This document shows positions 1-64,000 of a stretch of 64,000 bases of DNA, piece after piece. The notes under the pieces were generated by a model. That model worked only from the letters and a program-made list of their open reading frames with translations. It ran no database searches and was not told where the DNA came from. The stretch is from positions 1 to 64,000 of the forward strand of contig JAIQEX010000007.1 of NCBI GenBank assembly GCA_020073615.1, written 5' to 3'. Each line of letters begins with the position of its first letter. Within the stretch, counting starts at the first letter, position 1. The translations under genes and the position numbers were made by a program. Source of the stretch: Terriglobia bacterium. Its GTDB lineage: Bacteria > Acidobacteriota > Terriglobia > Bryobacterales > Bryobacteraceae.

Positions 1-130
1 GGAATTATTCGATGAATACAAGTGGAATCTTCGTTATTACATGACTACATAATTATCATCAAATCTGCGCAACTCATTGTCAAAAAAGGGATCTACATGT
101 GATCAGGGCTGGAACTTCGGTCTAGTCTAC
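1..130. other. AT-rich left edge, no gene seen
   Basis: The first ~120 bases are clearly AT-rich (roughly 35-40% G+C by eye) against about two-thirds G+C in the rest of the window, and composition changes at about 110-130. No reading frame, palindrome or spaced repeat was found here. The stretch lies just downstream of csm5. It could be the edge of a CRISPR leader or array, or a transferred segment. That is inference, because the neighbouring sequence is outside the window. Confidence 0.4.
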
Positions 131-197
131 TCAGCGCTTCGCAGCGCGGAGTCTCCGCAAGTGCTGCGCCATCGGTTTCTCCGTGGTCGGCGCGGCG

Positions 198-1346
198 CTA
201 CCCCTCGATTTCCAGCTCCACCCAGCCTGGCAGCGTGGCGGGGCGGTTGTTCAGAAAAACGATGCGGCGCGTCTTGGGGAACGGCAGATTGGTCGCCAGC
301 GCGCGGTTATAAATCTGGTATTGTTCCAGGATCTGGCGATAGTCCGGATTGGTGGTGTCGAGCCACGCGCTCTTGGCGGTCAGCCCGCCGCCCCAGCCCA
401 GCGGGAACAGGCACGAGCCCTTCTCGCGCGCCGTGCCGAGCCGCTGCTCCAGTTCCTCCAGGCTCTTGTCGAGCAGGCCCATCCCGGCCCAGGAGGCGTA
501 CTGTCGCTGCAAGGCGAGCAGGCCCGCGGCATAGACGTTCACGGCTTCGAAAATGCGCGCGCGGTTGAACGATTCGGGCCAGCGGATGGCGCGCCGCACC
601 TCGGGCTGCAGGAAGAACGCTTTCTCCTCCCAGGCGCCGGTAAACGAAGTGCCGGGCACGGCCATCTCGGCGAACGACGGCGTGCTTTCATCCGGGCGCG
701 CCCCATCCACCGTGCCGCGCGGGCTCTGTTTCCAGCCCAGCGTGAAGCCGCCGCCGCGCGTTTGCAGGGTAGCGGTGCGCAGTAGGTAGACCTTAAACTG
801 CGAGACCGCGATGGGCGACGAATCGCCGGCTCCGAGAAACCGCATGCGGTTGGCGCCCGCCGGTCCCAGCGCGTGCTCCTCGGCGATTTCCGCCGGCCGC
901 CGCGGCACGCGCTCGCCCTTCACGCGGGCGAGCACCTCCTGCAGCATGCCGTCGCGCCAGTTGGCGAACACCATGCCCGTGCGCAGCGCGCCCTTGATGG
1001 CGGCCGCGGGAAGATAGGGTCCTGAAGCGCCCGCGGCGAACGTGGGGATGTGCAGGCTGTCGCCCATGGCGCGGTTCCAGTAGGTCGAATAGGCCGCGTT
1101 CTCGAACGGGATGCGGCGTCCTGCGAAGTTTTGCGCGAAGCCGCCCCAGGAGGCGAAATCGAGCTTCTCGGCCGTCTTGAGCTGGGTGAGATAGCCCTCC
1201 AGGCGCGGGCCTTTCGCCAGCAGCCGGAAGATGCGCCACTGGTCCAGCACGTTGACGTGGTCTTTCCAGACCATGTAATCGATGGGGCTCAACTTGCGGC
1301 CGTCACCGACCAGCAGCGGGGTCAGGCATGTGAGGCGATAGCGCAT
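198..1346 (-). CDS. csm5: Csm5, type III-A effector RAMP subunit
   Basis: A 382-residue RAMP protein that caps the crRNA-bound Csm complex and takes part in crRNA 3'-end maturation in known III-A systems. The start is the ATG at 1346, which gives the Csm5-type opening TPLLVGDGRKLSPIDYMVW. The longer frame upstream is only csm4 read out of frame. Other family marks are YLPAAAIKGALRTG near residue 110 (the RAMP PGSSIKGAIRT-like loop) and LPFPKTRRIV close to the C-terminus. The start overlaps the csm4 stop in TGATG, implying translational coupling. It is the last gene of the operon before the AT-rich edge. Length is normal for Csm5 and nothing looks broken. Confidence 0.92.
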   Translation of the reverse strand: MRYRLTCLTPLLVGDGRKLSPIDYMVWKDHVNVLDQWRIFRLLAKGPRLEGYLTQLKTAEKLDFASWGGFAQNFAGRRIPFENAAYSTYWNRAMGDSLHIPTFAAGASGPYLPAAAIKGALRTGMVFANWRDGMLQEVLARVKGERVPRRPAEIAEEHALGPAGANRMRFLGAGDSSPIAVSQFKVYLLRTATLQTRGGGFTLGWKQSPRGTVDGARPDESTPSFAEMAVPGTSFTGAWEEKAFFLQPEVRRAIRWPESFNRARIFEAVNVYAAGLLALQRQYASWAGMGLLDKSLEELEQRLGTAREKGSCLFPLGWGGGLTAKSAWLDTTNPDYRQILEQYQIYNRALATNLPFPKTRRIVFLNNRPATLPGWVELEIEG

Positions 1347-3019
1347 CAGTTTCCCTCGGGCAGCGGGATGGAGAGCGCGAACCCGGCGCGAAACACGGGA
1401 TGCGGGAAGCCGTCGGGGGCCACATCGGCGGCCGCCCCGCAGGGCGAGGCCACGGCGTAGAGTACGGAACCCTCCGCCACCATCTGGATCTGCTTCTTCA
1501 ACTCGCCCGAGCCGGCGGGGCTGTCCACGCGGCCGCCGCGGGCCAGCACGGTGTAGTTGCCGCGCTGCCAGTCCACCGCATCGGCCGCGGCCGGTGTGAA
1601 CAGCGAGAGCAGCCAATGGGACTGAAAATCAGGGGCCGGGGGCTGGGGGCCAGGGGCCGGGGATGGCGGACCGGGCTCGTCGGGAACGGGCGGTTCCGGT
1701 TCGGGCGCCGGAGGCAGTTCGGGTTCAGGATCGGGAGGCGGCAGGCCGGGTTCCGCGGGCGGGGGGCCACCAGAATCGGGGGCCGGGGCTAGGGGGCCGG
1801 GGGCCAGGGGCTGGGGGCCGGGGGCCAGGGGTCGGGGGCCGGGGCTAGGGGATTCGGCTTCCATTGTCAGTTCGGCCTCGGCCGGCTCGGGTGGAGGGGC
1901 CGGCGGCAAGACTTCCGCGGCTTGGGGGCCGGGGGCCGGCGATTCGGACTCCATGGCCAGCTCGGCTTCGGACGGCTCCGATGGAAGGGCGGGCGGCACG
2001 ACTTCGGCGGGCTGAGGACTGGGGGCCGGCGATTCGGACTCCATTGCCAGCTCGGCCTCGGACGGCTCCGATGGAGGGGCTGGCGGCAAGACTTCCACTG
2101 CCTCGGGACCGGGTGCCGGGGATTCGGACTCCATTGCCAGCTCGGCCTGGGACGGCTCGGCTGGTTCGTGAGCCTCCGGTGACGGGAGCGGCGCACGCGC
2201 TGCCATTTCGGTGTCGGGCGCCAGAACGGCCGCTGACAGGACTTCGCCGTCCGCGGGCTCCGGCGATTCGGCCGCGGCCGTTCCCCGGCCCCCGGCCCCT
2301 GGCCCCCGGCCCCCGTCCAAAACCATTTCCGGCAGCATGCCCTCGAGGAACTCCGGGGCTTCCGACCGTCCCCAGCCGCGCGAACGCTCGCCGCCGAAAC
2401 CCGAGTCGGCCAGCAGCCGGAATGCCGCGGTCACCGGGTCGCGCCAGCGCGCTTGCGCCGCTTCATCGCGGAAGGAGGCGACCGTCCACAACCCGCACCC
2501 GGGACGGAACTCGAGGCAGGCGGTCGCGTGCCGCTCGACGGCGCCGCTGAGGCGGTCCACCGCGGCCGATGAACGCACGCCGACGCGGAACGGGCCGGGG
2601 CTGCCGGCGGGCACCAGGCATTCGCTGGCACCATCCACGCTCCAGTTGCTCTCCTGGAGCGGTTGCCGCGCCAGGATGGCCTGCACAATGCCTAACGGCA
2701 CGAACCGGGCGCTCTTCCAACGCACGTGCGCCGACATCAGGGCGGGCGAGGTGGGCGGCCAGATGGTTCGCGGCGGAACGATCAGGCGGAGTTCTTCGAG
2801 AAACGGGAAGCAGGAGCTGAAGCACACCGCCGTCTCGCCCTGCCGCGCGGTCGCTTCCAGCCACTCGTCCAGCCAGCCGAAACGCGCCATGGCGGAGGTG
2901 ACCGCGGCGTAGAGCGAGTCGCTGTGGTAGATTACGTCCACGCGGTTGCGGGCGCCGGAATCGGGTCCGATGCGCCACGGCCCGGAGGGACGGAGTTTGA
3001 CGACCAGTCCCGGATTCAT
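1346..3019 (-). CDS. csm4: Csm4 with a giant proline-rich repeat insertion
   Basis: Csm4 binds the 5' handle of the crRNA and contacts Cas10 in type III-A complexes. Usual length is about 300 residues; this one is 557. Residues 1 to ~230 carry the first RAMP fold (opening VVKLRPSGPWRIGPDSG, then a glycine-rich GFGGERSRGWGR loop). Residues ~467-557 carry the second half (HWLLSLFTPAAADAVDW, later MVAEGSVLYAV). Between them lie ~235 residues of Pro/Glu/Ala/Ser low-complexity sequence, including a 30-residue unit with the core AELAMESESPAP repeated about four times, then a PGP/LAPGP run. The frame is open throughout and both halves look intact, so the insert is translated in principle. The start ATG at 3019 overlaps the csm3 stop (TAATG). 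Upstream in-frame codons are csm3 antiphase and were discarded. Confidence 0.9.
   Translation of the reverse strand: MNPGLVVKLRPSGPWRIGPDSGARNRVDVIYHSDSLYAAVTSAMARFGWLDEWLEATARQGETAVCFSSCFPFLEELRLIVPPRTIWPPTSPALMSAHVRWKSARFVPLGIVQAILARQPLQESNWSVDGASECLVPAGSPGPFRVGVRSSAAVDRLSGAVERHATACLEFRPGCGLWTVASFRDEAAQARWRDPVTAAFRLLADSGFGGERSRGWGRSEAPEFLEGMLPEMVLDGGRGPGAGGRGTAAAESPEPADGEVLSAAVLAPDTEMAARAPLPSPEAHEPAEPSQAELAMESESPAPGPEAVEVLPPAPPSEPSEAELAMESESPAPSPQPAEVVPPALPSEPSEAELAMESESPAPGPQAAEVLPPAPPPEPAEAELTMEAESPSPGPRPLAPGPQPLAPGPLAPAPDSGGPPPAEPGLPPPDPEPELPPAPEPEPPVPDEPGPPSPAPGPQPPAPDFQSHWLLSLFTPAAADAVDWQRGNYTVLARGGRVDSPAGSGELKKQIQMVAEGSVLYAVASPCGAAADVAPDGFPHPVFRAGFALSIPLPEGN
1621..2165. repeat. Tandem and G-rich repeats inside csm4
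   Basis: A 90-base unit recurs exactly in phase, with its landmark GATTCGGACT (plus strand) at 2121, 2031 and 1941 and a variant at 1851, so about 3.5 copies lie between 1851 and 2165. From 1621 to 1850, and again near 1925, 2020 and 2285-2315, the plus strand carries runs of four or five G separated by two bases (GGGGCCGGGGGCTGGGGG type). The G-rich strand is the template strand of csm4 and could form G-quadruplexes. Because the 90-base period is a multiple of three, copy-number changes would keep csm4 in frame. Confidence 0.9.
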
Positions 3020-3855
3020 TACTCCTCGCGCAGGAACGAAAAAGCGGAATCGGCGACGGCGGTCTGGATGGCGGCCAGCGTAGCCCCCGCGGCGATCTCT
3101 TTTTCCGCGGCCCCGGAGGCGTAGTGGTTCTTGCCGCGCCACACCAGGCGCAGCTTGGAGAAGCTCACGCGGCCGCTGCCGCGCGAGCCGCCGCCGCCCA
3201 GGGCGTCGTCTTCGAGCAGCCGCAACCCCTCGAGCACGCGCAGCACCAGCGGGGCATCCTCTTCGCAGAGCACATCCACCACCAGGCGCGTCTTGAAGCG
3301 CGCACCGGCGGGCACGCGCTCGAGCGTGCGCGGATTGGCCTGCGAGGTGATGCGGTCGATGGCATTCTCGCTTTTCACCTCGGTGAGCTCGTCGTCCAGG
3401 TTCTCGCGCATCTGGGGGGTGATGCTGGCCGGATCGAGCGGCGCGTCGAAAACCGCCAGGCGCGCGGGCGTGGCTTGCGTGGTGTCGAGCGTCTCGCCCT
3501 GCACCCGCTCCATGCGGCCGGGATTGCGTCCGAACAGCACGCAGATGTCGTCGTCGGGACGGTCGCTCTGGTGGATGCGCACTTCCTGTCCCTTGCGGCG
3601 CGAAAGGTAGACCAGCTCGGCGGGCACGGCCAGGCCCGAAGTCTGCTCCAGCAGCGAGCGGATCTTGCCGCGCAGCGAACTGCCTGGCACGTACGGACGG
3701 CCGAATGCGTCCTTGACCACGGGGTTGTCGGAACCGCCGATTTCAAGCGACCCTTTGCCCGCCCCCACGTGCAGCCCGGTTTCGCACGTCATTTCGCCTT
3801 CGAGGATCAGCTTGCCGATGAGTTTCAACTCGGTTTGGGAGGTATGTGCGCTCAT
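3019..3855 (-). CDS. csm3: Csm3, target-RNA-cleaving backbone subunit
   Basis: A 278-residue backbone RAMP subunit of the Csm complex. In known systems several copies line the crRNA and each cuts target RNA at 6-nucleotide steps using a conserved aspartate. The motif IGGSDNPVVKD places that aspartate at D43, equivalent to D33 of well-studied Csm3 proteins, so RNA cleavage should be intact. It is followed by the signature VPGSSLRGKIRSLLE (residues ~56-70) and the glycine-rich loop GGGGSRGSGRVSF near residue 220. The start ATG at 3855 lies 3 bases after the csm2 stop, and the end overlaps the csm4 start. Length is typical to slightly long, with a 30-residue C-terminal extension. Confidence 0.93.
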   Translation of the reverse strand: MSAHTSQTELKLIGKLILEGEMTCETGLHVGAGKGSLEIGGSDNPVVKDAFGRPYVPGSSLRGKIRSLLEQTSGLAVPAELVYLSRRKGQEVRIHQSDRPDDDICVLFGRNPGRMERVQGETLDTTQATPARLAVFDAPLDPASITPQMRENLDDELTEVKSENAIDRITSQANPRTLERVPAGARFKTRLVVDVLCEEDAPLVLRVLEGLRLLEDDALGGGGSRGSGRVSFSKLRLVWRGKNHYASGAAEKEIAAGATLAAIQTAVADSAFSFLREE

Positions 3856-3858
3856 GCT

Positions 3859-4395
3859 TTACTCGTTGTAGGCCACGATGGCCTCGAAAAGATCCTTGAA
3901 CCGTTCGTACCCGCGGATGTCGTTCTTGCGCGTCACCTGGAGCAGCAGTTTTTCCAGTTGATCCAGGCTGCGCAGGCCGTGCCGCGCGATGGTATAGGCC
4001 AGGCGGGCGCGCAGCATGACGAACTCGTGCTGGCGCTCGCTTTCGGGCGCGCGCACGGCGCGCCGGACGGCGCTGTAGAGGCGCCGCAACTGGCTCTTGG
4101 TGCCCGAATCCATATCGCGCATGCGGCTGACAATGGCGTGCGCCTGATTGTCCACGTACAGGCTGTCGCCGATGAGTTTTTCGAGCTCGATCTCGGGCGG
4201 GCCCTCGAAGCGACCGCGCTCGAAGCCGCGGCGGTCTCCGCGGTCACCGCGGTCGCCCCGCTCGCCTCGGTCGCCGCCCGGCCGCTCTCCGCCCGGACGC
4301 TCTCCGCCCGGCCGGTCGCCGCGCGGCCCTCCCTGCGGGCCGCGGCCCTCGCGCGGGGGACGGGTTTCCTTCCGTTGCTCCTGCTCTTGTGCCAT
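3859..4395 (-). CDS. csm2: Csm2 with Arg/Gly-rich disordered N-terminal tail
   Basis: The small helical subunit that forms the inner filament of the Csm complex. Usual length is about 120-150 residues; this protein has 178. Residues ~65-178 form the helical Csm2-like part (IVSRMRDMDSGTKSQLRRLY, then LRARLAYTIARHG, ending in RYERFKDLFEAIVAYNE-like sequence). Residues 1-~62 are almost only Arg, Gly, Pro, Asp and Glu, in short repeats such as GGERPGGERPGGD and RGDRGDRGDRRG. The tail is polyampholytic, with nearly balanced R and D/E, rather than simply basic. Assignment to Csm2 rests on position between cas10 and csm3 and the helical C-terminal half. The start ATG at 4395 sits 3 bases from the cas10 stop. 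Confidence 0.85.
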   Translation of the reverse strand: MAQEQEQRKETRPPREGRGPQGGPRGDRPGGERPGGERPGGDRGERGDRGDRGDRRGFERGRFEGPPEIELEKLIGDSLYVDNQAHAIVSRMRDMDSGTKSQLRRLYSAVRRAVRAPESERQHEFVMLRARLAYTIARHGLRSLDQLEKLLLQVTRKNDIRGYERFKDLFEAIVAYNE

Positions 4396-4398
4396 GTT

Positions 4399-5871
4399 CT
4401 AAACCTCGGTCACCAGTCTGGCCCATTCCAGGGCCACCAGCCCCGCGGGCCGCAGTTTCACTTCCGCGGATTTGCGCCCCACCATCTCGCTGATCAGGTG
4501 GGTGCGCAGCTTCTGGAATTCGCGGTCGCGGGTCCCGCTGAGAATGCGGTTGAAGCGCCTCTGAAACCGCCAGGTGTGCTGCGTCTCTTCGCCCGGTCCG
4601 AAGGGCGCCCCGCCGTACGCTTCGCGGCGGTAGAAGCTGCGCAATTGATACAGGAACTGCCGCGACATGCGGAAATCGTGGATCAGGCGCGTGACGGTAT
4701 CCTTCAACTCCGCGGCGTCCGCCAGGCGCCGCCACTCCAGGATGCGGCCCAGCAGGTAGATGCAGTCGCGGTCGGCCGATTTCGCCAGGTCCAGGTTGCG
4801 CCCCGCCTCTTCGTAGACCGCGGCCAGCGGATAGTACGTTTCCGGCGCCAGCGCGATGGCCATGGAAATGGTCTTCCCTTCGGCGCCTGGATACTCTTTC
4901 AGATTCTCCTCCGTGAAGCGGTGGAAGAGGCGCTGCATTTCGCGCGCCAGGCCGATGAGCGCATCCCACGAGCCGTAGACCGCGAAATCGTCGCCGCCCG
5001 AATAGACGATGCTGACCTTCCGCCAGAACTCGGGCAGCGAGCACAGCACCTCCAGCTCGCCGGCGAAGAACTGTTTGTAGAGCACGGAAAGCGGCACGTG
5101 CTCCTCGATGGAGTGGACGCGGCGCAGGCGCAGCCCGAAGTTATCCACGTCGCCGCGCAGCACGCCCCAAATGGAGCGGCCCTGCGCGCGCCGGGCCAGC
5201 GTCTGCACGGGCGCAGAGGTCTTGCCGTCGTCGGAAGGGGCGGCGTGGCGCGCCAGCATGATACCGTCGGGCGAGAGATTCGAGGTGATGTTCCAGGTGT
5301 GCTTGCCTTCTCCCGGCGTGACCTTGCCGGGCGCCTCGGGCGACCATCCGATGTGCGATGCCTCGCGTACGCGCGCGCCGAGCTCGCGGGCGAAATAGGC
5401 GTCGGCCGCGCCGTTGGCGGCGCGCGTGAAAGGCTGAAACGCCTCCGCGCCGGCCGCCCCGGCGAGCGGCGCGTTGCGCCGGCCGTGGAGCTCGTCGTTG
5501 ATGCGCTTGCGGATGACCGCCCAATCGCCCAGGTTATCGGTGACGCCCCAGATCAGCTTCACGCACCCCGAGCTGAGCTCGGCAATCTGGCGCGCGGCCG
5601 CCTGGAGGAAGCTTTCCGCCGACTCCCGCGCCTCCCCCGGCAGCACCACCAGAAACTGGCCGCCCCCGCTCGAGCCCAGCAGAATGCGGGCCAGGCCCAG
5701 CTCCGCCAACAGGGCGCGCGGCAGCACTTCGCACAGCAGCGTGATCCATTGCGACCGCCCGGCGAGCAGATCTTCGCCGGCGGAACGCGCGGAACGGCCT
5801 TCGGTGGGCCCGGCCAAAAGGAACTCTTCCGTGCCCAGCATTTTACCTTGCAGCAGGATCTGTTCGGGCAT
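4399..5871 (-). CDS. cas10: Cas10/Csm1, GGDD cyclase form lacking the HD nuclease domain
   Basis: The signature subunit of type III systems, 490 residues against 750-850 for ordinary Csm1. The protein starts directly in palm 1 (LLQGKMLGTEEFLLAG, with SSGGGQFLVVLP at residues 67-78). Palm 2 has RGDVDNFG at 239-246 and the cyclase motif SGGDD at 291-295, so cyclic oligoadenylate synthesis is predicted to be intact. There is no HD domain. An in-frame TAA at 5905-5907, twelve codons upstream of the ATG, rules out a longer N-terminus, and a gene on the opposite strand begins at 5954. The region between the palms has no CxxC zinc-finger pairs, unlike many Csm1 proteins. It is the first gene of the operon. 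Loss of single-stranded DNase activity is inferred. Confidence 0.93.
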   Translation of the reverse strand: MPEQILLQGKMLGTEEFLLAGPTEGRSARSAGEDLLAGRSQWITLLCEVLPRALLAELGLARILLGSSGGGQFLVVLPGEARESAESFLQAAARQIAELSSGCVKLIWGVTDNLGDWAVIRKRINDELHGRRNAPLAGAAGAEAFQPFTRAANGAADAYFARELGARVREASHIGWSPEAPGKVTPGEGKHTWNITSNLSPDGIMLARHAAPSDDGKTSAPVQTLARRAQGRSIWGVLRGDVDNFGLRLRRVHSIEEHVPLSVLYKQFFAGELEVLCSLPEFWRKVSIVYSGGDDFAVYGSWDALIGLAREMQRLFHRFTEENLKEYPGAEGKTISMAIALAPETYYPLAAVYEEAGRNLDLAKSADRDCIYLLGRILEWRRLADAAELKDTVTRLIHDFRMSRQFLYQLRSFYRREAYGGAPFGPGEETQHTWRFQRRFNRILSGTRDREFQKLRTHLISEMVGRKSAEVKLRPAGLVALEWARLVTEV

Positions 5872-5953
5872 CGCAACGAGACAAGCTTTTGAGAACCCCT
5901 CACTTTACCACAGATTTCTGAGAACATCGGGACCGCCGGAGAACGATATTCTT

Positions 5954-6415
5954 ATGTCCCCTATGCGAACCACAGCAGCGGCGATTCTGGTTGGGGCGCT
6001 GGCATGCGCCGGCCAGACGCGCCCCGCGCCTGCGCCCCATCCGCCAGCCACCGCCGCGGCCCACCAGAGAGCGGCGGCGCCCAAGAGCGCGGCCCGGCCG
6101 GCGCGCTCCGACGCCGCTATCGAAGCGGATATACGCGCGCGGTTCGCCAAGTCCAAAATCAACGCCGACAAGTTCCAGGTGCACGTGCAGGGCGGCGTGG
6201 CCACCATCGAGGGACGCACCAACGTGATCCAGCACAAAGGTGTGGCTACGCGTATGGCCAAGACCGGCGGCGCGCTGGCCGTGAACAACCACGTGCAGAC
6301 CAGCGAGGCGGCCCGCCAGAAGGCAGCCGACAACCTGGAAAAGGGGCGGCGGCGGGCGCAGATCAAGCGCGGCGATGCACGTTCCGACGCGGCGCAGCCG
6401 CGCCAGGCCCGCTGA
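5954..6415 (+). CDS. Secreted BON-domain protein
   Basis: A 153-residue protein with an N-terminal signal peptide (hydrophobic AAAILVGALACAG) followed by an Ala/Pro-rich linker and one BON domain (IEADIRARFAKSKINADKF ... GGVATIEGRTNV). BON domains in periplasmic proteins such as OsmY bind membranes or polymers; this protein is probably periplasmic. A second ATG at 5963 is an equally possible start and gives a cleaner signal peptide. The C-terminal ~40 residues are charged, Lys/Arg-rich and probably disordered. It is transcribed away from the cas10 operon. Confidence 0.75.
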   Translation: MSPMRTTAAAILVGALACAGQTRPAPAPHPPATAAAHQRAAAPKSAARPARSDAAIEADIRARFAKSKINADKFQVHVQGGVATIEGRTNVIQHKGVATRMAKTGGALAVNNHVQTSEAARQKAADNLEKGRRRAQIKRGDARSDAAQPRQAR

Positions 6416-6454
6416 TTTTGCCGTGCTAAACTGAAGGGAAACGCAGATCCCGTC

Positions 6455-7396
6455 ATGAAAGCACTCACCCTGTTTGGATTCGTTTGCCTGGGCGTTGCCT
6501 GGGCTCAGACCGCGCCCGCGCCGCCCGCCGCGCCGCCCGCCACACCGCCCGCCACCGACCTGCCGGGCGACGCCGTCGTCGCCGTCTTCGAGGATGGCGC
6601 CAAGCTCACCGTGGCGGACTTCCGCAGTCTCTACTCCATCCTGCCGCCCCAGTACCAGCAGATGGCGCAGCAGAGCCGCGAGCAGTTCCTGCGCTACTAC
6701 GCCATGATGCGCAAGATGTCGCGGGAGGCGGAAGAAGAGAAGCTGGATCAGCAGAGCCCCTACAAAGAAGCCATCGCTTTCAACCGCGCCATCGTGCTGA
6801 TGCAGGCCAAGGTCAGCAACACCCTGAACACGGCCACGGTGCCCTCCGAGGAGATCGCCAAATACTACGACTCCCACCAGGAGAATTTCAAAGAGGTCAA
6901 AATCAAGGCGATCTATGTGGCCTTCAGCAGCGCCGCGGCGCCGCAGAACAGCAGCAGCGCCAAGGCGAAACGAGCGTTGACCGAAGACGAAGCGCGCGCC
7001 AAGGCCCAGAAACTGCTGGCCGAGATTCGCGGCGGCGCCGATTTCGTGAAGCTGGTACGGGAGAACTCCGACGACGAGACGTCCAAAGCCCGGGACGGCG
7101 ACTTATCCACTTTCCGCCCCAGCGACAACATCCCCGATGCCTTTCGCACCGTGGTGTTCGCCTTGAAGCAGGGCGAGGTCAGCGAACCGGTCCGCCAGGC
7201 CAACGGGTTCTACCTGCTGCGCGCCGAGGACGTGCTCATCAGCCCGCTCGCGCAAGTGCGCGACGGCATCTTCCAGCAGTTGCGGCAGGACCGCGGCATG
7301 CAGTGGATGCGCCAGATGAACACCGAAACCAAGGTGTCGTTCCCCAACCCCGCGTTTCTGGGCAAGCCGCCCGCGCCCGCTCCGGCGGGGAAGTAG
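6455..7396 (+). CDS. Secreted parvulin-type peptidyl-prolyl isomerase (PpiC/SurA-like)
   Basis: A 313-residue exported foldase. Residues 1-17 form a signal peptide ending in AWAQ, then an Ala/Pro linker, a helical SurA-N-like segment (YYAMMRKMSREAEEEKLDQQ ... ) and a parvulin domain of about 120 residues (GADFVKLVRENSDDETSKARDG through EVSEPVRQANGFYLLR). The family assists folding of outer-membrane proteins in the periplasm, which fits the barrel and LptD genes in this window. It lies 39 bases after the BON gene, probably in the same transcript. Confidence 0.85.
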   Translation: MKALTLFGFVCLGVAWAQTAPAPPAAPPATPPATDLPGDAVVAVFEDGAKLTVADFRSLYSILPPQYQQMAQQSREQFLRYYAMMRKMSREAEEEKLDQQSPYKEAIAFNRAIVLMQAKVSNTLNTATVPSEEIAKYYDSHQENFKEVKIKAIYVAFSSAAAPQNSSSAKAKRALTEDEARAKAQKLLAEIRGGADFVKLVRENSDDETSKARDGDLSTFRPSDNIPDAFRTVVFALKQGEVSEPVRQANGFYLLRAEDVLISPLAQVRDGIFQQLRQDRGMQWMRQMNTETKVSFPNPAFLGKPPAPAPAGK

Positions 7397-7405
7397 CCGC
7401 GCCGG

Positions 7406-8161
7406 TCACTGCACCGTGACGTCGATCTTGATGGCCTCGTTGGTGGGCAGAATCCCTATGAGAAGCGCTCCGCTGGCGGCGCCCTTGCCCGCCCGCAGCG
7501 TCAGCACGGCCTTCTCCTTGCTGGTTACCTCGCTGCGATCGAGCTTGACGTCAATCCCGTGAAGGGTCGACACAGCGAGCTTCATCGTTCCCGGAGCGGT
7601 GTTGGTTATGGTCACCTGCGCGGATTCCCCGCGTTTCAGCGTGACCGCCTGCTTGTCTACCTTCACTTTCCCGAACGCGACGTTGTAGGAGATTCTAGGC
7701 GGTTCCGCCGGCCCCACCGACGGGGCGGTGGGCTTCATGACGCCAAAGGGCGTCCTCCAGGCCTCGACCCGTTCCAGATACCAGCGCCATTCGCCCTCCT
7801 CCAGTTTCCAGGTGCTGGGAATGGGAAAGCTCATGGAGCGGATCGCGAATGCCGCATCCTCGATCGCCACATCGCACTTCAGGGTCGCCTTGGCACGCGT
7901 GAAATGCTCGGAGTATTCGATGCTCGAGATCTCGAACTTGAGGACCTTGGGCTTGGCATTGTTATAGTAATTGTCCTTGGTATCCTCGGCAACGAAGGCT
8001 TCGGCCCTGCGGTAGTCGCGCTTCACGATGAGTCCGTAGAATCCGTCAATGCGCGCGCGCAACGCCTGGTCCACGTCCGCGGGCGGTTTATCCGCCGGCT
8101 CACCGGCAGTCTGCGCAAACGACAGCGCGGCAAAAAGAACGAGTATCGGGAAACGGATCAT
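7406..8161 (-). CDS. Secreted protein of unknown function, nuclear-transport-factor-2-like N-terminal part
   Basis: 251 residues. The start at 8161 gives a clean signal peptide (MIRFPILVLFAALSFAQT); in-frame sequence upstream of it reads as non-coding. Residues ~35-140 resemble an NTF2/SnoaL-like fold (RIDGFYGLIVKRDYRRAEAF ... WRWYLERVEAW). The C-terminal ~100 residues look like a beta-sandwich (KQAVTLKRGESAQVTITN, TLHGIDVKLDRSEVTSK), as in domains with unpaired Ig-like folds. It is convergent with the parvulin gene, with 9 bases between stops. No enzymatic motif was recognised. Confidence 0.7.
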   Translation of the reverse strand: MIRFPILVLFAALSFAQTAGEPADKPPADVDQALRARIDGFYGLIVKRDYRRAEAFVAEDTKDNYYNNAKPKVLKFEISSIEYSEHFTRAKATLKCDVAIEDAAFAIRSMSFPIPSTWKLEEGEWRWYLERVEAWRTPFGVMKPTAPSVGPAEPPRISYNVAFGKVKVDKQAVTLKRGESAQVTITNTAPGTMKLAVSTLHGIDVKLDRSEVTSKEKAVLTLRAGKGAASGALLIGILPTNEAIKIDVTVQ

Positions 8162-8333
8162 GTTTCCATTGTAAGCCGTCCCCGGCTGGGATGACCGTTG
8201 GCCCGCCCTATCCTCGCCTCCGCCCGCATCCCCGCTATGGCATTCAGCCGGCCACTCGCAATTGCCGGATTTCCTGGTGGTAACGTTTGCGGAGGCGGCG
8301 CCGATCTTATAAACTTCAAGATCGAGAATTCCC

Positions 8334-11300
8334 ATGACTGAACGAATCGCGGTATGCGGGTGTGCGCTTGACTCCGGGATGCCCTTGCCTGCGCTTGCGG
8401 CAACGGGACGGCGGCGTCCCGCGCGGCCCAGGGGGACCGCCCCACTGTGCGCGTTTTTCCTGAGCGTCGTTTTTTGTCTGACGCCCGCCTGGGCGCAAAG
8501 ACGCGGTCCGGGCGGTGCGCCGCCGGAGCCGTTGCAGTTTCGATTTATGGGGCCCGCGGTGGGCAACCGCATCTCCGCGGCGGCCGGCATTCCGGGCGAG
8601 CCGAATACTTACTATGCCGGGGCCGCTTCGGGCGGCGTGTGGAAGTCCACCGATGGCGGCGCGCGCTGGAGCCCGGTCTTCGACGGCCAGCCGGCGCAGG
8701 CTATCGGGGCGCTCGCGGTGGCGCGCTCCAACCGCAATATCGTGTGGGCGGGCACGGGCGAAGCCTGGGCCATCCGCGATGTCGACATGATGGGCGACGG
8801 CATTTATAAATCCGCCGACGCCGGCCAGACCTGGAACAATATGGGTCTCGCGGAAACCGGGCGCATCGGGCGCATCGTGATCCATCCCACCAACCCCGAC
8901 ATCGTCTTCGCCTGCGCCGCCGGGCGCTTGACCGGGCCGCAGCAGGAGCGCGGCGTGTTCCGCACCACCGACGGCGGCAAGACCTGGGAGCGGGTGCTGT
9001 TCGCCGACGCCGACACCGGCTGCTCCGGCCTGGACATGGACCCCAACGACCCGCAGGTGCTGTTCGCGGGCATGTGGCAGGTGGTGATGCACACCTATGG
9101 CATGTTCAGCGGCGGTCCGTCGAGCGCGGTCTACGTCTCGCGTGACGGCGGCTCGAGCTGGAAGAAGCTCGAGGGCCATGGCCTGCCCCACTCGCCGCTG
9201 GGCAAGATCGACGTGGCCGTGGCGGCGAAGGACTCCAAGCGCGTCTACGCGCTCATACAGACGGCCGATCAGGGGTCGATCTGGCGCTCCGACGATGGCG
9301 GCCAAAACTGGACCAACGGGAGCTGGCAGCGCGCGCTGATCGGCCGCGCCGGGTATTACATCCGGCTGGCCGTGTCGCCGTCCAATCCGGATGAGGTGCT
9401 GGTGGCCAACAGCAGCTTCTGGCAGTCGCTCGATGGCGGCAAGACGTTCCGCACGCAACCGTGGGGCGGCGATACCCACGACATCTGGATCGACCCCGCC
9501 AATGCCGACCGCATTCTGGTGACGCATGACGGCGGCATGTTCATGACCACCGATCACGGCCGCACCTCGCAGCGCGTCACGCTGCCCATCGGGCAGATGT
9601 ACCACGTAGCGGTGGACAACGACGTTCCCTACCGCATCTACGGCAACATGCAGGACGACGGCACCATGCGCGGGCTCAGCACCACGCAGGAGGCGGGACC
9701 CAACGTGCCCGGCGCCTTCGGCGGCCGCGGAGGAGGAGGCGGCGCGTGGGAGCACGGGCTAGGCGGCTGCGAATCGGGCTTCACGCTTCCCGACCTGGTG
9801 GACACCAACATCGTGTGGGCCTCCTGTTACGGCGACGAAGTCACGCGCTATGACGCGCGCACCAGGCTGGCGCGCTCGGTGAGCCCCTACTTCCACACCC
9901 TCGATTCGGCGCCCAACCAGACCAAGTACCGCTGCCACTGGACCGCGCCGCTGGCCATCGATCCCTTCGACCACAACACGGTCTATTTCGGCTGCCAGGT
10001 TATCTTCCGCACCACCAATGGCGGCGTGAGCTGGACCGAGATCAGCCCCGACCTCTCCACCCGCGACCCCAGCCGCATCGTCTCCTCGGGCGGCATCGTG
10101 GGCGACAACCTGGGCCAGTTCTACGGCGAGGTGGTCTTCTCCATCGCCCCTTCGGAAAAGCAGAAGGGCCTCATCTGGGCGGGCACCAACGACGGCAAGG
10201 TCTGGTACACGCGCGACGGCGGCGCGCACTGGAACGACGTCACCGCGAACATCTCCGGTCTGCCGGACTGGGGTGTGGTTTCGAAAATCGAGCCGTCGCA
10301 TTTCGACGCCGCCACGGCTTACATCGCGGTCGACTTCCACCTGATGGACAACCGCGAGCCGTGGGTCTACAAGACCGCCGACTACGGAAAGACGTGGACC
10401 AAGATCAGCGGCGGCCTACCCCGGGGGCCGCTGGGGTACGCGCGCGTGGTGGCGGAGAATCCCAATCGCGCGGGCATGCTGTTTGTCGGAACCGGCAACG
10501 CGCTCTACTACACGCTCGACGACGGCGCCCACTGGCAGCCGCTGCAAAACGGTCTCCCGGCCGCGCCCGTCTCCTGGGTGGTGGTGCAGAAGCAGTTTCA
10601 CGACCTGGTGGTCTCCACCTACGGGCGCGGGCTCTACATCCTGGAAGACATCACGCCGCTCGAACAGGGCGTGACGACGGAAAGCTCCGCCGCCGAAGAA
10701 AAGCTGGTGGCGCCGCGCACCGCATACCGGCTGCTGCGCGGCGGGCGGGCGCTGTTGAACTATTCGCTCAAGGGCGCGCCCAAGGACCGGGTGGAGATCG
10801 AGATCCTCGACTCCAAGGGTGCTTCGGTGCGCAAGCTGGCGCCCCCGGCGGGACACGCCGGTTTGAATCGCGTGGCCTGGGACATGCGCTACGAATCGCC
10901 GCGCCTGGTGGCGCTGCGCACCACGCCGCCGGAGAATCCTCACATCTGGGAGGAGCCGCGCTTCCAAAACGTGGCGACGCGGCCCATCACGCACTGGGGC
11001 GCCGCGCAGGCGCAGGTCGGCCCGGTCGCCGCGCCGGGCGTGTACACCGTGCGCCTCACGGTCGACGGGCAGACGCTCACCGCGCCGCTCCAGATCGTGA
11101 GACCGCCCGACAGCCACGGCAGCGATGCCGAGCTGGAAGCTTCGGTGCGGCTGCAGCTCAAGGTTCGCGACGACATCACCACCGTTTCCGACATGACCAA
11201 CCAGATCGAGTGGCTGCGCCGGCAGCTCGAGGACCAGAGCAAGACGTTGCGGGGCGAGGGCGGCAAGGACGCGCTGCTCCAAGCCATGGACGGCATCGAC

Positions 11301-11657
11301 CGCAAGATGCAGGAGGTGGAATACAAGCTCATCTCGCGCGCCGAAGCGCTGAGCGACGACAAGTATTTCTCCACCGCCTACAAGCTGTACCTGAACTTCA
11401 TCTGGATGAACGGCGAGATCGGCACGGGCGGCGGCGATGTGGCCGGAGCGGCCGATTACGGTCCCACGGAGACCGCCATCGGCCTGGTGCTCGATCTGGA
11501 GAAGCAGTTGGCGGCAGTGCAGGGGGAGTACCGGAAGCTGATGGACCAAGAGGTTCCGGCGTACAACCAGTCGATTGCCGCGAGCGGAGGCACGCCGCTC
11601 AAGACGACGGGCGCCCCCCCGGCGGCGGCCAACGCCGGGCGGGGAGGATTCGAGTAG
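8334..11657 (+). CDS. Large secreted BNR/sortilin-like beta-propeller protein
   Basis: 1107 residues. A long charged N-region is followed by a hydrophobic segment ending in TPAWAQ, which reads as a signal peptide. The body holds at least eight Asp-box (BNR) motifs of the form S/T-x-D-G-G-x-T-W, among them TTDGGKTW, SRDGGSSW, SDDGGQNW, SLDGGKTF, TTNGGVSW and TRDGGAHW. These mark two stacked propellers as in Vps10/sortilin-type and GH74-like proteins. The C-terminal ~250 residues (after about 850) have a beta-sandwich part and a coiled-coil-like helical stretch. Such proteins are abundant in Acidobacteriota and often automatically named glycosyl hydrolases; no catalytic pair could be identified, so enzymatic activity is not claimed. 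The exact start is uncertain because of further in-frame ATGs. Confidence 0.85.
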   Translation: MTERIAVCGCALDSGMPLPALAATGRRRPARPRGTAPLCAFFLSVVFCLTPAWAQRRGPGGAPPEPLQFRFMGPAVGNRISAAAGIPGEPNTYYAGAASGGVWKSTDGGARWSPVFDGQPAQAIGALAVARSNRNIVWAGTGEAWAIRDVDMMGDGIYKSADAGQTWNNMGLAETGRIGRIVIHPTNPDIVFACAAGRLTGPQQERGVFRTTDGGKTWERVLFADADTGCSGLDMDPNDPQVLFAGMWQVVMHTYGMFSGGPSSAVYVSRDGGSSWKKLEGHGLPHSPLGKIDVAVAAKDSKRVYALIQTADQGSIWRSDDGGQNWTNGSWQRALIGRAGYYIRLAVSPSNPDEVLVANSSFWQSLDGGKTFRTQPWGGDTHDIWIDPANADRILVTHDGGMFMTTDHGRTSQRVTLPIGQMYHVAVDNDVPYRIYGNMQDDGTMRGLSTTQEAGPNVPGAFGGRGGGGGAWEHGLGGCESGFTLPDLVDTNIVWASCYGDEVTRYDARTRLARSVSPYFHTLDSAPNQTKYRCHWTAPLAIDPFDHNTVYFGCQVIFRTTNGGVSWTEISPDLSTRDPSRIVSSGGIVGDNLGQFYGEVVFSIAPSEKQKGLIWAGTNDGKVWYTRDGGAHWNDVTANISGLPDWGVVSKIEPSHFDAATAYIAVDFHLMDNREPWVYKTADYGKTWTKISGGLPRGPLGYARVVAENPNRAGMLFVGTGNALYYTLDDGAHWQPLQNGLPAAPVSWVVVQKQFHDLVVSTYGRGLYILEDITPLEQGVTTESSAAEEKLVAPRTAYRLLRGGRALLNYSLKGAPKDRVEIEILDSKGASVRKLAPPAGHAGLNRVAWDMRYESPRLVALRTTPPENPHIWEEPRFQNVATRPITHWGAAQAQVGPVAAPGVYTVRLTVDGQTLTAPLQIVRPPDSHGSDAELEASVRLQLKVRDDITTVSDMTNQIEWLRRQLEDQSKTLRGEGGKDALLQAMDGIDRKMQEVEYKLISRAEALSDDKYFSTAYKLYLNFIWMNGEIGTGGGDVAGAADYGPTETAIGLVLDLEKQLAAVQGEYRKLMDQEVPAYNQSIAASGGTPLKTTGAPPAAANAGRGGFE

Positions 11658-11724
11658 TAGGGTAGAGTGCCGCCCCTGGGCCGGATCTATTGCCCGGCTC
11701 CGACCGTTTCGCTGGGCCTGAACA

Positions 11725-11743
11725 GGCGGGCAAGATGCCCGCC
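11725..11743. terminator. Hairpin between convergent genes
   Basis: GGCGGGCA and TGCCCGCC form a perfect 8-base stem around a 3-base loop. It sits between the stops of the BNR gene (11657, plus) and the barrel gene (11766, minus), so it could end transcription from both sides. It has no poly-T tail. Confidence 0.5.
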
Positions 11744-11765
11744 CCACACGAAGGCTACGCCAGGC

Positions 11766-12509
11766 TCACTTGCCGGCGATGTTTTTGCCGAAGTTGAATG
11801 CCGGGCCGGTCGAGAAACGCACCGTGAAGCGGGCGTCCCTCAGCAGGTCGTCGAACAGGTGGTCGTGCACCAGGTCGGCCTGCGTCCGCCAGCCGAAGTG
11901 ATGGCCAAAGAGGATATCGAAGCCGCCGCCGAAGCCCAGGAACAGCACCTTGTCTTTCTTATTCGGCCCGGTGATCAACCCGCCTACCAGGGCCTTGACC
12001 ACCGCATCCTGCGGTTGCGGTGTGGCTGTTTCATGGATGATGCCCGCGTACACCGGCCGCCAGAACAGCGTCATCTTGGAGAAGTGGCGGTAGGCGAGCT
12101 GCGGACCGAACGCGTAGGTCTCCGTCCGGGAATGCGCCGGGACGGACAACGTGCTGAAAGGATAGTTGGCGGGAAACACACCGGCCCTGATGCCCCCAAC
12201 GATCCCGGCCTGTAGCTGGGTTTGCAGCGAGGGAAGCAACTGGGCCGGCTTAATCGACAAATCGCCGGATGCGATGTTGAAGTCGAATCCCAGAGAGAAC
12301 CAGGTCTTCGGCCGGACGCCGATTTGAAACGCAAAACCGTTTTCAAAAAGATTGACGGCGCCGCTGTTGAGGAAGCCATAGCCCCCGTACACGTCGTAAC
12401 GGGTAACGTAGGTCTGCTGGCCAAACGCCGCCGGCGTCGCCAGGAGCAGGACCATCAGCAGCATGATGAACATCATGAGCCGGGTGCGGATCGCGTGAGC
12501 GGTAGACAT
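11766..12509 (-). CDS. Outer-membrane beta-barrel protein
   Basis: 247 residues. The start at 12509 follows a good ribosome-binding site (AAGAGG about 9 bases upstream) and gives a signal peptide with a hydrophobic Met/Leu core ending in AAFGQ. The mature part alternates hydrophobic and polar residues with many aromatic/Gly turns (TRYDVYGGYGFLNSG, AFQIGVRPKTWFSLGFDFN, GFGGGFDILFGHHFGW) and ends in a strand-like segment FSTGPAFNFGKNIAGK. It is a small OmpA-like or porin-like barrel. Its promoter overlaps that of adhE head to head. Ligand unknown. Confidence 0.75.
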   Translation of the reverse strand: MSTAHAIRTRLMMFIMLLMVLLLATPAAFGQQTYVTRYDVYGGYGFLNSGAVNLFENGFAFQIGVRPKTWFSLGFDFNIASGDLSIKPAQLLPSLQTQLQAGIVGGIRAGVFPANYPFSTLSVPAHSRTETYAFGPQLAYRHFSKMTLFWRPVYAGIIHETATPQPQDAVVKALVGGLITGPNKKDKVLFLGFGGGFDILFGHHFGWRTQADLVHDHLFDDLLRDARFTVRFSTGPAFNFGKNIAGK

Positions 12510-12599
12510 GAAAATAGAACCTCTTCCGTAAAGATCGGAGTGACGGCACTCCCCGGCCGGCGTCCCAAGCACACACCCGCCGCAAACGGGAGCACCATA

Positions 12600-12627
12600 A
12601 TTATATCCGAAAATACCGTTGCCACAA
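12600..12627 (-). promoter_or_regulatory. Sigma-70-like promoter of the barrel gene
   Basis: On the minus strand TTGTGG (12627-12622) is followed after 16 bases by a perfect TATAAT (12605-12600), about 90 bases upstream of the barrel start codon. The -35 element overlaps the -35 of the divergent adhE promoter. Confidence 0.5.
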
Positions 12628-12647
12628 GCGGTTTCCTTCCCTACAAT
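12619..12647 (+). promoter_or_regulatory. Sigma-70-like promoter of adhE
   Basis: TTGCCA (12619-12624) and TACAAT (12642-12647) are separated by 17 bases, about 95 bases upstream of the adhE ATG. The region overlaps the divergent barrel-gene promoter, so firing of one should interfere with the other. Confidence 0.55.
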
Positions 12648-12742
12648 GAAATTTAGGGGTTAATTTACCGAAATAGCGTGGCCGACCCCCCCTGCCTGCG
12701 GGAGCGGGCTGCGAGCTCATCCCCACGAAAGGACAGAAGAGT

Positions 12743-15400
12743 ATGACGGACTATGCTGCAAGCCTCGGTGAAGACCGGATTGCTTATCTGGAAGGGCTGG
12801 TCGACCAGGCCAGAACCGCCGCGGCCGTCTTTACGCAGTACACCCAGGAGGACGTCGATCGCATTGTCAAACCGATGGTGCTGGCCGGGATGGAGCAGGC
12901 CCGGCATCTGGCCACCCTGGCGTTTGAGGAGACCAAGCTCGGTGTTCTGGAAGACAAGGCCATGAAGAACATGGTGGCCACGGAGTTCGTGTACAACTAC
13001 GTCAAGGACAAGCGCACCGTGGGCGTGATGCGCGAGTTTCCGGAGCGCGGCCTGGTGGAGATGGCGGAACCCATCGGGGTCATCTTCTCGGTCACCCCCA
13101 TCACCAACCCCACGGCGACGGTTCTGTTCAAATGCATCATGGCCATCAAGACGCGCAACGCGGTGATTTTCGGTCCCCACCCGCTGGCCTGGCGCTGCTG
13201 CTTTGAGGCCGTACGGATAATGTACGAAGCGGCGGTGAAGCACGGCGCGCCCGAGGGCGTTTTCACCTGCCTGGAATCGCCCACCGTGCCCGACAATCAG
13301 TACCTGATGCGGCACAAAGACGTCCGCCTGGTGGACGCCACCGGAGGGCGCGGCGCGGTGAAAGCCGCTTATGGCTCGGGCAAGCCGGCCCTGGGGGTGG
13401 GGCCGGGCAACACGCCCGTCTATCTGGAAAAAACGGCGGACCTGGACATGGCCGTGGTGGACACCATCACCTCCAAGACGTTCGACAACGGGACCATCTG
13501 CGCCTCGGAGCAGACGGTGGTGATCGACGACGAAGTCTACGACCGCGTGCTCGAGAAATTCTCCGCGCTGGGCGCGCACATCTGCAGTGCGAAAGAGACG
13601 GCGCTGCTGGGGCGGGTGCTGGTCGATCCCGAAACCGGAATGGCGCGGCCCATGGCCATCGGCCAGAAAGCGATCGATATCGCCCGCGCGGCCGGTCTGG
13701 CGGTGAAGCCGGACACTAAACTGCTGATCGCGCCGATTCAGGGCGTGGGCCGCGAGCATCCCCTGTCGGTCGAGAAACTGTTTCCGGTGCTGGCGGTCTA
13801 TCGCGCGAAATCCGTCGATGAGGCTCTCAAGGTCTGCGTGGACGTGAATCGTTTCGGCGGGCTGGGGCATACGGCGGTGGTTTTCTCGCGCAACGACGAG
13901 GTTATCCGCAAGTTCGGCGAAGTGATCGACGCCGGCCGGGTCATCGTGAATTCGCCGGGATCCATCGGCGCGCTGGGCGGCGTGTACAACGACATGGTGC
14001 CCACCTTCTCATTCGGATGCGGCACCGGCGGCGGCAACAGCACCACCGACAACGTGAACGTCTATCATTACCTCAATATCAAACGGGTGGCCCGGAGGAC
14101 ACAAATGCCCATGTGGTTCCGTATTCCCAATCAGATTTACTTCAACCGCAACGCCGTGGAGAATCTGCGCCAATTCCCGTCGCGCTCGACCCTCATCGTT
14201 ACCAATCCGGTGCTGGAGCAATTCGGCCACGTAGAGGTGGTCCGGCGGAACCTTCCCCCGCAAACCGTCGTCCATGTCCTGGCCATCCCCGAAGCGGAGC
14301 CCGAAATCGGGATCGTCATGCTGGGGCTGGAGGCGCTTGCGGCCAACAAAGCCGACCAGATTGTCGCTCTGGGCGGCGGGTCGGTGATCGACGCGGCGAA
14401 AATCATGAAGCTGAAGTACCAATCGCCGCAGGCCGATCTGGAGGAGCTGGGCGCGCCGTTTCTGGATATCCGCAAGCGCGTGGCCGAGTATCCGACGGAG
14501 AAGACCAACCAGTTGCGCTTGATTGCCATCCCCACGACCAGCGGAACGGGGAGCGAAGTCACTCCGTTTGCCGTCCTGTTCGATAAACAGCGCGGGCGCA
14601 AGGTGACCCTCACCGACTACTCGCTGAGCCCCGATGTGGCCATTGTCGATCCGCAGTTCGTGATGTCCATGCCGAAAGCGCTCACCGCGGATACCGGCAT
14701 CGACTGCCTGGTGCACGCTTTGGAAGCCGCCGTTTCGGTTTACGGCTCACCCTACACCGAATCCCACGCCATGCAGGCGATTCGACTGGCGTTCCGGTAC
14801 CTGCCCATCGCTTATGAAAATCCCCGCGACGAAGAGGCGCGCAGCATGATGCACAATGCGGCCTGCATCGCGGCGCTGGCGTTTTCCAACGCGTCGGTGG
14901 GCGTGAATCACGCGCTGGCGCATGCCTTTGGCGCGCGGTTCGGCGTGGCGCACGGCCGGGCCAACGCACTCATGCTGCCGCACGTCATTGCGTATAACGC
15001 GGCGGTGCCCACCAAGTTCATGCCCTCGCCGCACGTGCGGGGGTATACGGCACACAAGAAATACGCGCAGATCGCGGACTTGCTGGGCCTGGGCGGTCAC
15101 ACGGTGGCGGAGAAGGTGGACCGCCTCATCGCCGCCACGGAACAGTTGCTCGACCGGTTGGCGGTTCCGCGATCCATCGCCCTGCTGGGGATTGCGGAGG
15201 AAGATTTCGCGCGGGCAGTGCCCGAGCTGGCGCAGATCGCCTTTGACGATCCGTCCTGGCGGACCAACCCGCGGATGCCGCTGCTCAACGAACTGGCCGA
15301 TCTGTTTTGGAGCGCTTACCGGGGACGCGGCCTGGCGAAGGCGGCCGGCCCATCGGAACAACCAACAGCGGCGGAGGGTCTGGTGTATGCCAATAAGTGA
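12743..15400 (+). CDS. adhE: Bifunctional acetaldehyde-CoA/alcohol dehydrogenase AdhE
   Basis: 885 residues, the full length of AdhE. The N-terminal aldehyde dehydrogenase half converts acetyl-CoA to acetaldehyde with NADH. Its catalytic cysteine is C253 in DNGTICASEQ, with the cofactor-loop sequence VDATGGRGAVKAAYGSGKPA upstream. The C-terminal half (from ~residue 460, MWFRIPNQIYFNRNAVE) is an iron-containing alcohol dehydrogenase: GGGSVIDAAK binds NAD(H), and metal ligands lie in TGIDCLVHALEAA and the His-rich NHALAHAFGARFGVAHG. A ribosome-binding site AAAGGA precedes the ATG. The enzyme regenerates NAD+ by ethanol fermentation or works in reverse, and usually forms spirosome filaments. The last 14 bases overlap a STAS-domain gene. 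Confidence 0.96.
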   Translation: MTDYAASLGEDRIAYLEGLVDQARTAAAVFTQYTQEDVDRIVKPMVLAGMEQARHLATLAFEETKLGVLEDKAMKNMVATEFVYNYVKDKRTVGVMREFPERGLVEMAEPIGVIFSVTPITNPTATVLFKCIMAIKTRNAVIFGPHPLAWRCCFEAVRIMYEAAVKHGAPEGVFTCLESPTVPDNQYLMRHKDVRLVDATGGRGAVKAAYGSGKPALGVGPGNTPVYLEKTADLDMAVVDTITSKTFDNGTICASEQTVVIDDEVYDRVLEKFSALGAHICSAKETALLGRVLVDPETGMARPMAIGQKAIDIARAAGLAVKPDTKLLIAPIQGVGREHPLSVEKLFPVLAVYRAKSVDEALKVCVDVNRFGGLGHTAVVFSRNDEVIRKFGEVIDAGRVIVNSPGSIGALGGVYNDMVPTFSFGCGTGGGNSTTDNVNVYHYLNIKRVARRTQMPMWFRIPNQIYFNRNAVENLRQFPSRSTLIVTNPVLEQFGHVEVVRRNLPPQTVVHVLAIPEAEPEIGIVMLGLEALAANKADQIVALGGGSVIDAAKIMKLKYQSPQADLEELGAPFLDIRKRVAEYPTEKTNQLRLIAIPTTSGTGSEVTPFAVLFDKQRGRKVTLTDYSLSPDVAIVDPQFVMSMPKALTADTGIDCLVHALEAAVSVYGSPYTESHAMQAIRLAFRYLPIAYENPRDEEARSMMHNAACIAALAFSNASVGVNHALAHAFGARFGVAHGRANALMLPHVIAYNAAVPTKFMPSPHVRGYTAHKKYAQIADLLGLGGHTVAEKVDRLIAATEQLLDRLAVPRSIALLGIAEEDFARAVPELAQIAFDDPSWRTNPRMPLLNELADLFWSAYRGRGLAKAAGPSEQPTAAEGLVYANK

Positions 15401-15662
15401 GACGTGCCTGAATATCGATGGAGCGCGCGCGGCGCAGTCATTGCAGGAGGCGCTTACGGCGCTGGACACGGCCGGGGGCGAAATGGTTTTGGATTTCAGC
15501 TCCGTGCGCCGTGTGGATGCCGGAGCGCTCCGCGCGATGGAAAAGCTAGCCGCCGCGGCAGGCGATAAGGCCGTCAAGGTCGGCCTGCGCGGCGTCAACA
15601 TCGACGTGTATAAGGCGCTGAAGCTGATCAAGCTGGCGTCGCGATTCTCTTTCCCGGCGTGA
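15387..15662 (+). CDS. STAS-domain protein (anti-sigma-factor antagonist-like)
   Basis: A 91-residue single STAS domain. The key stretch is EMVLDFSSVRRVDAGALRAM (residues ~33-52), matching the phosphorylatable loop of SpoIIAA/RsbV proteins. The position normally holding Ser/Thr (D-S-S/T-G) reads D-A-G here, so the usual phosphosite is missing. The start ATG at 15387 lies inside the end of adhE, a 14-base overlap in another frame, which implies coupled translation. MlaB-type STAS proteins also look like this, but no Mla genes are nearby. Confidence 0.75.
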   Translation: MPISETCLNIDGARAAQSLQEALTALDTAGGEMVLDFSSVRRVDAGALRAMEKLAAAAGDKAVKVGLRGVNIDVYKALKLIKLASRFSFPA

Positions 15663-15763
15663 CGCTGTCGCATGCCTGCGCCGCGCGTAGCTGGCGCAAG
15701 CCGGGTAGCCGGAGAGTGATCATACGTAACCGAACGCGCCTGCGCCGCGCATCCGTGGTACGG

Positions 15764-16030
15764 CTACTCACCCCTTTTTATGGCCCGCCAGCCATCATAA
15801 ATCAGCCATGCTCCCAAACCGTAGACTAACGCAGTCACAAAGTCGGACCAGAGGCCCTGAAGATTCCCAGCGGAGGTGAATCCGAGAAACCGCTCAGGCT
15901 GGCGGTCCAGCCAAAACGAGATGGCGCTGAAGAGCACGGGGGCGGCTATCCATGCGAAGAGGAACTCCGTCGCGAGCGGGGCTGAGGGGGGCGCGTACTT
16001 GCGTGAGAGGGGCCCGAGCGCGATCAACAC
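15764..16030 (-). pseudogene. C-terminal fragment of a YdjM-like membrane protein (duplicate of 16484-17146)
   Basis: An 88-residue frame with a GTG start and two hydrophobic helices. Its FAWIAAPVLFSAISFWLDRQP closely matches SSWIAAPVLLSAIAAWLDRRP at the C-terminus of the intact gene at 16484-17146. At DNA level 15901-15975 aligns with 16506-16580. The N-terminal part of the family, with its metal-binding His motifs, is missing and is replaced by the antitoxin region. It might still be translated as a small membrane protein, but a decayed duplicate is more likely. Confidence 0.6.
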
Positions 16031-16050
16031 GCAAGGCTCCCGAGCGAGAA

Positions 16051-16299
16051 ATGAACATCACTCTCAGACCCGACATCCAGGAGCGAATTGCCGAGAAGGT
16101 ACAGAAAGGCGAGTACGAGAACGCCGACGCCCTTGTACAACAGGCCCTCGATTGGTTTCTGGGCGTGGAGGACGAGCGCGAACTGGAAGAGACGAGGTCT
16201 GCTGTAGAAGAAGCACGCGGGCAGTCCGAACGTGGCGAAGCAGTCGCCGCCGAAGAGGTCTTTCGGGAACTGCGGGCCAGGTATGGCATTTCCCGTTAG
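16051..16299 (+). CDS. ParD-like ribbon-helix-helix antitoxin
   Basis: 82 residues. The start MNITLRPDIQERI is the classic ParD/CC2985-type N-terminal strand and helix. It is followed by EKVQKGEYENADALVQQALDWFL, the typical ParD helix-turn-helix, and an acidic, helical C-terminal toxin-binding tail (ERELEETRSAVEEARG). The frame is intact. The toxin gene starts inside its last codons (ATG at 16283), the usual arrangement for parDE operons. In-frame sequence upstream of 16051 has no family resemblance. Confidence 0.85.
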   Translation: MNITLRPDIQERIAEKVQKGEYENADALVQQALDWFLGVEDERELEETRSAVEEARGQSERGEAVAAEEVFRELRARYGISR

Positions 16300-16491
16300 G
16301 TTCCTTCCTCGGGCCAGACTGGACCTGGAAACCATCTACCGCAAGGTCATCCAAGAAGCTCCGCTGCGAGGCATGGCAACTACCCGCACATCTATAAGGT
16401 TTACTACCACCTTGTCGGTCGGGCCGTGGAAATCATGCACATTGGACATGGCGCCCGCCGGGAACCGCGGCGCGCAACACTCCTCAAATGA
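16283..16491 (+). pseudogene. Broken ParE/RelE-like toxin
   Basis: The ATG at 16283 opens with the ParE-type sequence FLPRARLDLETIYRKVIQEA. After about 30 codons the family sequence continues in a different frame from 16372 (HGNYPHIYKVYYHLVGRAVE, then IMHIGHGARREPRR) to a stop at 16489-16491. Joined, the two parts give about 70 residues against ~95-100 normally. So a middle segment of roughly 25-30 codons has been lost, with a change of frame. The product is expected to be inactive, leaving an orphan antitoxin. Confidence 0.8.
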
Positions 16492-17146
16492 TGGCATGCC
16501 CGCGCGGTCGACGGTCCAGCCACGCCGCGATCGCGCTCAACAACACGGGGGCGGCTATCCATGAGGACAGGAGCTCCGCGCGGCGCGGCGGATCGGTGGC
16601 GGCCGCCTGGCCGGAGATCATGAGGAAGGCCAGCAGAACCACGTAGACCACCATGGCGGCGCGCCGGCCGCGGCTGTGATCGCGCGTGGCCCGCAGGTAC
16701 AGGGCCAGCGCCGCCACCGTCATGGCCGCCTCGATTCCCAATTCCAGCGGGAGGTTCCGCCACAGGCCCAAACCGAGGGCGAAGGAGCCCGGGCCGGCCA
16801 GCGGAAGCCCCCGCACGTGGACCAGCGCGTCCAGCACGAAGTGAGAGGCCGCCGCCACCGCCACCAGCAGGGCCGCGCGCGAGCCGCGGAGGAACGCGCG
16901 GCACAGCAGGGCGAGGGCGGCGCTCCACACCAGCAGCGGAACCAGGCCGTGCGACCAGGGGAAGGTGAACAGCAGGTAGTGCCGGTGCGCGTAATCGGCG
17001 GCCACCTGGTAGCTCTCCCAGCCCGCCAGGACGCACCAGCCCAGGAGGAAGTCGGCGAAGAAGGCGGCGAAGATCAGCAGGCCCGCATTGACACGGCGGT
17101 CCGCCGGCTTGAGGCTCAGGGCGACGGCGACGTGACCGATGCCCAA
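16484..17146 (-). CDS. YdjM-like membrane protein (predicted metal-dependent hydrolase family)
   Basis: 220 residues with about six membrane segments. The His motifs of the family are visible: MGIGHVAVALSL at the N-terminus, TFPWSHGLVPLLVW near residue 65, and ASHFVLDALVHVRG near residue 108. The start is a TTG at 17146, because an in-frame TAG lies only two codons upstream. It follows the zinc-ribbon gene by 3 bases and is probably cotranscribed. Biochemical function in this family is not established. A decayed second copy of its 3' end lies at 15764-16030. Confidence 0.7.
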   Translation of the reverse strand: MGIGHVAVALSLKPADRRVNAGLLIFAAFFADFLLGWCVLAGWESYQVAADYAHRHYLLFTFPWSHGLVPLLVWSAALALLCRAFLRGSRAALLVAVAAASHFVLDALVHVRGLPLAGPGSFALGLGLWRNLPLELGIEAAMTVAALALYLRATRDHSRGRRAAMVVYVVLLAFLMISGQAAATDPPRRAELLSSWIAAPVLLSAIAAWLDRRPRGHAII

Positions 17147-17149
17147 GGA

Positions 17150-17650
17150 CTACAGCTTCTTGAAGAGCTTGTCGAAGGCGTTGCGCGCGTCGTCGGCATT
17201 GCGCGGCGCGGGCGGGCCCACGTTGACCGGGGGCGCCACCGGGGGCGCGCTGGCCGTGCCTTCGCGCGCCACGGTCACCCGCGGCGAAAACAGCGCGCAT
17301 TCGTTGGCCTTGTCCTTGGAGGGAATGCGCACGGGGATCGGTTTGAGGCACTGGAAGCGCATGGAGGGCTCGAAGTGCGAGCACTGCTTGCAGCAGTGCA
17401 GCGCGGCATTGCACTTGGGACAAACGCCGCTGAAGTCGACGTCGGGCGGCAAGGTCGTGGAGCAGTTATAACAGCGCGCGGCCGCCACGTGCTGTACCAG
17501 GCGCGGCAGCCGTGGGCCGGTTATGTCGATGGGCGGGCGGGGGCCCTGGGGTTTGGGACGATCTTCCCGAAAAGGACCTCGGGAATCACGGTTGGAATCG
17601 CGGTCCGAGTCCATGTACCCGTGTTGTCTGTACTTGCGGTCGCTGTCCAT
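17150..17650 (-). CDS. Cys-rich zinc-ribbon protein, function unknown
   Basis: 166 residues. The N-terminal ~50 are charged and disordered (Asp/Arg/Ser-rich, MDSDRKYRQHGYMDSDRDSN). A cysteine-rich core holds C60xxC63, C77xxC80, then C86-C87xxC90, C101 and C118, which could bind two zinc ions. The C-terminal part is Pro-rich and ends in a short helix (ARNAFDKLFKKL). It is followed 3 bases later by the YdjM-like gene. The family was not recognised beyond the zinc-ribbon pattern. Confidence 0.7.
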   Translation of the reverse strand: MDSDRKYRQHGYMDSDRDSNRDSRGPFREDRPKPQGPRPPIDITGPRLPRLVQHVAAARCYNCSTTLPPDVDFSGVCPKCNAALHCCKQCSHFEPSMRFQCLKPIPVRIPSKDKANECALFSPRVTVAREGTASAPPVAPPVNVGPPAPRNADDARNAFDKLFKKL

Positions 17651-17946
17651 GGGGAAAGTTACTCCGTAACTAGCAGGACGAAAGACGTTTACGCAAAAAA
17701 CGGCTAAGAATCCAAGCGCCTGGGGGCGTAAGACATCGATCTGGTCCCACGAAGGCCGTCTGCAAGACCCGTTACAGGCGGTTTAGATGGGATTGAAGGA
17801 TTTGCGGGAACGCCGAGGCGCCAAACACCACAGGTTTGTGACCCGCCACTGCTACAAATACATATTTACCACGGATTGCTTCCGTTTGCACGCCCTAATT
17901 CATGGGTACGGTACCGGCGGAACCCTATAAAGGCCAAAGTTGCGGT
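17651..17946. other. Intergenic region, nothing assigned
   Basis: About 296 bases between the zinc-ribbon gene start and the glgP stop, both on the minus strand. Composition is less GC-rich than the genes, with A-rich patches around 17690 and an AT-rich stretch near 17860-17880. No frame, strong hairpin, tRNA or known riboswitch pattern was recognised. It presumably holds the promoter of the zinc-ribbon gene and the glgP terminator. Confidence 0.4.
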
Positions 17947-20502
17947 TTATCCCACCGAACTCCACTTCAGCAGGCTGGAGCAGGGCTGCGTCAGGGGATC
18001 GTCGAAATGATTGGGGCTGACGCGCAGCGCGTATCCCAGGCGGCCGGTTCGATCGGGGACGATTTCCTTGCCGAACACCGTCACCGGCCCCTGCTGCTCC
18101 ACCGCGGGCAGCACCATGACCTCGGTTTCCTCCAGGTGCCCGTTGGAATCGACGCGGCCCAGGACCACTTCCACGCGGACGTCTTCGGGGGTCAACCCCG
18201 CCAAGTCGATGACCGCCCGCACGGGAAGGGTCTTGCCGCTGATCACCGAGGCCGCCGCCGGTCCTGGGCTGGGCTCCACGAACTTCACGCGGTCCCAGAC
18301 CTCGCGGATGCGCGAGGTCCAGCGGGTCTTTTCGCGGATCGCGCTGTAACCGCCCTGGTGGGCCAGAATGTGCTGCTGGTGGGCCGGCTCGTACAACTCG
18401 GTCATATACTCGCGCACCATGCGGCGGCAATCGAACTGCGGGCTGATGTACATGAGGGATTGCTTCATGCGGCGCATCCACTCGCGCGGGGTCTGCTCGC
18501 GGCGCTCGTAGAACATGGGGACGATCTCGTTTTCGAGCAGGTAATAGATGGCGCTGGCGTGCAGCCCGTCCTGGTCCTCGGAGTACGGCTCGCGCTCGCC
18601 AATGGCCCAGCCGCCGGAGTTTTCGTAGGCCTCGTCGAACCAGCCGTCGAGGATGCTCAGGTTGAGCACGCCGTTGAGCGCCGCCTTCATCCCGCTGGTG
18701 CCGCAAGCCTCTTCGCCGCGCTTGGGGTTGTTCAGCCAGAGGTCCACGCCCTGGATCATCTCGCGGGCCACCTTCATATCGTAGTCTTCCACGAAAACCA
18801 CGTGCTTCCAGAGGTCGGGATCGCGCGAAAGCTGCACCACCTCGCGGATGTAGCTCTTGCCCGGCTGGTCCTTGGGATGGGCCTTGCCGGCGATCACCAC
18901 CTGGACCGGCATCTCTTTGTTCAGCAGGATGCGCTTGAGCCGCTCGACGTCGCGGAACAGCAGCGTGGCGCGTTTGTAGGTGGCAAAGCGGCGCGCAAAG
19001 CCGATGGTGAAGGCGTTGGGATCGAGCACCTCGCTCGACCGCCGCACTTCCGCCGCCGAGGCCTGCCGCCGCAGCGCCGAGGAGTGCTGGCGCACGCGCA
19101 CGAAGCTGACCAGGCGGCGCTTGCGGCGGCGATGCACCTCCAGCAGCTCTTCGTCCGGAATGTCTTTCACCTGCTCCCAAATGCTCGCCTCGTTGAAGCG
19201 CTCGCGCCAGTCCGGCTGCAGGTATTGATCGTAGAGCGAGGCCAGGTCGCCGTTCAGCCAGCTCGGCAGATGCACGCCGTTGGTGATGGAGGTGATGGGC
19301 ACTTCCCAGACCGGCAGTTGCGGCCACAGGTCGTGGAACATCTCCTGCGAGACCTGGCGGTGAAGGCGGCTCACGGCATTGCGGTAGGCCGAGGTGTTGA
19401 GCGCCAGGACGGCCATGGAGAAGCGCTCGTCGCGGTTGAAAATATTGCGCCGGCCGAGCGCCATCAGGTGCTGGAAATCGATTCCGATCTCGCCGCAATA
19501 GTCCGCGAAATAGTGGTACATCAGACCGGGATCGAACATGTCCATGCCGGCGGGCACGGGGGTGTGGGTGGTGAAGACGTTGCTGGTGCGCGCCGCTTCC
19601 AGGGCGTCGTCGAAGGTCAACTTCTCGTCGCGCATGTACAGGCGGATCTGCTCCAGCGCCAGAAACGCGGAGTGGCCTTCGTTCATGTGGTAGACCGTGG
19701 GCTGCAACCCCATGGCCTGGAGCGCCCGCATGCCGCCAATGCCCAGAACGATCTCCTGGCGAATGCGCGTATCGTTATCGCCGCCGTACAGCGAATCGGT
19801 GATGTCGCGGTCCTGCGGCAGCACGTTGTCGGGGATATTGGTGTCCAGCAGGTAGGCGGTGATGCGCCCGACATCGAGCTTCCACACCTGGATATACACG
19901 TTGCCGGTGGGCAGCCGGACGGTGACCCGCAGGTCGCGGCCGTCGGGCTCTTTCATGGTGACCAGCGGCAGGGTATAGAAATCGTTCACGGGATAGCGTT
20001 CCTGCTGCCAGCCGTCGGGATTGAGAAACTGCCGGAAGTACCCCTGCTGGTAGAGCAGGCCGAGGCCGATCAGCGGATAATCCTGGTCGCTGGAAGATTT
20101 CAGGTGGTCTCCGGAAAGGATGCCGAGGCCGCCCGAGTAGACCGGCAGGCACTCGGTAAGGCCGTACTCGGCGGAGAAGTATGCGACCAGCTTGCCATCC
20201 TCGCGCGGCGCGGCTTTGCGCGTGCGCGCATCGTAGGTTTCGCACGCCATGCGGTACAGAGCGAGGTACCGTGGATCGGCGCCGGCCTTCTCCAGGGCGG
20301 CCTGGGAAACGCGCCCCAGCATCAGTACCGGGTTATAGCCGCATTCGCGCCAGAGGAGCGGGTCGAGACGCCGGAAGAGCGCGCGCACGATGGGCTCCCA
20401 GCTCCAGAGCAGGTTGTAGGCCAGTTCGGTCATGCGGGCCAGGGACGATGGCAAAGCGGGCCGGACCAGGAACTCCCGGATCGGCTGAATATGAAAGGGC
20501 AT
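17947..20502 (-). CDS. glgP: Alpha-glucan (glycogen) phosphorylase, GT35
   Basis: 851 residues, the long bacterial/archaeal form with an extra N-terminal domain (PALPSSLARMTELAYNLLWS). The enzyme releases glucose-1-phosphate from glycogen or maltodextrin with phosphate and pyridoxal phosphate. Visible family marks are YFSAEYGLTECLPVYSGGLG at ~110-130, HMNEGHSAFLALEQIR, TITNGVH-like TSITNGVHLPSW, GFARRFATYKRATLL, and the cofactor loop RGEEACGTSGMKAALNG whose lysine should bind PLP. The C-terminal ~100 residues are a beta-rich extension. It stands alone, with no other glycogen genes in the window. Confidence 0.95.
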   Translation of the reverse strand: MPFHIQPIREFLVRPALPSSLARMTELAYNLLWSWEPIVRALFRRLDPLLWRECGYNPVLMLGRVSQAALEKAGADPRYLALYRMACETYDARTRKAAPREDGKLVAYFSAEYGLTECLPVYSGGLGILSGDHLKSSSDQDYPLIGLGLLYQQGYFRQFLNPDGWQQERYPVNDFYTLPLVTMKEPDGRDLRVTVRLPTGNVYIQVWKLDVGRITAYLLDTNIPDNVLPQDRDITDSLYGGDNDTRIRQEIVLGIGGMRALQAMGLQPTVYHMNEGHSAFLALEQIRLYMRDEKLTFDDALEAARTSNVFTTHTPVPAGMDMFDPGLMYHYFADYCGEIGIDFQHLMALGRRNIFNRDERFSMAVLALNTSAYRNAVSRLHRQVSQEMFHDLWPQLPVWEVPITSITNGVHLPSWLNGDLASLYDQYLQPDWRERFNEASIWEQVKDIPDEELLEVHRRRKRRLVSFVRVRQHSSALRRQASAAEVRRSSEVLDPNAFTIGFARRFATYKRATLLFRDVERLKRILLNKEMPVQVVIAGKAHPKDQPGKSYIREVVQLSRDPDLWKHVVFVEDYDMKVAREMIQGVDLWLNNPKRGEEACGTSGMKAALNGVLNLSILDGWFDEAYENSGGWAIGEREPYSEDQDGLHASAIYYLLENEIVPMFYERREQTPREWMRRMKQSLMYISPQFDCRRMVREYMTELYEPAHQQHILAHQGGYSAIREKTRWTSRIREVWDRVKFVEPSPGPAAASVISGKTLPVRAVIDLAGLTPEDVRVEVVLGRVDSNGHLEETEVMVLPAVEQQGPVTVFGKEIVPDRTGRLGYALRVSPNHFDDPLTQPCSSLLKWSSVG

Positions 20503-20597
20503 ACAAAGAGGCTTCTTTCAAGATAGCAGATTGGCGGAAAGCCGCCCGCCCTGCACACTTGGACGCCGAAGTACGTCATCATAGATTGAAGGGCTTA

Positions 20598-21215
20598 ATG
20601 CGTCTTCTCGGACTTCTGATCCTGTTGAGCGGCGGGGCCGCTTTTGCGGGCGAATACGCGGTACTGGCGAGCGGGTCGCGCCTGCACGTGGATCGCCACG
20701 AAATCGACGGGGCGCGGGTTCGGCTATACAACGGCACCGGCTACAGCGAGATGGCCGCCGCGGAGGTGCAGGCGTTCGAGGCGGAGGACTATGCCGCTCC
20801 CCCAGCGCCGGCGGCGATGCCGCTTGCCGTTGCGCCGCCGTTGCCTTCCTTCGAACAACTGGCCGATGCCGCGGCGGACAAGTACAGTCTGCCCCGCAAG
20901 CTGGTGCGCAGCGTGATCGCCGCCGAATCGGGTTTCCGGCAGCAGGCGGTGTCCGCGAAGGGAGCGATCGGCTTGATGCAATTGATGCCCTCCACGGCCG
21001 AAGCCATGGGGGCGAACCCGCGGGACCCCGCCCAGAACGTGGACGCCGGCACGCGCTACCTGCGCAATCTCCTGGACCGCTACCATGGCGGGTTGTGGCA
21101 CGCGCTGGCCGCCTACAACGCCGGCCCCGGCGCCGTGGACAAGCACAACGGCGTGCCACCTTACCGCGAGACCATCAACTACGTCTATCGGATCACCGAG
21201 GACTACAGCAAGTAG
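20598..21215 (+). CDS. Secreted lytic transglycosylase (SLT family)
   Basis: 205 residues. The ATG at 20598 gives a signal peptide (LLGLLILLSGGAAFAG); longer in-frame starts lack it. A short SH3-like or DUF4124-type segment (SGSRLHVDRHEIDGARVRLY) precedes the catalytic domain from ~residue 95: RSVIAAESGFRQQAVSAKGA contains the catalytic Glu in AAESG, followed by IGLMQLMPSTAEAMG and ALAAYNAGPGAVDKH. The enzyme cleaves peptidoglycan glycan strands to 1,6-anhydro ends in the periplasm. The domain order matches acidobacterial soluble transglycosylases. Confidence 0.9.
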   Translation: MRLLGLLILLSGGAAFAGEYAVLASGSRLHVDRHEIDGARVRLYNGTGYSEMAAAEVQAFEAEDYAAPPAPAAMPLAVAPPLPSFEQLADAAADKYSLPRKLVRSVIAAESGFRQQAVSAKGAIGLMQLMPSTAEAMGANPRDPAQNVDAGTRYLRNLLDRYHGGLWHALAAYNAGPGAVDKHNGVPPYRETINYVYRITEDYSK

Positions 21216-21388
21216 CACAGCCTCCCGGATTCGCCCAGGAAACGGAAGCCCCGCTGGAAGCCGCAAACGAAATCGGCAGATAAGTGGGTGTACCGGTCCA
21301 ATATAGCCGATCGGCGCGTTGAACAAGGGCGCTGTGGCTTTGTCACTCTTGCCCCGAGACTGCATCTTGGAGACCGGGACGCAAGAAA

Positions 21389-21568
21389 ATGCCAATGTAC
21401 GAATACCGCTGCCGGAAGTGTGGCCGGTATTTTGAGATGCTGCGCCGCATGGCAGAGGCCGACCGCGATCTGGAGTGCCCGGAATGCCGGTCCGGCGAAG
21501 TGGAGCGGCTGTTCTCGGCATTCTCCACGGTGGGATGCGGCTCGCCCGGCTCGGGTAGATTTACTTGA
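21389..21568 (+). CDS. FmdB-type zinc-ribbon small protein
   Basis: A 59-residue protein. MPMYEYRCRKCGRYFEMLRR is the FmdB/putative-regulatory-protein pattern, with C8xxC11 paired with a second CPEC motif. The C-terminal tail is short and Gly-rich. The family is widespread and its exact job is unclear; the first member was linked to formamidase regulation. The frame is intact and well framed between the transglycosylase and the DUF6125-like gene. Confidence 0.8.
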   Translation: MPMYEYRCRKCGRYFEMLRRMAEADRDLECPECRSGEVERLFSAFSTVGCGSPGSGRFT

Positions 21569-21614
21569 GCGCGGTAGCGCGCGGCCGGTACGGCCGCAAG
21601 GGGCAGCGGGAAGC

Positions 21615-22127
21615 CTATGCGCTGAGCGTGAATTCCCAGGCGCAGTATTGTCCCTCGGGCGCATCCGGCGGACACTGCAGACACTTCGTGATAATGCGAG
21701 GATCGACTGTCCTGGCAAAAGTCTCGAACTCGACGATCCCTACCTCGTTGCAAGGAAAGGCCCGCAATCCTTTTCGGTGACGGGTTTCCTGGACGCGGCA
21801 CTGGTCCATGAAGAAGCGCAGACGCTGCCGATCTTCCGACCACTCCACGCGTTGCCCACCGAGCGCGCTGTAGAGCCGCAAGGCGAGGGCCTCTTCCAGG
21901 GCCGGCAAACCACCTCCCGTTGGAATGCCAAAGGTGGCCATGATGCGGCGCGCTTCGGCAGCCGCAAACCGCGCCCACGAGCCAGCGTCCAGCGCAATCG
22001 CGGTGTCGATGCCGAAGCGTTCCTCTGCCGCCAGGAACCAGCAGCCATCGTGCGCCAGCCAGTTCTTGGCGAACATGGCGAGGGCGCGCAGAAGTTCTTC
22101 CCGCCCCATCGTCTCGAAGGTTTTCAT
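21615..22127 (-). CDS. DUF6125-like Cys-containing protein
   Basis: About 170 residues from the ATG at 22127. The sequence has the pattern REELLRALAMFAKNWLAHDG (residues ~9-28) and a C-terminal cysteine motif KCLQCPPDAPEG followed by QYCAWEFTL, as seen in DUF6125 proteins. Function is unknown. An ATG at 22211 would add 28 residues, but that stretch is AT-richer and reads like promoter DNA, so the shorter start is preferred. It is divergent from a PadR-type regulator starting at 22256, which may control it. Confidence 0.65.
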   Translation of the reverse strand: MKTFETMGREELLRALAMFAKNWLAHDGCWFLAAEERFGIDTAIALDAGSWARFAAAEARRIMATFGIPTGGGLPALEEALALRLYSALGGQRVEWSEDRQRLRFFMDQCRVQETRHRKGLRAFPCNEVGIVEFETFARTVDPRIITKCLQCPPDAPEGQYCAWEFTLSA

Positions 22128-22255
22128 AGCTTCATTTTGCGCTTCATTGGCCCGCAACGCAGCATGGGGATGCGTTGGAACATAAGGGGGTTTACTAGCT
22201 TCAAGTTGCATCTATCTTGACATAGCCGTTATGCTGGTAAGAGAATCAGGTCTAA

Positions 22256-22654
22256 ATGCCGCGTAGACCCTGTCCGCGCCATGGCGCCGAGCATCCCTGC
22301 ACGTGCGCGATGGGTAACTTGTACCGATTCGTCGAGCCAGTTCTCCTGTTTTTGCTCAAGAAGAAGGGGCGATCGTATGGCTATGAGCTTGCGGAGGAAC
22401 TGCGGGAGCACGCGTTAACCGATGCGTCCATCGAAGCGGCTGCCCTCTACAAGACGCTAAGGCAACTGGAACAGAACGAGTGCGTCACTTCCGAGTGGGA
22501 TGTAACCGGCACCGGGCCGGCCAAAAGAGTCTATCGCCTCACGCCTCACGGCGAAGAGCACCTCGCCGAGTGGATCACGGTCCTCGACCACGTGGCTCGG
22601 TCGATGACGCGTTTTGTACGCAACGCCGGGAAGCAGACTCGCGACGGGTCGTGA
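22256..22654 (+). CDS. PadR-family transcriptional regulator with Cys/His N-terminus
   Basis: 132 residues. The winged helix is clear: PVLLFLLKKKGRSYGYELAE (residues ~28-47), then AALYKTLRQLEQNECVTSEW and KRVYRLTPHGEEHLAEW. The first 17 residues contain C6, H9, H13, C15 and C17, a possible metal or redox site preceding the DNA-binding domain. PadR proteins repress divergent or neighbouring genes until a small ligand binds; the divergent DUF6125-like gene is the obvious target. A TTGACA at 22217-22222 could be the -35 box, but no good -10 follows. Confidence 0.85.
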   Translation: MPRRPCPRHGAEHPCTCAMGNLYRFVEPVLLFLLKKKGRSYGYELAEELREHALTDASIEAAALYKTLRQLEQNECVTSEWDVTGTGPAKRVYRLTPHGEEHLAEWITVLDHVARSMTRFVRNAGKQTRDGS

Positions 22655-22781
22655 CGTGTCCGCTCAGCGGTTCGGGGATGTTCGCCATGCACGAGATTCT
22701 ACGGAATCCCGAGGCCGTTTTGCCTGTTCTCGTAATCGCACAGAGGCTCGGAGAGTTCACGGCTCCCGAGCGCGGCGCTCC

Positions 22782-24305
22782 CTACTCCCGAGCGCCGCGC
22801 GGCGCCAGGTCGTCGGCGATTTCCAGCGCGTTCAGGCAGGCGTAATTGAGCACCGGCGCCAGCGCAATGATGAGCTTGCCTTGGGGGCTGGGTTCCAGGC
22901 TGTGTGCGGACCAAGTGAGCGCACGGTCGGCGCCGCCGGCCTCCTTGTAGATGTCGACATTGCGCTTCCAGGCCACGCCGTCGATCAGGATGTCGAACAG
23001 CCGGCTGCCAGCGCCGCCGTTGCCCGGCTTGCCGGGGCCGAACCATCGCTCGGCAAAGTGAAACGTAGCGGTGTATCGGCCCGGGGGCACGGGGACGACA
23101 TAGCGCCAACTCCCGAATCGTTCGCCGCGGTAGAGTTCCGCGTCCCCGGCGCCGGCTACGGGCTCCGGACGAGTTACTAACTGGCCGCCGCCGGAGTAAG
23201 TGTCCGGTTCCCAGACCTGGCCGGACTTATCGCGGTAGGGACGATCCTGCGCCACCAGGCGAATGGAGAGCATGTGACCGGCAATGCCGGGCACGATCTC
23301 GATGGCATTCAGAATGGGGGCGTTGGAATGCGCTTCAAAGCGGAGGTGCAACTTACCATCGCTCGCCGGGGAGATGTCCTTGAAGGCGCGAATATCGGCG
23401 AAGCTGGCGCCCACATCGGAAACGATGTCCAGCTCGTGCAGGATCTCGATTCCGTTGGCCGACACGTTGAAGACGCGGCTACTCTCGCCTCCGCCGGCCA
23501 CGTTATTCTCGCCATAAACCGTCTCGGCGAAGTGCAGGCGCATCTCGTACGATCCCGGCGCCAACGGGATGTCGTAGCGGAAGGATCCCTCGCGGCGCGT
23601 GCGGTAGATCTGGGGGTCGCGCGCGCCGGCGATCCAATGATTCGGCGATTCGAACACCGAACCGCCGGAGAAATACCGGTCGCTCAGCCACGCCCGGCCG
23701 GTGCGGTCGACGTAGCCGTCTCCCGAGAGCCCAGCCCGAATGCGGAGGCCGGGGGCGCCGGCGAGTGCCGGCCAAGCGCCCTCAACCGGATTGGGCCGCG
23801 CGCCGTTTCTCGCCAACCTGCCGGGAAGCAATGGGAAGAGGAGCACGCAAGCTCCCGCCAGGACCGCGCATCCCAGCGCCCACCAAAGCCAGCCGCGGCG
23901 CCGGGCGATACTGGCCGGAAGCACGGTTTCCCCGGCGGCGGGCGGTGGAATTGCCGCAGGCGCTTGGCGGAAGTGGAAACTCGGCACGTATTGGCCCGCC
24001 GGCAGTTCGATGTACACCGCGTGGTTTGCGCCCTTGCCTCCGTAGTACTCACGCAGGCGTTTGCGCAAGCGGTGCGCTTCCACCCGAACAATCGAATCGA
24101 TTTTCTGGTCGAACTCGGGAGAGCGGCCCAGGGCTTCGACCGCGATATTGTATTCCTTGAGATCCGCGCCGGCGCCCTCAAAGTACTTCGCGCAGACGTA
24201 GCTCAAAAACTGCGCGAGGTTGGGCGCCCGATGAAATACGCCCGAGGTCAGGAGAAAGTTGAGCTCCAACTTCTCCTGCGCGAACTCCGCCGCAATCGTC
24301 TCCAT
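22782..24305 (-). CDS. Membrane protein with winged-helix-like N-terminus and two malectin domains
   Basis: About 507 residues. Residues 1-~115 resemble the DNA-binding winged helix of CadC/OmpR-type regulators as found in acidobacterial proteins (DSIVRVEAHRLRKRLREYY, then IELPAGQYVPSF). One membrane helix follows (WLWWALGCAVLAGACVLLF). The outer part has two malectin-like carbohydrate-binding domains, each with the pattern RYDIPLAPGSYEMRLHFAE or RYVVPVPPGRYTATFHFAE. The ATG at 24305 is preferred over a TTG at 24359, since the AT-rich GTATATATAC at ~24331-24340 looks like a promoter element. A one-component sugar sensor acting on the divergent beta-glucosidase gene is inferred. Confidence 0.75.
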   Translation of the reverse strand: METIAAEFAQEKLELNFLLTSGVFHRAPNLAQFLSYVCAKYFEGAGADLKEYNIAVEALGRSPEFDQKIDSIVRVEAHRLRKRLREYYGGKGANHAVYIELPAGQYVPSFHFRQAPAAIPPPAAGETVLPASIARRRGWLWWALGCAVLAGACVLLFPLLPGRLARNGARPNPVEGAWPALAGAPGLRIRAGLSGDGYVDRTGRAWLSDRYFSGGSVFESPNHWIAGARDPQIYRTRREGSFRYDIPLAPGSYEMRLHFAETVYGENNVAGGGESSRVFNVSANGIEILHELDIVSDVGASFADIRAFKDISPASDGKLHLRFEAHSNAPILNAIEIVPGIAGHMLSIRLVAQDRPYRDKSGQVWEPDTYSGGGQLVTRPEPVAGAGDAELYRGERFGSWRYVVPVPPGRYTATFHFAERWFGPGKPGNGGAGSRLFDILIDGVAWKRNVDIYKEAGGADRALTWSAHSLEPSPQGKLIIALAPVLNYACLNALEIADDLAPRGARE

Positions 24306-24375
24306 CGAAGATTCGGACCCGCCATCTAGAGTATATATACGGTGTTTCAGGTCTGTCAATCCTAGATACTGGGAG

Positions 24376-24488
24376 CCGTTAACGGGACGTTAACGGTCAA
24401 TCGGCTGCGCGTTAACTGCCGGTCCGGCACAGCGCTGAAGTGATTGAGCCAACAGGAGGTTTTCGCGCGGTAACGGCGGGCAGTTAAC
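24376..24488. promoter_or_regulatory. Cluster of four GTTAAC motifs, candidate operator array
   Basis: GTTAAC occurs four times in 111 bases (24378, 24389, 24411, 24483). The first is in the perfect palindrome CCGTTAACGG (24376-24385) and the second, 11 bases on, in ACGTTAACGG. In a genome this GC-rich such a cluster is unlikely by chance. It lies between the divergent malectin regulator and the beta-glucosidase gene, an apt place for binding by the former. Confidence 0.5.
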
Positions 24489-24586
24489 CGCTTTAACCTT
24501 TCAGAGGGCATAACCCTTAAACTACACTGGCTGCAGTTCGCCCGCCGAATGCGCCATGCGGCCCACGGAACAAGAGGAGCGAATCG

Positions 24587-26050
24587 ATGAGCAGCTTGAA
24601 ACTACGCACACGCCGCGATTTCGGCAAGGCAATAGGGACCGCGGCCCTGGCCCCCTGGGCGGCCGGCGGCGCCATGGCCAGTCCGGCCGGCACGGCGGCT
24701 ACCGGTGTCCCCAGCTTCCCGGCGAATTTCCTGTGGGGCTGCGCCACGGCGGCGTATCAGATTGAAGGAGCCGCCCACGAAGATGGCCGCAAGCCATCGG
24801 TTTGGGACACCTATGCGCGGACGCCCGGCAAGGTAGCGGGCGGCGACACGGGCGATGTGGCGAACGACCACTATCACCGCTACAAGGAAGACGTCGCTCT
24901 TCTGAAATCGCTGGGCGTGCGCGCCTATCGCTACTCCGTGTCCTGGCCGCGTGTCTTTCCCGAGGGCCGCGGCCCGGTGAACGACAAGGGCGTAGCCTTC
25001 TACGACCGGCTGACGGATGAACTGCTGGCCGCAGGCATCGATCCGTGGGTGACTCTGTTTCACTGGGATTTGCCGCAAGCACTCGAAGACCGGTGGGGCG
25101 GCTGGCAGTCGCGGGAGACCGCCAAGGCGTTCGCCGATTATGCGGCGTTCGTGGCCCGGCGGCTGTCGGATCGCGTGCGCCACTTCTTCCCCATTAACGA
25201 GTTCGTCTGCTTTATCGACCAGGGATATGGCACGGGCATCAAGGCGCCCGGCAAGCAGATTCCGGCCGGAGCGCTGAACCAGACCCGCCACAACGCCTTG
25301 CTGGCGCATGGGTGGGCCGTCGAGGCCATCCGCGCGGCGGCGCGTCCGGGCGTGCAGATCGGCCTCGCCGAGAATCCGCAAATCTGCGTTCCCGTGATCG
25401 AAACGCCGGCCCACATCGAGGCGGCACGCCAGGCCATGCGCGAGCTGAACGCGCCCTTCCTCACGGCGATACTCGAAGGCCGCTATACCACCGCGTATCT
25501 GTCGGCGGCGGGGCGGCACGCGCCGCGATTCACGCCCGAGGAGATGAAGGCCATCGCCAGCCCGCTGGACTTCGTCGGCCTCAATGTGTACACACCCACG
25601 CATATTCGCGCCGATCGATCTGGAGCGGGCTTCGCCGTGGTGCCACTGCCGTCATCGTATCCGCGGATGGCCTCGGAGTGGCTCTTCCTCGATCCGGCGG
25701 TCGCTTACTGGGCGCCGCGCCACCTGGCGGAGATCTGGAAGGTGAAGGACGTCTACATCACGGAAAACGGATGCTCGTCCGACGACCGGATCGCCGCCGA
25801 TGGCTGCGTGTACGACACTGATCGTGTCATGTACCTGCGCACACACCTGGCGTCGGCGCGCCGCGCCACGGAGGAAGGCTGGCCGCTCCGCGGGTATTTC
25901 CACTGGAGCCTCATGGACAACTTCGAGTGGACCGATGGCTACGGAAAGCGGTTTGGGCTGTACTATGTGGATTTCCGAACGCAGAGAAGGATTCCGAAAC
26001 TGAGCGCGGAACTGTTTCGGGAGGTAGTTCGGCGGAATGCTGTGGCTTAG
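24587..26050 (+). CDS. Tat-exported GH1 beta-glucosidase
   Basis: 487 residues. The N-terminus has a twin-arginine signal (TRRDFGKAIGTAALAPW), so the folded enzyme is exported. The GH1 barrel begins at FPANFLWGCATAAYQIEGA. The general acid/base is E205 in FPINEFVC; the family usually has NEP, so Phe replaces Pro. The nucleophile is E393 in YITENGC. Substrate-site sequences LFHWDLPQAL and FHWSLMDNFEWTDGYGKRFG are intact. The enzyme hydrolyses beta-glucosides such as cellobiose outside the cytoplasm. A 13-base-pair hairpin follows the gene. Confidence 0.95.
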   Translation: MSSLKLRTRRDFGKAIGTAALAPWAAGGAMASPAGTAATGVPSFPANFLWGCATAAYQIEGAAHEDGRKPSVWDTYARTPGKVAGGDTGDVANDHYHRYKEDVALLKSLGVRAYRYSVSWPRVFPEGRGPVNDKGVAFYDRLTDELLAAGIDPWVTLFHWDLPQALEDRWGGWQSRETAKAFADYAAFVARRLSDRVRHFFPINEFVCFIDQGYGTGIKAPGKQIPAGALNQTRHNALLAHGWAVEAIRAAARPGVQIGLAENPQICVPVIETPAHIEAARQAMRELNAPFLTAILEGRYTTAYLSAAGRHAPRFTPEEMKAIASPLDFVGLNVYTPTHIRADRSGAGFAVVPLPSSYPRMASEWLFLDPAVAYWAPRHLAEIWKVKDVYITENGCSSDDRIAADGCVYDTDRVMYLRTHLASARRATEEGWPLRGYFHWSLMDNFEWTDGYGKRFGLYYVDFRTQRRIPKLSAELFREVVRRNAVA

Positions 26051-26089
26051 CGAGCCGTCAACGATCAGCCGTCAGGCATCAAATAAGAC

Positions 26090-26124
26090 CGGCCCCGATC
26101 CGGGTTTGATGCGGATCGGGGCCG
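26090..26124. terminator. Strong bidirectional hairpin
   Basis: CGGCCCCGATCCG and CGGATCGGGGCCG form a perfect 13-base stem around a 9-base loop, between the convergent beta-glucosidase (stop at 26050) and RRM (stop at 26144) genes. No T-run follows on either strand. Confidence 0.8.
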
Positions 26125-26143
26125 TTACTACGATAAGATCAGG

Positions 26144-26440
26144 CTACCAGCGTTTGCGCCCGAAGCCGCCGCCGCCACCGCCGCTGGCACGATCCGCTTT
26201 CGGACGTGCTTCGTTAACGTTCAGGGTGCGGCCATCCAGATCCTTGCCGTTAACGGCAGCGATCGCTTTGTCGCCCTCTGCGTCGTTTGCCATCTCGACG
26301 AAGCCGAAGCCACGAGGTTGGCCGGTGTCGCGATCCGTAACGATGTTGACACGATCGACCGTACCGTGGGCCTCAAACAACGCACGGACAGAATCTTCCG
26401 AGGCCCCAAAACTGAGATTTCCAACGTAAATGTTTTTCAA
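26144..26440 (-). CDS. Single-RRM glycine-rich RNA-binding protein
   Basis: 98 residues. One RNA-recognition motif with RNP2 IYVGNL at residues 4-9 and RNP1 RGFGFVEM near residues 43-50, followed by a short Gly-rich, Arg/Lys-ending tail (GGGGGGFGRKRW). Such proteins in cyanobacteria, proteobacteria and acidobacteria resemble plant cold-inducible RNA-binding proteins. The ~130-base leader upstream is AT-richer than its surroundings, which would fit post-transcriptional or cold regulation, though no cold-shock box was identified. Confidence 0.9.
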   Translation of the reverse strand: MKNIYVGNLSFGASEDSVRALFEAHGTVDRVNIVTDRDTGQPRGFGFVEMANDAEGDKAIAAVNGKDLDGRTLNVNEARPKADRASGGGGGGFGRKRW

Positions 26441-26574
26441 GTTCTTCTTTTCCTTTACTGATTTGAAGGCGGCAAATTTGGAAGGTGGACGAACGTAGCG
26501 GAAACGACGCTAAAGAGGTCAGCCTTGAATTAGCAGGATCATCAAACCACAACTACTATAGCACAAGAACCCGG

Positions 26575-26871
26575 TCATCCGAGCCACTTGTTTAAGCCAA
26601 TGGTGCCGTCGCTGTCCCGATGGAAGAATCGGAACCTGCGTCCATCTTCCATCTGAAGCGTCATGGTCTGCCGGATATGACCCGGCACGAAGTAAGGGTC
26701 GTCGGGCGACCACACCAGACCGGAGATATGCTTGGAACCGGCAATTGGCGGCACACCCGGCTCCCCTCCCGGTTCGTCCTGGGTGATTCGGATGTCGTAT
26801 TTCGCCTGCGTCTCATTCCCATCCGGGGCGGTGACGGTCCCGGTACCCTGCAAACGCTCCAGTATTTTCAC
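26575..26871 (-). CDS. Hypothetical small protein
   Basis: 98 residues with no signal peptide or membrane helix. It reads as a mostly beta protein (GTGTVTAPDGNETQAKYDIR, SGLVWSPDDPYFVPGHIRQT, RRFRFFHRDSDGTIGL). No family recognised. It follows another small gene by 11 bases on the same strand, so both are probably cotranscribed. Confidence 0.6.
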   Translation of the reverse strand: MKILERLQGTGTVTAPDGNETQAKYDIRITQDEPGGEPGVPPIAGSKHISGLVWSPDDPYFVPGHIRQTMTLQMEDGRRFRFFHRDSDGTIGLNKWLG

Positions 26872-26882
26872 AAGTGTCTCAT

Positions 26883-27077
26883 TTAGGTCGAAGCGCTTTC
26901 ACGAGGCAGCAGCGGCCTGACCTTTCTCTTCCGCTCAAACTCTTTGTCGCTGCGGGCGGCGAAGAGGTAGGCAGAACTGTGTCCACTATCCCGGCGCCGT
27001 CCGATTTCGGCGTCGGCAAACTCCGGGCTTCCTTCGATTCTTTCGATCATGCCGTCTACCAGAATTGCGTGAAACAT
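26883..27077 (-). CDS. Hypothetical small protein
   Basis: 64 residues from the ATG at 27077, which has AAAGGA about 7 bases upstream; the longer ATG seven codons earlier has no such site. The sequence (FHAILVDGMIERIEGSPEFAD ...) is charged and ends in a basic tail. No family recognised. It is the first gene of a probable two-gene unit with 26575-26871. Confidence 0.5.
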   Translation of the reverse strand: MFHAILVDGMIERIEGSPEFADAEIGRRRDSGHSSAYLFAARSDKEFERKRKVRPLLPRESAST

Positions 27078-27196
27078 ACGGTTCCGTCCTTTTGGCAAGA
27101 GACATCAGGGACGGACGGTTCGGCGGGTCCGGAAAGCGAATTTGCCGCACGGCTCTTGGTGGGGATGCCAGCTTCAGTTTAGCACGCCGGGCCCGC

Positions 27197-28480
27197 TCAA
27201 CGGGTTTCGCGATAACAGAAGACCGCGGCGGGTGGTCGCTCGGCAGCCTCGGCGGCGCTCCAGACGAGAGGGGACGAGCCGGGGCCGAGGGCCAGACGCA
27301 CGGCGTCGTCGGCGACCATTCCGGGCCACGGGAAGCAGCGTACCCAAATGGGGCCCGAAGTGCGGCGGGCCAGCGCGAGGAGCTGCTCGGTGGGTTCTGC
27401 GCGCGCGAGGAATTGCGCTCGCTTCCTGGTCCACAGATAGGCGATGTTGTGGACCAGCATCACGGCGATCACAGCGGCGGCCAGACGGGGGCGCGCGGCC
27501 CATCGGCTGCAAACATGCGCCAGGGCGAGCCCGAACAGGAACGCCAAGCCCGCGCTGGCGAGATAAATCTGGCGGCTGGGGATCTGCGTCGAGTAAGTCA
27601 GGAAGCTGTAGGGTATGAGCGCGATGCCGATCCAGGCGAGGGCGTTGAGCGCGGCGCGCAGGAGCCGGCGGTCGCGCGAAAGGAGGATGGCGAGAGCCGC
27701 CACCCATCCCCAGATCCAGAGCAGGCGGGCGAAGCTGCGCGGCCAGGCGAGCCAGAACGGAGCGTGGAGGGAAAAGCTGCCGTCGGTGAAGCGGAACGAG
27801 TAGGCGCGGGCCGCGGCGATGGAAGCGACCGCCACGGCGGCGAGCGCCGCATACGGCACCACGCGAAGCAGCCAACGCGGGTCGAGCGAAGGAGCGGCGA
27901 GAAGGAACAACGGCAGGAAGACGACCGCGGACTCCTTGGACACCAGCGCCAGTGCGAACAGAATCACGCCGCCCACCTGCCAGGGCCACGCCGGCTTGCG
28001 CGCGGCCGATTGCAGCCAGCACCACAGGGCCGCCATGCCGAAGAAGAACATCCACAGCTCGCTAATGGCGCAGAACCACATCACGGCCTCCTGGTGGCCT
28101 TCGTGGACGGCGAACAAGGCCGCGGCCCAAGGGGCGGCAGAGCGCATGCGCGGCCAGGATGCGGCGACGAAGTACACCAGCCAGGTGTTGGCGATGTGCA
28201 CGGCCAGGCTGGCGGCATGCCAGGCCCACGGCGTGAGGTGGAACGCGCCCCACAGCGGGTACATGGTCCAATAGCTGGTGGCGCGCAACCGGAAAATGGC
28301 GTCGTGAAAGAGCGCTGGCAATCCGCTGAGCGAGCCATAGCGCTGCGCCATGGCGATGTGCGAGTAATCGTCGGCGATCAGAGGAATGCCGAGCGAGGGA
28401 GCGTAGGCGAGCACTGCGGCGGCGGCCAGCAGGAGCAGAGTGGCGGCGAGAGGGACGCGCGGACGGCCGGATGGGGACAT
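27197..28480 (-). CDS. Polytopic membrane protein, GT-C glycosyltransferase-like
   Basis: 427 residues with about ten to eleven hydrophobic segments. The first periplasmic loop begins PLIADDYSHIAMAQRYG; an acidic pair at this position is typical of GT-C transferases (protein O-mannosyltransferase, ArnT, PglB relatives) that use lipid-linked sugars. Later loops include ALFAVHEGHQEAVMW and FALALVSKESAVVF, both seen in tetratricopeptide-linked O-mannosyltransferase-like proteins. Acceptor and donor are unknown. It is preceded on the same strand by the RDD gene, 24 bases away. Confidence 0.7.
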   Translation of the reverse strand: MSPSGRPRVPLAATLLLLAAAAVLAYAPSLGIPLIADDYSHIAMAQRYGSLSGLPALFHDAIFRLRATSYWTMYPLWGAFHLTPWAWHAASLAVHIANTWLVYFVAASWPRMRSAAPWAAALFAVHEGHQEAVMWFCAISELWMFFFGMAALWCWLQSAARKPAWPWQVGGVILFALALVSKESAVVFLPLFLLAAPSLDPRWLLRVVPYAALAAVAVASIAAARAYSFRFTDGSFSLHAPFWLAWPRSFARLLWIWGWVAALAILLSRDRRLLRAALNALAWIGIALIPYSFLTYSTQIPSRQIYLASAGLAFLFGLALAHVCSRWAARPRLAAAVIAVMLVHNIAYLWTRKRAQFLARAEPTEQLLALARRTSGPIWVRCFPWPGMVADDAVRLALGPGSSPLVWSAAEAAERPPAAVFCYRETR

Positions 28481-28504
28481 GGGCGCTACCGGGTGCCCCG
28501 TCTT

Positions 28505-29332
28505 CTAGCGCCGCCGGAAGACCTGGGACTCCAGTTCGCGCGGCGTAGGAAAGGTTCCGGAGATGTGATCCTGCCAGGTGAGGCTCTCCTCGTCGGCCAG
28601 GGACCACAACAATCCTACCAGCGTGCACAGGCTCAGAGTGGAACCGAAAAAGCGGAGCAGGCGCTGCCGTCCGTCGGGCGGGAAACCGTCGAAGGTGGTG
28701 AGCCGCAGGTGCGTCCAGCGCATGCCGGCGGTCTCGGTATTGGCCAACGCCCAGAAGAGCCCGTAGGTGAAGCCCATCACCAGCAGCGCGCCGCCAAACA
28801 TCAGGAGATTGGTTTTGTTCAGCACAACTTCGCCGCCGCAAAGGCGGAAGACCAGCAGGAAGAGGCCATAGCCGATCAATACCATGACCGCGTCGAGCGC
28901 GGCGGCCACCGCGCGGTGCAGCGTGGTGGCGACCGGATCTTCGCAATAAATTACTGCTTCCACAGTGGTGCGCAGCGTGCGCGGCCGGGCCTGCTGGCCG
29001 GGGAGAAAATCGAGCTTGCCCTGGTCCGCGGGCGGACGTGCGGGACGGCGCGGAGCGCGGGCCGGGGAAGCGGGCATGGGGATCACGTTGGCGGCCGACC
29101 GCTCCGGAAACAGGGACCCCTGGGTGGCCCGCGGGTAGTTGGGAGCCACGCGCAAAGACACCTGCGGCGCCGCGGTGGTCACCCGGGCAGCGGGCATTGG
29201 TTGCGCCGCCAGCGCGCCATCGGTGCGATGGGCGTCGAATCCCGCGCTGAGAGTATCGTCGGGCGTGCGGCCGCACTTGTGGCACCGGCGGGCCCCCACG
29301 ACATTGCGCGAACCACAATGATTACAGATCAT
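28505..29332 (-). CDS. RDD-family membrane protein with N-terminal zinc ribbon
   Basis: 275 residues. C3xxC6 and C17xxC20 form an N-terminal zinc ribbon (MICNHCGSRN ... RRCHKCGR), followed by ~100 residues of Pro/Ala-rich linker and then an RDD domain with three or four membrane helices (RAVAAALDAVMVLIGYGLFL; GMRWTHLRLTTFDG). RDD proteins are small membrane proteins, some linked to Na+/H+ exchange; role here unknown. Probably cotranscribed with the downstream GT-C-like gene. Confidence 0.8.
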   Translation of the reverse strand: MICNHCGSRNVVGARRCHKCGRTPDDTLSAGFDAHRTDGALAAQPMPAARVTTAAPQVSLRVAPNYPRATQGSLFPERSAANVIPMPASPARAPRRPARPPADQGKLDFLPGQQARPRTLRTTVEAVIYCEDPVATTLHRAVAAALDAVMVLIGYGLFLLVFRLCGGEVVLNKTNLLMFGGALLVMGFTYGLFWALANTETAGMRWTHLRLTTFDGFPPDGRQRLLRFFGSTLSLCTLVGLLWSLADEESLTWQDHISGTFPTPRELESQVFRRR

Positions 29333-29451
29333 CTTTCACATCACTGGTCCGGAACCGCACACTTACGGCGGTGCCCGGAACTGTGCTAACTTTGCCGATT
29401 GAGGCTTCCGGCAAATAGCTCCCACACCGTTAGTAACATAAAGGTACTGCT

Positions 29452-31824
29452 TTGTCACGAGAAATCTCCCGTAGTACGTACCTGCTCATAGGCGTACTGC
29501 TGATCCCGCTCGCCGCAGCCTCCGCGCAGAAGCCGCCCGCCGCCAAAGAACCACCGCCCGCGGTCCCGCCCGCCAGTATCGCCAAGGACGACTGGTTTAC
29601 AACCGCAATTACGCAGGAAGTGGAGGGCAAGGTGTACAAGCTGCACGGCACTCCTGCCGAGGTGGAAGATTCGCGGATGCTTTTCCGCGCCGACGACATC
29701 GAGTGGAACAAGGAAACCCACGAGGTTCACGCCAAGGGCCACGTCTATTTCTACAATTTCGAGCGTCATCAGAAGATCTGGTGCAACGAGCTGGAGTACA
29801 ACACCGAGGAAGAAACCGGCAAGTTCTACACCGTGCGCGGGGAGACCATGCCGCGCATCGTGACGCGTCCGGGAATACTGGCGGTGAACGCCCCGTTTTA
29901 CTTTGAGGGCGAGTGGGCCGAGCGCCAGGGGGAAAAATACATCCTATATAAAGGATGGGTGACCAACTGCACCTTGCCTAAGCCGTGGTGGCGGCTGCGC
30001 GGTGCGCGCTTCGACATCATTCCCGGCGAAAGGGCCAAGGCCTACCGCAGTACTTTCGTGTTGCGGAAGATGCCGCTGTTCTATACGCCGTTTTTCTACC
30101 ACTCGCTCGAGAGGGAGCCGCGCAAGAGCGGGTTTCTGATTCCCAGTCCGGGCCACAGTTCGCTGGGCGGATGGACGGTGGGGCTGGGCTACTTCTGGGC
30201 CATCAACCGCAGCTACGACGCCACCTACCGCCTGCAGGACTTCACCTCGCGGGCCTATGCCCACCACCTGGAGCTGCGCGGCAAGCCGGGCGAGCGCACC
30301 GATTTCGACGCCGCTCTGTATGGCGTCCAGGACCGCGGCGATCCCAATGGCGGACCCCATCCGGCGACCTTCAGCGGGCTCAGCGTTTACGTGGTGGGCA
30401 AGACCGACCTGGGCAACGGCTGGACGGCGCGCGGCGCCCTCAACTACATCACCTCGTTCCGCTTCCGCCAGCAATGGTCGCAATCGTTCAACGAGCAGAT
30501 CGGCTCGGAAATCCACTCGGTGGGGTTCGTCAACAAGGATTGGTCCACCTTCACTTTCGACGCCGTGCTCGCGCGCCTGGAGAATTTTCAAACCGGCGAA
30601 GTGCCGGTGGTGGATCCGGCATCCAACCAGCCGCACTTCGTCACCAATGCCGTGACCATCCGCAAGCTGCCGGAGTTCGAGCTGGCCAGCCGCGACCGCC
30701 AGATCTGGCAGCGCGTGCCGTTGTGGTTTTCCTTCGATTCTTCGGCCGGCCTGCTGTACCGCGCCGAGCCCTTCTTCGACAAGAACAACGTGCTGACCGA
30801 CCGTTTCGAGACCAGCCCGTTCACCGACCGTCTCAACTTCGCGCCCCACCTGACCGGCGCCTTTCATTGGGGGGGCTTTCACCTGGTGCCCAGCCTGGGT
30901 TTCCAGGAGACGTTCTATTCCGAGGCCCAGGCGCCGTTTGAGGACCATTACCACGCCACCGGCACCGACATCGTGCGCAGCGCGCGCGACTTTTCGCTCG
31001 ACCTGATCCTCCCCTCGCTGGCGCGCGTCTTCCAGAAGAAGACCATCTTCGGCGACAAGCTGAAGCACGTCATCGAGCCGCGGGTCACCTACCGCTATGT
31101 GACCGGGATCGGAGACGATTTCAACCGCTTCGTCCGCTTCGACGAGAACGACCTGCTCTCCAACACCAACGAGCTGGCGATTTCGCTCACCAACCGCATC
31201 TACGCCAAGCGGGGCGATTCCGTACAGGAGGTGTTCACCTGGGAAGTGATCCAGAAGCGCTACTTCGACCCCACATTCGGGGGCGCACTGGTGGACGGGC
31301 AGCGCAACGTGGTGGCGAGCGCGGCCGACCTGACGGCCTACGCCTTCCTGGTGGGACCGCGCAGCTCCTCGCCGGTGGCGTCGCGGATTCGCGCCAGCCC
31401 CATACCGGGCTTGGGCTTCCAGTGGCAGGCCGATTACGACCCGCGGCTGCACGGCATCGTGGACAGCACCCTTTCCCTGGACTACCGCTGGAAGCGGTAC
31501 TTCGTCTCGGCGGGCAACAACGAAGTCCACAACAACCCGGTGCTGACTCCCGCCGCCAACCAGTTCCGCGGCCGGGTCGGCTTCGGCGAACCCAACCATC
31601 GCGGCTGGAACGCCGCCGTAGACGCCGTTTACGACTACCGCCAGGGCACCCTGCTCTACACCATCACCCAGGTGACCTACAACACGGACTGCTGCGGGCT
31701 GAGCGTGCAGTATCGCCGCTCCAGCCTCCCCGGGATCCGCACCGACAGCGGGTATAGCGTATCCTTCGCGGTGGCCAACATCGGGACTTTCGGGACGCTC
31801 AGGAAGCAGGACCGGCTGTTCTGA
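29452..31824 (+). CDS. lptD: LPS-assembly protein LptD
   Basis: 790 residues. LptD is the outer-membrane barrel that inserts lipopolysaccharide together with LptE. A signal peptide (LLIGVLLIPLAAASAQ) is followed by the OstA/LptA-like jellyroll (EVEGKVYKLHGTPAEVEDSR, WNKETHEVHAKGHVYFYN) and a C-terminal barrel with many aromatic-ended strands. The conserved cysteine pair near the C-terminus is visible in YNTDCCGLSVQY. The start is a TTG at 29452 with AAAGG 8-9 bases upstream; no ATG precedes the signal peptide. It stands alone in its transcription unit and is convergent with the gene at 31850. Confidence 0.9.
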   Translation: MSREISRSTYLLIGVLLIPLAAASAQKPPAAKEPPPAVPPASIAKDDWFTTAITQEVEGKVYKLHGTPAEVEDSRMLFRADDIEWNKETHEVHAKGHVYFYNFERHQKIWCNELEYNTEEETGKFYTVRGETMPRIVTRPGILAVNAPFYFEGEWAERQGEKYILYKGWVTNCTLPKPWWRLRGARFDIIPGERAKAYRSTFVLRKMPLFYTPFFYHSLEREPRKSGFLIPSPGHSSLGGWTVGLGYFWAINRSYDATYRLQDFTSRAYAHHLELRGKPGERTDFDAALYGVQDRGDPNGGPHPATFSGLSVYVVGKTDLGNGWTARGALNYITSFRFRQQWSQSFNEQIGSEIHSVGFVNKDWSTFTFDAVLARLENFQTGEVPVVDPASNQPHFVTNAVTIRKLPEFELASRDRQIWQRVPLWFSFDSSAGLLYRAEPFFDKNNVLTDRFETSPFTDRLNFAPHLTGAFHWGGFHLVPSLGFQETFYSEAQAPFEDHYHATGTDIVRSARDFSLDLILPSLARVFQKKTIFGDKLKHVIEPRVTYRYVTGIGDDFNRFVRFDENDLLSNTNELAISLTNRIYAKRGDSVQEVFTWEVIQKRYFDPTFGGALVDGQRNVVASAADLTAYAFLVGPRSSSPVASRIRASPIPGLGFQWQADYDPRLHGIVDSTLSLDYRWKRYFVSAGNNEVHNNPVLTPAANQFRGRVGFGEPNHRGWNAAVDAVYDYRQGTLLYTITQVTYNTDCCGLSVQYRRSSLPGIRTDSGYSVSFAVANIGTFGTLRKQDRLF

Positions 31825-31849
31825 GGTGAGAGCTGGCAGCGCTCAGCTT

Positions 31850-32956
31850 TCAGCGGAATACCGGGCAGGGGAGCACGCGCGTCCAGCGGTAATCGCGCAG
31901 GCCGTCGATGGCCGTCCAGGTGGGGTGGTAGCGCGCATAGGCGTCGGCGGTGGCGGTGTCGCCCCAACTGCCGTCGCGGTTCTGCGCCGAAAGCACGTAT
32001 TCGATGCCGGTCTGGATGAGCCGGTCGTGGAAGGTGAGACCGAAGGCGCGCAGCGAATCGAGGTACTCGCCCATGGTCTCCGGGTCCTGGTCGGCGATGG
32101 CTTCGCGCAGGTTGCGCTGCAAGTGCTCGAACTCCTCGGGGAAGCAGGCGGGCGACACGAGCTCCTGGCTGTAATCGTTGTAGGTGTAGATCACGTGGGT
32201 GGCGGTGTAGACGCCGGCGTAGTAGTGGTCGTCGTTGCCGGCGGTGCGCGGCGGATAGGGGCGCATGGTGGGGAGCCACTTCAGCACGTCCGCGTAATGG
32301 CGGCCCAGGGTGATGCCGGCGCGGTCGCCGGTGTAGGCGGCGATGAGCGCGTCCTGGTAAATGTCGTAGCGGTCGCGCATGGTGAGCGGCGCGCCGCAGC
32401 GGACGCACCGCGTGGCCCCGCGCGCGTTTTGCAGGAAGCAGCGGGGGCACTGTTCCGGGATGTCGGAGGGGGGCGGCTCGCGGGCGGGGTCGAACCACAG
32501 GAAATCGGAGGGCGAAAAGCGGGCCGCGGCCTCGCGCAGCAGGGCCCGCATGCGCGCGCCGGGCACGCCTAGCCGTTCCGCGGCATCGGTGCCGAACACC
32601 AGGTAAGCGATGTCGTCGGCGCGGGCTTTGGCGGGCGGTGCGGGATTGATGCGCCGCCACTCGAGCGCGCGCTCGTGGCCCATGCGCCAGGCCATCTCGC
32701 GCAATTCCGGGTTGGACGATGTTTCGGCGATGTTGTAGAAGCAGGAGAGCAGGTCGTGGCCCCAGTCGCGGAACGCAGCGGGCTGGCGCGCGATCTTCTG
32801 GTAGATGAAATGCAGTCCGCGCTGGATGGCGCGGTCGCGGTCCTCGACGGCGTAGCGCGCGCCGGCCCACAGCGGCGTGCCGCGCGAAGGAACGGCCGCC
32901 ATCAGGGCGAGCATGGCGGCCGCCACCAGCAACGCGCAGGCGAGCGCGCAGCGCAT
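31850..32956 (-). CDS. Membrane-anchored zinc-ribbon protein of unknown function
   Basis: About 368 residues. An N-terminal hydrophobic segment (LACALLVAAAMLALMAAV) acts as signal or anchor. The middle holds a zinc ribbon, C171xxC174 and C185xxC188 (QCPRCFLQNARGATRCVRCG). The flanking regions are helical and rich in aromatics and end in DGSWGDTATADAYARYHPTW, reminiscent of alpha/alpha-toroid proteins such as prenyltransferase or squalene-cyclase repeats (GSWG motif). No function assigned. The start overlaps the kdsD stop (TGATG at 32956; a GTG at 32959 is also possible), so the two are translationally coupled. Confidence 0.65.
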   Translation of the reverse strand: MRCALACALLVAAAMLALMAAVPSRGTPLWAGARYAVEDRDRAIQRGLHFIYQKIARQPAAFRDWGHDLLSCFYNIAETSSNPELREMAWRMGHERALEWRRINPAPPAKARADDIAYLVFGTDAAERLGVPGARMRALLREAAARFSPSDFLWFDPAREPPPSDIPEQCPRCFLQNARGATRCVRCGAPLTMRDRYDIYQDALIAAYTGDRAGITLGRHYADVLKWLPTMRPYPPRTAGNDDHYYAGVYTATHVIYTYNDYSQELVSPACFPEEFEHLQRNLREAIADQDPETMGEYLDSLRAFGLTFHDRLIQTGIEYVLSAQNRDGSWGDTATADAYARYHPTWTAIDGLRDYRWTRVLPCPVFR

Positions 32957-33957
32957 CACCGCGGCCCCAGGAAGATATCGTGCAGGCGGATCATGCCGAG
33001 CGCGCGCCCGTGCTCATCGACCACCGGGAGAAGGGAGATCTGCGAGGGCCGCCGCTCCATGAGCTCGAGCGCATCGGCCAGGGTGGCGTCCGGCCCGATG
33101 GTGACGGGGGTGCGCGTCATCGCGTCGGCGGCGCGCAGGCCGCGGATATCGTCGTGATTGTTGAGGGCGCGGCGCAGGTCGCCATCGGTGAGGAAACCGG
33201 CGAGGGCGCCATCGGGCCCGACGACGCAGGCCCCGCCCATGGGCCGCGCGGTCATGGCGATGATGACCTGTTTCAAGGAGGCGTCCGGCGGGACCGTGGC
33301 CACCTCATCGCCGCCGTGCATGGCCTCGCGCACGCTGAGGCGCAGGTTGCGGCCAAGCTGCCCGCCGGGATGGAAGCGCCCGAACTCCTCGGCCGTGAAA
33401 TTGCGTGCGCACATGAGGGCGATGGCCAGGGCGTGGCCCAGGGCGAGCGCGGTCACGGCGCTGGCGGTAGGCGCCAGGTTGTGCGGGTCGGCCTCGCGCT
33501 CGACCGAGGCGTCGAGCAGCACATCCAGTTGCGCGGCCAGGGGCGACGCGGCGTGGCCCAGGATGCCGATGAGGGGCGAGCGGAACTCGCGCAGCAGGGG
33601 CACCAGCGCCAACAATTCGCCGGAGCTGCCGTGGCGCGAGATCAGCACCGTGGGGTCGCCCGGCGTGTAGATGCCCAGGTCGCCGTGCACCGCTTCGGCG
33701 GGGTGCAGGAACACGGAGGCGGTGCCGGTGCTGCACAACGTGGCCACGATGGTGCGCGCGATGTGCCCCGATTTGCCGATGCCCGTGACCACCACCTTCC
33801 CGGGATGAGAGAGGATGAGATCCACGGCGCGGATCAACTCGCCGTCGAGGCGCTCGGCCGCGCGCGATAGGGAGGCGGCTTCGATTTCGACGGCGGCGCG
33901 CGCTCGCGCGAGCCACTCCTGCTTTACCGCGGGAGATGACATGGGAGTCTTCATCAT
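32956..33957 (-). CDS. kdsD: D-arabinose-5-phosphate isomerase (KdsD/KpsF/GutQ)
   Basis: About 333 residues from the ATG at 33957. The SIS domain carries VVVTGIGKSGHIARTIVATL and PTVLISRHGSSGELLALVPL, then ASVEREADPHNLAPTASAVT, all KpsF/KdsD signatures. Two CBS repeats follow from ~residue 210 (VREAMHGGDEVATVPPDA, AADAMTRTPVTIGPDATLAD). The enzyme makes arabinose-5-phosphate from ribulose-5-phosphate for Kdo, the inner-core sugar of LPS, in line with lpxA, lpxD and lptD nearby. It is divergent from msrA and coupled to the next gene. Confidence 0.9.
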   Translation of the reverse strand: MMKTPMSSPAVKQEWLARARAAVEIEAASLSRAAERLDGELIRAVDLILSHPGKVVVTGIGKSGHIARTIVATLCSTGTASVFLHPAEAVHGDLGIYTPGDPTVLISRHGSSGELLALVPLLREFRSPLIGILGHAASPLAAQLDVLLDASVEREADPHNLAPTASAVTALALGHALAIALMCARNFTAEEFGRFHPGGQLGRNLRLSVREAMHGGDEVATVPPDASLKQVIIAMTARPMGGACVVGPDGALAGFLTDGDLRRALNNHDDIRGLRAADAMTRTPVTIGPDATLADALELMERRPSQISLLPVVDEHGRALGMIRLHDIFLGPR

Positions 33958-34045
33958 CGCACGGAGGGCGGCGCGCACGGACCGGAAGCGCCGGCGTGGG
34001 CGCCACCGCCGCCGCCGCCGCCGTACAATTGGCAAGAGGAGAAGT

Positions 34046-34585
<540 letters not shown>

Positions 34586-34591
34586 AGAGGG

Positions 34592-37030
<2,439 letters not shown>

Positions 37031-37178
37031 ATAGGTATTACGGCGTGAGCCCGCGTATCGTGGATGGGATCTGTGGATTGGCTACGCCTGTATCTCCCGT
37101 ACTTCTTCCTGGCATAGCCGCCCCAGTGCCGGCGATTCCGGCGCCATGAAATCCGCGCCTCGCCGCCCCACGCGTCCC

Positions 37179-38330
37179 TCACCTCCTCAGCAGCACCAGC
37201 GCCGTGATGTCGTCGTGCTGCCGCGTGTGCCCCACGAAGCCGTCCACCGCCACCATCACCTGCTTCAGCGCCTCCGCCGCGGTCGCCGGCCGCATCGCCT
37301 CGACCAGCGCCAGCAGCCGCGGCTCGCCGTATTCCTCCTGGCGCTCGTTCTCCGCTTCCACCACTCCGTCGGTGAAGACCACCAGCAGGTCGCCAGCCGC
37401 CACCACCGCCGCGCCCTCCTCGTAGCGCGCGCCCGCCATCACCCCCAGCGGCAGCCCGCCCGCTTCCAGCCGCTCCATGCCTCCCGTGGCCCGCCGCAGC
37501 ACCGGCGGATTGTGTCCCGCGTTGATGTAGCGCAGCGCGCCCGTGGCCGGCTCCAGTTCTCCCAGAAACGCGGTGGTGAAGCGTAGCCCGCCCTGGCTGT
37601 TGGCGCACGCGTAGCGATTCATGCCCAGGACCACTTCCCCCAGCGGCGCTGACGACGCCGCCAGCGTCCGCAGGCTCGCCTGGATGGTGGCCATCAGCAG
37701 CGCCGCCGGAATACTCTTCCCCGCCACATCCGCCACCACCAGCAGCAGCCGTCCCCCCTCGCGTGGGATCGCGTCGTAATAGTCGCCCGATACCGTGTTG
37801 GCCGGCCGCGTAGTGAAGGCCAGGTCGATCCCGGCGACTTCGGGCGGCGCCGCTGGCACCAGCCACCGCTGGATTTCCCGCGCAATCTCCAGATCGCGCT
37901 TCATGGTTACGCGGTCGGCCAGTTCCAGCGCCAGCAGCAGCACCAGCGCCGCCGACGCAATCAGCACCCCGCTGTCGGCGTGGCTGGCAACAAAATCGAT
38001 GGCCACGTACGCCAGCGTCAGCAACAGAAATACGCGCCGCGAGGGCGACAGCTTCATCAGCAGCGCCCACGCCAGCGCGCGCGCGGCATACAGCTTGCGC
38101 TTCCCGCCGCGATGCTGGTCGACCGCTGCCCAGTCCACGTCCTGGGCGTAGAAGTCGTACGAGAAACGCGCTTCCGCCTTGAACTCGCCCCACAACTGGT
38201 TGGCCGCCATCCCCTCGCTGACCCGCGCCCAGAACGTGCCTGCGCGCTCCACCGCGCCGGCGATGGCCCGGCCGGCCGACTCGATCCGCGCAGCCCATGG
38301 ACTCCGGCCGGAACTCTGGGGGGTTGGCAT
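37179..38330 (-). CDS. Membrane PP2C-type (SpoIIE/RsbU) serine phosphatase
   Basis: 383 residues. Two or three hydrophobic helices around residues 95-140 (RRVFLLLTLAYVAIDFVA, VLIASAALVLLLALELAD) precede the phosphatase domain. Family marks: ARPANTVSGDYYDAIPR-like TRPANTVSGDYYDA, LLLVVADVAGKSIPAALLMA, YINAGHNPPVLRR, FTDGVVEAENERQEEYGE and HDDITALVLLRR, all with the metal-binding aspartates present. Such phosphatases dephosphorylate STAS proteins in partner-switching control of sigma factors. The STAS protein next to adhE and this phosphatase could be partners, but that is only inference. Confidence 0.88.
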   Translation of the reverse strand: MPTPQSSGRSPWAARIESAGRAIAGAVERAGTFWARVSEGMAANQLWGEFKAEARFSYDFYAQDVDWAAVDQHRGGKRKLYAARALAWALLMKLSPSRRVFLLLTLAYVAIDFVASHADSGVLIASAALVLLLALELADRVTMKRDLEIAREIQRWLVPAAPPEVAGIDLAFTTRPANTVSGDYYDAIPREGGRLLLVVADVAGKSIPAALLMATIQASLRTLAASSAPLGEVVLGMNRYACANSQGGLRFTTAFLGELEPATGALRYINAGHNPPVLRRATGGMERLEAGGLPLGVMAGARYEEGAAVVAAGDLLVVFTDGVVEAENERQEEYGEPRLLALVEAMRPATAAEALKQVMVAVDGFVGHTRQHDDITALVLLRR

Positions 38331-38364
38331 TCGCCGAATTATAGCGTAGTACCCTAGTCCCGAT

Positions 38365-38390
38365 CCCCAGCCCCCAGCCCCAGCCCCCGC
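38365..38390. repeat. C-rich minisatellite like that in csm4
   Basis: A run of CCCC and CCCCC blocks separated by AG (CCCCAGCCCCCAGCCCC type) lies between the divergent phosphatase and REC-GGDEF genes. It is the same motif, on the opposite strand, as the G-rich segments inside csm4. The minus strand could form a G-quadruplex close to two promoters. Confidence 0.7.
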
Positions 38391-38436
38391 GCCTAATGTA
38401 TTCCCGTCCCCCTGCCGATATGTCCCTCAGGAGGAG

Positions 38437-39453
38437 TTGTTGCCCACTATCGCTCCGCAACCGCTGCCGGATGTGGCCAGTGAACCGGCCCAACCGGCCG
38501 CTATGAATCGTCCCGTGCGCGTCCTGGCCGCCGAAGACAATCCGGTCTATCAGACCATGCTGCGCGCCATGTTGACCAAATGGGGCTACGACGTGGTGAT
38601 CGCCCGCGACGGCAATGAGGCCTGGCGGATCTTACAGTCCCCCGACCCTCCCCGCCTGGCCATTCTCGACTGGATGATGCCCGGCCTGGATGGCGTCGAG
38701 ATCTGCAACCGCGTCCGCAGCGCCGGCCGCGAGCCCTACATCTATATCCTGCTGCTCACCGCCCGCACCGAGCCGCAGGATCTGGTCGCCGGCATGGAAG
38801 CCGGCGCCGACGACTACCTTACCAAACCCGCCAAAGCTCACGAGCTTCGCGTCCGCCTGCGCGCCGGCCGCCGCATCATCGACCTGCAGGAAGAGCTCAT
38901 GCGCGCCCGCGAAGCCCTCCGCGAGCAGGCCACTCACGACGGCCTTACCGGGCTGCTCAACCGCGCCTCCATCCTCGAACACCTCCAGAACGAGCTCGCC
39001 CGCGCCGGCCGCGAAGGCCAGCCGGTGTCTCTCCTCATGGTGGACCTCGACCACTTTAAGGCCATCAACGACACGTGCGGCCACCTCGCCGGCGATGCCG
39101 TTCTGCGCGAAGCCGCCCACCGCATGAAGGCCGCCGTCCGCCGCTACGACGCTATCGGCCGCTACGGCGGCGAGGAATTCCTCGTCGTCCTGCCCGGTTG
39201 CGGACGCGAAGACGCCTGCGCGCAGGCGGAGCGCGTCCGCGCCGCCGTTGCCGCCGAGCCCTTCGCCGCCTGCTCGCAAGCCCTCCCGGTAACCGCCAGC
39301 ATCGGCGTCGCCTGCTGCCCCGTCCCCTTCCCTCTTGCTACCGACGCTCTCATTCACGACGCCGATCTCGCCCTGTACGATGGCAAGAATATGGGCCGCA
39401 ACCGCGTCGTCGTCGCCGCCGGCGAAGGGCGAACTTGCACCATTTGCCCCTGA
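38437..39453 (+). CDS. Response-regulator diguanylate cyclase (REC-GGDEF)
   Basis: 338 residues. A receiver domain (RVLAAEDNPVYQTML, phosphoacceptor Asp in LAILDWMMPGLDG, Lys in YLTKPAK) is followed by a GGDEF domain (HDGLTGLLNRASILEHLQ; active site RYGGEEFLVV). The inhibitory I-site RxxD (RRYD) lies five residues before GGEEF, so the enzyme should be active and feedback-controlled by c-di-GMP. Starts are TTG codons at 38437 or 38440, right after an AGGAGG ribosome-binding site; the second has better spacing. An ATG at 38503 would still keep the receiver. It is divergent from the PP2C phosphatase. Confidence 0.92.
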   Translation: MLPTIAPQPLPDVASEPAQPAAMNRPVRVLAAEDNPVYQTMLRAMLTKWGYDVVIARDGNEAWRILQSPDPPRLAILDWMMPGLDGVEICNRVRSAGREPYIYILLLTARTEPQDLVAGMEAGADDYLTKPAKAHELRVRLRAGRRIIDLQEELMRAREALREQATHDGLTGLLNRASILEHLQNELARAGREGQPVSLLMVDLDHFKAINDTCGHLAGDAVLREAAHRMKAAVRRYDAIGRYGGEEFLVVLPGCGREDACAQAERVRAAVAAEPFAACSQALPVTASIGVACCPVPFPLATDALIHDADLALYDGKNMGRNRVVVAAGEGRTCTICP

Positions 39454-39538
39454 ACCGGATCACGGGGGCATTCCCCAAAAAATTTTTTCTCGGCCCGATA
39501 ATCTTGCGTTATACTGATGCATCCCCCGAACATCGGAC

Positions 39539-39823
39539 ATGCACTCATTCGAACCTTGCGACCCTGAAGAGCTCCTGGCCGAATTGGTACACGATCTCCG
39601 CCAGCCGCTCGGCAATATCCAGACCAGTGCCTTCTACATGGACTTGTTGTTGCACCACCCGGAAGGTCCCGTGCAGGAACAGCTCCACCTGATCGAGCAG
39701 CAGGTGGCCGCCGCCGCCCGCTTGCTGGCCGAAGCCGCGGCCCAATTGCGCCGCCAGCGCCCTCAGCCGATGGCCGCCGAAAGCCTCGTCCGTACGAATT
39801 CGGCCACCGTCGGCGTCACGTAG
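39539..39823 (+). CDS. Stand-alone histidine-kinase dimerisation/phosphoacceptor domain
   Basis: 94 residues. LLAELVHDLRQPLGNIQTSA (residues ~12-31) is an H-box of the HisKA type with the phosphoacceptor His in VHDLRQPL. A second helix (QEQLHLIEQQVAAAARLLAE) completes the hairpin. No ATPase domain follows; the stop at 39823 is reached within the antisense end of the next gene, a 61-base convergent overlap. It could be a histidine phosphotransfer protein or a remnant of a kinase. It lies just after the REC-GGDEF gene, which would make a natural partner. Confidence 0.6.
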   Translation: MHSFEPCDPEELLAELVHDLRQPLGNIQTSAFYMDLLLHHPEGPVQEQLHLIEQQVAAAARLLAEAAAQLRRQRPQPMAAESLVRTNSATVGVT

Positions 39824-40374
39824 ACGGGCGGCTTCACCAGGAACTGCGGCTTTCCGTCCCAAAGGCCCCGCGCCACTTCTTCCCACATCGGTGCGGCGAT
39901 TCCCCGGTCGATCACCACCAACCCGTCCGCCCGGTCCAGATACCGCAGGCTCGACGCTTTGAAATCCTGGCACGTGAGATCCATCACCATCAGGAAAACG
40001 TCCGGCGACACCAGTTCCAGAACGCTGTTCGATTCCACAATCACGTGCCGGCTCTGCTTCAGGATCTTGCGCAGCGTGCCCGCCGCGCGCCCCAGTTCCC
40101 CCGCCGGAGTGCGCAGCCACAACGACCGCTCCGCCCCCGCCGCCAGAAATCGCCCCGAATCCGTCCGCGTCGGCTCGAACTCCTCGCTCAAGGCGAACGG
40201 ATGCTCCGCCTCCGCCTCGCAGCCGCACGCCTCGCCTTTGTGCGTGCACACACCGTGGCCGTACTGCGTGATCTTCACCGCCGTCCATTTGCGGTCGCGT
40301 AGTTTGCGGATCAGGCCGGTCACCACGGAGGTCTTCCCGATGTTCCGCGAGTGCCCGCCCACCACCACCAGCAT
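39763..40374 (-). CDS. SIMIBI-type P-loop NTPase with a Cys/His cluster (MobB-like)
   Basis: 203 residues. The P-loop GGHSRNIGKTS (residues 6-16) has the spaced GxxxxxGKT form of the MobB, dethiobiotin synthetase and CobB/Mrp-related families. Shortly after come H40, C43, H45, C50, C52 and H58 (GHGVCTHKGEACGCEAEAEH), a possible metal or Fe-S site. A DxxG-like or effector region is in HVIVESNSVLELV and VFLMVMDLTC. The start overlaps the lpxD stop (TGATG), so it is coupled to lipid A synthesis genes though no role there is known. Frames further upstream are lpxD out of phase. Confidence 0.75.
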   Translation of the reverse strand: MLVVVGGHSRNIGKTSVVTGLIRKLRDRKWTAVKITQYGHGVCTHKGEACGCEAEAEHPFALSEEFEPTRTDSGRFLAAGAERSLWLRTPAGELGRAAGTLRKILKQSRHVIVESNSVLELVSPDVFLMVMDLTCQDFKASSLRYLDRADGLVVIDRGIAAPMWEEVARGLWDGKPQFLVKPPVYVTPTVAEFVRTRLSAAIG

Positions 40375-41402
40375 CACGCCCTCCTCTCGAGCTCCGCCAG
40401 GCGCCGCTTCAGCTCCGCCACTTCGCGCCGCAGCGCCGGCAGCCGCGCCAGGTTGGCCAGTTGCTCCAGATGCTGGCGCAGCGGGCGCGCCGGCGTCCCC
40501 CACACCGTTTCTCCGGAACGCACAATCTTGGAAGTCAGCACCCCGCAGCCCGATCCCAGCACCGCGCGCGCCTCGATCCGCGCCTTGTCCCCAATCCCCA
40601 CCTGCCCGCCGATCACCGCGTAGTCTTCCACCACCACCCCGCCCGAAAACCCCGTCTGCGCGGCCACCACCACGTGCCGCCCGATCCGGCAGTTGTGCGC
40701 CACGTGCACCATGTTATCCAGTTTCGTGCCTTCGCCGATCGACGTCACCCCCAGCGCCGCGCGGTCCACGCACGAGTTCGCCCCGATCTCCACGAAATCG
40801 CCGATCTCCACGCGCCCCACCTGCGGAAACTTGTGCCACCGCTCGTGCTCCATCACGTATCCGAATCCGTCGGCGCCGATCACTGCCCCCGAGTGCAGAA
40901 TCGCGCCCCGCCCGATGTCCACGTTGTCGTACACGGTCACATGGGGATGCAGCACGCAGCCCTCCCCCAGCACCACTCGCTTGCCCACCGTGGCGCAGGC
41001 GCCGATACTGGTCGCCACCCCGATCCGCGTGCCGTCCCCCACCACCGCGTGCGGGCCGATCGATACCAGCGCCCCCACCACCACGTCCTTGCCCACCACG
41101 GCGGTCGGGTGCACCCCGGGCTTCAACTCCGCCGTCGGGTGAAAGCGGCTCACCGCGCGCGCAAACGCGGTGCGCGGCTCCGCCGCCCGGATCACGGTCC
41201 GATGGCTCGGGCTCCCCCACTCCTCGGGCACGATCAGGCAGCCCGCCGCCGAGCTCCCCGCCTGCTCCGCCGCCTTCCGGTTTCCGACAAACGACAGCTC
41301 CGACGATTCCGCCGTCTCCAGCGGCGCCACCCCGCTCAGCTCCTTCTCGCCATCGCCCTCAAAGGTCGCGCCCAGCCATTCCGCCAACTCGCGAACTCGC
41401 AT
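40374..41402 (-). CDS. lpxD: UDP-3-O-acylglucosamine N-acyltransferase LpxD
   Basis: 342 residues. An N-terminal uridine-binding domain (VRELAEWLGATFEGDGE; LSFVGNRKAAEQA) is followed by a left-handed beta-helix of hexapeptide repeats (VHPTAVVGKDVVVGALVSIG ...) and a C-terminal helix (LRREVAELKRRLAELE). The catalytic His region VHVAHNCRIG is present, as is IGADGFGYV. It adds the second acyl chain in lipid A synthesis in the cytoplasm. It is divergent from lpxA with only 18 bases between their start codons, so the promoters must overlap or lie inside the genes. Confidence 0.95.
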   Translation of the reverse strand: MRVRELAEWLGATFEGDGEKELSGVAPLETAESSELSFVGNRKAAEQAGSSAAGCLIVPEEWGSPSHRTVIRAAEPRTAFARAVSRFHPTAELKPGVHPTAVVGKDVVVGALVSIGPHAVVGDGTRIGVATSIGACATVGKRVVLGEGCVLHPHVTVYDNVDIGRGAILHSGAVIGADGFGYVMEHERWHKFPQVGRVEIGDFVEIGANSCVDRAALGVTSIGEGTKLDNMVHVAHNCRIGRHVVVAAQTGFSGGVVVEDYAVIGGQVGIGDKARIEARAVLGSGCGVLTSKIVRSGETVWGTPARPLRQHLEQLANLARLPALRREVAELKRRLAELERRA

Positions 41403-41420
41403 GCCTTATCATACAAATTC

Positions 41421-42209
41421 ATGCCCATCGATCCCTCGGCTGAGGTCGCGCCCACCGCTCGTGTTCATCCCCAAGCCGTCATTGGTCCCGGCGTCCGCAT
41501 CGGCGAATTCTGCGTCGTCGAAAGCGACGTCGTCATCGGCCCGCGCTGCCTTCTCGAACCCTACGTGTACATCAAGCGCTGGACTACCCTCGGCCACGAC
41601 AACCAAATCTCCGCCGGCACCGTCCTCGGCACCGATCCCCTCGACAAAGGTTTCGCCGGCGAGCGCAGCTATCTCCACATCGGAAACGCCAACAGGATTC
41701 GCGAGCACTACACCATCTCGCGCGGCACCGAGCCCGAATCCGTCACCCGCATCGGCGACGGCAACTACATCATGACCTCCGGCCACATCGCCCACAATTG
41801 CCAGATCGGCAACGAAACCGTGATCGCCAGTTGCGCCCTCATCGCCGGCTACGTCGAAATCGAAGACCAGGCCTTCATTTCGGGCGGCGTCGTGGTGCAC
41901 CAGTATTCCAAAATCGGCCGCCTGGCCATGATCGGCGGCAACACCCGCGTCAACAGCGACGTGCCCCCGTTCTTTCTCTACACCGGCTTCAACGTGGAAG
42001 CCAAGGGCTTGAACTTAGTCGGCCTCAAACGCGCCGGCTACAAAGCCTCCGACCTCGCCGTGCTCAAGCGGGCCTACCAGCTCCTCTACCGCTCCGGCCT
42101 CAAGCTCGCCGACGCCCTGGCGGCCATCGAAACCCAAATCCCCACCCCCGAAACCCTCCACCTGGCCGCCTTCATCCGCGGCAGCACGCGCGGCATCTGC
42201 CGCGAATAG
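41421..42209 (+). CDS. lpxA: UDP-N-acetylglucosamine acyltransferase LpxA
   Basis: 262 residues from the ATG at 41421. Hexapeptide repeats start at once (VHPQAVIGPGVRIGEFCVVE). Catalytic-site sequence MTSGHIAHNCQIGNETVIAS and GGNTRVNSDVPPFFLYTGFN are typical LpxA. The C-terminal helical part (GLNLVGLKRAGYKASDLAVL) fits as well. It starts lipid A synthesis by acylating UDP-GlcNAc. In-frame sequence upstream is antisense lpxD and was excluded. Confidence 0.95.
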   Translation: MPIDPSAEVAPTARVHPQAVIGPGVRIGEFCVVESDVVIGPRCLLEPYVYIKRWTTLGHDNQISAGTVLGTDPLDKGFAGERSYLHIGNANRIREHYTISRGTEPESVTRIGDGNYIMTSGHIAHNCQIGNETVIASCALIAGYVEIEDQAFISGGVVVHQYSKIGRLAMIGGNTRVNSDVPPFFLYTGFNVEAKGLNLVGLKRAGYKASDLAVLKRAYQLLYRSGLKLADALAAIETQIPTPETLHLAAFIRGSTRGICRE

Positions 42210-42216
42210 CCCCCGT

Positions 42217-42627
42217 TCAACGCGTTTTTTTCCGTTCGTTCTGGGCGACGCGCGCTTTCACGATCTTCTTGACCAGCGCGGCCGGCAGAGGCTTGTCCAC
42301 GGGGAAGCGGATGGTCCCTTTGGATGTCTGGTAGCCCTTGAGTTCGTCCCGGAACGCCACGATCGCCGACGAACCCATGGGAAACAAACTGCAATGGTCC
42401 GAAAACGCGGCGAACGCCACCAGCGCTCCATGATACCGGAACGTCGGAATCCGGTAGCTGATCGCCTCTGTGGCCTCCGCCGGCGCCGCGGACCGAATCA
42501 CCGCGCGCATCCTCTGCAACGTGCTGCGCGCAGGCTCCGGGACGCCTGCCAGATATTCGTCCACGTCCTTCGGCTTGGCGTTGGCTTTCCCGGCCGAACC
42601 GCCAGCCACGGAATTCGTCTTTTTCAT
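42217..42627 (-). CDS. DUF1801/YdhG-family protein
   Basis: 136 residues. DVDEYLAGVPEPARSTLQRM, EAISYRIPTFRYHGALVAF, and GSSAIVAFRDELKGYQTSKG with TIRFPVDKPLPAALVKKIV are the DUF1801 pattern (frataxin-like fold, sometimes named iron chaperone YdhG/FrdA). The start region is Lys/Ala-rich. Function is not firmly established. It is convergent with lpxA, 7 bases between stops. Confidence 0.85.
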   Translation of the reverse strand: MKKTNSVAGGSAGKANAKPKDVDEYLAGVPEPARSTLQRMRAVIRSAAPAEATEAISYRIPTFRYHGALVAFAAFSDHCSLFPMGSSAIVAFRDELKGYQTSKGTIRFPVDKPLPAALVKKIVKARVAQNERKKTR

Positions 42628-42729
42628 ACACGGCTCTCCTAAGTCATCGGCCCTCGTGCGCCCGCCTTAACCCTGCAATGTCGATCCCACTCATTGGCAT
42701 CGAAACATCCGACCTTCCATGTGGAGTGT

Positions 42730-43113
42730 TCACCCTCGACCGCGCAGCCGGCCGATCTGCCGCCGATCGCGTTTCGACGGCCTGCCTTCCCGCGACGCCT
42801 CGAAGCGCGGCATCGCCTTGCGCTCTTCCGCCATCTTCCGCCGCAACTCGCGGCTCGCCTCGGTCTCCCGGTAGAGCGCCTGCGCCACCGCCGCGGGCCC
42901 GCGCATCTCGCTGAGCGCCAGCACCTCCACCTGAAAATCGCCGCCGTCGTTCTTCACCCCCAGCAGATCGCCGGTGCGGACCTCGCGTGCCGCCTTGGCT
43001 CGATGTCCATTGGATTCCACCCTGCCCAGCTCACACGCCCGTGCCGCCAGGGCGCGCGTCTTAAAGAAGCGGGCGGCCCACAGCCACTTGTCCATTCTCA
43101 CGCCGCTCATCAT
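42730..43113 (-). CDS. hslR: S4-domain RNA-binding protein, Hsp15-like
   Basis: 127 residues. The S4 domain reads VRMDKWLWAARFFKTRALAA, then ACELGRVESNGHRAKAAREV and TGDLLGVKNDGGDFQVEVLA, as in Hsp15/HslR. Hsp15 binds 50S subunits carrying a stalled nascent chain and helps recycle them. The C-terminal third is basic (RRKMAEERKAMPRF, then Arg-rich RDRRQIGRLRGRG). The start could be any of the first Met codons. Known roles come from E. coli; function here is inferred. Confidence 0.88.
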   Translation of the reverse strand: MMSGVRMDKWLWAARFFKTRALAARACELGRVESNGHRAKAAREVRTGDLLGVKNDGGDFQVEVLALSEMRGPAAVAQALYRETEASRELRRKMAEERKAMPRFEASREGRPSKRDRRQIGRLRGRG

Positions 43114-43310
43114 TCCATTCTCGTATCGCCCCGCCAGCGCCCGGGGGCCGCCCGTGCCGCGGTGGCCGAACTACAGAATCCGGTCACCCTCCGGGCTGTA
43201 CTGTTTCACTGGTGGCTTGGGCAGGCAGGCGCAACCGCTGAGAAGACTCCCCGGCTCCGCGTCGCGCTGGAAACCGGCTCATTTGCCCGAGGCGCGCCGG
43301 TGCAAGTGCT

Positions 43311-43682
43311 CTATCCCGAATGGCGCTTGAAGATCTGCGGCAGGTTCTGCGACAGCGCCGACCGCGCCAGCACCATGTCGCACCCCGCGTCGTGCGCTTT
43401 CTGCTTCAGTTCGCCCTGTACGTGCGACAGGTATCCGATCAGGCTGATCCCCTTGGTGTGCGAGTTTGCTTTTAGCGTCCCGATCAGAGTCAGCGGCTGG
43501 GCCGCCTCGAAGTTCAGGTCGAAAATGATCAGCGACGGTTTCTGCTTGGCCTTCTCCACAACCTCTTTGGGGTCCTTGACGAACTCCAGCGCCAGCCCCG
43601 AGCGCTTGGCCGCATCGCTCAGCTTGACCGAGAAGAACAGGTCGCTCACCACCGCGAGCACGAGCTTCGGTTCCTTCTGCAT
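43311..43682 (-). CDS. Atypical receiver-domain protein
   Basis: 123 residues in a receiver-like fold. Strand-helix pattern: LVLAVVSDLFFSVKLSDAAK, then PSLIIFDLNFEAAQPLTLIG with a possible phosphoacceptor Asp, and ISLIGYLSHVQGELKQKAHD. The acidic pair at the N-terminus is reduced to one Asp and the conserved C-terminal Lys is not apparent, so phosphorylation is doubtful. Probably a pseudo-receiver protein-interaction module. The DNA downstream, 43114-43310, holds no other gene. Confidence 0.65.
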   Translation of the reverse strand: MQKEPKLVLAVVSDLFFSVKLSDAAKRSGLALEFVKDPKEVVEKAKQKPSLIIFDLNFEAAQPLTLIGTLKANSHTKGISLIGYLSHVQGELKQKAHDAGCDMVLARSALSQNLPQIFKRHSG

Positions 43683-43811
43683 AGGGATGTGCTATGTGCA
43701 ATTGCCAATGTCTCGGAGTCGTATCGGAGGGAACGACTGAATTCTATCATGTTTCCTCGGGGCCAATGTCCGCCGTTCTATAATTGCATTGCCGGAGGGA
43801 GAAAACGAGCT

Positions 43812-44636
43812 TTGTCCACCATTCGAGATAAGAGCGTCCTGATCACCGGCGCCGGCCGCGGTATTGGCAAGCGCCTGGCTCTGGGCTTTGGGGAGGCAGG
43901 CGCGCGCGTGGGTTTGCTGGGGCGCAGCCAGGCGGAGCTCGATCTGGCCAAACTGGAGATCGAGCAGGCCGGCGGCGCCGCGCTCCGCCTGCGCGCCGAC
44001 GTGCGCGACCTGGAGCAGGTGGCGGCCGCCGTGGAGCGCCTGCGCGCCGTGTTCGGCTCCCTCGACGTGCTGATTGCCGCGGCGGCGGTGCAGGGCCCGG
44101 TGGGGTCGTTTCTCTCGTCCAAGCCCAAAGCCTGGGAGGAGACCATCGAGATCAACCTGATGGGCGCCGTGAATTCGTGCCGCGCCGCCCTGCCCCCCAT
44201 GATCGAAAAGCGCTCCGGCAAAATCATCCTGATTGTGGGCGGCGGCTCCGGCCACCCCCGTCCCAATTTCGGCGCCTACGCGGCATCCAAAGCGGCGCTC
44301 GTGCGTTTCGCCGAGTGCCTGGCCGTCGAGGTCAGCGATCACAACGTGCAGGTGAACTGCATCTCTCCGGGAACCGTCTACACCCACATGACCGACGAGA
44401 TTCTGCAAGCCGGCGAAGAGCGCGCCGGCCCCCGCGAGATCGAGGAGGCCGAGCAGGTGCGCATCACCGGCGGCGTGCCCGCCGAAAAGCAGATCCAACT
44501 GGCGCTGTTCCTGGCCTCCGAACGGAGCAACCACATCAGCGGCAAGCTGATTCACGTCAATGACGATTGGCGCCGCTTCGAGCACGACAACATGAAGCCC
44601 GAGCTCTACACCCTGCGCCGCGTGCAGAAGATCTGA
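43812..44636 (+). CDS. Short-chain dehydrogenase/reductase
   Basis: About 274 residues. TGAGRGIGKRLALGFGEAGA is the cofactor-binding motif, DVRDLEQVAAAVERL follows, and the active site has YAASKAALVRF (Tyr-x-x-x-Lys) with a Ser in IVGGGSG upstream. C-terminal VNCISPGTVYTHMTDEI is typical. The start is probably the TTG at 43812, behind GGAGGG; an ATG at 43749 would add a non-conserved stretch. Substrate not evident. Convergent with the histidine kinase at 44663. Confidence 0.88.
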   Translation: MSTIRDKSVLITGAGRGIGKRLALGFGEAGARVGLLGRSQAELDLAKLEIEQAGGAALRLRADVRDLEQVAAAVERLRAVFGSLDVLIAAAAVQGPVGSFLSSKPKAWEETIEINLMGAVNSCRAALPPMIEKRSGKIILIVGGGSGHPRPNFGAYAASKAALVRFAECLAVEVSDHNVQVNCISPGTVYTHMTDEILQAGEERAGPREIEEAEQVRITGGVPAEKQIQLALFLASERSNHISGKLIHVNDDWRRFEHDNMKPELYTLRRVQKI

Positions 44637-44662
44637 GCCGGAGAATCGACTCGTCTGTGCGG

Positions 44663-45409
44663 CTAGGCCAGTGACCGGGGGAGGCTGACCACGACCCGGG
44701 TGCCCCGGCCCGGCTGGGACTTCACCTCCAGTGCTCCTCCGAGCCCCTCGACCCGCTCGCGCATGCCGAGCAAGCCCAGGCCCCGCTTTCCTCTGGCGCC
44801 GGGGTCAAAGCCGGTTCCGTTGTCCTGGATCGCGCAGCGGACCCGCTCCCCGGAGGAGCACATGCGGATCCGCACCAGAGTGGCCCGCGCGTGCTTGCCG
44901 GCGTTGGTCAACGACTCCTGGAGCACGCGGTACAGCGTTAGTTCGGCCGCGGAGTCAAGCCGCCCCTCCAGGCGGGATGTGAAAACGACCTTCACGCCCG
45001 TGCGCTGCGCGAACCCAGCAGCCAGAAACTCGATGGCGGAAACTAGTCCATAATCGTCCAGGATAGTGGGGCGAAGCTCGTGGGAAAAGCGGCGAAGCTG
45101 CGTTTCCAGTTGCCCCAGAAGCGCCTGCACCTCGTCGAACGAGCCGGCACCATGGTGGGGCACGTGGCCGAGAGCTTCCGCCAGCCGGATTTGAATCAGC
45201 GCCAGCAATTGCCCGGCGTCGTCGTGGAGCGCGCTGGCAATTCGCTTGATCTGCGCCTCCAGCATTTCGCTGGTGTGGCGGCTCGCCGCTCGACCCGGAA
45301 TCGGGTCGGGAACCAGCGCCGGAGCGCGCGCCGCCGCGCCATTCAACTCCTCCGATCCCCCGGAACAAAACCCCAAGTCATAAGCCACAGCATTGGCCCG
45401 CATGGTCAT
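44663..45409 (-). CDS. Soluble NarL-group histidine kinase (HisKA_3 + HATPase)
   Basis: 248 residues without membrane segments. An N-terminal ~45 residues of low complexity lead into TSEMLEAQIKRIASALHDDA with the phosphoacceptor H62 in LHDDAGQLLALIQIRL. The ATPase domain has the N-box LQESLTNAGKHARATLV, G1 IQDNGTGFDPGARG and G2 GLGLLGMRERVEGLGGALEV. Both activities appear intact. It is closely similar to the kinase at 48143-48895, and divergent from the Nramp-kinase fusion with which it shares an upstream region. No response regulator lies beside it. Confidence 0.92.
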   Translation of the reverse strand: MTMRANAVAYDLGFCSGGSEELNGAAARAPALVPDPIPGRAASRHTSEMLEAQIKRIASALHDDAGQLLALIQIRLAEALGHVPHHGAGSFDEVQALLGQLETQLRRFSHELRPTILDDYGLVSAIEFLAAGFAQRTGVKVVFTSRLEGRLDSAAELTLYRVLQESLTNAGKHARATLVRIRMCSSGERVRCAIQDNGTGFDPGARGKRGLGLLGMRERVEGLGGALEVKSQPGRGTRVVVSLPRSLA

Positions 45410-45457
45410 TTCGTGAAAAACGATCCCTCCGTGGTGTCAACTATATCGCGACACAGG

Positions 45458-45495
45458 TGTAAATACCCCTTGTTTCTGTAAATAATGTGTAAAAA
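45458..45495. promoter_or_regulatory. Three TGTAAA motifs, candidate operator
   Basis: TGTAAATA at 45458-45465 and 45477-45484 and TGTAAAAA at 45488-45495 lie in an AT-rich patch between the divergent histidine kinase and the Nramp-kinase gene. Spacing is 19 and 11 bases. This could be a regulator-binding array or a promoter region; the regulator is unknown. Confidence 0.35.
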
Positions 45496-45634
45496 GGTAT
45501 TGGATGGTACTACGAGCATCGCTTCCATACCGTGTTTACGCGTTGACATCATCCCAGTCCACCATCCAGAATTAGTGCTGGAAAATACTGTGCGGCCTCC
45601 TGCGAACAGTTTGCGAACACGGTCTCTGGCGGAG

Positions 45635-48142
45635 ATGCACTCGTCGGTCGCCACTTCGCATGCCTCGCTGTGGCGCCGCGCCCTGGCCTTTGCGGGGCCG
45701 GCCTACCTGGTCAGCGTGGGCTACATGGACCCGGGGAATTGGGCCACCGATCTGGATGGCGGCGGCAAGTTCGGCTACCAGTTGCTTTGGGTGCTGGTCA
45801 TGTCCAACGCCATGGCCATTCTGCTACAGACTCTGAGTGCGCGGCTGGGAGTGGTTTCGGGCCGCGACCTGGCCCAGGCCTGCCGCGAGACTTATCCCCG
45901 TGTGGTGAGTCATGCCCTCTGGGCCCTGTGTGAAATCGCCATCGGCGCCTGCGACCTGGCGGAGGTGCTGGGCGCGGCTATCGGTCTAAACCTGCTTTTC
46001 CAACTTCCCTTGCTGACGGGCGTGTTGGTTACCGCCGCCGATACGCTCCTACTGCTGTGGCTGCAGCAATACCGCATCCGGACGCTGGAATCGCTGGTGC
46101 TGCGGTTGATCTTCATCATTGGCGCCTGCCTGGGCATGGAAATTCTGCTGGCCAAGCCGGACGTAGCGGACGTCGCCGGCGGCTTGATTCCCCGGCTGAA
46201 CCGGAACAGCCTGTACGACACCATTGCCATTCTGGGCGCCACCGTGATGCCCCACAATCTGTATCTGCATTCGGCGCTGGTGCAGACGCGGCGCATCGGA
46301 TCGAGCGTCGAGGCGAAGCGAAAGGCCTGCCGCTACAACCTGTGGGACACCATGGTGGCGCTCAACGGGGCCATGTTTGTCAACATCGCCATCCTGGTGT
46401 TGGCCGCGGCCGTGTTCTTCCAACGCCACATCCCGGTAGTTCAGATCCAGCAGGCCACGGAGTTGCTGGGGCCGCTGCTGGGCAGGAAAGCGGCCACGGT
46501 GATTTTCGCGGTCGCGCTGCTCTGTGCCGGACAGGCGTCCACCATTACCGGGACCATGGCCGGGCAGATTGTCATGGAGGGTTTCCTGAACATCCGGCTG
46601 CGCGCCTGGCTCCGCCGCCTGGCCACCCGCCTGCTGGCCATTATCCCGGCGGCGGTGACGGTCTATTACGCCGGCGACACGGGCGCCTACGACCTGTTGC
46701 TGCTCACGCAGGTCGTGCTCAGCATGCAGCTTCCGTTCGCCATGATCCCGCTGATCCATTTCACCGGCGACCGGGGCCGCATGGGCGAGTTTGCCAGCAA
46801 GGCCTGGCTGCAGTCGCTGGCCTGGATTGTGGCCGCCATCAACCTGGTGCTGAATGTCTGGCTGGCGTGGCAGAGGATGGTGGTGTGGCTGTCGTCGGAA
46901 GGTCCGTATCTCACCACCATTCGGGTGATCACCATTCCCCTGCTGGCGGGCTCGATTGTCCTGCTGCTCTATGTGTGGCTGGCGCCGTGGCTGCGGCGTC
47001 TCAAGTCCGGCGCCGGCGGGCCGGAGACAACGGTCGAGCCCCTTCCCGAGCCGGTCTATCTGCAGCATGTGGAGGGCAACGAAACGCAGCAGGTGATCGA
47101 GCGATTCGACGTGTTCATGACCCATCTGCACGGCATCGCCTTCATCAAAGATCCGGCCGGGCGTTACGTGTATTTCAACGCCGCCTCCTCGGCCCTGTTG
47201 GGGCTCGACCCGGAGCAGATCCTCGCCAAATCGGATGAAGAGATCTGGCCGCCGGAGCTGGCGAGCGCTTACAAGAAGCACGATGAAGTGGTCTTCCAAG
47301 GCCAAAAAACATTCGAGGGCGTCGAGTTGATTCCCCTGGACGGCGTGTTGCATTCCTGGCTGGTCTACAAATTCCCCATCGTCGAGAGAGAGACCCAGGC
47401 GGTCTACCTGGGAGGGGTAGGCGTGGATATCACCGACCGCAAGCGGGCCGAGGAGCAGTTGCGCGGCTTGGCCGCGCGCCTGCAGGACATACGCGAAAAA
47501 GAGCGGGCGCTGACTTCGCGCGAGGTGGAGAATATCGGCCAGTTGCTGACCGCTCTGGATCTCCAGCTATCGGTGATCGCGGACCGGTTGTCGGAAGGGG
47601 CCGATCCCGGCGCCATGGCCGAGCGGCTCAAGGCGGTATCGCAGATGCTCACCTCCACCATCGAAACTTCGGCCCGCATCTCCACCGAACTGAGGCCGAG
47701 CCTGCTGGACAATCTGGGACTGGGCGTGGCCATGGAGTGGCGGGCGCAGGAATTCGCCGTCCGCACGGGGGTTCAGGCCATCGCCGAATCGCTCGAAGAG
47801 GCGCCCATCGACCCCGAAGTGGCCACGGCCGTCTTCCGGATTTTTCAGGACATTCTGGCGAACGTGGAGCAGCATGCGCACGCCACCGAGGTCCGTTTCA
47901 GCTTGCAGCGGGCGGGCTCCGGCCTGGTTTTGCGGGTACGCGACAATGGCCGGGGAATCACGGCGGAGGAGATTGCGGGGCCGAAATCGCTGGGCCTTTT
48001 AGGAATGCGCGAGCTGGCGGGATTGTTCGGCGGAACGATCGCCATCGGCGCGATTCCCGGAAAGGAAACCACCGTTTTGCTGGAGATCCCGAACAACGCG
48101 CGCATGGCCCTGTCCCGCGGCGTCCGCGGCCCCAACGCCTGA
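45635..48142 (+). CDS. Nramp-type metal transporter fused to PAS and histidine-kinase-like module
   Basis: About 835 residues in one continuous frame. Residues ~1-465 are an Nramp/MntH divalent-metal transporter with ~11 membrane helices. Both metal-binding motifs are intact: D32-P-G-N35 in helix 1 (GYMDPGNWATDL) and M205-P-H-N in helix 6 (VMPHNLYLHSALVQTR). Residues ~490-605 are a PAS domain (HGIAFIKDPAGRYVYFNAAS ... GVGVDITDRKRAEEQL). Residues ~610-825 follow a HisKA_3/HATPase kinase: N-box ILANVEQHAHATEV, G1 VRDNGRGI, G2 LGLLGMRELAGLFGG. The H-box reads REVENIGQLLT instead of RELHDELGQLLT, so the phosphoacceptor His is absent (Glu632). An ATG at 45485 would add 50 residues of AT-rich, promoter-like sequence and was not chosen. 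Transport-coupled signalling is inferred. Confidence 0.93.
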   Translation: MHSSVATSHASLWRRALAFAGPAYLVSVGYMDPGNWATDLDGGGKFGYQLLWVLVMSNAMAILLQTLSARLGVVSGRDLAQACRETYPRVVSHALWALCEIAIGACDLAEVLGAAIGLNLLFQLPLLTGVLVTAADTLLLLWLQQYRIRTLESLVLRLIFIIGACLGMEILLAKPDVADVAGGLIPRLNRNSLYDTIAILGATVMPHNLYLHSALVQTRRIGSSVEAKRKACRYNLWDTMVALNGAMFVNIAILVLAAAVFFQRHIPVVQIQQATELLGPLLGRKAATVIFAVALLCAGQASTITGTMAGQIVMEGFLNIRLRAWLRRLATRLLAIIPAAVTVYYAGDTGAYDLLLLTQVVLSMQLPFAMIPLIHFTGDRGRMGEFASKAWLQSLAWIVAAINLVLNVWLAWQRMVVWLSSEGPYLTTIRVITIPLLAGSIVLLLYVWLAPWLRRLKSGAGGPETTVEPLPEPVYLQHVEGNETQQVIERFDVFMTHLHGIAFIKDPAGRYVYFNAASSALLGLDPEQILAKSDEEIWPPELASAYKKHDEVVFQGQKTFEGVELIPLDGVLHSWLVYKFPIVERETQAVYLGGVGVDITDRKRAEEQLRGLAARLQDIREKERALTSREVENIGQLLTALDLQLSVIADRLSEGADPGAMAERLKAVSQMLTSTIETSARISTELRPSLLDNLGLGVAMEWRAQEFAVRTGVQAIAESLEEAPIDPEVATAVFRIFQDILANVEQHAHATEVRFSLQRAGSGLVLRVRDNGRGITAEEIAGPKSLGLLGMRELAGLFGGTIAIGAIPGKETTVLLEIPNNARMALSRGVRGPNA

Positions 48143-48895
48143 TCACGCCACGCGTTCGCTGGCGGCGGCGAGCGGGAGACGGATGACCAATTCGGTGCCC
48201 CGGCCGGGCTGAGACTGGATGGCCAGGTGTCCCCCCAAGCCCTCGACGCGCTCGCGCATCCCGAGCAGACCGAGGCCGCCTTGTCCTCTGGCGCTCATGT
48301 CAAAGCCGACGCCGTTATCCTGGATCACGCAGCGCACCTGCCGGCCCACGGTCCGCACGCAGATCCGCACCAGGGTAGCGCCGGAGTACCGGCCGGCATT
48401 GATCAGCGCCTCCTGGACCGCACGATAGAGGGCCACCTCGGCGGCCGGATCCACTCGCGATTCCAGAGCCGTGGTCAATGCAGCCCGAATGCCCGTGCGC
48501 CGGGAAAACCCTTCCAGGAGAATCTCGAGGGCGGGAGCGAGCCCGCAGTCGTCCAGGATGGTGGGGCGCAGCTCGTGGGAGAAGTCGCGAAGCTGCGTTT
48601 CCAGTTGCCCCAGGAGCGCGTGTACCTCGGCAAAGGACGAGGCGCAGTGCCCCGGCATCTGGCTCAGGGCCTCCGCCAGCCGGATTTGAATCAGCGCCAG
48701 CAGTTGTCCGGCGTCGTCATGGAGCGCGCCGGCAATCCGCTTGATCTGCGCTTCCAGCATTTCGCTGGTATGATTGCCGGGCCGGATCTCCCGTGCTTCG
48801 GGAAAGTAGGCAAAATCGCCGCCGCAGGAATCGCATCCGAACTCCCCTGCCGGTCCCTGGAAACCGGGCACGCGCACAACGCAATTGCTGCTCAT
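48143..48895 (-). CDS. Soluble NarL-group histidine kinase, paralogue of 44663-45409
   Basis: 250 residues. The N-terminal ~40 residues contain CDSCGGDFAYFP, a small Cys motif, then HTSEMLEAQIKRIAGALHDD with phosphoacceptor H59 and AGQLLALIQIRLAEAL, nearly identical to the kinase at 44663. N-box VQEALINAGRYSGATLV, G1 IQDNGVGFDMSARG and G2 GLGLLGMRERVEGLGGHLAI are intact. No membrane helix. It abuts the Nramp-kinase fusion stop to stop (TGATCA at 48140-48145). The arrangement places two true kinases on either side of a fused kinase lacking its His. Confidence 0.92.
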   Translation of the reverse strand: MSSNCVVRVPGFQGPAGEFGCDSCGGDFAYFPEAREIRPGNHTSEMLEAQIKRIAGALHDDAGQLLALIQIRLAEALSQMPGHCASSFAEVHALLGQLETQLRDFSHELRPTILDDCGLAPALEILLEGFSRRTGIRAALTTALESRVDPAAEVALYRAVQEALINAGRYSGATLVRICVRTVGRQVRCVIQDNGVGFDMSARGQGGLGLLGMRERVEGLGGHLAIQSQPGRGTELVIRLPLAAASERVA

Positions 48896-48997
48896 AAATG
48901 GTGTGGAAACATCCCCTCGCTCCAGTTACTATAGCGTGGTGACTCATTTGTAACAAGGTGAAAGCTCCGGTTCGAGTACTGGTACTATCAGACCAGT

Positions 48998-51658
48998 CTA
49001 GAACAGCTCTTCCCGCAACAGCGGCCGGCCGGCCAGCGAGATGCGGAATCCGTAGATCGCAATCAGTGCTACTACAACCAGCGGCACCATTCCCATGGGG
49101 GCGTGCCAAGCCGAGAAATCGAGCGTGCGGGGGAACGACAGCAGCAGTTGCGAAACGCCATCGGCCGCGATCAGCACCACCAGACCGAAGCGCAGCAGCA
49201 TGAAGGCATAGAGCACGGCGAACAAGGCATTGGTCGGCCAATCGATCAGCGGGTACCTGGTTCCGACAGAGAAGATCACGGTCAGGGTGACGATGAATCC
49301 GAGGGCGGTCAGCCATTCCTTGCGCAGCACCAGGCGGATCAAGAACAGCAGGAAAAAGAACAGTAGCGCATCGCTCAATGCGCTGGACACCTGTTGCAGC
49401 AGGGTGCCTGCGGCCTCGCGCACGCCGCCGAGCGACGCCAGCGACGGCATGATGGGCTCGCCGGCCGCCCCGTGCAGCGCGACTTGCAGGACGACCAGCG
49501 ACGCCCAGAGGGAGCCCAGACCCGCGCCGTATAACAGGTCGCGCCCTACCAGCGGGTCGCGAATTCCCCGCGTGGTGAAACGGCTCCAGCCGATCACCGT
49601 CTGCGGCCAGCGGCGCCGTACCCACGGTTCCAGCGCCAGGTAGAAGAGCGCGACCATGCCCGCGTTGAGGGCGGCGCTGGCGACGGCATCCCAGAACAGG
49701 CTGAGCTCCTCTTGCGATGCCGCGTGGTGCATGGTCAGGAAAGACCGGCCGGCCATGCACAGGGCATAGATAATGCCCAGGCGGGCCGCGCCGCGTCGGT
49801 CCCCCTTTTTCGCGCGCAGGTTGTACCACGCAATCAGGCAGGCGGCTATGAGCGCCGTATATACGATGGCGATGATGACGAGCTGGCTGGCCTGCGCATG
49901 GGCCTGCTCGGAGCGCTCAGGACTGCTCCATGGTCCGAGGATGCGGAAGAAGACCGGGCGCCCACGCCACGCCGCCGCCTCCACGCGCAGAGCCGCGCCG
50001 GACGGCGGATCGGCCCCGGTCCAGGCGCGCCGCGTGTCCCAATTCGCCAGCGGAGTCCATTGCGCCTCCACCGGCTGGAACGCGGCCGGGTCCAGCCCCG
50101 CGGCGCGAAACAGGCCGCCCCAATCGAATTCGCCTGTCGCCGGCGCCGGCGCTTCCACTTGCGGCGGAACGGCTTCCAGCTCGCGCAGATTTCCCGCGGA
50201 ATCGGTCTTCAGCCGCGCCATGCCGGACATCTCCAGCGGCGGGTCGCCATAATTCACGACCACGTTGAAATGGCGCACGGCCACAATGTCGTGGGGACTC
50301 TCGCGGTACCAGAAATCGATCACCGGCGGCAGCCCGGCGGCGGGGTTGCGCCACCGCCGGGCCGCGGCATCGCGATGATTGCTCAAATAACCCTGGTAGG
50401 CCGAGTTGTAGTCGAATCCCCACACGGCGTCGCCGGGTTTGGCGCTGTAGCCGAAACCCTTCAGCAGATTGCGCGCGTCGCGCGCCAGCGCCTCCGGCGG
50501 CGCCTCCAGCGGGACCCTCGCGGTGATGCAGAACTTCGCGCCCGCAATGCCGGCCAACACGATTGCGGCGAGCGTGGCCGCCAGCCAGATCAGGGCGATC
50601 CGGGGCTGGAGCCCTTCGGTGTCGCCGGCCGCGGCCACCACGTCCGGGGATGGCGTCTCGCCCGCGGCCATCGCCGCCGCCAGCACATCGCCTCCCGGCA
50701 GCCCCGCGGCCACCGCCAGCGCCGATGCGGGCCGCCGCCGCGGGTCCGGCTCCAGACAGCGCAGGATCACGCGCTCCACCGCCGGGTCCAGCTCCTTCAC
50801 CGTTTCGGTGATCGCCCGCGGTTGGGCGCGCTGCTGCAGGTCCACCAGCTCCATCAACGACGCCGCTTCGAAGGCCCGCTTGCCGGTGTACAGTTCGTAG
50901 AGCAGCAACCCCAGGGCGTAGATATCGCTCCGCGCGGTGACTTCGGTGCCGGCCAGTTGCTCGGGCGCCATGTAGGCGGGCGTGCCGCTGCGAATGTCCT
51001 GGTGCAGTTGCTCGCTCAAGCCGGCCAAGCCGAAATCCATGACGATCACCTGGCCGCGCCCGTCGATCATCACGTTGGCCGGCTTCAGGTCGCGATGCAG
51101 CACGCCTTTTTCGTGCGCCGCCCCGAGACCGGCGCAGAGCTTGCGCGCCGTCTCGGTAGCCTTATCCACGGGCAGCCGCCCGATGCGGCGCAACAGCGAC
51201 GCCAGGTCCTCGCCGTCGATGTACTCCATGGAGATGTAGTGGAGCCCCTCCACTTGTCCGATGTCGTAGACGCGGCAGACATTGGGATGCGTCACCTGGC
51301 GAGCCATGCGCACCTCATTGTAGAAGCGGGCCAGCGCGTGCTCGTCGCGCGCCATGGTTTCCGGCAGAAACTTCAGGGCCACCGCCTGGCCCAGCGTAAG
51401 ATCGGTGGCGCGGTAGACCTCGCCCATGCCGCCGCGGCCCAGCAGGCTGGCGATTCGGTAACGCCCGGCCAGCATGGTTCCCGGGAGAAAGCGTCCTTCG
51501 TCCACACTGCTCGAGGAGCTGAGGCGCGGCGCCGAGGTTGCGGCGGGCACCGCCAATACCGCCGTTTCCGCGGAGGTGACGTCGAGCGCCGCCGCGCACC
51601 ACGGGCAGAAGCGGCCGTCCCCGGCGGATGTGCGCGAGCAGGATGGACACTTTCGCAT
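48998..51658 (-). CDS. Membrane Ser/Thr protein kinase with N-terminal zinc ribbon
   Basis: 886 residues. C4xxC7 and C18xxC21 form a zinc ribbon. The PknB-like kinase domain spans ~65-335: LLGRGGMGEVYRATD (P-loop), VALKFLPE (Lys), HRDLKPANVMID (catalytic Asp) and DFGLAGL, then GTPAYMAPEQLAGTEVTARS. A membrane helix at ~385-405 (IWLAATLAAIVLAGIAG) leads to an extracytoplasmic domain of ~200 residues. At least six more helices close the protein (ALLFFFLLFLIRLVLR; FAVLYAFMLLRFGLVVLIA). The multi-helix C-terminus is unusual against one-helix PknB and hints at sensing in the membrane. Substrates unknown. Confidence 0.9.
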   Translation of the reverse strand: MRKCPSCSRTSAGDGRFCPWCAAALDVTSAETAVLAVPAATSAPRLSSSSSVDEGRFLPGTMLAGRYRIASLLGRGGMGEVYRATDLTLGQAVALKFLPETMARDEHALARFYNEVRMARQVTHPNVCRVYDIGQVEGLHYISMEYIDGEDLASLLRRIGRLPVDKATETARKLCAGLGAAHEKGVLHRDLKPANVMIDGRGQVIVMDFGLAGLSEQLHQDIRSGTPAYMAPEQLAGTEVTARSDIYALGLLLYELYTGKRAFEAASLMELVDLQQRAQPRAITETVKELDPAVERVILRCLEPDPRRRPASALAVAAGLPGGDVLAAAMAAGETPSPDVVAAAGDTEGLQPRIALIWLAATLAAIVLAGIAGAKFCITARVPLEAPPEALARDARNLLKGFGYSAKPGDAVWGFDYNSAYQGYLSNHRDAAARRWRNPAAGLPPVIDFWYRESPHDIVAVRHFNVVVNYGDPPLEMSGMARLKTDSAGNLRELEAVPPQVEAPAPATGEFDWGGLFRAAGLDPAAFQPVEAQWTPLANWDTRRAWTGADPPSGAALRVEAAAWRGRPVFFRILGPWSSPERSEQAHAQASQLVIIAIVYTALIAACLIAWYNLRAKKGDRRGAARLGIIYALCMAGRSFLTMHHAASQEELSLFWDAVASAALNAGMVALFYLALEPWVRRRWPQTVIGWSRFTTRGIRDPLVGRDLLYGAGLGSLWASLVVLQVALHGAAGEPIMPSLASLGGVREAAGTLLQQVSSALSDALLFFFLLFLIRLVLRKEWLTALGFIVTLTVIFSVGTRYPLIDWPTNALFAVLYAFMLLRFGLVVLIAADGVSQLLLSFPRTLDFSAWHAPMGMVPLVVVALIAIYGFRISLAGRPLLREELF

Positions 51659-51776
51659 GGCAGGGATCGAGATCCAATCTTAGCGCGTGGCGCCTCCGGC
51701 GGGCCGCTGGCCATCCCGCGTCATGAGAGTAGAATGTTTGGTAATCGGATATTCGAGTCGTTATGAGGAGTCCGCT

Positions 51777-53477
51777 ATGAAAGCCCCGCTCGTTCCCGCT
51801 GTGTTCTTTTCGCTGGCCCTTTCCTGGGCAGCCCCGCAGGCCACCCCGCCTGCCAAGGACGCGCCTGCGCCCGCGGCCCAGCCCCAGCCTGCGGCCGCGC
51901 GGGAGACTCCTCCGGACATGAAAGCGTTCCAGGATGCCAGCCGGACCGCCGATCCAGCCAAGAAGATCGCCGCGCTGGAAAAGTTCCAGACCGATTTCCC
52001 GGAGAGCCAGATGGCGCAGAATGCCGGCATGGCGGTGCTGTCGACCCTGGCGCAGAAGATGCCGGACCAGGCGGCGCGCATTCGCCAGAAGGCCAGGGCG
52101 CTGTACCAGGCGGCGCCCGAAAAGGACAAGGGGCGAGTGGCGGCGCAGATCGCCGATGCGCTCCTTTCCGGTTCGGTGGCGCTGAAGGACGCCGAGGATT
52201 ACGCCAAGAAGGGCGTGCAGGCCATGCAGCAGGCGGCCTACCTTGCCGAGCAGCGCGCCGCCATCGAGAAGCGCAAGCAGACCGTGCCCGCCGAAGGGGA
52301 GCTGATCAAGCGTTTCAAAACCAGCCGCGCATCGCGCGTGGCCACGCTGGGCCAGATCGAAATCAAGCTGGGGCAGAAGGCCCGCGGCCAGAAGCTCCTG
52401 GAAGAGGCCTACGCCGATAATCCCACCCTCTTCACGGCGGCCGCCGTGCTTGGCGAGCTCACCGCCAAGGCGGGCAACGATGCCAAGGCGCTCGATTACC
52501 TCATCCCCGCGCGCCTGAGCGGGCGCGCTCCCGAGGCGGCCAACGCCGCACTCGAAGCGGTTTACCGCAAGAGCCATAACGGGTCGCTCGACGGCCTCGA
52601 TGCCATGCTCGACACCGAATACCACAAGCGCTATCCCAATCCGGCGCACGCCGAAGCGTACAAGCCTTCCGAAAAGCGCAGCAACCGCGTGGTGCTCGGG
52701 GAAGTCTTCACCGGCTCGGGATGCCCACCCTGCGCGGGCGCCGATGTGGCCTTCGACGCCGCCATGGAGCGGTATTCCCGCAACGACCTGGCGGTGGTGA
52801 TGTATCACCTGCACATCCCGCGGCCCGACCCCATGACCAATCCGGACACGCAGGCGCGGGCCAAGAGCTACACCGTGAACGGAGTTCCCACCTTCGCCAT
52901 CGACGGCAAAAAGACGGTGGGCGGCGGCGGACGCGAGAACGCCAAAGAGATCTTCGAGCGGTTCCGGCCGGACCTGGAGAAGGACCTGGAGACGCCCGCC
53001 GAGGCCGGGCTGAGAGTCGAGGCCGCGCTCATCGGCGAAACCGTCGGGGTGACGGCCTTCGTGCAGGGGGCCAAGAGCGACTCGCCGGACCTGAAGCTGC
53101 AAGTCCTGCTGGTGGAAAAGGAAATCCGCTTCAACGGCGAAAACGGCATCCGGTTCCATCCCATGGTGGTGAGGGCCACAGGCGGCCCGCAAGACGATGG
53201 CTTTGCCGTGGCGCCCCACACCTGGTTCACGCAGGAACAAGTGTTCGACCTGGACCATGTGAGCGCCGCGCTGCGGGCCCACCTGGACGATTACGAAGCC
53301 AAGGGCCACCGCGGCGAGTCCTTTAAGTTCGCGGAGAAGAAATATCAGATCAATCGCGGGGAACTGGCGGTAGTGGCCTTCATTCAGGACGACAAGACCA
53401 AGCACGTGCTGCAAGCGGTTTATGTGGATTTGAACCCGCAGCCCGCGCCGCGCATGGTGTCGGACCTGTCCAATTGA
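51777..53477 (+). CDS. Secreted thioredoxin-like protein with helical-repeat N-terminal half
   Basis: 566 residues. The ATG at 51777 has GAGGAG 6-7 bases upstream. A signal peptide (PLVPAVFFSLALSWAAP) and an Ala/Pro linker are followed by a helical TPR-like region (residues ~45-290). A thioredoxin-like domain has EVFTGSGCPPCAGADVAFDA (CxxC near residue 323) and VNGVPTFAIDGKKT with the cis-Pro. The last ~150 residues form a beta-rich domain. It is a periplasmic thiol-redox protein. The next gene begins 1 base after its stop, so it heads an operon. Confidence 0.85.
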   Translation: MKAPLVPAVFFSLALSWAAPQATPPAKDAPAPAAQPQPAAARETPPDMKAFQDASRTADPAKKIAALEKFQTDFPESQMAQNAGMAVLSTLAQKMPDQAARIRQKARALYQAAPEKDKGRVAAQIADALLSGSVALKDAEDYAKKGVQAMQQAAYLAEQRAAIEKRKQTVPAEGELIKRFKTSRASRVATLGQIEIKLGQKARGQKLLEEAYADNPTLFTAAAVLGELTAKAGNDAKALDYLIPARLSGRAPEAANAALEAVYRKSHNGSLDGLDAMLDTEYHKRYPNPAHAEAYKPSEKRSNRVVLGEVFTGSGCPPCAGADVAFDAAMERYSRNDLAVVMYHLHIPRPDPMTNPDTQARAKSYTVNGVPTFAIDGKKTVGGGGRENAKEIFERFRPDLEKDLETPAEAGLRVEAALIGETVGVTAFVQGAKSDSPDLKLQVLLVEKEIRFNGENGIRFHPMVVRATGGPQDDGFAVAPHTWFTQEQVFDLDHVSAALRAHLDDYEAKGHRGESFKFAEKKYQINRGELAVVAFIQDDKTKHVLQAVYVDLNPQPAPRMVSDLSN

Positions 53478-53478
53478 T

Positions 53479-53949
53479 ATGAAGTCACTCGTTTGCGCGG
53501 CCCTGCTCGCCGGAGTGTTGCGCGCTGCGGCGCCCGACCCGGTTGCCTGGAAGCTCCAGGACGCGCCCGCCAAGCCGGTGAAACCGGGCGCCCGCTTCAC
53601 CGTGAAGGTGGTTGCGCGCATCCAGGAGGGCTGGCATCTCTACTCGCTGAAGCCCCTGGCCGAGGGCCCCATCCCCACGCGCATCTGGCTGGCGGCCGGC
53701 CAGCCGTTCGAGCTCGCCGGCGCGATCAAGGCGAACGAGCCGGAAGTCTTGCAGGATCCCTCGTTCAATATGGAAGTAGAACTCTACGAGGGCGAGGCCG
53801 CCTTCGTCCTGCCGGTGCGCGCGGCGGCGGGGGCCGCCGGCGGAGCGCAGAACCTGGTGGTGAGCGCGTCCTACCAGACCTGCAACAACAAGGTGTGTCT
53901 GCCGCCCAAAATCGTCAAAGTGGAAGTGCCGGTCGCGATTGCGAAGTAG
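53479..53949 (+). CDS. Stand-alone DsbD N-terminal (alpha) domain
   Basis: 156 residues with a signal peptide (LVCAALLAGVLRAAAP). PGARFTVKVVARIQEGWHLY and VVSASYQTCNNKVCLPPKIV match the DsbC/DsbD N-terminal immunoglobulin-like domain, with the redox pair in QTCNNKVC. In DsbD this domain passes electrons from the membrane part to periplasmic thioredoxins. Here the DsbD membrane and gamma domains are absent; the following membrane protein does not look like DsbD. The gene starts right after the thioredoxin-like gene and probably works with it. Confidence 0.85.
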   Translation: MKSLVCAALLAGVLRAAAPDPVAWKLQDAPAKPVKPGARFTVKVVARIQEGWHLYSLKPLAEGPIPTRIWLAAGQPFELAGAIKANEPEVLQDPSFNMEVELYEGEAAFVLPVRAAAGAAGGAQNLVVSASYQTCNNKVCLPPKIVKVEVPVAIAK

Positions 53950-53951
53950 GC

Positions 53952-54563
53952 GTGAACGAACTCCTGAAGGCACATTCTCCCGAAGCATGGGTCCTGCTGC
54001 GCCCCCGTGCGGCGTGGCCCCGCCTGGCGGGCTTCGCGGCCGAGGGCGGCCGATGGCTGGCGTGGCGGCGGCCCTTGCTGTTTGCTTTTGTTCTCGGCTG
54101 CATCGTCTCGCTGATGACGTCGGGGCGCGTGACCCTCCGCCTGGCGGGTCCCGCTACGATTTATTGGACCTTTGTGCCGCTGTGCGAGGTCGCATCTCTG
54201 GCAGCCGTAGGCGCGCGCAGCCGCCGGAAGGTCCCTATCTCGCGAGCCATCGATCTGTTCTTCATGGGCCACGGAGTCTGGTTCTTGTGGTTGATCGGCT
54301 TTGCCGCGGTGTGGGCCTTCTGCCCCGCCCCTCACGCCTTTGCGTGGTTGAGCAAGCCCTGGGTGCGCTATGGTCCTGTCTTCGCGGCAATCGCCTGGTC
54401 GGGCTACATCGACTTTTGGTTCTTTCGATCGGTATTCGCCAGAACCCGCGCCGGCGCAGCGTGCGCCCTGCTGGCCCAACGGCTGATCTGCTGGAGCGGC
54501 GCCCTGGCCCTGTTTCTCGCGCCGTCGGCGTGGACGGTTCTGGCGTCGAGGCTGGGCCTGTGA
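53952..54563 (+). CDS. Polytopic membrane protein of unknown function
   Basis: 203 residues from a GTG at 53952, 2 bases after the DsbD-alpha stop. About five hydrophobic helices (PLLFAFVLGCIVSLMTSG, LFFMGHGVWFLWLIGFAAVW, YGPVFAAIAWSGYIDFWF). No conserved Cys pair of the DsbD/CcdA type is seen, so it does not supply the missing electron-transfer part. Its stop overlaps the start of the PHP gene (GTGA), so it is in the same operon. No family recognised. Confidence 0.6.
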   Translation: MNELLKAHSPEAWVLLRPRAAWPRLAGFAAEGGRWLAWRRPLLFAFVLGCIVSLMTSGRVTLRLAGPATIYWTFVPLCEVASLAAVGARSRRKVPISRAIDLFFMGHGVWFLWLIGFAAVWAFCPAPHAFAWLSKPWVRYGPVFAAIAWSGYIDFWFFRSVFARTRAGAACALLAQRLICWSGALALFLAPSAWTVLASRLGL

Positions 54564-55543
54564 TTACGCCGCGCGCCATTTCCGCATGCCTCCTGCTGGC
54601 GGCGCTCGCGCTCGGCACGCTCTCCGATGCGCTGCACGAAAGAGCGCCTGTGATTCTCGGCGGCTATCGTGTGCTCGCGGCGGATTTCCACGTGCACAGC
54701 TTTCCGCTCAGTGGGAGCAACCTGGCGCCCTGGGACATCGTTATGGAGGCGCGGCGGCAGGGGCTCGACGCCATCGCCCTCACCGGCCACGACAATGTGT
54801 GGGAGGGCAGGGCGGGGCGGTGGTTCTCCAGCAGGTTCGGCGGGCCCCTCGTGCTGGTGGGCGAAGAGATCCATGCGCCCGGTCACCACGTGATCGCCGT
54901 GGGCATCCACCGCACCATCAGTTGGCGGCTCAGCGCGGCCGCCGCCATAGACGAGGTGCACGCGCAGGGCGGCATCGCCATTGCGGCGCACCCCCTGGCC
55001 GGCTCCTGGCCGGCGTTCGCTGCGGCCATGGGCAAACTGGACGGCACCGAGGTGGTGCAACCCACCGCCCTCGAGAGCGAAGAAAATACCGCGCAATTGC
55101 GGCAATTCTACGAGCGCGCGCGGGCGGCCGCCATCGGCTCCTCCGATTACCACGGCGCCGGACCGCTGGGCGTATGCCGCACGTACGTGTTCTCGCGGAG
55201 CGCCACGGAGCAGGGGATCCTCGAAGCGCTACGCGCCGGGCGCACCGTGGTGTTCGACCGCGGCCGCATCGTCGGCGACCCCGCGCTCATCCGCCTCGCC
55301 CAACAGGACGGGCGGCTGGCGGAGCCGCCAACGCCGCCGCCGGGCCAGGGACTCCTCGCCGCGCTCAGCAGGACGTGCGGCCTTCTCGGCCTCGCCGGGA
55401 TCGTCTTCTTCGGCTTTCGCGCGTCCGCTAACGGGGCTGTGCCTCAGACCGGCCAGCACTCCCGGCACTCCCACTCGGCGCGGAGCCGCGGAGGGCGCGG
55501 AGGTCACGCGGAGAAGACCGTAATAGAGCCACCTTCTCCGTGA
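54560..55543 (+). CDS. PHP-domain metal-dependent hydrolase
   Basis: 327 residues from a GTG at 54560. An N-terminal hydrophobic stretch (ISACLLLAALALGTLSDAL) acts as a signal or anchor. The PHP domain has ADFHVHSFPLSGSN, ALTGHDNVW, ALVGEEI-like VLVGEEIHAPGHHVIAVG, IAAHPLAG and GSSDYHGAGPLG, so the metal-binding His/Asp residues are present. A C-terminal membrane helix follows (GLLGLAGIVFFGFRA). The last ~35 residues are encoded by a dispersed inverted-repeat element and are probably not functional. The family includes phosphoesterases; substrate unknown. Confidence 0.8.
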   Translation: MITPRAISACLLLAALALGTLSDALHERAPVILGGYRVLAADFHVHSFPLSGSNLAPWDIVMEARRQGLDAIALTGHDNVWEGRAGRWFSSRFGGPLVLVGEEIHAPGHHVIAVGIHRTISWRLSAAAAIDEVHAQGGIAIAAHPLAGSWPAFAAAMGKLDGTEVVQPTALESEENTAQLRQFYERARAAAIGSSDYHGAGPLGVCRTYVFSRSATEQGILEALRAGRTVVFDRGRIVGDPALIRLAQQDGRLAEPPTPPPGQGLLAALSRTCGLLGLAGIVFFGFRASANGAVPQTGQHSRHSHSARSRGGRGGHAEKTVIEPPSP

Positions 55544-55683
55544 CCTCGGCTCGCTCTGCGCGCTCGTGCCGGGCAGGTGCATTCGCTGAAACTCGATATT
55601 CGGGCGAGGAGGCTGAGAAGAGAGCGCCGAGCCAATTCTGTGTGCTCCGCGCGGTCTCCGTGTCTCCGCGGCTCCGCGTCGAG
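55474..55683. repeat. Inverted-repeat element overlapping the end of the PHP gene
   Basis: The arm at about 55474-55515 (CTCGGCGCGGAGCCGCGGAG ...) recurs inverted at about 55646-55683 (ending in CTCCGCGGCTCCGCGTCGAG). The two ends are nearly identical over ~20 bases and less so beyond. The ~130 bases between have no gene. The element looks like a small non-coding repeat, with its left arm forming the C-terminal codons of the PHP gene. Confidence 0.65.
55501..55546. terminator. Hairpin at the PHP gene stop
   Basis: AGGTCACGCGGAGAAG (55501-55516) pairs with CTTCTCCGTGACCT (55533-55546): 14 base pairs with a 2-base bulge and a 16-base loop. The PHP stop codon (55541-55543) lies inside the right arm. 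Confidence 0.55.
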
Positions 55684-55728
55684 ATTGAAATCTGAGTCAT
55701 TTGCGTGAACTTCGCCGATGCCACGGCT

Positions 55729-56640
55729 CTACCGCGCCTGCGGTTTAAGAAAGGTGCCCTGATCCAACTCGTCGAACGCCTGGCGGAGCTGCTCCTGCGT
55801 GTTCATCACGATGGGGCCGTACCACGCCACCGGCTCTTGCAGTGGCTTTCCCGAGCACAGCAGAAACCGGATGCCATCCTCGCCCGCATGGACCATGAGC
55901 TCGTCGCCGCGGTCGAACAGGATCAGCGAGCGGTTGTCCGCCTCCGCCGGAGGCTTGGTAACCGCCCATCCGACCGCTTCGGTGGGCACGGCGAGCGGGC
56001 TCGATGCGTTGCAGAACTTCCCGCTGCCCCCGAACACGTACGCGAAGGCGTGGCGCGTGGTCTCCACGGGCAGCGCCTTGCTGCGCCCCGGAGGCACGGA
56101 CACATCGAGGTAAATCGGATCGGCGGCGATGCCGTCGACCGGCCCCTTGCGGCCCCAGAAGCTTCCGCAAACCACACGCACGTGCGTACCATCGTCATCC
56201 TGGATTGAAGGGATGTCGGCGGCTTTCACTTCCTGGTAACGGGGCGGCGTCATTTTGAGCGACGCGGGAAGGTTGGCCCACAACTGGAAGCCATGCATCC
56301 GGCCCGTGGGATCGCCTTTCGGCATCTCCTGATGAATGATGCCGCTTCCGGCGGTCATCCACTGCACGTCGCCGGCCGCGATGGCGCCGCGGTTCCCCAT
56401 GCTGTCGCCGTGCTCGACGGTTCCGGCCAGCACGTAGGTGATGGTCTCGATCCCGCGGTGGGGGTGCCAGGGGAAGCCCGCCAGGTAATCCTCGGGAACG
56501 TCGTTGCGAAAGTCGTCGAGCAGGAGAAAGGGGTCGAAATCGGAAGTGTTGCCAAAACCAAACGCGCGGCGCAGATGCACGCCCGCGCCCTCGAGCGTCG
56601 GCTTGGATTTCACCAGCCGCTTTACCGGCCGAAGTGACAT
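55729..56640 (-). CDS. Pirin-family protein
   Basis: 303 residues. The N-terminal cupin carries the pirin iron-binding motif: FPWHPHRGIETITYVLAGTV (His-x-His), GTVEHGDSMGNRG, and SGIIHQEMP. The C-terminal cupin is less conserved (GSFWGRKGPVDGI; HAFAYVFGGSGKF). Length and motif spacing are typical. Bacterial pirins are linked to quercetin oxidation, pyruvate metabolism or redox signalling; the exact role cannot be told. It is alone on its strand between convergent and divergent neighbours. Confidence 0.93.
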   Translation of the reverse strand: MSLRPVKRLVKSKPTLEGAGVHLRRAFGFGNTSDFDPFLLLDDFRNDVPEDYLAGFPWHPHRGIETITYVLAGTVEHGDSMGNRGAIAAGDVQWMTAGSGIIHQEMPKGDPTGRMHGFQLWANLPASLKMTPPRYQEVKAADIPSIQDDDGTHVRVVCGSFWGRKGPVDGIAADPIYLDVSVPPGRSKALPVETTRHAFAYVFGGSGKFCNASSPLAVPTEAVGWAVTKPPAEADNRSLILFDRGDELMVHAGEDGIRFLLCSGKPLQEPVAWYGPIVMNTQEQLRQAFDELDQGTFLKPQAR

Positions 56641-56724
56641 GCGGCCTCCATGAACGAGAGTCTAACTTGTTTGGCCGAGCGCCGCCACCGGTCCGGGTGG
56701 CCTGGGTCCTGGTACCATGCGGAA

Positions 56725-56994
56725 ATGAACTGGAACGATGCCGCCGAGGACTTGGTCCAATCCGTGCTGGCGCAAACGCCGCGCCCGAGCCGCGAGGCGA
56801 TGGAAGCGCAACTGCGCGAGGGCGCCGAGCGATTGGCGGAGGAGGACGGTAAGAACCGGGTCGGCGTGGAGACGGTCATCGCCGCCTGGGTGGCCGGTAC
56901 GCCCGAGGCCATTCGCCCCGACCTCCCGCGGCAGATGGAGCGGCTGGGGCTGAACCCGTCGGAGTACCGGCATTTGCTTGACGGAAATGGGTAG
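56725..56994 (+). CDS. Small helical protein, PCP_red-like
   Basis: 89 residues from the ATG at 56725. The sequence (NWNDAAEDLVQSVLAQTP ... GVETVIAAW ... LGLNPSEYRHLL) resembles the small domain at the C-terminus of light-independent protochlorophyllide reductase B chains and similar short proteins, by spacing only. No other photosynthesis gene is near. The end overlaps the pseudouridine synthase gene by 8 bases. In-frame Met codons further upstream (56650) lack any ribosome-binding site. Confidence 0.5.
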   Translation: MNWNDAAEDLVQSVLAQTPRPSREAMEAQLREGAERLAEEDGKNRVGVETVIAAWVAGTPEAIRPDLPRQMERLGLNPSEYRHLLDGNG

Positions 56995-57718
56995 GTCCAC
57001 AGCGAAAAACCGGCGGCCGCCTCGCTTCTCACAGGAACTTCCCATACTGTACGAGGACGATGCCGTGGTGGTCCTCGATAAACCGGCGGGCCTCCCGGCA
57101 GTGCCTATAAAAGGCTCCGACAGCCCGTCCGCTCTATCTTTGCTTTCCGCGAGACTGGCGCGGAAGAGACAACGAGCCCTGGTCGTCCATCGCATCGACC
57201 GGTTCACGTCCGGCGTTCTGCTCTTCGCAAAGACCGAGCCGGATCGAGAGATCCTCGTTCGCCAGTTTCTCAGCCACACTCCAGTGAGGCAGTATCTGGC
57301 GGTACTGCGCGGGCGGCTCGAGGCCCGGGAGGGGACTCTGGTGCACTATTTTCGGCGCGAAGGAATGTTTCAAAAACTGCGCACGGAGAGCGACGCCGAA
57401 GCGGCTCGCGCCGAACTTCGATACTCCGTCGAGCGGCTCCTTCGGGGCGCGACGCTCGTGCGCGTTGCGCTGCTGACGGGATTGCAGAATCAGATTCGAG
57501 CCCAGTTTTCGGCAATTGGCCACCCGGTCGTCGGCGACCGGAAATATCACCCGGCAGAATCCTCCGAGCGGCTGATCGCGCGCGTCGCTCTCCACGCAAC
57601 GCACCTTCAGTTTGTTCATCCGCGCTCCCGAGAGGGCATCTCGATCGACTGCGAGCTGCCTTGCGATCTGCGGCACTTGATTCAGGGCCTGTCGCCGCGC
57701 GCCCGCGAGTGCCGGTGA
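56987..57718 (+). CDS. RluA-family RNA pseudouridine synthase
   Basis: 243 residues. ILYEDDAVVVLDKPAGLPAV, VHRIDRFTSGVLLFAKTEPD (catalytic Asp in HRIDRxTSG), GLQNQIRAQFSAIGHPVVGD and ARVALHATHLQFVHPRSRE are the RluA signatures in order. No S4 domain precedes, so it is a short RluA/TruC-type enzyme. The ATG at 56987 overlaps the previous stop and is preferred to a TTG at 56978. Target could be rRNA or tRNA; not determinable. Confidence 0.92.
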   Translation: MGRSTAKNRRPPRFSQELPILYEDDAVVVLDKPAGLPAVPIKGSDSPSALSLLSARLARKRQRALVVHRIDRFTSGVLLFAKTEPDREILVRQFLSHTPVRQYLAVLRGRLEAREGTLVHYFRREGMFQKLRTESDAEAARAELRYSVERLLRGATLVRVALLTGLQNQIRAQFSAIGHPVVGDRKYHPAESSERLIARVALHATHLQFVHPRSREGISIDCELPCDLRHLIQGLSPRARECR

Positions 57719-57768
57719 GCGTTCGGGGGTGAACTCATCTCCCCGGGCTGACCGCCGGGGGCCGCCGG

Positions 57769-59730
57769 CTAATGCACCACGAAGGTCAACCCCCCGTGGG
57801 CGACATTGGCGCCGGTCTGTTTCTCGTCCGTCACGACTAAAGTCATGTTATAAGATCCGGGCGCCAGGGGGATGGATTTGGTGTAAGTGCGCCCGCTGGT
57901 CAGTGGGTCGTTGAAGTAAGTTATAAGTTGCGCCTGCGCCGCCGCTGGTTGGTCTGCGGTTAGGACCAGCCCGACGATGTGGAACGGCCCGGCTCCGGGT
58001 TCGAGGGTGCCGGAGACGGTGACGATGCCTGCGTTCACTACTGCCTCAATGCGCGCTCCCTTGCCGGCGACCGTGAGGCGCGGCTTGCCTTCCAACTTAC
58101 CGGTTGCCGCGCCGGCGCCGGGTGCGAGATAGCGTAGGGCATCTTTTTCGGACGGGTCAAATGACATGCGATACTCGCCCGACATGGCCGGGTCGACGAA
58201 CTCGACTATGACATCCGCGCCGATCCCTTCCAGATAGCGGTAGCGCCACTGCTGGAAGGGGAATGTGGTGGTGGCGCCGCCCTGCGCGGCGGGCCGCTGG
58301 AATTGCCCGCCGGCAGGATGGTCTTCGATCTCATCCGGCGGTCCGTAGGTGATATAAATGCGGCCCCGATCGGTCCTCCAGCCGGCAATCCCCGGCGCTG
58401 CGAAGTGCTCGTTGGCGTAAGCGATGCGGCGATAATGTTCCTCCCGGAACTCGTTCTCCGCGGTGCCCGGAGTGGGATCGCGGCGCAGCCAGAACTGCTC
58501 GATGAACTGCTCCCGATCAGCGCCGGTCTGGAGGCGCTGGAACGCGAGCCGCTCCGCCTCCGTGATGATGTAGGCGACGTCTTCGCTCATCCACTTTTGG
58601 TACGGTCCGGCGGGCGCCATCGCGGGGAGAGAGTTTTTCTTCTCCTGGGGAATGGGTAGCGGGACGGGCGGCGCCTGCTGCGCCTGCGCGGAAGCCGGCG
58701 CGGCTTGGGCCGCAGGGGCCGGCTTCGGCTGCCAGACGGCAAGCGCCAGACCGATCGAGGCCAGCAGCAGCCCGATGGAAAAAACCGGTGCGGCCGCGGT
58801 GCGCGGACCCTCCGGCCCGCCCAGCAAGCGGCGGATGCGTTGTGCGAGCCGGCCTCCGCTGGCGGCCAGCGCGGCCTCCCGCCGCGGCCAGCGGCTTCCT
58901 TCGAGCGCCGCCAAAGTGGCCGCATATCCACGGGCGTCCCCCGCCAGGCTCACCACCACGTCGTCGCAGCAGTTCTCGCGCTCCGCACGCACTATGGCCG
59001 AGACCCACCACACCGCCGGGTGGTAAAACAGCAGTCCTTCCACGAACCCTTGCAGAAAATTGACCAGGTAATCGTGGCGGCGGATGTGTGCCAGTTCGTG
59101 GATCAGAATGGATTCCAGTTGCTCCACCCGCAGGCCTGTGACCAGGCCCAGAGGCAGCAGGACCACCGGGCGGAAAAAGCCGATGATTACCGGCACGTCG
59201 GCGAGACACGATTCCAGCAGGGCCACCGGACGCGACACGCGCAGCCGCGCGCGAAGATCGTCGAGCCGCGCCTGCCAGCCCCCTGGAGCGGCACACACCC
59301 CCACGCGGCGCAGCCGCCGCGCCCCCATCCAGCCGGAAAGGCTGCGCGCGTAGAAGAGCAGGACGCCCGCCATCCACAACGGCGCTGCCAACGCCAGCCG
59401 GTCGCGCAGGCTTTGCGGCAGCGGCTCGGCGGGAGCCGAGGCGGCTGCGGCGGAAACAAACGCGCGCGCCGGATCGCGAAGCGAAATCGCCACGGCGGCC
59501 TCGTGCCCGGCCGCCAGCGACCATGCCAGGGTCAAGCCAAACGCCAGCGCCATGGCTGTCAAAGTGGCGCAAGCCACGCCATAGCGCAGACGCGCCGCTC
59601 GCGGACGGCACAGGCCGAGGATCGCCGCCAGCAACAGGGCGGCCAGCGCGCCCTCCCACAGAAAATGAAACAGCGTCCAGCCGAGGGCGCGCGCCAACGG
59701 TGTGCGGACCAGGGTTTCAAGAATATTCAT
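57769..59730 (-). CDS. BlaR1-like M56 peptidase fused to a GWxTD domain
   Basis: 653 residues. Four membrane helices in the first ~300 residues surround the zinc site ESILIHELAHIRRHDYLVN (HExxH) and the third-ligand region ERENCCDDVVVS. After another helix (FSIGLLLASIGLALAVWQ) comes a Pro/Ala/Gln linker and a GWxTD domain (DREQFIEQFWLRRDP; GWRTDRGRIYITYGPPDEI). The last ~130 residues are a beta-sandwich domain. BlaR1 relatives cleave the partner repressor BlaI when a signal is sensed. There is no penicillin-binding domain here, so the signal is something else. The start overlaps the blaI stop (ATGA). Confidence 0.92.
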   Translation of the reverse strand: MNILETLVRTPLARALGWTLFHFLWEGALAALLLAAILGLCRPRAARLRYGVACATLTAMALAFGLTLAWSLAAGHEAAVAISLRDPARAFVSAAAASAPAEPLPQSLRDRLALAAPLWMAGVLLFYARSLSGWMGARRLRRVGVCAAPGGWQARLDDLRARLRVSRPVALLESCLADVPVIIGFFRPVVLLPLGLVTGLRVEQLESILIHELAHIRRHDYLVNFLQGFVEGLLFYHPAVWWVSAIVRAERENCCDDVVVSLAGDARGYAATLAALEGSRWPRREAALAASGGRLAQRIRRLLGGPEGPRTAAAPVFSIGLLLASIGLALAVWQPKPAPAAQAAPASAQAQQAPPVPLPIPQEKKNSLPAMAPAGPYQKWMSEDVAYIITEAERLAFQRLQTGADREQFIEQFWLRRDPTPGTAENEFREEHYRRIAYANEHFAAPGIAGWRTDRGRIYITYGPPDEIEDHPAGGQFQRPAAQGGATTTFPFQQWRYRYLEGIGADVIVEFVDPAMSGEYRMSFDPSEKDALRYLAPGAGAATGKLEGKPRLTVAGKGARIEAVVNAGIVTVSGTLEPGAGPFHIVGLVLTADQPAAAQAQLITYFNDPLTSGRTYTKSIPLAPGSYNMTLVVTDEKQTGANVAHGGLTFVVH

Positions 59731-60122
59731 TGCGTCCCCTTCTCGTATTCCTCGAGGAGCTTGCGCAGCTCCGCCAGTTCTTCCTTCGATGCCTTGCGTG
59801 CCGCCAGCGCCCCCACGAGCAGGCTCTTGGCCGAACCGTTGAAGGCGCGCTGGAGCAGGTCGCCCGCCAGTTGCCGCTGCGTCCATTCGCGCGGCCGGCT
59901 GGCCTGGTAGATGTGCGCGCGCTCCTTTTCATCGCGCCGCACGAGCCCCTTCTCCGCCATGATCTGCAACATCTTCAGCACCGTGGTGTATTGCGCCGGC
60001 TTGCGCTGGGCAATAATCTCGTGGACCTCGCGCACGGTCGCCGGGCCGCGGGCCCACAGCACGGTGAGGATTTCCAGCTCGGCATCGGTCGGCCGCGGCG
60101 GTTGGGGCGTCTTGGCGGACAT
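59727..60122 (-). CDS. blaI: BlaI/MecI/CopY-family repressor
   Basis: 131 residues. PTDAELEILTVLWARGPATV, EIIAQRKPAQYTTVLKMLQ and MAEKGLVRRDEKERAHIYQA form the winged helix. The C-terminal region (RAFNGSAKSLLVGALAARKA, EELAELRKLLEEYEKG) is the dimerisation part and carries an N/S-rich site near the usual cleavage point. It is expected to repress its own operon with the downstream M56 gene, being cleaved when that protein is activated. A direct repeat just upstream is the likely operator. Confidence 0.92.
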   Translation of the reverse strand: MSAKTPQPPRPTDAELEILTVLWARGPATVREVHEIIAQRKPAQYTTVLKMLQIMAEKGLVRRDEKERAHIYQASRPREWTQRQLAGDLLQRAFNGSAKSLLVGALAARKASKEELAELRKLLEEYEKGTQ

Positions 60123-60125
60123 AAT

Positions 60126-60148
60126 CTACGAAGACTTTACTACGAAGA
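60126..60148. promoter_or_regulatory. Direct repeat upstream of blaI, candidate operator
   Basis: CTACGAAGA occurs at 60126-60134 and 60140-60148, a 14-base period, immediately before the blaI start codon (60122). Known BlaI operators contain TACTACA-like boxes; the boxes here read TACTACGAAGA. Position directly over the start suits autorepression. Confidence 0.55.
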
Positions 60149-60235
60149 GACTCGTGTGTCAAGAGGGCGGCCGCAACCTTACTGGTTCATGGAAGCCGCG
60201 GCCGGAAGTCTGAGCTGCGGCAGCGGTAGTTACGG

Positions 60236-60307
60236 GTATTCCTGGCGGACCGCGTATTCCTGGCGGACCGCGTATTCCTGGCGGACCGCGTATTCCTCGT
60301 GGACCGC
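60236..60307. repeat. Four tandem copies of an 18-base unit
   Basis: GTATTCCTGGCGGACCGC occurs at 60236, 60254 and 60272, with a variant at 60290-60307. The unit is a multiple of three, so frames stay open through it. On the plus strand a 40-residue frame from 60189 would encode YSWRTA repeats. On the minus strand the repeats would encode AVRQEY units just after the TAG of the zinc-ribbon gene at 60308. Neither has other coding support. Confidence 0.85.
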
Positions 60308-60535
60308 CTAATCGGCCTTGGGTTCGTGCTCGGAGCCGGCGTCTTGCAGTTGCTCCGCGCCCCGGCCCTTCGGCGCCGTGTACCTATAGAAGCGGTGCCT
60401 GCACCTGCGGCAGCGGTACGGCTGCCGGCGGAAAAACCTCATGATGTAATCCCGGATGCCGTTTTGCAGGGAATGGCGGATATCCCTACCGCCGCAACTC
60501 GGGCACCGGAGGTGGCCGACCGACTCGGTGCTCAC
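60308..60535 (-). CDS. Small zinc-ribbon protein
   Basis: 75 residues. C11xxC14 and C42xxC45 (LRCPSCGGRDIRHS ... PYRCRRCRHRFYRY) form a zinc ribbon split by a 27-residue helical, basic insert (IRDYIMRFFRRQ). The C-terminal tail is charged and ends at a TAG that directly abuts the 18-base tandem repeat. Small proteins of this layout are common in Acidobacteriota; function unknown. It is followed by no cotranscribed gene. Confidence 0.75.
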   Translation of the reverse strand: MSTESVGHLRCPSCGGRDIRHSLQNGIRDYIMRFFRRQPYRCRRCRHRFYRYTAPKGRGAEQLQDAGSEHEPKAD

Positions 60536-60577
60536 ATCTCCGTTCCTACAAGGCCGAGCTTACCAGATTCCTGTGAA

Positions 60578-61525
60578 TTATGTCACGTGGGCGCGGGCCA
60601 ACCCGGCCAGCCCGTCGAGGTCGGCCGGCTCTCCGAACTTCCAACCTTCGAGCGCCGGGTCGATGTTGCGCAACAGGCCCGTGAGCACGCTGCCCGCGCC
60701 CACCTCCACGAAGCGGGTGGTGCCTTGCGCCGCCAGCAGGCGAATGCTCTCCAGCCAGCGAACCGGGTTGGGCACCTGCTGGTACAGTCCTTCCCGCGCC
60801 TCGGCGCCGGTGCGTACTTCGCGCGCCTGCCAGTTATTGACCAGGGGGAACGCCAGGTCGCGGAATTCGGTGGCATCCAGGCTGGCGCGCAGCCGCTCCT
60901 GGGCCGGCTTCATGAGCGCACAGTGGAACGGCGCGCTCACCGGCAGCAGCACGGCGCGGCGCGCCCCGGCCGCCTTGGCCAGTTCCATGGCGCGCCCCAC
61001 GGCAGCGGCGTGCCCCGCAATCACCACCTGGTCCGGTGAATTCAGATTGGCCGCGCTCACAATTTCGCCCTGCGCCGCCTCCGCCAGCACGGGTTCCAGC
61101 TTTCCCGCCGGCAGTTTGAGCAGCGCCGCCATGGCCCCCACCCCCGCCGGTACGGCCTCCTGCATGTAACGCCCGCGCTGCCGCACCAGGCGCACCGCCT
61201 CCCCCAGGCGCAGGCTGCCCGCCGCCACCAGCGCCGCGTATTCGCCCAGGCTGTGTCCGGCCACGGAATCGGGCGTCAGCCCGCGCTCGCGCAGTACCTC
61301 GAAGGCCGCGACGGAAACCGTAAGCAGGGCGGGTTGGGTGTTCTCCGTGAGCTTGAGATCCTCCTCCGGACCCTCGAAGCAGAGACGCGAAATGGGGAAA
61401 CCGAGAGCGTCGTCGGCTTCTTCGAACACACGGCGCGCGGCGGCGTACGCGCCGGCCAGGCGTTTTCCCATACCGGCGGCCTGCGAGCCCTGGCCGGGAA
61501 AGAGGAATGCGGTTTTGGGCGTCAA
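60578..61525 (-). CDS. fabD: Malonyl-CoA:ACP transacylase FabD
   Basis: 315 residues. FLFPGQGSQAAGMGKRLAGA opens the protein; catalytic Ser is in VAGHSLGEYAALVAAG; the His is in LLPVSAPFHCALMKPA. The active-site Gln/Arg region RQRGRYMQEAVPAGVGAM is present. It loads malonyl onto acyl carrier protein for fatty acid synthesis. The start is a TTG at 61525 because no ATG fits before the conserved opening. TATAAT lies only ~8 bases upstream and there is no ribosome-binding site, so the mRNA may be leaderless. No other fab genes are adjacent. Confidence 0.93.
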   Translation of the reverse strand: MTPKTAFLFPGQGSQAAGMGKRLAGAYAAARRVFEEADDALGFPISRLCFEGPEEDLKLTENTQPALLTVSVAAFEVLRERGLTPDSVAGHSLGEYAALVAAGSLRLGEAVRLVRQRGRYMQEAVPAGVGAMAALLKLPAGKLEPVLAEAAQGEIVSAANLNSPDQVVIAGHAAAVGRAMELAKAAGARRAVLLPVSAPFHCALMKPAQERLRASLDATEFRDLAFPLVNNWQAREVRTGAEAREGLYQQVPNPVRWLESIRLLAAQGTTRFVEVGAGSVLTGLLRNIDPALEGWKFGEPADLDGLAGLARAHVT

Positions 61526-61699
61526 ACGGAAATTATACCGGTTGGCGCGCGGCCGATGCCCGATTCGGCCTCCTCCGTGCCGCTTCGTACACACAGCCTG
61601 CAAGCGTCGTCCGGCATGTCGAGAATTCGCCCATCGAAGTGCGGCAGGTGATGAGCGGGCCGCCCGAAGACCTGCTGTGAACCCGTACGGTCTCGACCC

Positions 61700-61719
61700 G
61701 GCAGGCGGCACCGCCTGCC
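61700..61719. other. Short palindrome upstream of the DUF1080 gene
   Basis: GGCAGGCGG and CCGCCTGCC flank two bases (61700-61719), a near-perfect palindrome about 30 bases before the ATG at 61750. It could be an operator or a small hairpin. The rest of the 61526-61749 gap shows no gene. Confidence 0.35.
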
Positions 61720-61749
61720 ATCCGCGCCGGCCGTGCTATCTTCGCAAAC

Positions 61750-62490
61750 ATGCATGCCTTCACCCGCTGCCTCGCCGGCCCGCTTTTTCTGGCCGCGGCC
61801 GCTCTCGCCGGAGACGCCGATATCCCGCCGCACGGACCGCCACTGACTTTGTTCGATGGCGCCAATCTCGATCGGTTCGACACCTTCCTCAAAACCACGG
61901 GACTGAACCGCGATCCCGGCCGTGTGTTCCGGGTCGAAGACGGCGTCATTCACGTCTCCGGCAAGGAATTCGGCTATATCATTACGAAGCAGGAATTTGC
62001 CAATTATTACCTCAGCGCGGAATTCAAGTGGGGGGAAGGCACTTACCCTCCGCGCGAAGGCCAGGCCCGCGACAGCGGCATTCTCTATCACGTGCGCGGC
62101 CCGCAGAAGGTATGGCCCACCTCGATTGAGTTCCAGATTCAGGAAGGATGCACCGGGGATTTCTGGCTGACCGACGGCGGCGCCTTGACCTCGCGGGGAA
62201 ACCGCGCGGCCGGCCCACCCGGGCAGGCCGTCAGAATCGACCGCCTGGGCAAAGGTCCATGGAAAGACGTAGCCGGCTACCGCGATCCCACCGGTGAAGT
62301 GGAGAAGCCGCGCGGCGAGTGGAACCTGCTGGAGCTGGTGGCCGCGGGCGACCGCGTCAGGCAATACGTCAACGGGAAGCTGGTCAACGAGGGCTCCGAG
62401 GCTTATCCGTCCAGCGGCAAAATCCTGTTCCAGTCCGAGGGCGCCGAGATTTTCTTCCGCAACATCCGGCTGTCACCCTTGAAGCCGTAG
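61750..62490 (+). CDS. Secreted DUF1080 (3-keto-disaccharide hydrolase-like) protein
   Basis: 246 residues with a signal peptide (FLAAAALAGDAD). LTLFDGANLDRFDTFLKTTG, RVEDGVIHVSGKEFGYIITK, YYLSAEFKWGEGT, DSGILYHVRGPQKVWPTSIE with FQIQEG, and GEWNLLELVAAGDRVRQYVN are the DUF1080 concanavalin-like pattern. Some members hydrolyse 3-keto-glycosides; others only bind carbohydrate. It lies in front of a LacI-type regulator on the same strand, which may sense the released sugar. Confidence 0.88.
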   Translation: MHAFTRCLAGPLFLAAAALAGDADIPPHGPPLTLFDGANLDRFDTFLKTTGLNRDPGRVFRVEDGVIHVSGKEFGYIITKQEFANYYLSAEFKWGEGTYPPREGQARDSGILYHVRGPQKVWPTSIEFQIQEGCTGDFWLTDGGALTSRGNRAAGPPGQAVRIDRLGKGPWKDVAGYRDPTGEVEKPRGEWNLLELVAAGDRVRQYVNGKLVNEGSEAYPSSGKILFQSEGAEIFFRNIRLSPLKP

Positions 62491-62521
62491 CGGCGAGTAA
62501 CTTGAACGGTAACTGAGGCGC

Positions 62522-62527
62522 TATAAT
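62522..62527 (+). promoter_or_regulatory. -10 box (TATAAT) of the LacI-family gene
   Basis: A perfect TATAAT lies 24 bases before the TTG start at 62551. A TTGAAC 14 bases upstream is too close to be an ordinary -35 box, so the promoter is only partly supported. Confidence 0.4.
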
Positions 62528-62550
62528 CGGGCCTTGAGGAGGCACCCGCG

Positions 62551-63561
62551 TTGGCCGTTCGCATGAAAGACATCGCCGAGGACCTCGGCGTTTCGCTGAT
62601 GACCGTTTCCAAGGCCCTGCGCAACCACAGCGACATCAGCCAGCCCACGCGCGACCGCGTGCTCAAGCGCATGCGCGAGTTGAACTACCAGCCGGACTGG
62701 ATCGCGCGCAGCATGGTCACGCGCCGCACTTACCTGGTTGGGCTGGTGCTGCCCGACCTGATGCACTCGTTCTTCGCGGAGGTGGCCAAGGGCGTCGCGC
62801 GCAAGCTCCAGCCCCTGGGCTATCAGGTGGTGATCTCCGACACCGGCGAGGATGGCGAAGTGGAGCAGCGTCAGGTGGAGGTGCTGGTCAATCGCAAGGT
62901 GGATGGGTTGATCATCGCCTCGGCGCAACGCAGCGGACACCTCGAAATGTTCCAGGCACTCGAGCGCAGCCGGATTCCTTACGTGCTGATCGACCGCATG
63001 CTGGCGGGGGCGGGGGCGCATTACGTGGGCGTGAAGGACGACGAACTGGGCTCGCTGGCCACCAGCCATCTGATTCAGCAGGGCTGCCGGCGAATCGCGC
63101 ATATCCGCGGGCCGGCGGTGGCCACGGGAGTGGGACGCCTGCGCGGATACCGGCGGGCGCTGGCGCGGCATGGCATGGCGGTGCGTCCGGAGTACATCGC
63201 CAGCGGCCAGTACGGGGACAACACCGGCTACGACGCCATGCAGCAGCTTCTCCAGGTAGACCCGCGGCCGGACGGCGTCTTCTGCTACAACGACCCGGTG
63301 GCCGCTGGCGCCATCAAGGCCATCCTCGAAGCGGGCCTGCGCGTCCCGGAGGATATCGCCATTGTGGGCGCGGGCAACGTGCACTACTCGGACCTGCTGC
63401 GGGTTCCGCTCTCGACGGTGGACCAGAGCAGCACCGCCATCGGCGAGACGGCCGCCGAGCTGCTGTCGGAGTGCATGCAGTCGAAAACGCCGCCCTCGCC
63501 GAAGCGGGTGTTCATCCCGCCGCGACTGGTGGTGCGGGATTCCAGCCGCCGCCGGGAGTAA
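62551..63561 (+). CDS. LacI-family transcriptional regulator
   Basis: 336 residues. The helix-turn-helix reads MKDIAEDLGVSLMTVSKALR with NHSDISQPTRDRVLKRM, then the hinge LNYQPDWIARSMVTRRT. The periplasmic-binding-protein-like sensor follows (GLVLPDLMHSFFAEVAKGVA; VDGLIIASAQ; VFCYNDPVAAGAIKAIL). TTG at 62551 has AGGAGG 8 bases upstream; the ATG at 62563 is the alternative. Probably a sugar-responsive repressor of carbohydrate genes such as the DUF1080 gene before it. Confidence 0.93.
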   Translation: MAVRMKDIAEDLGVSLMTVSKALRNHSDISQPTRDRVLKRMRELNYQPDWIARSMVTRRTYLVGLVLPDLMHSFFAEVAKGVARKLQPLGYQVVISDTGEDGEVEQRQVEVLVNRKVDGLIIASAQRSGHLEMFQALERSRIPYVLIDRMLAGAGAHYVGVKDDELGSLATSHLIQQGCRRIAHIRGPAVATGVGRLRGYRRALARHGMAVRPEYIASGQYGDNTGYDAMQQLLQVDPRPDGVFCYNDPVAAGAIKAILEAGLRVPEDIAIVGAGNVHYSDLLRVPLSTVDQSSTAIGETAAELLSECMQSKTPPSPKRVFIPPRLVVRDSSRRRE

Positions 63562-63595
63562 GCCAACCCCTCTGCGCCGCGCTACTATTTAGTAC

Positions 63596-64000
63596 ATGAA
63601 TAAACTGCCGCGGGACCTCCGCGCGGCTGTCCGGGCGCTGACCCGGCGGCCCGGAGTTACCGCGCTGGCCGTCGTCTCGCTGGGCCTCGCCATCGGCTTC
63701 AGCACGGCCGCGTTCAGCGTTCTCGATGCCTACGCACTGCGCGACGTCCCAGTCCGCGAACCCCGGCAACTGGCGCGCATCAGCGTCACCACCCGCGAAC
63801 AGCGGGGAGACCTCGACAGTTGGGTGGAATACCTGGCGCTCGCCGCGCGCACCCGCTCCTTCGCCGGGGTCACCGCCGAGAGCCGGCGCGGGCCGCGCGT
63901 GAAACTGCCCGACCGCGACGATTTCCCCATCACCGCCAACGTGTCGGACAACTACTTCGACGTGCTCGGGGTGCGCGCGCTGATGGGCGACGTGTTCCAC
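63596..64000 (+). CDS. ADOP-type permease, 5' part only (cut by window edge)
   Basis: 135 codons in an open frame running off the window. The opening LPRDLRAAVRALTRRPGVTA with AVVSLGLAIGFSTAAFSVLD matches the ADOP/MacB permease family, like the complete gene at 34592-37030, though the usual AIGANTAIFS motif reads AIGFSTAAFS here. The start of the periplasmic domain follows (YFDVLGVRALMGDVF). It is 34 bases after the LacI gene. Confidence 0.88.
   Translation, partial: MNKLPRDLRAAVRALTRRPGVTALAVVSLGLAIGFSTAAFSVLDAYALRDVPVREPRQLARISVTTREQRGDLDSWVEYLALAARTRSFAGVTAESRRGPRVKLPDRDDFPITANVSDNYFDVLGVRALMGDVFH

What the first reader, a model, noticed from the sequence alone, without database searches (positions are those of the whole stretch)
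4200..4395. Arg/Gly/Asp-rich disordered tail on Csm2
About 62 N-terminal residues consist almost only of R, G, P, D and E in short repeats. RG-rich tails bind RNA and drive condensates in other proteins. With the Csm4 insert, two subunits of the same complex carry low-complexity regions, which hints at clustering of complexes or a distinct way of holding target RNA.
Basis: partly seen in the sequence, partly recalled or inferred. Interest (0 to 1): 0.65.

Follow-up and report, generated by a model that had tools for sequence, protein, structure and literature searches.

The report
Charge-balanced tail on domesticated Csm2
A small subunit of a bacterial RNA-cutting CRISPR complex carries a floppy, arginine-rich but electrically balanced tail in every complete copy examined from one family of soil bacteria, and the complex looks inherited like a household machine that often exists without any detectable CRISPR memory.

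Summary
The tail is real. Residues 1-64 of the 178-aa Csm2 (window 4395-4204, minus strand) are 84% R/G/P/D/E. AlphaFold2 finds them disordered, followed by a six-helix Csm2 domain. No in-frame ATG, GTG or TTG lies between M1 and V81, and relatives differ there mostly by silent changes, so it is translated. It is not a local oddity: 96 of 101 sampled genomes of this family (Bryobacteraceae, judged from record titles) carry this Csm2, and all 94 copies with a complete 5' end have a tail of 26-186 aa on a nearly frozen domain. It is not a plain RNA-binding RG tail: it prefers Arg to Lys, is nearly neutral, well mixed in charge and poor in aromatics, which weakens the strong RNA-binding/droplet reading. 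The larger finding is the host system: a vertically inherited Csm operon whose Cas10 lacks the HD part, whose cyclase motif is altered in 28 of 93 loci, but whose RNA-cleavage residues are invariant. No array was found beside it, and in 28 of 75 genomes tested neither Cas1 nor an ATTGAAAC-type array was found, while Cas6 usually persists elsewhere. I read it as a domesticated RNA-cleaving Csm complex; the tail's function and the guide are inferred or unknown.

The parts
4204..4395 (-). csm2 codons 1-64: disordered Arg/Gly/Asp/Glu/Pro tail
   Evidence: sequence; pLDDT under 50 for residues 1-7, 12-14, 16-63; tail present in 94 of 94 relatives with a complete 5' end
3859..4203 (-). csm2 codons 65-178 plus stop: folded Csm2 (small subunit) domain with R104, Y134, R138
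   Evidence: TIGR01870 and PF03750; Foldseek hits 1-20 are Csm2 or Csm-complex chains, best E 7.3e-3; invariant residues in 57 of 57
4404..4407 (-). GAGG, likely ribosome-binding site of csm2, 8 nt before the ATG
   Evidence: read from the sequence
4399..5871 (-). cas10/csm1, 490 aa, palm motif GGDD at residue 292, no HD part seen
   Evidence: TIGR02578 177.5 bits, best stretch on profile 490-734 of 753; Pfam shows palm2 and Csm1_B only, no HD family
3019..3855 (-). csm3, 278 aa, catalytic-type Asp at residue 43
   Evidence: TIGR02582 201 bits; Asp kept in 95 of 95 loci
1346..3019 (-). csm4, 557 aa, with a 243-aa Pro/Glu/Ala-rich insert
   Evidence: TIGR01903 114.6 bits, PF17953; insert measured
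198..1349 (-). csm5, 383 aa
   Evidence: TIGR01899 50.9 bits

Best explanation
This Csm2 belongs to a Csm ribonucleoprotein that the family Bryobacteraceae inherits vertically, like a core gene, and that has become largely independent of CRISPR memory. SHOWN by sequence: Csm2 and Csm3 keep the residues known to form the target-RNA cleavage site, the window's Cas10 has no HD nuclease part, and the cyclase motif is altered in many lineages. INFERRED: the complex survives as an RNA-guided or RNA-directed RNA-cutting machine with a household role; its guide is unknown. Csm2 lines the target strand (two copies in one resolved complex, PMC10289348), so its N-terminal tails form a short disordered brush along the complex. 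The brush stays Arg-rich, Lys-poor, near neutral and well mixed in charge while sequence and length drift, so selection seems to act on bulk chemistry rather than on a motif. INFERRED mechanism: weak multivalent Arg contacts with RNA or other cell components, restrained by neighbouring Asp/Glu, give loose attachment or co-localisation and solubility without permanently grabbing RNA.
For: Tail: in 94 of 94 complete copies; translated, dN/dS 0-0.37 in 22 pairs; predicted disordered; net charge spread 0.028 against 0.108 for residues drawn from the pool, and charges better mixed than shuffles in 94 of 94; Arg 1477 against Lys 227; no such tail in the own genome's second Csm2 (135 aa) nor in the six other-kind Csm2 of the family with a clear start that one search shows. 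System: 96 of 101 family genomes against 16 of 393 phylum genomes outside the family with any Csm2; Csm3 tree needs 37 label changes for 38 genera, the minimum; Csm2 domain median identity 0.84, minimum 0.71 in 122 sequences, domain dN/dS 0-0.06; Csm3 Asp in 95 of 95 loci; Csm2 R104/Y134/R138 in 57 of 57; Cas10 motif GGDD 53, GGDE 12, other 28 of 93; no array found in the core loci; 28 of 75 core-bearing genomes without Cas1 and without an ATTGAAAC array.
Against: No expression, RNA-binding or localisation data. Arrays in trans are possible: the own genome has two (C130, C13), 46 of 75 core-bearing genomes have Cas1, and only repeats ending ATTGAAAC were searched. Missing neighbouring arrays are common in several type III subtypes (PMC12669027 figure legend) and an HD-less Cas10 is known elsewhere (PMC8682760, start of abstract in a listing). 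The cyclase motif is intact (GGDD or GGDE) in 65 of 93, and intactness does not track Cas1 or arrays. Neutral DR/ER repeat units give charge balance automatically when they expand, and the 94 tails share ancestry. The Csm3 tree is a quick one, with 28 of 92 inner branches starred.
Confidence: 0.5

Rival explanations
1. An immune type III-A effector that lives apart from its arrays and uses crRNAs made in trans by other CRISPR loci of the cell; the tail is an accessory of ordinary immunity.
For: Own genome has arrays on C130 and C13; Cas6 in 70 of 80 genomes, mostly unlinked; cyclase motif intact in 65 of 93; several type III subtypes usually lack arrays (PMC12669027 legend).
Against: 28 of 75 core-bearing genomes have neither Cas1 nor a detected array; vertical descent and a near-frozen Csm2 domain; about 97% of Cas10s are predicted active in general (PMC12669027 passage), against 65 of 93 here.
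Confidence: 0.3
2. The tail is a passive entropic bristle: slippage-prone GC-rich repeats tolerated in front of the domain, with selection only against net charge and aggregation.
For: DNA tandem repeats; large length changes among relatives; no conserved motif except nearly invariant residues at the two ends.
Against: None of 94 complete copies lacks the tail (shortest 26 aa); Ala .03 near the domain against a GC-chance expectation like that of Gly; Arg to Lys 6.5 to 1; narrow net charge; tail dN/dS 0-0.37.
Confidence: 0.25
3. A classical RG/RGG RNA-binding tail that holds target RNA or drives droplets by itself.
For: Arg and Gly are the commonest residues; slight positive charge in the last 40 residues of every complete tail; 53 of 94 tails have at least one RGG.
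Against: No RGG in the window tail; near neutrality and alternating charges; 0.6 aromatics per tail; alternating R/D peptides did not phase separate in PMC9324279.
Confidence: 0.15

Closest known systems
Csm2 (Cas11-like small subunit) of type III-A complexes, e.g. S. epidermidis and T. onnurineus
   Same: Profile match, six-helix fold, operon place, RNA-contact residues
   Different: 64-aa charge-balanced tail; the near relatives in the Protein Data Bank match only from residue about 101 on
[quoted passage not shown]
   Same: Arg with Asp/Glu interspersed, near neutral
   Different: Bacterial, Gly/Pro-rich, on an RNA-cutting complex; no cell data. Similarity of chemistry, not of descent
cas genes of Candidatus Solibacter usitatus Ellin6076 (PMC3174227, passage)
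   Same: Three cas genes (Acid_0892, 0893, 0895) and no CRISPR reported
   Different: Read there as left-overs. I could not check that they are this operon; if they are, family-wide purifying selection speaks against left-overs
Type III-A system of Mycobacterium tuberculosis with roles beyond immunity (PMC13334790, start of abstract in a listing)
   Same: Conserved III-A machinery with little sign of spacer acquisition
   Different: There an array and interference exist; here many genomes show neither Cas1 nor a detected array
Subtypes III-G, III-H, III-C with inactivated Cas10 palm (PMC12669027 passages)
   Same: Reductive loss of signalling
   Different: Here the subunit set is that of III-A, and the loss is mosaic within one bacterial family

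Membership tests
Csm2 (type III-A small subunit) | Curated profile match | tested here: met
   TIGR01870 43.8 bits, PF03750 43.3 bits
Csm2 (type III-A small subunit) | Helical Csm2 fold | tested here: met
   Top 20 Foldseek hits are Csm2 or Csm-complex chains, though E-values are weak (best 7.3e-3)
Csm2 (type III-A small subunit) | Target-RNA residues equivalent to S. epidermidis R49, Y87, R91 | tested here: met
   R104, Y134, R138 invariant in 57 of 57; register from the alignment and PMC10289348 passages
[quoted passage not shown]
[quoted passage not shown]
   None found in the core loci; the 13 other loci flagged by the scan hold spacer-less or irregular repeats. The contig starts right after csm5 in the window itself. 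Arrays exist elsewhere in the own genome
[quoted passage not shown]
   No HD family in the window's Cas10; relatives judged by length only, median 475 aa in 82 gene calls, range 230-702. HD loss occurs in other type III systems too
[quoted passage not shown]
   95 of 95 loci
Arginine-enriched mixed-charge domain | Arg over Lys, Asp/Glu interspersed, near-neutral charge | tested here: met
Arginine-enriched mixed-charge domain | Accumulation in a condensate in cells | not testable with these tools
   Needs imaging
RGG/RG RNA-binding tail (definition recalled) | Repeated RGG triads, net positive, aromatics nearby | tested here: not met
   Window tail: 0 RGG, 2 Phe, net charge +3 over 64 residues

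The most novel reading that the evidence does not exclude
A type III-A Csm complex was domesticated once, at or near the base of Bryobacteraceae, as a core RNA-cutting machine that takes its guides from something other than CRISPR arrays (standalone Cas6 perhaps making them). The charge-balanced Csm2 brush, absent from the array-linked Csm2 in the same cell, targets or tunes it for its cellular RNA job.
Probability: 0.4. Interest if true: 0.88.

Novelty: new variant of a known kind. Interest (0 to 1): 0.68.

Why it matters
CRISPR effectors are usually sporadic and move between lineages. A Csm complex in 96 of 101 sampled genomes of a bacterial family, with a genus-congruent tree, a near-frozen Csm2 domain and invariant RNase residues, but often with no detectable memory, would be a natural case of an RNA-guided complex turned household enzyme. 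The tail offers a handle to test how bulk properties of a disordered region (charge balance, Arg over Lys) are selected on a bacterial ribonucleoprotein. An earlier genome paper read array-less Solibacter cas genes as left-overs (PMC3174227).

Tried and rejected
Alternative start: rejected, no in-frame ATG/GTG/TTG before V81. Overlapping plus-strand ORF as the real gene: rejected, the minus-frame tail shows dN/dS of 0-0.37 in 22 of 22 pairs. Low complexity shared out between Csm2 and Csm4: insert length against tail length gave r = -0.14 over 92 rows, 17 of them zero only because the locus ends, so nothing is claimed. Conserved RNA upstream of cas10: many automated 'upstreams' lay inside cas10 and no RNA was identified. 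The tag ATTGAAAC is not clustered at the operon: 19 hits in 1.23 Mb. Two-repeat arrays in 32 Cas1-negative genomes: 3 genomes match, only G219 looks like an array. Other proteins of the own genome with the same tail: three at E 0.5-0.8, not followed.

Literature: I found no paper on a disordered Csm2 tail or a family-wide Csm in these bacteria. Searches, all in the PMC open-licence library. What I saw: passages of PMC12669027, PMC10289348, PMC3174227 and PMC11245096; six terms searched in PMC11229360, none occurring; abstract and section 2.5 of PMC9324279; only the start of the abstract, in listings, of PMC8682760 and PMC13334790.

HD absence is shown by profile for the window only. The array tests see exact repeats or repeats ending ATTGAAAC. 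Tail alignments behind dN/dS are approximate. Other phyla were not sampled for Csm2 tails.

Full report
OBSERVATION. The minus-strand operon at window 5871-198 is cas10-csm2-csm3-csm4-csm5; the window starts at the end of contig C107 of its genome. Csm2 is 178 aa. Residues 1-64 are G17 R16 E9 P7 D5 (54 of 64), with 10 other residues. The ATG lies 3 nt after the cas10 stop, behind a GAGG. No in-frame ATG, GTG or TTG follows until the GTG of V81, inside the fold. AlphaFold2 on 57 family sequences gives pLDDT under 50 for 1-7, 12-14 and 16-63 and a block mean of 83-96 from residue 71 on, with six helices. The fold search returns Csm2 or Csm-complex chains as hits 1-20, with weak E-values (best 7.3e-3; none under 0.001), a third of the model being tail.

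MORE THAN CHANCE. In 22 pairs of relatives dN/dS is 0-0.37 in the tail and 0-0.06 in the domain (tail alignments approximate), so the tail is read as protein. By a fixed composition test 75 of 94 family tails pass, against 6 of 998 other gene calls in the same loci; 10 of the 19 failures are shorter than the 40-aa window. In the own genome three other places match the tail, at E 0.5-0.8.

THE FAMILY. A PF03750 search of 399 genomes of the class found hits in 100. In the window's own family the core type sits in 96 of 101 genomes; the five without are G021, G029, G161, G385 and G395. The four other hit genomes lie in other families and their Csm2 was not found by the core query. Across the phylum 16 of 393 genomes outside the family have Csm2, with open frames of 137-219 aa. 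Titles of close named records are mostly Bryobacteraceae, Bryobacterales, Solibacter or Acidobacteria, with an evidently wrong label or two; two hits, L083 and L084, match only the low-complexity tail. Of 96 core loci 94 have a complete 5' end, and all 94 carry a tail of 26-186 aa, median 83. Of the other Csm2 kind in the same family, one search shows seven; the six with a clear start have short N-termini without an R/G/D tail. The own genome has such an operon on C130, with Csm2 of 135 aa, Cas1, Cas6 and an array.

TAIL CHEMISTRY. Last 40 residues before the domain: G .273, R .265, P .115, D .111, E .092, A .029, K .014. Tails over 100 aa (44) add an outer part with P .194, A .191, E .136, slightly acidic (-0.04 per residue). 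Last-40 net charge per residue is +0.075 (sd 0.027, range 0.025-0.15), with 48% charged residues. Whole-tail net charge is -6 to +6, median +2. Arg 1477 against Lys 227; 0.6 aromatics per tail. Charges are better mixed than in shuffles in 94 of 94 (mean z -1.57). In the 84 tails of 40 aa or more the spread of net charge is 0.028 against 0.108 for residues drawn from the pool; over all tails the whole-tail sd is 2.8 against 6.0. Cautions: neutral DR/ER repeat units give balance automatically when they expand, and the tails share ancestry. The pattern is that of an arginine-enriched mixed-charge domain rather than a basic RGG tail. In PMC9324279 (abstract, section 2.5) alternating R/D peptides did not form droplets while segregated ones did.

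THE COMPLEX. Csm3 keeps the catalytic-type Asp in 95 of 95 loci. Csm2 R104, Y134 and R138 are invariant in 57 of 57; the register to T. onnurineus Csm2 makes them the equivalents of S. epidermidis R49, Y87 and R91, of which R49 equivalents are required for target RNA cleavage in related systems (PMC10289348 passages). The window's Cas10 shows no HD family; relatives have a median of 475 aa in 82 gene calls and were not scanned singly. The palm motif is GGDD in 53, GGDE in 12 and otherwise in 28 of 93 loci, against about 97% of Cas10s predicted active in the 2025 classification (PMC12669027 passage). Median pairwise identity: Csm2 domain 0.84 in 122 sequences; Csm3 0.70, Csm5 0.48, Csm4 0.46, Cas10 0.45 on up to 600 sampled pairs each. 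The Csm3 tree of 95 loci (quick method, 28 of 92 inner branches starred) needs 37 changes for 38 genera, the minimum; of the 15 genera tabulated 14 form one side of a branch and g15 does not. So no transfer between genera is needed.

GUIDES. The exact-repeat scan of 165 records flagged L162 (the C130 operon, true array) and 13 other loci. Those 13 hold tandem repeats without unique spacers, mostly coding, or irregular repeats. In 80 family genomes (the better 80 of 101) Cas1 is found in 48, Cas6 in 70 and arrays ending ATTGAAAC in 17. Of the 75 that carry the core operon, 29 lack Cas1 and 28 of those also lack such an array; 23 of the 28 keep a Cas6. Cas6 neighbourhoods from 18 other genomes, 17 of them Cas1-negative, held no array; of two from the own genome C13 did and C78 did not. 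A two-repeat search of 32 Cas1-negative genomes found one true-looking array, G219. Against my reading: 46 of the 75 have Cas1; an intact palm motif tracks neither Cas1 nor arrays; arrays missing beside the genes are common in several type III subtypes. The Solibacter usitatus Ellin6076 genome paper reports three cas genes and no CRISPR, read as left-overs (PMC3174227 passage); I could not verify that they are this operon.

READING. Shown: translated, predicted-disordered tail, family-wide; near-frozen Csm2 domain; invariant RNA-cleavage residues; vertical descent; altered signalling motif in many lineages; frequent absence of detected memory. Inferred: a domesticated RNA-cutting Csm complex, and the tail as a charge-balanced Arg brush for weak contacts and solubility. 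The main rival is an immune complex fed in trans by arrays elsewhere, which the own genome could do. The large Csm4 insert is a local elaboration (5 of 75 measurable loci).

Noticed in passing
window 1689-2315: The csm4 insert is built in part of a 90-bp tandem repeat and GGGGCC-like short repeats; between the two genomes of the genus it varies from 243 to 109 aa.
   Followed up: partly
L121 +5347, L122 +5152, L096 +5417, L146 +4535 from the csm2 start; also L100, L101, L106, L115, L128, L156: Small proteins with tandem Pro/Asp repeats such as SPLPPPDPWGDGLAI, GPVPPPNPWDDINGI, RPIRPPDPLGFDREI or GGPIPPPWDFDGESQL downstream of the operon; two of them start like secreted proteins. Function unknown.
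   Followed up: partly
L128 3666-4560 after the csm2 start, and relatives: An AAA ATPase (AAA_22; resemblance to ExeA/GspA is recalled) follows csm5 in 33 of 64 loci with enough downstream sequence.
   Followed up: partly
L183 (G000:C78), L168, L178 and others: Standalone cas6 genes outside any cas operon in most family genomes; role unknown.
   Followed up: partly
L162 (G000:C130) 13368-15988 and L184 (G000:C13) 1961-3923: Two CRISPR arrays in the own genome, about 36 and 28 repeats; the first sits with a second, tail-less type III-A operon with Cas1 and Cas6.
   Followed up: partly
L011 and L018: Csm2 of other families carrying an N-terminal Cys-rich, zinc-finger-like stretch (CERCGKLF...CSEC) in place of an RG tail.
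   Followed up: no
L057 4010-4319: Noncoding direct repeats of about 75 bp, near identical and without spacers, 1.6-1.9 kb upstream of csm2.
   Followed up: no
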